Assembly (NCBI GenBank): GCA_903927685.1
Contig: CAIYOB010000528.1
Span: 1-9,593 of the forward strand
Reading direction: 5' to 3'
DNA length: 9,593 nucleotides
Source of the DNA: an uncultured Planctomycetaceae bacterium
GTDB lineage: Bacteria; Planctomycetota; Planctomycetia; Pirellulales; Pirellulaceae
The position numbers and the translations under genes were made by a program. This document shows positions 1-9,593 of this stretch, in pieces. Each line of letters begins with the position of its first letter. The first letter of the stretch is position 1. The notes below the pieces were generated by a model. That model was not told the origin of the DNA and made no database searches. It worked only from the letters and a program-made list of their open reading frames with translations.

Positions 1-1131
1 ATGCTGAAGCTACGGGGCGGAAATCCCAAGACGCCGCAATTCGTTTACGGCGAGCCGCGTTTCGTAACCAGACTTGAATGGGAAGAGCAAGCGCGACATC
101 ACGGCGTTCGACGCCAACGTCCGCCCAGGTCGGCAAAGTCGGTGGCGGACACCAACACGACCGCACCTGACGCCATCGAGGGTGCCGCCCAACCGAGCGA
201 AAGCTCGACGCCGACAGCGACCGACGCTGTAGCGGCCGTGATGGACGATCCGGAGTTGGGCGATCTCGTGGCCAAGATGGTAAGCATGGCCCACGACAAG
301 GGGCCACACGATTTCCGGACGTTCATCCAACTGGCCGTGCAATCACTCGGAGCGGACCTTGCTGAACGGATTGGCCCGGGTCTGGAATGGGCCTGGGAAC
401 TCGTTCGAAAAGAAGCCGATAGTTCCGGCCGAATGACGCCCGCCAAATCCGTTGCTGCGATCGTTGCCGGGATGCGCGCTGGTAACCCGTCCAAAGGCAG
501 AACAGGCACACACACCCAACACGGCAGGCGCGGAGGCGAACTCGCTGCCAGACACGACGCCGTGACGGACGGCCCCAGGGGCAGGTCAGACAACCGCTGG
601 ACCGGCGGCAAGGCCCACTTGGTATTTCCCACTCTTCCGCCAGATCTTCGCGGCCAAAGCGGGGCGGTGTTTCAGAGTTTCGTATTCAGCGAGGACGTCG
701 GCCAAGAGGTCGCGTTGTTTCTGCTCGACGCCCCGGACTTCGCCCGCCGACTCGGCGGATTGAAGCCATTTCGCCTTGTCGCCAAGTGCGGCGTGGTCGA
801 AACGAGCGCCGGGATGATCGCCTACATCTTGTGGTCCGTCAGCGGCGCCCGCGGTCACGTCGTGGATTACGAGCAGCTGTTGAACCTCTTCAACCCGAAG
901 GTCATGGATCTGGTTGCCGCCGCTGCCAGCCAAAGCCGGCTAAGAGTCGTCATCCTCGACTCCCATTCGAGTAAGGCCGAAGGGTTTCTTGAATGCGAGA
1001 ACAACTTCGGACTGGACGAATTCGCGTCAGTGCTGGGACAGATCCGGCGGCGGGAAACGCCGACTGACTTCCAGGAAACGCGAACCGCGTTCTTCGCGGA
1101 GTTCACGCTCGAAGAACTCAAGGAAGCTTAA
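1..1131 (+). CDS. Unknown protein, 376 residues, possibly 5' partial
   Basis: I do not recognise this family. The frame is open from the first base, which is an ATG, so the true start may lie outside the window; no upstream ribosome binding site can be seen. Residues 1-80 are charged and low in complexity (rich in R, T, S, A). Residues 80-160 look helical, starting with MDDPELGDLVAKM. Residues 160-200 form a G/R-rich linker. Residues 205-376 look like a compact alpha/beta domain with hydrophobic strands such as RLRVVILDS and acidic patches, ending in EFTLEELKEA. There is no signal peptide or membrane segment. A small membrane protein follows 40 bases downstream on the same strand and may be cotranscribed. 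The third-position GC bias fits real coding. No function is proposed. Confidence 0.72.
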   Translation: MLKLRGGNPKTPQFVYGEPRFVTRLEWEEQARHHGVRRQRPPRSAKSVADTNTTAPDAIEGAAQPSESSTPTATDAVAAVMDDPELGDLVAKMVSMAHDKGPHDFRTFIQLAVQSLGADLAERIGPGLEWAWELVRKEADSSGRMTPAKSVAAIVAGMRAGNPSKGRTGTHTQHGRRGGELAARHDAVTDGPRGRSDNRWTGGKAHLVFPTLPPDLRGQSGAVFQSFVFSEDVGQEVALFLLDAPDFARRLGGLKPFRLVAKCGVVETSAGMIAYILWSVSGARGHVVDYEQLLNLFNPKVMDLVAAAASQSRLRVVILDSHSSKAEGFLECENNFGLDEFASVLGQIRRRETPTDFQETRTAFFAEFTLEELKEA

Positions 1132-1171
1132 CCGCAGATTGCCAAGGACCTACTTCCCGTGGAGCCTCGCC

Positions 1172-1399
1172 ATGCAGTACGTGATTTACGCACTTGCCGG
1201 TATCTGGATTCTTCTCGCCCTTGGCGGTCTGCAGTACTACAGGGACACCAAACACGTTGGCGTTCTACTTGCCGCCATCATCTCGATCGTGAGCGGGCTG
1301 TTGGCGATTTGGCTGATAGCTTGGTGGCCTCTGCTCGCTGGCTTTGCGGCCAACTGGGGCCTAAGGTTGCTCGGCCTCGATCCCCACTACAGACGCTGA
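1172..1399 (+). CDS. Small two-span membrane protein, 75 residues
   Basis: Starts MQYVIYALAG and ends LDPHYRR. The ATG at 1172 is chosen because GGAG lies at 1161-1164, seven bases upstream; the longer open frame beginning at 989 overlaps the preceding gene and is a shadow. Two hydrophobic stretches are seen: residues 3-20 (YVIYALAGIWILLALGGL) and about 30-62. A short charged loop, YYRDTKH, lies between them and the C-terminus is basic. This is the layout of a small inner-membrane protein with two or three spans. It follows the unknown protein by 40 bases on the same strand. Family and function are not recognised. Strong hydrophobicity and a proper binding site make it likely to be real. Confidence 0.65.
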   Translation: MQYVIYALAGIWILLALGGLQYYRDTKHVGVLLAAIISIVSGLLAIWLIAWWPLLAGFAANWGLRLLGLDPHYRR

Positions 1400-1599
1400 T
1401 GTCGGCCCATCACGCATGCCGAAGCCCGTGGCGACGGAAGCCCCCCCAACCAGCTATTCACTCGCGTGCACGCCCGTGAGGGATCAAGACGGAATCGCGT
1501 CTCGTGGAGGCAACTGGGGTATCCCCGCGTCAGAAAAGCGACCGTCGCTTCACGATTCTGGGGAGCCTTTTCGACGGTTCGCGGGTCCACTGCGCAGCT

Positions 1600-2037
1600 T
1601 CACACCTCGTTACCGCTTTGCGCAGCCCTGCGAACGATCGCCCCGACGGTTTGGTGTGACCATGCGTGACCGGACCGGCAGGGAATCCCAACAGTGTTCA
1701 GTCCACGGGCGATGGCCCGGTAGCTGTTGCCGTCCGCAGCACCGCGGAGGATCGTATCGCGTACCCGTTGTTCGTCGGGCCTCGGCACAAGCCGCCAGGG
1801 CCGAGACGGATCGACCGCCCAGCCATAGGGCGGAATGGAAGAAACCCGCCGTCCGGCGTCCTGACGCGCCAGCATGGTGGCAGATGTCCGCCGCCCGACC
1901 CTAAGACGCTTCTCCGCCGCGACTCGCTCGTCATGTTTGCCAAGTAGTTCGACGATGCACTCGACAAGCCACGCGTCGTACCGGTCAAGCCGCAGCAGCG
2001 ACCTTGCCTTGCGGTAATCGGTCACAAGACTGCCCAT
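1600..2037 (-). CDS. Serine-recombinase 'Recombinase'-domain protein lacking the catalytic domain
   Basis: A 145-residue protein. Residues about 63-139 resemble the DNA-binding 'Recombinase' domain of large serine recombinases. They carry RRVSSIPPYGW, then a proline-rich turn with RLVPRPDEQRV, then SYRAIARGLNTVGIP and a WSHQTVGAIVRRA helix. In full-length enzymes this domain follows an N-terminal resolvase domain with a catalytic serine. Here it is preceded only by about 60 residues starting MGSLVTDYRKARSLLRLDRY, with no resolvase motif. AAGGA lies about eight bases before the ATG, so the start looks genuine and the gene looks like a compact stand-alone unit rather than a random break. It could bind recombination or operator sites without cutting DNA. 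It could also be a decayed recombinase tail that acquired a start. Confidence 0.65.
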   Translation of the reverse strand: MGSLVTDYRKARSLLRLDRYDAWLVECIVELLGKHDERVAAEKRLRVGRRTSATMLARQDAGRRVSSIPPYGWAVDPSRPWRLVPRPDEQRVRDTILRGAADGNSYRAIARGLNTVGIPCRSGHAWSHQTVGAIVRRAAQSGNEV

Positions 2038-2077
2038 CTTAACGTCCTTTTGAAGCCGTCGTTTCGGAGAGACATCT

Positions 2078-2147
2078 GACGTGGGGGGGCCCCAAGGCCG
2101 GCCCCATCCGGATCGTTTTCCGGCGCTCGCGATGTGGGCCCCACGTC
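2078..2147. repeat. Nested inverted repeat
   Basis: GACGTGGGG at 2078-2086 is the exact reverse complement of CCCCACGTC at 2139-2147. Between them lies a smaller inverted repeat with CCGGA and TCCGG arms near 2109-2124. The whole could fold as a 70-base hairpin in RNA or single-stranded DNA. It lies about 40 bases upstream of the leftward recombinase-domain gene, so it could be a control element or the end of a mobile element. The role is unknown. Confidence 0.4.
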
Positions 2148-2211
2148 GTCGCCGCGGCCCTCGTTGCCCCCTTCCTCAGCCCTCGTCGCGCGCGTCGCTG
2201 GCCCGGCATCG

Positions 2212-2291
2212 CGTCCGAAGACGCTCGGACGGCTCGACGACCGGATTCCGTCGTGAAGCCCGTAGACGCGAAATCTCGCGTTCCTACGGGC
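2212..2291. repeat. Three back-to-back hairpins
   Basis: Hairpin 1: CGTCCGA (2212-2218) pairs with TCGGACG (2225-2231) over a six-base loop. Hairpin 2: ACGA, one bulged C, CGG (2237-2244) pairs with CCG, TCGT (2248-2254) over loop ATT. Hairpin 3: GCCCGTAG plus ACGCGA (2258-2271) pairs with TCGCGT and CTACGGGC (2276-2291). Hairpin 3 has a four-base loop and a two-base TC bulge, giving 14 base pairs. The hairpins are only five and three bases apart. There is no U-tract, so these are not ordinary terminators. A structured RNA or a recombination substrate is possible. Confidence 0.45.
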
Positions 2292-2436
2292 ATATCGGCA
2301 CTTGTCGAACGGATTGGGGCGAACTGCCCGTGGCCCTGCGCACGAACCCGCATCAACGTGACGCACGCCGTTGCCCCGCGCCGTCCTACCGCCCGCCGAC
2401 TGGTGCCTCGCTGATCGCTTGGGCCCGCCACCCGCG

Positions 2437-2712
2437 TCAGCTTCGTTTCGTCGGCTTCGACGGGTAAGTCATCCGGCTGTGCTCCAATTCGTATTGGGCG
2501 TCCGAGACACGGCCCAACGCCGTGCGCGCTGCCGACACGAACCCCTGCGCCCGCGCCCAGCACCTTCGGAGTTCGACCGTCGCCCCGTCATCATTCGCGG
2601 CGACGGTCTCTTCCATGCGGTTCTGGATCATCTTCAACTGGAAGTCGATCGCGAAGACGACGAACGGGACGCTGTTCGTGGTCTCGTCGGGAGTTGCGGT
2701 CTTGCGTGTCAT
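2437..2712 (-). CDS. Unknown small protein, 91 residues
   Basis: Starts MTRKTATPDETTNSVPF. The longer open frame reaching 2934 has a low-complexity arginine-rich N-terminus and is not credible, so I use the ATG at 2712-2710, which has AGGAC about ten bases upstream. The protein is predicted helical. Residues 15-50 (PFVVFAIDFQLKMIQNRMEE onward) and 50-80 (RCWARAQGFVSAARTALGRV) look like two amphipathic helices, as in small four-helix or coiled-coil proteins. The C-terminus is basic (SKPTKRS). It lies on the same strand as the recombinase-domain gene, about 400 bases upstream of it. I do not recognise the family. It may be element cargo or a small regulatory protein. Confidence 0.5.
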   Translation of the reverse strand: MTRKTATPDETTNSVPFVVFAIDFQLKMIQNRMEETVAANDDGATVELRRCWARAQGFVSAARTALGRVSDAQYELEHSRMTYPSKPTKRS

Positions 2713-2794
2713 GGTCGGGTCCTGAAAGAGTAATGACCAGCCGCTGCCCAACGGTGCCCGGTACCAGGGCCGTTGAGCGTGCGGCAATCGAGAT

Positions 2795-2998
2795 TCACGC
2801 GGTAGGATCGTGTCCCGCCCCGATGAGCGCGAGGATCGCGGTCTTGGTCTGGCGTGGCAGGCTTGGCCAATGTTCGGCGACGAGGGCCAATTCCGGGTCG
2901 AGATGCCGGTTCTCTGCATCGGGCGCTGCGCCACGCGCTGCGCCGTCGCAAGAAACCCCGCTTTTCCCAGCGATTTCGGGGCTTTCTTGCAGACTCAT
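2795..2998 (-). pseudogene. Tail of an integrase-associated planctomycete protein
   Basis: Residues 33-60 (LDPELALVAEHWPSLPRQTKTAILALIG, shown here only as a motif region) fit a pattern I associate with C-terminal segments near integrases in planctomycetes: D-x-x-L-A-x-x-x-x-x-W-P-x-L-P followed by a hydrophobic helix ending ILALIG. The only in-frame ATG near it is the complement of the CAT anticodon of the tRNA fragment at 2992-3036. The first codons also run through a terminator-like hairpin. That start is therefore doubtful, and the segment is more likely a remnant whose upstream part was cut off at the attachment site than an intact 67-residue gene. The link to integrases is recalled family knowledge, not shown here. 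Confidence 0.35.
2948..2990. terminator. Terminator-like hairpin beside the tRNA fragment
   Basis: GCAAGAAACCCCG (2948-2960) pairs with CGGGGCTTTCTTGC (2977-2990) apart from one bulged C at 2982, with a 16-base loop. The outer arms are A/T-rich on both sides, so the hairpin could act in either direction. It directly abuts the tRNA fragment, as expected at the end of an inserted element. Confidence 0.45.
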
Positions 2999-3036
2999 AA
3001 TCCCTTGGTCGGGGGTTCGAATCCCTCCGGGCCTAC
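2992..3036 (+). other. 3' part of a tRNA (anticodon CAT): probable att site scar
   Basis: The segment contains an anticodon loop CTCATAA (2995-3001), a variable region TTGGTC, a full T-arm with TTCGAAT (3016-3022) closed by a five-pair stem, and a 3' acceptor strand CGGGCCT plus discriminator A. The 5' side is not tRNA: bases before 2992 do not pair with the anticodon stem beyond two positions, and no D-arm or 5' acceptor is present. Tyrosine integrases commonly recombine in the anticodon-to-3' part of tRNA genes and leave such a copy. The loop would fit elongator Met or lysidine-type Ile tRNA. The complete integrase begins about 1.9 kb away; whether it made this scar is inference. Confidence 0.65.
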
Positions 3037-3130
3037 TTTCCCTAACTCGCTGCGCCGCAACGACAAGCGGCGATATCTCCCGACGACGTCCAGAGTTGTC
3101 GCGACCGCCAACACGCCACTTTCGGTGCAA

Positions 3131-3160
3131 AGCGATGCAGAGTGATGCAGAGCAATGCGA
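3131..3160 (+). repeat. Three tandem 10-mers
   Basis: AGCGATGCAG, AGTGATGCAG and AGCAATGCGA follow one another without a gap. They lie about 95 bases from the tRNA fragment. Such iterons resemble arm-type binding sites of tyrosine integrases or sites for another DNA-binding protein. They could also be the degenerate end of a coding region. Confidence 0.5.
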
Positions 3161-3166
3161 ACTGTA

Positions 3167-3207
3167 CGGCACCAATATCGGCACCTCTCGGCACCACTGT
3201 CGGCACC
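3167..3207 (+). repeat. Four CGGCACC repeats
   Basis: CGGCACC occurs at 3167, 3179, 3189 and 3201, that is at steps of 12, 10 and 12 bases, close to one helical turn. Together with the adjacent 10-mers this makes a 77-base iteron block. The helical spacing would suit side-by-side protein binding. Confidence 0.5.
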
Positions 3208-3395
3208 TTTGGGTCTGCGATTTCGCCGCGTCCCGCCTCCCTGAAACGAGCCCGGAACACGTTCGTTTGGCCCGGTTTACGAACGTCTGGTGACGGGCCT
3301 CCGCGTCTGGTCGCGACGGCGTCGGCCCTCGCGAGCGAGCGGGGCACCAAGTCCCCTGCTCTTGGCCGCCCGATATCCGCCCCGTTCGCAACCTG

Positions 3396-3451
3396 TCGCC
3401 GACGTTGGCCCAGGTGGCGGCCGGCTGGCGATTTGGCCCCGCGGGCCAAGC
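3396..3451. repeat. Dispersed GC-rich repeat, copy 1
   Basis: About 56 bases that align with 4841-4897 at roughly four in five positions by eye. Both copies share ACGTTGGCCC, GCGGCCGGC and the palindrome TTGGCCC-N3-GGGCCAA (here 3434-3450). Both are preceded by CCCGTTC within about 20 bases. Confidence 0.5.
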
Positions 3452-3563
3452 CGGAGGGAAACGCCACGCATTGGGGCACGTGCGCGGTATCCGTCAGGTC
3501 CATCGGGTAACCGACTCCGCCGCACGACCTTGGCTGCCGAGTGACGCGGCCAGTTCCGTCCTG

Positions 3564-3765
3564 ATAGGCCGCGCAGCAGGTCGGCCTCCAGCCGCCAATA
3601 GGGGATTAGCCAAGTCGGCCTATCCCGGCGACTGGCACGCCTGTGATCGGGCCTCAACTGCTTGACAGGTAACGGGTTGGTTCGATAATTCAAGGTCAGT
3701 CCCAGGCGGAATAGCCCGCCGCCCCGGTCGGCCTATTGCTAGGCTGCGGTGCCCGTGATAGGCCG
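3564..3765. repeat. Cluster of CGGCCTAT octamers in both orientations
   Basis: ATAGGCCG lies at 3564-3571 and 3758-3765. Its reverse complement CGGCCTAT lies at 3616-3623 and 3729-3736. A seven-base relative, TCGGCCT, is at 3581-3587. Four exact octamers in about 200 bases is far above chance. The last pair (3729-3765) is 45 bases before the GTG start of the following gene, so an operator for that gene is one possibility and integrase or transposase binding another. Confidence 0.5.
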
Positions 3766-3810
3766 TTCTGGTTAATCAGTCGTTTTTGGTTCTGTCCAAC
3801 GGAGGCACCG

Positions 3811-4704
3811 GTGTCGAACGCTTTCATCAGTTGGTTAAGCCTCTTTACGGATCGTGATCCGTTTGGAACCACTGGTAAACTGGCAGCCATTTGGTTTGAC
3901 AAACTGATCATTGAGACCCCAGGGGACGACGCCATTCGCATGCCCATCGAAGTGGCGATCGAACGTGGCAAGATTCCCGCAGAGATTCATGACCAATTGC
4001 TCGACCACTGGAGGCCTATCCAACAGTTCCTGCCCGATTTTTCCTACGAGCCTGTCTCCTGTGATGGTGCGAATCGACAGCTTTGGGAAACGGTCGTTGA
4101 TACCGTGTACGAAGCGACGAAAGCCGAATACCCGGATCACGCGGAAGATCGCGCTTTCATGCACGAGGTTGGCATGGCTGCACACGGGCTGATGCGTGCC
4201 TACATTTCGTGGTACTCGCTGAACGCGTTACACGGGACCGCGTTCATCACGAATGATCGCGAGGCGACAGTGGCGGAGAGCCTGTTTATCCGAAACGAAA
4301 ACCGCGAGTTCGAGATATTCCGGCACTTCGCTGACCTTCGCATTCCAGATCTGACAGAATTGCCGTGGCAGCGTGTCTGGGACCTGAGACATCATCCGAA
4401 GCTCGAAGCATTCCGCGCCCGGCTCTCGGCCGCGTCAGGTGCCAACACTGAGATTACATCACCGGAGGTGGCGCGGGAACTCGAAGCTGACTTCGTCGCC
4501 AATCTTGAGGAGTTCGCACGACTGTGTAGACCGGCACCACTCAGTTCGCTCGCGAAAGCCGTTATATCGAATGTGCCACTGCCGATTCCCATAAACCCGG
4601 CTTCGGTCGCATTTGGAAACAAGGAGTTCTGGGAGGCACTGGACCAAGATAAAAGGTACGGATGGATGTTTTTTGGAATCGATCTCCGAAGTGCCAGCAA
4701 GTAA
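3811..4704 (+). CDS. Unknown 297-residue protein, possible island cargo
   Basis: The GTG at 3811 is chosen because GGAGG lies at 3801-3805, five bases upstream; the ATG at 3736 lies inside the octamer cluster and lacks a binding site. The protein begins VSNAFISWLSLFTDRDPFG and has an early motif KLAAIWFDKLIIETPGDD (residues about 23-40). A mostly helical body rich in W, Y, H and E follows, with HHPKLEAFRARL near residue 200. There is no signal peptide or clear membrane segment. Base composition is less GC-rich than the flanking genes, which hints at separate acquisition. It stands alone, convergent with the integrase. I do not recognise the family. Its place beside an integrase would suit accessory cargo, perhaps defence-related, but nothing in the sequence proves that. 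Confidence 0.75.
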   Translation: MSNAFISWLSLFTDRDPFGTTGKLAAIWFDKLIIETPGDDAIRMPIEVAIERGKIPAEIHDQLLDHWRPIQQFLPDFSYEPVSCDGANRQLWETVVDTVYEATKAEYPDHAEDRAFMHEVGMAAHGLMRAYISWYSLNALHGTAFITNDREATVAESLFIRNENREFEIFRHFADLRIPDLTELPWQRVWDLRHHPKLEAFRARLSAASGANTEITSPEVARELEADFVANLEEFARLCRPAPLSSLAKAVISNVPLPIPINPASVAFGNKEFWEALDQDKRYGWMFFGIDLRSASK

Positions 4705-4840
4705 CGGGGATGCAAGGGAGCCGCGATAGGGTCGCGCCGTAGGGGCAATCGTTTGGCGCGGGCCCGGGTTGCCCTGGGGCCCCTCCCACACCACACTGCC
4801 GGATTCGCATACCGGTCCAGCCCGCCCGTTCCCCCAATCG

Positions 4841-4897
4841 TCGCCCACGTTGGCCCTCGTCGCGGCCGGCGGCGCGAGTTGGCCCCGTGGGCCAAGC
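4841..4897. repeat. Dispersed GC-rich repeat, copy 2
   Basis: Second copy of the element at 3396-3451, with TTGGCCC-CGT-GGGCCAA at 4879-4895. It sits between the 3' ends of two convergent genes, directly after the integrase terminator as read on the minus strand. Position in an intergenic space and the central palindrome suggest a mobile or REP-like extragenic repeat. Confidence 0.5.
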
Positions 4898-4925
4898 AAA
4901 CGAAAACGCCCCGTTTCCGGGGCGT
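4898..4925 (-). terminator. Rho-independent terminator of the integrase
   Basis: On the minus strand ACGCCCCG and CGGGGCGT form an eight-pair stem (4906-4925) with a GAAA tetraloop, followed by the T-rich stretch TTTTCGTTT. It begins about 30 bases after the integrase stop codon, which is where a terminator for that gene would be expected. Confidence 0.8.
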
Positions 4926-4955
4926 GTGGGCGACAACGGGCGAGGGCTCGCGGGA

Positions 4956-6200
4956 TCACGTCCCCGTAGCCCGTAGCCTGGGACGGGGCTTACTTTCCGG
5001 CACGGCGGGCAACGCCTCCACGGCAGCCACCTGGTCCAAGACGCCCAACATCGTGTAGGTGTTCATCGTCAGGTTGATGTCCGAGTGGCGGGCCAGCAAC
5101 TGGGCCGTCTTCGGCGCCGCGCCCGTCCGCGTGAGGTTCGTGATGAAAGTCTTCCGCAACGCGTGGAAGTCGGCGTAGTGGCCCTGGTCGTCCACATAGG
5201 CCAGGAACGATGACTTCTCGCGGCGTTTCCGCTCTTGTTCGTCGTCGCCCCCCTCTTTGATCCACGCAGTTCGTGCCGCCTCGAGGTCCTTGCGGATCAT
5301 TTTCGATGTGCGTCGGTCCGCGATGTCGAACAACGGCTCGGTCGGCGACACGTCTGGCTTGCTGGCCAGCCAGGCCTGAATGCGTTCCGCAAAGTCGCGC
5401 CGCAAGGGCAGGACATCGACGCGGCGACGTTTGGAGTACCCCGCCTGCACGGTCACGATCGGCGGGTCGGATTCGAAGTCGAACGAGCGCGTCGTCACCG
5501 ACCCGATCTCGCCCCGACGGTAACCGGTGTACGCCCCGACGATGTACAGGATCGCCCGATCCGGCCCGGGAATGCATTGGATCGACGGTCCCACCTCGGC
5601 GGCTTCGATCAACCGCGCGAATTCTTCCATCGACAGCGGCCGCCGCACCCGCCGTCGATCCGTGTCCTCGTTCAGCCGTGACATGTGGGCCAGGCGGTCC
5701 TCGTTCGTCCGGCAGTCGCGGACCAGCCACCGCGTGAACATCTTGATCGCCCGCAGGTAGTGGTTGCTGGTGGCGGTGCTCCTGTCATTGGCCCGCAGTT
5801 GCGCCAGGTACTCCTGGACACGACTGGGCGAAATTTGGTTGATGCGTTCGAACTTGCAGGCTTCGATGATGGCCAGTGCCCGCTGTTTGGTCTTCTTGAT
5901 GTGCGAATCCGTCGTGGCCTTGTTCTCGAGGTACTTGATGAAGTCGTCAAGGTGGTCTTTGAGTGGCCGCCGTTGATGCTTGTCGAACGGATCTTCCAGT
6001 CCCGCCGCCATGCGCTCGGCCTTCTTGACCAAGCCGGCCAGCATCGTTTGGGCCGCCGCCCGGTCGGTTGCCAGAGGCACGCGCCGCTCGTCTCCGTTTT
6101 CATCCCGGTAGCGCCCCCACCATTTCCGCGACTTGGCTTTGACCTTGGTGCCCGTCTTTGGATCAGTCACCAGAACCGGTTTCTTGTACAGACTTGCCAT
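4956..6200 (-). CDS. Tyrosine recombinase (phage-type integrase), complete
   Basis: A 414-residue site-specific integrase that would cut and rejoin attachment sites through a covalent 3'-phosphotyrosine. The N-terminal part (residues 1-70, with WWGRYRDENGDERRVPL) resembles an arm-site-binding domain. Residues 75-170 form the SAM-like core-binding domain. Residues 185-390 form the catalytic domain. The catalytic set is intact: R228 in TGYRRGE, K257 in the SKRRR hairpin, H346 and R349 in HALR, H372 in LLARHSDIN and nucleophile Y382 in TMNTYT. AAGGAG lies nine bases before the ATG. The length is normal for phage and island integrases. It lies 99 bases downstream of the small HTH gene, in the same direction, and has its own terminator. 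The likely target is a tRNA gene; the CAT tRNA scar at 2992-3036 is one candidate. Confidence 0.95.
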   Translation of the reverse strand: MASLYKKPVLVTDPKTGTKVKAKSRKWWGRYRDENGDERRVPLATDRAAAQTMLAGLVKKAERMAAGLEDPFDKHQRRPLKDHLDDFIKYLENKATTDSHIKKTKQRALAIIEACKFERINQISPSRVQEYLAQLRANDRSTATSNHYLRAIKMFTRWLVRDCRTNEDRLAHMSRLNEDTDRRRVRRPLSMEEFARLIEAAEVGPSIQCIPGPDRAILYIVGAYTGYRRGEIGSVTTRSFDFESDPPIVTVQAGYSKRRRVDVLPLRRDFAERIQAWLASKPDVSPTEPLFDIADRRTSKMIRKDLEAARTAWIKEGGDDEQERKRREKSSFLAYVDDQGHYADFHALRKTFITNLTRTGAAPKTAQLLARHSDINLTMNTYTMLGVLDQVAAVEALPAVPESKPRPRLRATGT

Positions 6201-6299
6201 GCGTTGGGTCTCCTTGATTGAACGACAATCACTCGCCAGTGGGGGTGCCAGTGTGCCGCGTTGTGCGGAAAGCTCAAGCTAGATTCCGCCGCGAATTCG

Positions 6300-6545
6300 C
6301 TATTTCTGGCGGCGCGGGCAGCCGGCGATGATCCACGCCCGCAGTTCGTCCGCACGCCAGAGCGTGGAACGACCGATCCGGACCGGCTTGGGAACCAGGC
6401 CCGCTGCGTCCCATGTGCGCCACGTGCGTAGCGACTTTCCGCACATCGCGGCCGCCGCCTGGGCGCTGAGCAGCAAGGGCGGGCTGATCGCCGAGACTTC
6501 GCTGGCCGCTGAGCCGGTGACGGGAGCCTGATCGGGGGACTGCAT
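6300..6545 (-). CDS. Small HTH DNA-binding protein (excisionase/AlpA-like)
   Basis: An 81-residue protein with a MerR-like winged-helix segment at residues 23-75. It has LLLSAQAAAAMCGKSLRTW (recognition helix region), then RTWDAAGLVPKPVRIGRSTLW (turn and wing) and DELRAWIIAGCP. This arrangement is typical of the HTH_17/AlpA group, which includes excisionases and activators of integrase genes. AGGAG lies about eight bases before the ATG. It sits between the sigma-like HTH gene and the integrase, so excision direction control or regulation of the integrase is the natural guess. The N-terminal 20 residues are a flexible tail. Role inferred from family and place. Confidence 0.82.
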   Translation of the reverse strand: MQSPDQAPVTGSAASEVSAISPPLLLSAQAAAAMCGKSLRTWRTWDAAGLVPKPVRIGRSTLWRADELRAWIIAGCPRRQK

Positions 6546-6560
6546 CTCGATGTCTCCTGG

Positions 6561-6908
6561 TCACGCGCCTTCCAGCCAGCCGTCCAATCCCCACGCGGTG
6601 AACTGCTCCCGGATGCGGGCAATGCGGCGATTTACGGTGTGCCAGTCACAGCCCAACTGGTCGGCGACTCCCTGAATCGAGTAGCCCAGGCTCAAGGCTT
6701 CGCAGATCTCGCGGTCACGCTTTGAGAGCTGACCTACCGCCGCCTGGACGACTGGTGCACGGGAAACCCGAAGTGTTTCACGTGCAAGATCAAGGCCCAG
6801 TACCGCCGCACCCGCCGCGAATTGTTCCCGCTGCTCAGCCGCATCCAGAACATCGGGTACGACCTGGGCGAGAACAACCGAACGCCAGAGTGGTACCGCG
6901 CGAACCAT
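6561..6908 (-). CDS. Sigma-70 region-4-like HTH protein, N-terminus doubtful
   Basis: The last 55 residues are convincing: LSKRDREICEALSLGYSIQG, then VADQLGCDWHTVNRRIARIR and a terminal LDGWL. This is a helix-turn-helix of the sigma-70 region 4 / LuxR kind, as found in small sigma-like regulators of mobile elements. Upstream of about 6731 the codon bias of this frame weakens, while the opposite strand shows strong coding bias (6726-6977). The ATG at 6908 and the GTG at 7067 both lack a Shine-Dalgarno sequence. I therefore suspect a 5'-truncated gene whose start is now chimeric. It ends 15 bases before the HTH gene, which suggests one transcript with it and the integrase. Confidence 0.55.
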   Translation of the reverse strand: MVRAVPLWRSVVLAQVVPDVLDAAEQREQFAAGAAVLGLDLARETLRVSRAPVVQAAVGQLSKRDREICEALSLGYSIQGVADQLGCDWHTVNRRIARIREQFTAWGLDGWLEGA

Positions 6909-6977
6909 CGCACGCCGTGGGTAGCGCCGCAGTTGGCGGTTCGGGAGTTCTTGTGTCCGGTCCCGGTCGGGCGGTGA
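6726..6977 (+). pseudogene. C-terminal remnant of a protein, perhaps a glycosyltransferase
   Basis: The frame is open after a stop at 6723-6725 and ends with TGA at 6975-6977. It encodes about 83 residues but has no ATG or GTG start. Third codon positions are overwhelmingly G or C, much more so than in the opposite frame. The peptide is rich in aromatic and cysteine residues: LDDWCTGNPKCFTC, ELFPLLSRIQNIGYD, RTPEWYRANHRTPWVAP. The SRIQNIGYD stretch recalls the C-terminal part of some family-2-like glycosyltransferases, but this is a weak memory-based match. It looks like a gene that lost its 5' part at a junction near 6730. Alternatively it uses a CTG start at 6729, which I think unlikely. 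Confidence 0.45.
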
Positions 6978-7182
6978 CAGCACTCCCGTTGGCCGCGACG
7001 AAGGGGAGCCGGGGACTCGAAGTCTTGAGATGCAATCAGGTTCGCGCCTGTAAAGTTTCGAACACACGGGAATAAAACCGCCGCTTCGAGCGTCTTATCT
7101 TCTGAGGGTTGCGCGAGAATTCTTGCGAACCTTCGGGCCGGCTGCCTCGTCCTAATAACAGCGACGGACAGTAGCCCCCAGC

Positions 7183-7197
7183 GGCGACGCGGTCGCC
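7183..7197 (+). promoter_or_regulatory. Hairpin just before the leader ribosome binding site
   Basis: GGCGAC (7183-7188) pairs with GTCGCC (7192-7197) over loop GCG, ending five bases before the AGGAGG at 7202-7207. It is the first structured element of the leader before the tRNA array. Upstream, 6978-7182 shows no gene; I could not find a promoter with good -35 and -10 boxes at proper spacing. Confidence 0.4.
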
Positions 7198-7218
7198 CCA
7201 GAGGAGGAGATGCCAAAA

Positions 7219-7320
7219 ATGATGTCCTTGTGGTCGAGTTACATTCGCGAGCAGAAATGCACGGGGCATTTCGCCGGTCAACCGGCGAATACCCTCCCCG
7301 TGCGCCACTGGCGCTTGTGA
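7219..7320 (+). CDS. Short leader ORF before the tRNA array, 33 residues
   Basis: AGGAGG at 7202-7207 is a near-perfect ribosome binding site. ATGs at 7210, 7219 and 7222 are in one frame; 7219 has better spacing (11 bases) than 7210 (two bases). The peptide from 7219 is MMSLWSSYIREQKCTGHFAG and on to LPVRHWRL, ending with TGA at 7318-7320. It has no recognisable domain. The coding region runs through two strong hairpins, and its stop codon overlaps the 5' arm of a possible antiterminator. This layout resembles leader peptides of attenuated operons. Translation is not proven; the ORF could be chance open sequence over structured RNA. Confidence 0.4.
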   Translation: MMSLWSSYIREQKCTGHFAGQPANTLPVRHWRL

Positions 7321-7367
7321 CACTCGGCCATCGAAGTAGCGGGACTTTTGCCAAAGCCCGGTGTCAC
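7259..7367 (+). promoter_or_regulatory. Nested hairpins and candidate antiterminator
   Basis: Outer stem: GCACGGGG (7259-7266) with CCCCGTGC (7296-7303). Inner stem: TTCGCCGG (7270-7277) with CCGGCGAA (7282-7289), loop TCAA. Next hairpin: GCGCC (7302-7306) with GGCGC (7310-7314), which shares two bases with the outer stem, so the two compete. Then GTGACAC plus CGG (7317-7327, one bulged T) can pair with CCGGTGTCAC (7358-7367). The last pairing would consume part of the 5' arm and the loop of the terminator at 7353-7388, so it excludes the terminator. Drawn by hand; energies not computed. Confidence 0.45.
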
Positions 7368-7388
7368 AGAAGACGCCGGGCTTTTTTT
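7353..7388 (+). terminator. Rho-independent terminator immediately before the tRNA array
   Basis: AAAGCCCGG (7353-7361) pairs with CCGGGCTTT (7376-7384) over a 14-base loop, followed by a run of seven T (7382-7388). It points rightward and ends four bases before the first tRNA gene. It either shields the array from upstream transcription or works as a conditional terminator for a transcript that enters the array. Confidence 0.82.
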
Positions 7389-7392
7389 GTTC

Positions 7393-7464
7393 GGGTCGGT
7401 AGCTGAGACGGTGTAGCACCTGGCTGAAAACCAGGAGACGAGGATTCGAGCACCTCCCGACCCA
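7393..7464 (+). tRNA. tRNA-Phe (anticodon GAA)
   Basis: Acceptor GGGTCGG/CCGACCC, seven perfect pairs, discriminator A. Anticodon loop CTGAAAA on stem CCTGG/CCAGG puts GAA at 7426-7428. The T-arm has TTCGAGC, but its last pair is A-A (53-61) instead of G-C, a weakened T-loop. First gene of the array, four bases after the terminator. Confidence 0.9.
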
Positions 7465-7492
7465 CTGTGATCGCGGTGCGCGCAGTCCACGA

Positions 7493-7566
7493 CAGAACGT
7501 GGCGAAGCCTGGTATCGCGCCAGGTCGGGGACCTGGAGATCGCCGGTTCAAATCCGGCCGTTCTGA
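7493..7566 (+). tRNA. tRNA-Pro (anticodon GGG), C33
   Basis: Acceptor CAGAACG/CGTTCTG with the C1-G72 pair typical of bacterial Pro tRNAs, discriminator A. The D-arm GCGAAGCCTGGTATCGC is also Pro-like. The loop TCGGGGA on stem CCAGG/CCTGG gives GGG at 7527-7529, with C at position 33 (7526) where U is expected. T-loop TTCAAAT is normal. Confidence 0.85.
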
Positions 7567-7577
7567 CTGGAGACACG

Positions 7578-7650
7578 CGGGCAGAGGTGCAGATGGTAGC
7601 ACGCCTGCTTTGGGAGCAGGAGGTTCCCGGTTCGACTCCGGGGTGCCCGA
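7578..7650 (+). tRNA. tRNA-Pro (anticodon TGG)
   Basis: Acceptor CGGGCAG/GTGCCCG with C1-G72, but a G-G mismatch at 7-66. Position 8 is A instead of U. Loop TTTGGGA on stem CCTGC/GCAGG gives TGG at 7611-7613. D-stem GTGC/GCAC and T-loop TTCGACT are good. Confidence 0.9.
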
Positions 7651-7658
7651 CTGGAAAC

Positions 7659-7730
7659 GGTAGTCGAGGGCTGGTCGCCCGGACCTGTCCGATGAACAGG
7701 TGACGCTGAGTTCGATTCTCAGGACTACCA
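7659..7730 (+). tRNA. tRNA-Ile (anticodon GAT), C33 and short D-loop
   Basis: Acceptor GGTAGTC/GACTACC perfect, discriminator A. Loop CCGATGA on stem CCTGT/ACAGG gives GAT at 7691-7693 with C33 (7690). Position 8 is G. The D-arm GGGC/GCCC encloses only five bases, much shorter than normal. T-arm CTGAG/CTCAG with TTCGATT is normal. Confidence 0.8.
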
Positions 7731-7802
7731 CTGGAACCGGAAATGAAGGAACACGCGATGTTGCTGCGACCGCGATTGAAACGCATACGCCCGACCAACT
7801 CC

Positions 7803-7875
7803 GGGGTCGTGGTGTAACAGGCAGCACGGCGGACTTTTAATCCGTACGGTGTGGGTTCGATTCCCTCCGGCCCTA
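7803..7875 (+). tRNA. tRNA-Lys (anticodon TTT)
   Basis: Acceptor GGGGTCG/CGGCCCT with G1-U72 wobble, discriminator A. Loop CTTTTAA gives TTT at 7836-7838. T-arm TTCGATT has one T-T mismatch at 50-64. The 72-base spacer before it (7731-7802) is the longest in the array; it has a 19-codon ATG frame from 7758 that runs into this tRNA, probably by chance. Confidence 0.9.
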
Positions 7876-7880
7876 CTCGC

Positions 7881-7953
7881 TGGCGCGTAGCTCAGCGGTG
7901 AGAGCGGCGTCCTTATAAGACGCAGGCCGAGGGTTCAACTCCCTCCGCGCCGA
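7881..7953 (+). tRNA. tRNA-Ile (anticodon TAT)
   Basis: Acceptor TGGCGCG/CGCGCCG with a T1-G72 wobble. D-arm GCTC/GAGC and T-arm GAGGG/CCCTC are perfect. Loop CTTATAA on stem GCGTC/GACGC gives TAT at 7914-7916, which reads AUA directly. Most bacteria instead read AUA with a CAU tRNA modified to lysidine. Five bases separate it from the previous gene. Confidence 0.9.
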
Positions 7954-7960
7954 CTGATTC

Positions 7961-8033
7961 GGGACTGTGGCAGACAGGGTAATGCACCGGTCTCTTAAAC
8001 CGGAACATGCGGGTTCGATGCCCGCCGGTCCCA
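7961..8033 (+). tRNA. tRNA-Lys (anticodon CTT)
   Basis: Acceptor GGGACTG/CGGTCCC with one T-G wobble, discriminator A. Loop CTCTTAA on stem CCGGT/ACCGG gives CTT at 7994-7996. T-arm CGGG/CCCG with TTCGATG is good. Confidence 0.92.
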
Positions 8034-8048
8034 CTGACGAAGCGACAT

Positions 8049-8120
8049 GCACTGGTGGTCTAGAGGCTAAGACGCCGCACCCGTACTGCGGTGACGAGGG
8101 TTCGACTCCCTCCCGGTGCT
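8049..8120 (+). tRNA. tRNA-Thr (anticodon CGT by position), C33
   Basis: Acceptor GCACTGG/CCGGTGC with G1-C72 and C2-G71 as in Thr tRNAs, discriminator T. Loop CCCGTAC on stem CCGCA/TGCGG gives CGT at 8082-8084 with C33 (8081). The D-arm GTCTAGAGGCTAAGAC looks like that of Glu tRNAs, so the gene may be an anticodon-changed Glu relative. T-arm GAGGG/CCCTC is perfect. Confidence 0.78.
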
Positions 8121-8122
8121 CT

Positions 8123-8136
8123 TAGTTCTTTGACAA
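8123..8136 (+). promoter_or_regulatory. boxA-like antitermination sequence in a tRNA spacer
   Basis: TAGTTCTTTGACAA lies in the 32-base spacer between Thr and Gly. It matches the rRNA-operon boxA (TGCTCTTTAACA in E. coli) at about nine of twelve positions and keeps the CTTT-ACA core. boxA is bound by NusB/S10 and supports long untranslated transcripts. It also contains TTGACA, but no -10 box follows at usable spacing. Confidence 0.35.
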
Positions 8137-8152
8137 TTCGGCTTCCAACCAA

Positions 8153-8223
8153 GCGCCCATGATGTAGCGGCAGCCTGTCGCCTTGCCATGGCGGAAGTGC
8201 GGGTTCGACTCCCGCTGGGCGCT
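8153..8223 (+). tRNA. tRNA-Gly (anticodon GCC)
   Basis: Acceptor GCGCCCA/TGGGCGC perfect, discriminator T as in bacterial Gly tRNAs. Loop TTGCCAT on stem TCGCC/GGCGG gives GCC at 8185-8187. T-arm GCGGG/CCCGC is perfect. The D-arm is poorly paired. Confidence 0.88.
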
Positions 8224-8242
8224 CTCGCGAAGGCGTTCTTTT

Positions 8243-8316
8243 CAGGACGTGGGAAAGCCTGGGATTCCGCGTGCTTCGGGCGCACGAGATCGCCGGTTCA
8301 AATCCGGCCGTCCTGA
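8243..8316 (+). tRNA. tRNA-Pro (anticodon CGG)
   Basis: Acceptor CAGGACG/CGTCCTG perfect with C1-G72. D-arm GGAAAGCCTGGGATTCC. Loop TTCGGGC on stem CGTGC/GCACG gives CGG at 8277-8279. Its 3' half is almost identical to that of the GGG tRNA at 7493-7566 (shared GATCGCCGGTTCAAAT), so the two are probably duplicates that diverged. With the GGG and TGG genes the array covers all Pro codons. Confidence 0.93.
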
Positions 8317-8323
8317 CCTTGAT

Positions 8324-8398
8324 TGCGGTGGGGCCTGTGTTGGTACGGGCGGGCGCCTGTTAAGCGTCACGTCGCAGGTTCGATTCCTGCCACCGCAG
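8324..8398 (+). tRNA. tRNA-Asn (anticodon GTT)
   Basis: Acceptor TGCGGTG/CACCGCA perfect, discriminator G as in bacterial Asn tRNAs. Loop CTGTTAA on stem GGCGC/GCGTC gives GTT at 8359-8361. T-arm GCAGG/CCTGC is perfect. Position 8 is G instead of U. Confidence 0.9.
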
Positions 8399-8404
8399 CC
8401 TTCC

Positions 8405-8489
8405 GGAAGGGCAAGCCAACTGGCGATGGCACCCCGTTCGAAGCGGGACGAGCCTCACGGCCTTGAGGGTTCGACTCCCTCCCTTTCCG
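8405..8489 (+). tRNA. tRNA-Ser (anticodon CGA), long variable arm
   Basis: Acceptor GGAAGGG/CCTTTCC with one wobble, discriminator G as in Ser. Loop TTCGAAG gives CGA at 8439-8441. A class II variable arm of about 16 bases lies at 8449-8464. T-arm GAGGG/CCCTC is perfect. Position 8 is C. Confidence 0.9.
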
Positions 8490-8496
8490 CCTGCAC

Positions 8497-8568
8497 GTGC
8501 CCGTGGCCGATCGGCTCAGGCACCAGCCTTCCAAGCTGGACAGGCGGGTTCGATTCCCGCCGGGCACT
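8497..8568 (+). tRNA. tRNA-Gly (anticodon TCC)
   Basis: Acceptor GTGCCCG/CGGGCAC perfect, discriminator T as in Gly. Loop CTTCCAA on stem CCAGC/GCTGG gives TCC at 8530-8532. T-arm GCGGG/CCCGC is perfect. Confidence 0.93.
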
Positions 8569-8585
8569 CTGGACGCAATCTTCAT

Positions 8586-8661
8586 TCCGGGGTCGTCGCT
8601 GTTGGTATGTGATGCGTGACTTTGAATCACGAGGCCGCAGGTTCGATTCCTGCCCCCGGAG
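8586..8661 (+). tRNA. tRNA-Gln (anticodon TTG)
   Basis: Acceptor TCCGGGG/CCCCGGA perfect with the weak T1-A72 pair and discriminator G that mark bacterial Gln tRNAs. Loop CTTTGAA on stem CGTGA/TCACG gives TTG at 8622-8624. T-arm GCAGG/CCTGC is perfect. Confidence 0.92.
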
Positions 8662-8673
8662 CCTTGGCGACGA

Positions 8674-8693
8674 ACTTGTCGCGAGGGACAAGT
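8674..8693 (+). repeat. Perfect hairpin in a tRNA spacer
   Basis: ACTTGTC and GACAAGT, seven pairs, enclose a six-base loop inside the 53-base spacer between the two Gln tRNAs. There is no T-run, so it is not a standard terminator. It may be a processing signal or a relic of a lost tRNA. Confidence 0.4.
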
Positions 8694-8714
8694 GTCATCA
8701 GCAGAAGAAACCGA

Positions 8715-8785
8715 TGCGGGGTCGTTCAACGGTAGGACGGGACGCTCTGAACGTCTTGATGTTGGTTCGATTCCAGCCCCCGCAG
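8715..8785 (+). tRNA. tRNA-Gln (anticodon CTG)
   Basis: Acceptor TGCGGGG/CCCCGCA perfect with T1-A72 and discriminator G, as for Gln. Loop CTCTGAA on stem GGACG/CGTCT gives CTG at 8747-8749. T-arm GTTGG/CCAGC with one wobble. Confidence 0.92.
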
Positions 8786-8792
8786 CTTGCAC

Positions 8793-8875
8793 GGAAGTCA
8801 TCCGGCTGGATGAGGAACCTGTTTTGAAAACAGGCCGCGGCTCTGCCGTTGTGGGTTCGAGTCCCACGGCTTCCG
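8793..8875 (+). tRNA. tRNA-Ser (anticodon TGA), long variable arm
   Basis: Acceptor GGAAGTC/GGCTTCC with one wobble, discriminator G. Loop TTTGAAA on stem CCTGT/ACAGG gives TGA at 8825-8827. Variable arm of about 16 bases at 8835-8850. T-arm GTGGG/CCCAC is perfect. Position 8 is A, and the D-arm is atypical: ATCC/GGAT pairs around only four bases. Confidence 0.9.
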
Positions 8876-8885
8876 CCTGCAGCAC

Positions 8886-8956
8886 ACGTCCCTGGTGTAA
8901 TGGCAGCACGACTGGCTCCAACCCGGTTAGTCAGGGTTCAAGTCCTTGGGGGCGTG
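8886..8956 (+). tRNA. tRNA-Trp (anticodon CCA)
   Basis: Acceptor ACGTCCC/GGGGCGT with A1-T72 and discriminator G, the bacterial Trp identity set. Loop CTCCAAC on stem ACTGG/CCGGT gives CCA at 8918-8920. D-arm GTG/CAC. The T-arm CAGGG/CCTTG has a wobble. Confidence 0.9.
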
Positions 8957-8960
8957 CCTT

Positions 8961-8976
8961 GGGCGAACCTTCGCCC
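8961..8976 (+). repeat. Short perfect hairpin between Trp and Ala
   Basis: GGGCGA pairs with TCGCCC over an ACCT loop in a 27-base spacer. A second pairing, GCCC (8973-8976) with GGGC (8984-8987), would sequester the 5' end of the Ala tRNA. It is possibly a processing signal. Confidence 0.35.
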
Positions 8977-8983
8977 TTCGTTC

Positions 8984-9054
8984 GGGCTCATGGTCCAACA
9001 GGACGACGCCAGCTCCGCACGCTGGAGATCCGGGTGCGACTCCCGGTGGGTCCA
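8984..9054 (+). tRNA. tRNA-Ala (anticodon CGC), C33
   Basis: Acceptor GGGCTCA/TGGGTCC has a G3-T70 wobble, the main Ala identity signal, and discriminator A. Loop TCCGCAC on stem CCAGC/GCTGG gives CGC at 9016-9018 with C33 (9015). The T-loop reads TGCGACT, so position 55 is G instead of U. The D-stem has one mismatch. Confidence 0.8.
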
Positions 9055-9068
9055 CTGCACACAACGAC

Positions 9069-9141
9069 GGTCCCGTGGTCTAGCGGCGAAGACACCTGGC
9101 CCACATCCAGGGAACCGATGGTTCGAGTCCATCCGGGACCA
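9069..9141 (+). tRNA. tRNA-Val (anticodon CAC), C33
   Basis: Acceptor GGTCCCG/CGGGACC perfect, discriminator A. Loop CCCACAT on stem CCTGG/CCAGG gives CAC at 9102-9104 with C33 (9101). T-arm GATGG/CCATC is perfect. The D-arm resembles that of the Thr(CGT) gene (TGGTCTAG). Confidence 0.82.
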
Positions 9142-9146
9142 CTTTG

Positions 9147-9220
9147 GCCCAGATACGCCAACTGGTAGAGCGGCTCGGCTTAAACCCGCGCGGTTGCAGG
9201 TTCGAGTCCTGCTTTGGGCA
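9147..9220 (+). tRNA. tRNA-Leu (anticodon TAA), short variable arm
   Basis: Acceptor GCCCAGA/TTTGGGC with one wobble, discriminator A, which fits Leu. Loop CTTAAAC gives TAA at 9181-9183. The variable region is only five bases (9191-9195), whereas bacterial Leu tRNAs have a long arm. The anticodon stem has a T-C mismatch at 28-42. T-arm GCAGG/CCTGC is perfect. Confidence 0.82.
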
Positions 9221-9234
9221 CTGGCGAACGAGAC

Positions 9235-9308
9235 GGCTCGGTAGGCAAGTGGCAGACCACCCTGGCTTAGAACCAAGGATGCTGTGGGTTCGAGTCCCAC
9301 CTGAGCCA
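9235..9308 (+). tRNA. tRNA-Leu (anticodon TAG), short variable arm
   Basis: Acceptor GGCTCGG/CTGAGCC with one wobble, discriminator A. Loop CTTAGAA gives TAG at 9268-9270. The variable region is six bases (9278-9283), so class I, unlike normal Leu. The anticodon stem has a C-A mismatch at 28-42. T-arm GTGGG/CCCAC is perfect. Confidence 0.84.
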
Positions 9309-9323
9309 CTGAAGAAGGCACAC

Positions 9324-9398
9324 GCCCTTGTGGAGCAGCCCGGAGTGCTCGCCACCCTGTCACGGTGGAGATCGCGGGTTCAAATCCCGTCGAGGGCG
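9324..9398 (+). tRNA. tRNA-Asp (anticodon GTC)
   Basis: Acceptor GCCCTTG/CGAGGGC with one wobble and discriminator G, as for Asp. D-stem GAGC/GCTC perfect. Loop CTGTCAC on stem CCACC/GGTGG gives GTC at 9359-9361. T-loop TTCAAAT. Confidence 0.92.
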
Positions 9399-9405
9399 CT
9401 GGCAC

Positions 9406-9483
9406 AGCACGGTACGCAAACCGGTGAAGCGGCGAAGCTCAAACCTTCGTGATCGTTTGTGGGTTCGACTCCCATCCGTGCTA
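9406..9483 (+). tRNA. tRNA-Leu (anticodon CAA), nine-base variable region
   Basis: Acceptor AGCACGG/CCGTGCT perfect with A1-T72, discriminator A. Loop CTCAAAC on stem CGAAG/CTTCG gives CAA at 9440-9442. The variable region (9450-9458) is nine bases without a stem, between class I and class II. T-arm GTGGG/CCCAT with a wobble. Confidence 0.85.
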
Positions 9484-9500
9484 CTGGCCGAGAACAACAC

Positions 9501-9581
9501 GCGTCGGTTGGGCATTGGCAAGCCTCGGTGGCCGTAACCCACTCGCCTCCGGCTGTGCAGGTTCAACTCCTGCCCGACGCA
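9501..9581 (+). tRNA. tRNA-Tyr (anticodon GTA), C33
   Basis: Acceptor GCGTCGG/CCGACGC perfect, discriminator A. Loop CCGTAAC on stem GGTGG/CCACT gives GTA at 9534-9536 with C33 (9533). A 13-base variable arm is present, as in bacterial class II Tyr tRNAs. T-arm GCAGG/CCTGC with TTCAACT. Last tRNA in the window; the trailer begins CTG as after other members, so the array probably goes on. Confidence 0.85.
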
Positions 9582-9593
9582 CTGATCTGAGGC

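Follow-up and report, generated by a model that had tools for sequence, protein, structure and literature searches.

An array of 24 tRNA genes in an uncultured Planctomycetaceae bacterium, six of which have C instead of the near-universal U at position 33 (C33), is best explained, with a probability of roughly 0.7, as the inducible reserve tRNA operon of a planctomycete integrative element. Its leader would act as a ribosome-mediated attenuator that senses the loss of tRNAs that the array supplies. C33 itself would be a loop variant that is tolerated, and perhaps selected, where the anticodon is strong (G/C-rich). It would be a by-product or a fine tuning in reserve tRNAs that see little use, and not the key to the system. 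The window, meaning the whole stretch of DNA analysed, is 9,593 nucleotides long (Table 1).

The tRNA array and its mobile element

ARAGORN called 23 tRNA genes at 7393-9582, and Rfam added Ala(CGC) at 8984-9054 as the 24th, which ARAGORN also reports at a 90% threshold. A tRNA array unit has at least 20 tRNA genes at a density of at least two per kb; here, 24 genes lie within 2.2 kb. The array is placed on mobile DNA by an integrase and a tRNA-Met(CAT) fragment. The integrase is 66-67% identical to relatives in L002, L003 and L004, and a relative was present at only 3 of the 86 array loci searched. The fragment, a probable attachment-site remnant, shares 97.8% identity across 46 nt with a chromosomal tRNA-Met of G001 (L016) and 95.5% across 44 nt with the tRNA-Met near the integrase relative in L003. 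An 81-residue helix-turn-helix protein is possibly the excisionase.

Defence-system searches of seven window ORFs with PADLOC returned small matches only (mad1, 2.7e-7; CARF3, 1.8e-4). Among the phage and plasmid matches listed, at most 5% of the array was covered, and no record reached 80%. Within one class, an array-type tRNA-Ser probe found matches in 100 of 397 genomes sampled.

Table 1. Features of the window, with the base at position 33 in related arrays where compared.
Feature	Position	Strand	Remarks
tRNA-Met(CAT) gene, 3' part	2992..3037	+	nucleotide identity to chromosomal tRNA-Met
Tyrosine recombinase (integrase)	4956..6200	-	Pfam PF00589, 2.1e-15
Helix-turn-helix protein, 81 aa	6300..6545	-	Pfam HTH_17, 2e-5, slightly under cut-off
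Promoter-like GAACCTT-N-CGTC	7127..7151	+	upstream of leader
Leader ORF, 36 codons + TGA	7210..7320	+	sequence MPKMMSLWSSYIREQKCTGHFAGQPANTLPVRHWRL; AGAGGAGGAG immediately before ATG
Predicted antiterminator 5' strand	7315..7324	+	TTGTGACACT; overlaps leader stop codon
Predicted intrinsic terminator	7354..7388	+	12-bp hairpin + T run, just ahead of first tRNA
tRNA array, 24 genes (Phe to Tyr)	7393..9582	+	ARAGORN + Rfam; may extend past window end
tRNA-Pro(GGG)	7493..7566	+	C33 at 7526; L004 and L138 likewise C33
tRNA-Ile(GAT)	7659..7731	+	C33 at 7690; L004 orthologue U33
tRNA-Thr(CGT)	8049..8120	+	C33 at 8081; 11/25 array Thr(CGT) with C33
tRNA-Ala(CGC)	8984..9054	+	C33 at 9015; L004 likewise C33
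tRNA-Val(CAC)	9069..9141	+	C33 at 9101
tRNA-Tyr(GTA)	9501..9582	+	C33 at 9533; L083 and L136 C33; L004 U33

The leader and its predicted switch

The leader is preceded by a motif that we take to be an ECF sigma type promoter. Of 64 leaders, 37 have a match to GAACY-N14-20-CGTC in the 150 nt upstream, compared with 6 of 379 control windows. The 36 codons of the window leader sample 19 of the 20 amino acids, and Asp is the missing one although the array carries tRNA-Asp. The predicted antiterminator helix has 10 nt pairing with 7360-7369 (p 0.006 against shuffles), and its 3' strand GGTGTCACAG is overlapped by the 5' arm of the terminator. Rfam placed no known leader here at gathering score, and no T-box was found at that score or at E values up to 1 within 7080-7400.

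Such leaders stand before many arrays of relatives. The first 21 were discovered by eye and post hoc; 19 of these end at the switch with ORFs of 26 to 36 codons, and two more have 34 and 52. Across 14 pairs, pN/pS was 0.75 in frame versus 0.94 and 1.15. In 14 representatives of the 21 leaders, pairing between the stop region and the terminator arm exceeded that of shuffles (combined p 4e-12). L072, L088, L089 and L220 have a weak switch, and a leader was not seen in L074, L082, L090, L091 (upstream masked) or L105.

A held-out set was taken from 60 places on the tRNA-Ser probe list, in list order and without the members of the first set; L310 and L313 among them lacked a cluster of at least three tRNAs. 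A detector score of at least 14 was reached at 38 of 61 held-out arrays and at 0.5% of 1,500 random positions. Leaders went uncalled in 17 of the 61, five of which start less than 200 nt from the end of the stretch. Tests of own-versus-other pairing (z 9.3) and of folding (58/61 versus 257/610 shuffled) are both inflated, because pairing is what the detector selects for and the first leaders had been chosen by inspection. The leader called in L304 (score 12.0) is probably incorrect. In L257 the switch is weak (8.0), yet the peptide MNFLRSCESEQQAERERQSEQSEQSSSSLALS suits the Glu, Gln and Ser of the array there. In phage and viral arrays, no leader scored 12 or more in the four that were testable; L070 begins too near its end.

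Leader amino acids and array isotypes

In the first set, leaders covered 95.5% of the isotypes of their own arrays versus 80.4% (0.867 versus 0.719 at codon level). This comparison used 11 of the 21 leader/array pairs; the others were either closely homologous or had arrays in which few tRNAs were called. The match was then predicted beforehand for the held-out set, where the calling rule took no account of composition (44 candidates, nine dropped as at least 50% alike). In the 35 dissimilar leaders it gave z 8.5, with 0 of 10,000 permutations as extreme. For example, L306 (score 17.6) has the leader MFACFSSSASSQRRSQSSAQCASQRAASSLRQLRSSC and an array of Gln, Ser, Leu, Ala, Ser, Arg and Cys, while L294 (score 15.8) has MTSYSCSSNSLRSSDSFVLWASSVTAARLRL and an array of Ser, Trp, Leu, Val and Ser. 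Some held-out leaders have homologues in the first set. A test that pooled and filtered both sets, with 45 leaders less than 40% alike, gave an odds ratio of 5.4 (z 9.0, p 1e-19).

Homologous arrays have leaders in common, and lineage together with base composition could produce the match incidentally. One wrong-frame test did reach z 2.1, from a range of -1.1 to 2.1 for the other frames. This explanation is nevertheless very improbable: the match survives the 40% similarity filter and holds within GC quartiles (z 8.0 and 6.8) and array-size tertiles, while in the held-out set the two other frames and the reverse strand (z 0.9) show none.

The match is incomplete in Thr, Cys, Trp and Val, as it is for Asp in the window. 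Among the 45 leaders, Thr is present in 15 of 20 when the array has Thr versus 18 of 25 when it does not, and Cys in 5 of 11 versus 19 of 34. Trp (5/16) and Val (12/23) are often absent from the leader when in the array, and Arg is present in all 45.

Proposed attenuation mechanism

Three hallmarks of an attenuator can be read from the DNA: a translatable leader ORF, mutually exclusive predicted antiterminator and terminator hairpins, and leader codons that match the product of the operon. What follows about transcription, ribosome stalling, the switching itself and its natural inducer is inferred. The leader RNA would start at the presumed ECF-type promoter and encode a short peptide; the amino acids that this requires, and largely the codons as well, are those served by the tRNAs of its own array. 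With all sampled tRNAs available, a ribosome would reach the leader stop codon and cover the antiterminator strand, the terminator would form and the array would be off. Were a sampled tRNA missing, for instance because a toxin or anticodon nuclease had cut it, the ribosome would stall upstream, the stop region would pair with the terminator 5' arm, and the array would be transcribed. Once fresh tRNAs had relieved the stall, the operon would return to its off state. Because the stop codon and the antiterminator strand share bases, only a ribosome that has finished the leader should favour termination.

The layout resembles the trp, his and leu attenuators, which respond to charging, and the leader could likewise sense amino-acid starvation or general translation stress. 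This is an improbable alternative to the sensing of tRNA loss: starvation would not be cured by additional tRNA, and leaders track the isotypes of their own arrays.

C33 across planctomycete arrays

All six C33 sites lie exactly where the sequence-only reading had placed them. As it described, the 5-bp anticodon stems are paired, and each closes a loop of 7 nt; the other 18 of the 24 array tRNAs have U33. Of the 118 array tRNAs in four relatives, 16 have C33; of their 173 chromosomal tRNAs, none does (Fisher p = 2.8e-7, with related tRNAs treated as independent). The chromosomal set comprises ARAGORN calls in four genomes; two of these calls, both with U33, come from L101 and may be remnants of an array. 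The tRNAs at the array margins of L083, L082, L085 and L136 were placed in neither set, and none has C33. One candidate chromosomal C33 tRNA, a Pro-GGG in L098, sits after an integrase-like reading frame in a second element copy in G001, so it was dropped from the chromosomal set and counted with the arrays. An integrase relative was confirmed in L138. C33 is thus a real feature of planctomycete tRNA arrays, beyond chance or genome habit.

Of 1,297 distinct array tRNAs, 1,152 have U at position 33, 138 have C, 7 have G and none has A. C33 becomes more frequent with the number of G/C bases in the anticodon, from 0/87 at zero to 22/487, 89/578 and 27/138 at one, two and three (not corrected for kinship), and it occurs in 38 of 80 tRNAs with G38. 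The earlier observation of G or C at position 34 stands for all six window tRNAs, but elsewhere it is a tendency only: C33 accompanies G34 in 64/487, C34 in 45/336 and U34 in 28/460, the last contradicting any rule that limits C33 to G34 or C34. Homologous arrays with U33 throughout had been named as the case against the observation, and part of the relatives are of this kind; at least one C33 occurs in 30 of 34 large held-out arrays (at least 15 tRNAs) and in 7 of 27 small ones.

Random decay was already doubted in the sequence-only reading, and this doubt is upheld by the near-exclusive pyrimidine at base 33, the better stems of C33 tRNAs and the recurrence of the same isotypes. All five anticodon-stem pairs are present in 94% of C33 versus 84% of U33 array tRNAs, and C33 recurs in diverged arrays in Leu(GAG) (27/41), Pro(GGG) (8/12) and Glu(CTC) (16/32). 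Pseudogene decay was rejected as the cause, because stems are intact and C33 is kept in the same isotypes. It is possible, at less than even odds, that C33 is functionless and reflects relaxed selection with G+C-biased mutation in rarely used tRNAs. U to C at 33 is a transition, stem mismatches are commoner in array than in chromosomal tRNAs of the four relatives, and across 34 large arrays the C33 fraction climbs with the G+C content of the locus (rho 0.52, p 0.0017), a correlation suggesting that mutation pressure contributes. Set against this are the better stems of C33 genes, the return of C33 in the same isotypes of diverged arrays and the fact that other isotypes in the same arrays are without C33.

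Position 33 adjoins the cleavage sites of several anticodon nucleases, and nuclease resistance was one role proposed in the sequence-only reading. In the four genomes C33 occurs only in tRNAs carried by elements, and phage arrays also show it, in valine tRNAs. Anticodon-loop mutations in phage tRNAs have been argued to give nuclease escape in the portions of PMC10264068 consulted, although its main text does not contain "U33", "C33" or "position 33". The counts lend this role no support: C33 is rare in Lys (0/62), Asn (0/47), Asp (0/32) and His(GTG) (1/36) and scarce in Tyr (4/22). We take these five isotypes to be the classic anticodon-nuclease targets, which may differ from those of planctomycete nucleases. 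C33 follows anticodon strength instead, and resistance is a rather unlikely explanation.

Another proposed role was as decoys, and for this the analysis gave evidence neither for nor against. Editing of C33 to U33 by a cytidine deaminase, also proposed, is very unlikely. C-to-U editing of tRNA occurs in other systems, but a Pfam scan found no deaminase among eight window ORFs, and editing leaves the link with anticodon strength unexplained. Tuning or tolerance of strong anticodons appears to fit the pattern better than editing or decay.

Significance

Why phages, plasmids and islands carry whole tRNA sets is an old open question. The leading idea, that they replace tRNAs destroyed by defence nucleases, has so far lacked a regulatory signature. 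If the present reading is true, leader codons that list the tRNAs of their own array would be that signature: the peptide would be a readable list of array tRNAs, telling what the operon senses, and the operon would fire when just those are destroyed. The replacement idea would become testable with one reporter. The arrays also provide natural material for judging how far from U position 33 can stray in tRNAs maintained by selection. The broadest form of the claim stands at about an even chance: that planctomycetes widely carry self-regulated reserve tRNA operons, with leader peptides that list the tRNAs behind them, so that an operon fires on the destruction of just these as an anti-nuclease response, and with working C33 elongators that break the U33 rule for strong anticodons.

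Comparison with known systems

Dense multi-isotype tRNA arrays on mobile DNA are shared with the tRNA array units and clusters of mycobacteria, phages and plasmids (PMC5966550, PMC6515697, PMC12803027). The "degenerate tRNA gene clusters" of Planctomycetes, as presented in the consulted part of PMC4807772, are the same kind of object as the window array. Neither a leader nor an attenuator is mentioned in the consulted portions of PMC12803027 and PMC4807772. Phage nuclease-evading tRNAs, according to the sections of PMC10264068 consulted, are likewise element-borne, with altered anticodon loops and the purpose of replacing lost host tRNAs; here, by comparison, a leader would regulate them and C33 follows anticodon strength, not known cleavage targets. 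The literature searches listed no report of such a tRNA-array attenuator.

The trp, his, leu and ilv operons have ribosome-mediated transcription attenuators of amino-acid operons, which share with the present system a short leader ORF with meaningful codons, a mutually exclusive antiterminator and terminator, and a U tract. Here, however, tRNA genes would be controlled instead of biosynthesis, the leader codons name many isotypes, namely the ones encoded by the array downstream, and the stop codon shares bases with the antiterminator strand. T-box leaders also make a tRNA-linked choice of terminator or antiterminator, whereas this leader has no Rfam T-box match and its sensor would be a translated ORF. 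Finally, in the extended anticodon, positions 32-38 are tuned to codon-anticodon strength for uniform tRNA binding; the planctomycete arrays would share this adjustment of loop bases to codon-anticodon strength, but in them position 33 itself varies.

A leader and putative switch upstream of the array

A leader ORF, an antiterminator strand and a terminator precede the tRNA array in the window, with 4 nt between terminator and tRNA-Phe, and the arrays of relatives are preceded by an identical layout despite quite different sequences.

Features of the window
Feature	Position	Strand	Remarks
376-aa ORF	1-1131	+	no Pfam match
145-aa ORF	1600-2037	-	partial serine Recombinase domain (Pfam)
tRNA-Met(CAT) 3' end, 46 nt	2992-3037		97.8% identity to an intact tRNA-Met of G001, a relative's genome
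Integrase	4956-6200		Pfam PF00589
168-aa ORF	6561-7067	-	part resembling helix-turn-helix / sigma-70 region 4 (below the Pfam cut-off)
Leader ORF	ATG 7210 to TGA 7320		immediately upstream of array; AGAGGAGGAG precedes ATG
Antiterminator strand TTGTGACACT	7315-7324		contains leader TGA; can pair with GGTGTCACAG (7360-7369)
Terminator	7354-7388		12 bp and T run; 5' arm overlapped by GGTGTCACAG strand
tRNA array	7393-9582	+	23 genes by ARAGORN
tRNA-Ala(CGC)	8984-9054	+	additional array gene, from Rfam

Across 14 representatives of the 21 leaders of the first set, found by eye, pairing between the stop region and the leader's own terminator arm exceeds shuffles (combined p 4e-12), with poor values at single loci (0.67 for L072 alone; L088, L089 and L220 weak). 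For 58 distinct leaders, own arms score 18.6 vs 15.1 for others' arms (z 9.3), and the transcript up to the terminator's 3' arm adopts the antiterminator fold in 58 of 61 cases vs 257 of 610 shuffled ones; choosing the leaders by eye or through their pairing inflates both values. A fair control is given by the detector background at random positions: scores of at least 14 are reached by 38 of 61 arrays vs 0.5% of 1,500 random positions. Of the 64 leaders, 37 are preceded by a promoter-like GAACY-N14-20-CGTC, which we take to be of the ECF sigma factor type; 6 of 379 control windows contain it. In the window, the 168-aa ORF adjoins this site, directly upstream.

Leader codons match the tRNAs of the array

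In the first set (11 pairs), leaders contain 95.5% of the isotypes of their own arrays vs 80.4% of those of other arrays (p 1e-5), and the match holds at codon level (0.867 vs 0.719). The prediction was recorded before 60 new regions were analysed. A composition-blind rule gave a candidate leader in 44 of their 61 arrays, of which 35 dissimilar ones were used. Here, residues in own isotypes reached 0.732 vs 0.634 (z 8.5) and isotypes covered 0.896 vs 0.769 (z 6.5), each with 0 of 10,000 permutations as high. The other two frames of the same DNA gave z -1.1 to 2.1, and the reverse strand 0.9.

Pooling 64 leaders and keeping 45 that were less than 40% alike gave an odds ratio of 5.4 (z 9.0 when stratified by amino acid), and the match persisted within GC quartiles (z 8.0 and 6.8) and array-size tertiles (7.2 and 6.3). 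Among these 45, Thr showed no effect, Cys trended slightly in the opposite direction, and Arg was found in every leader. Trp, Val and Lys are often missing from the leader of an array that has the isotype, being present in only 5 of 16 cases for Trp, 12 of 23 for Val and 17 of 27 for Lys. The window leader lacks Asp, yet its array has tRNA-Asp; it also has Cys, Glu, His and Arg, none of which the truncated array shows. Leader sequence is weakly conserved apart from composition (pN/pS 0.75, 14 pairs), as expected for a codon list.

Of the 17 held-out arrays with no called leader, five begin less than 200 nt from a stretch end and three are second clusters of a region. The rule made no call at L258, L266, L268, L278 and L283, where a similar stop-and-hairpin stretch is seen by eye. 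In the first set, no leader was seen by eye in L074, L082, L090, L105 or L091, the last masked upstream.

C33 in array tRNAs

The sequence-only reading had reported C instead of U at position 33 in six window tRNAs: Pro(GGG), Ile(GAT), Thr(CGT), Ala(CGC), Val(CAC) and Tyr(GTA). These sites are exact to the base, within 7-nt loops and paired 5-bp stems, and the remaining 18 tRNAs have U33. CCA is not encoded in the array genes. In 22 of 23 ARAGORN tRNAs as parsed, the discriminator base is followed by C and then T or CT; the parse of the other, Ser-CGA, is off by one base.

In four relatives read for array and chromosomal tRNAs (G001, G267, G390, G308), C33 occurs in 16 of 118 array tRNAs vs 0 of 173 chromosomal ones. 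Widening the sample by 60 regions gave 1,297 distinct array tRNAs, with related tRNAs counted as independent: U in 1,152, C in 138, G in 7 and A in none. Since all but these 7 have a pyrimidine at 33, array genes, including those with C33, look to be under selection as tRNAs. The anticodon stem has all five pairs in 94% of C33 genes, and among array genes with U33 in 84%.

C33 is isotype-specific, as in Leu(GAG) (27/41), Pro(GGG) (8/12), Ala(CGC) (4/8), Glu(CTC) (16/32) and Thr(CGT) (11/25). It is absent from array Lys (62), Asn (47), Asp (32), Trp (30), Phe(GAA) (42, or 41 without G33 rows) and Leu with CAA, TAA or TAG anticodons (85). Escape from nucleases, one proposed reason for C33, fits badly with the isotypes that show it and is a less likely reading, and the proposed editing to U33 found no support. 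The C33 rate instead climbs as the anticodon gains G/C, from 0/87 at zero through 22/487 and 89/578 to 27/138 at three (per-anticodon Spearman 0.55, p 1e-4, 44 anticodons). Such a link with strong anticodons would be predicted by the extended-anticodon, or uniform-binding, idea: strong codon pairing would make a looser turn tolerable or useful. C33 is more frequent, too, where local G+C is higher (rho 0.52, 34 large arrays), and G+C pressure surely contributes.

C33 is also linked to G38 (38 of 80 G38 array tRNAs vs 68 of 906 with A38), and many tRNAs with both are Leu(GAG) with the loop TCGAGAG. Four phage stretches have C33 in 3 of 70 tRNAs, valine only: Tonenili 2/26 (Val(CAC) and Val(GAC); L216 at 12704 and 15491), Rctr197k 1/31 (Val(GAC); L219 at 10600), Quantum 0/10 and ME3 0/3. 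Two viral contigs have none in 27 tRNAs.

The probable mobile element and its relatives

The window integrase is 66-67% identical to those in three assemblies, two of them labelled planctomycete, and five more loci resemble it, partially or more distantly. In L003, about 330 nt separate an integrase relative from a tRNA-Met gene of the kind whose 3' end lies in the window. From these arrangements, the window most likely represents one end of an island that inserted at tRNA-Met. The 145-aa and 376-aa ORFs lie beyond this probable end.

A homologous array with the same start occurs in L004, from an assembly labelled Planctomycetaceae, and a tRNA-Ser(TGA) probe had matches (E up to 1e-9) in 100 of 397 genomes from the class to which one relative belongs. 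ORF-sized inserts lie among the L004 tRNAs at 11810-12240, 13960-14370 and 14590-15190, the last presumably resembling an HNH endonuclease (motif by eye). The same genome carries a second element copy (L138; G001, contig C555), in which tRNA-Pro(GGG) with C33 comes after the integrase relative. G267 has at least four separate tRNA clusters (contigs C9, C19, C30 and C67), two with near-identical leaders (L083, L136).

Proposed mechanism and known systems

The array leader has the parts of a classical attenuator and differs from it in one respect: its antiterminator strand spans the leader stop codon. Because of this placement, a ribosome that has finished the leader peptide would favour termination, and an earlier stall, or no leader translation, should leave the array on. 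If tRNA loss were the cause, array tRNAs for those amino acids would repair it, and the natural inducer may thus be anticodon nucleases or toxins.

Among the tRNA array and attenuator papers listed in searches of mainly open-access literature, none connects the two subjects in its title or abstract, and an earlier description may exist. Degenerate tRNA gene clusters are described in many Planctomycetes (PMC4807772). Elsewhere, nuclease evasion has been proposed for phage tRNAs (PMC10264068), and mycobacterial tRNA arrays are presented as a putative antidefence system (PMC12803027).
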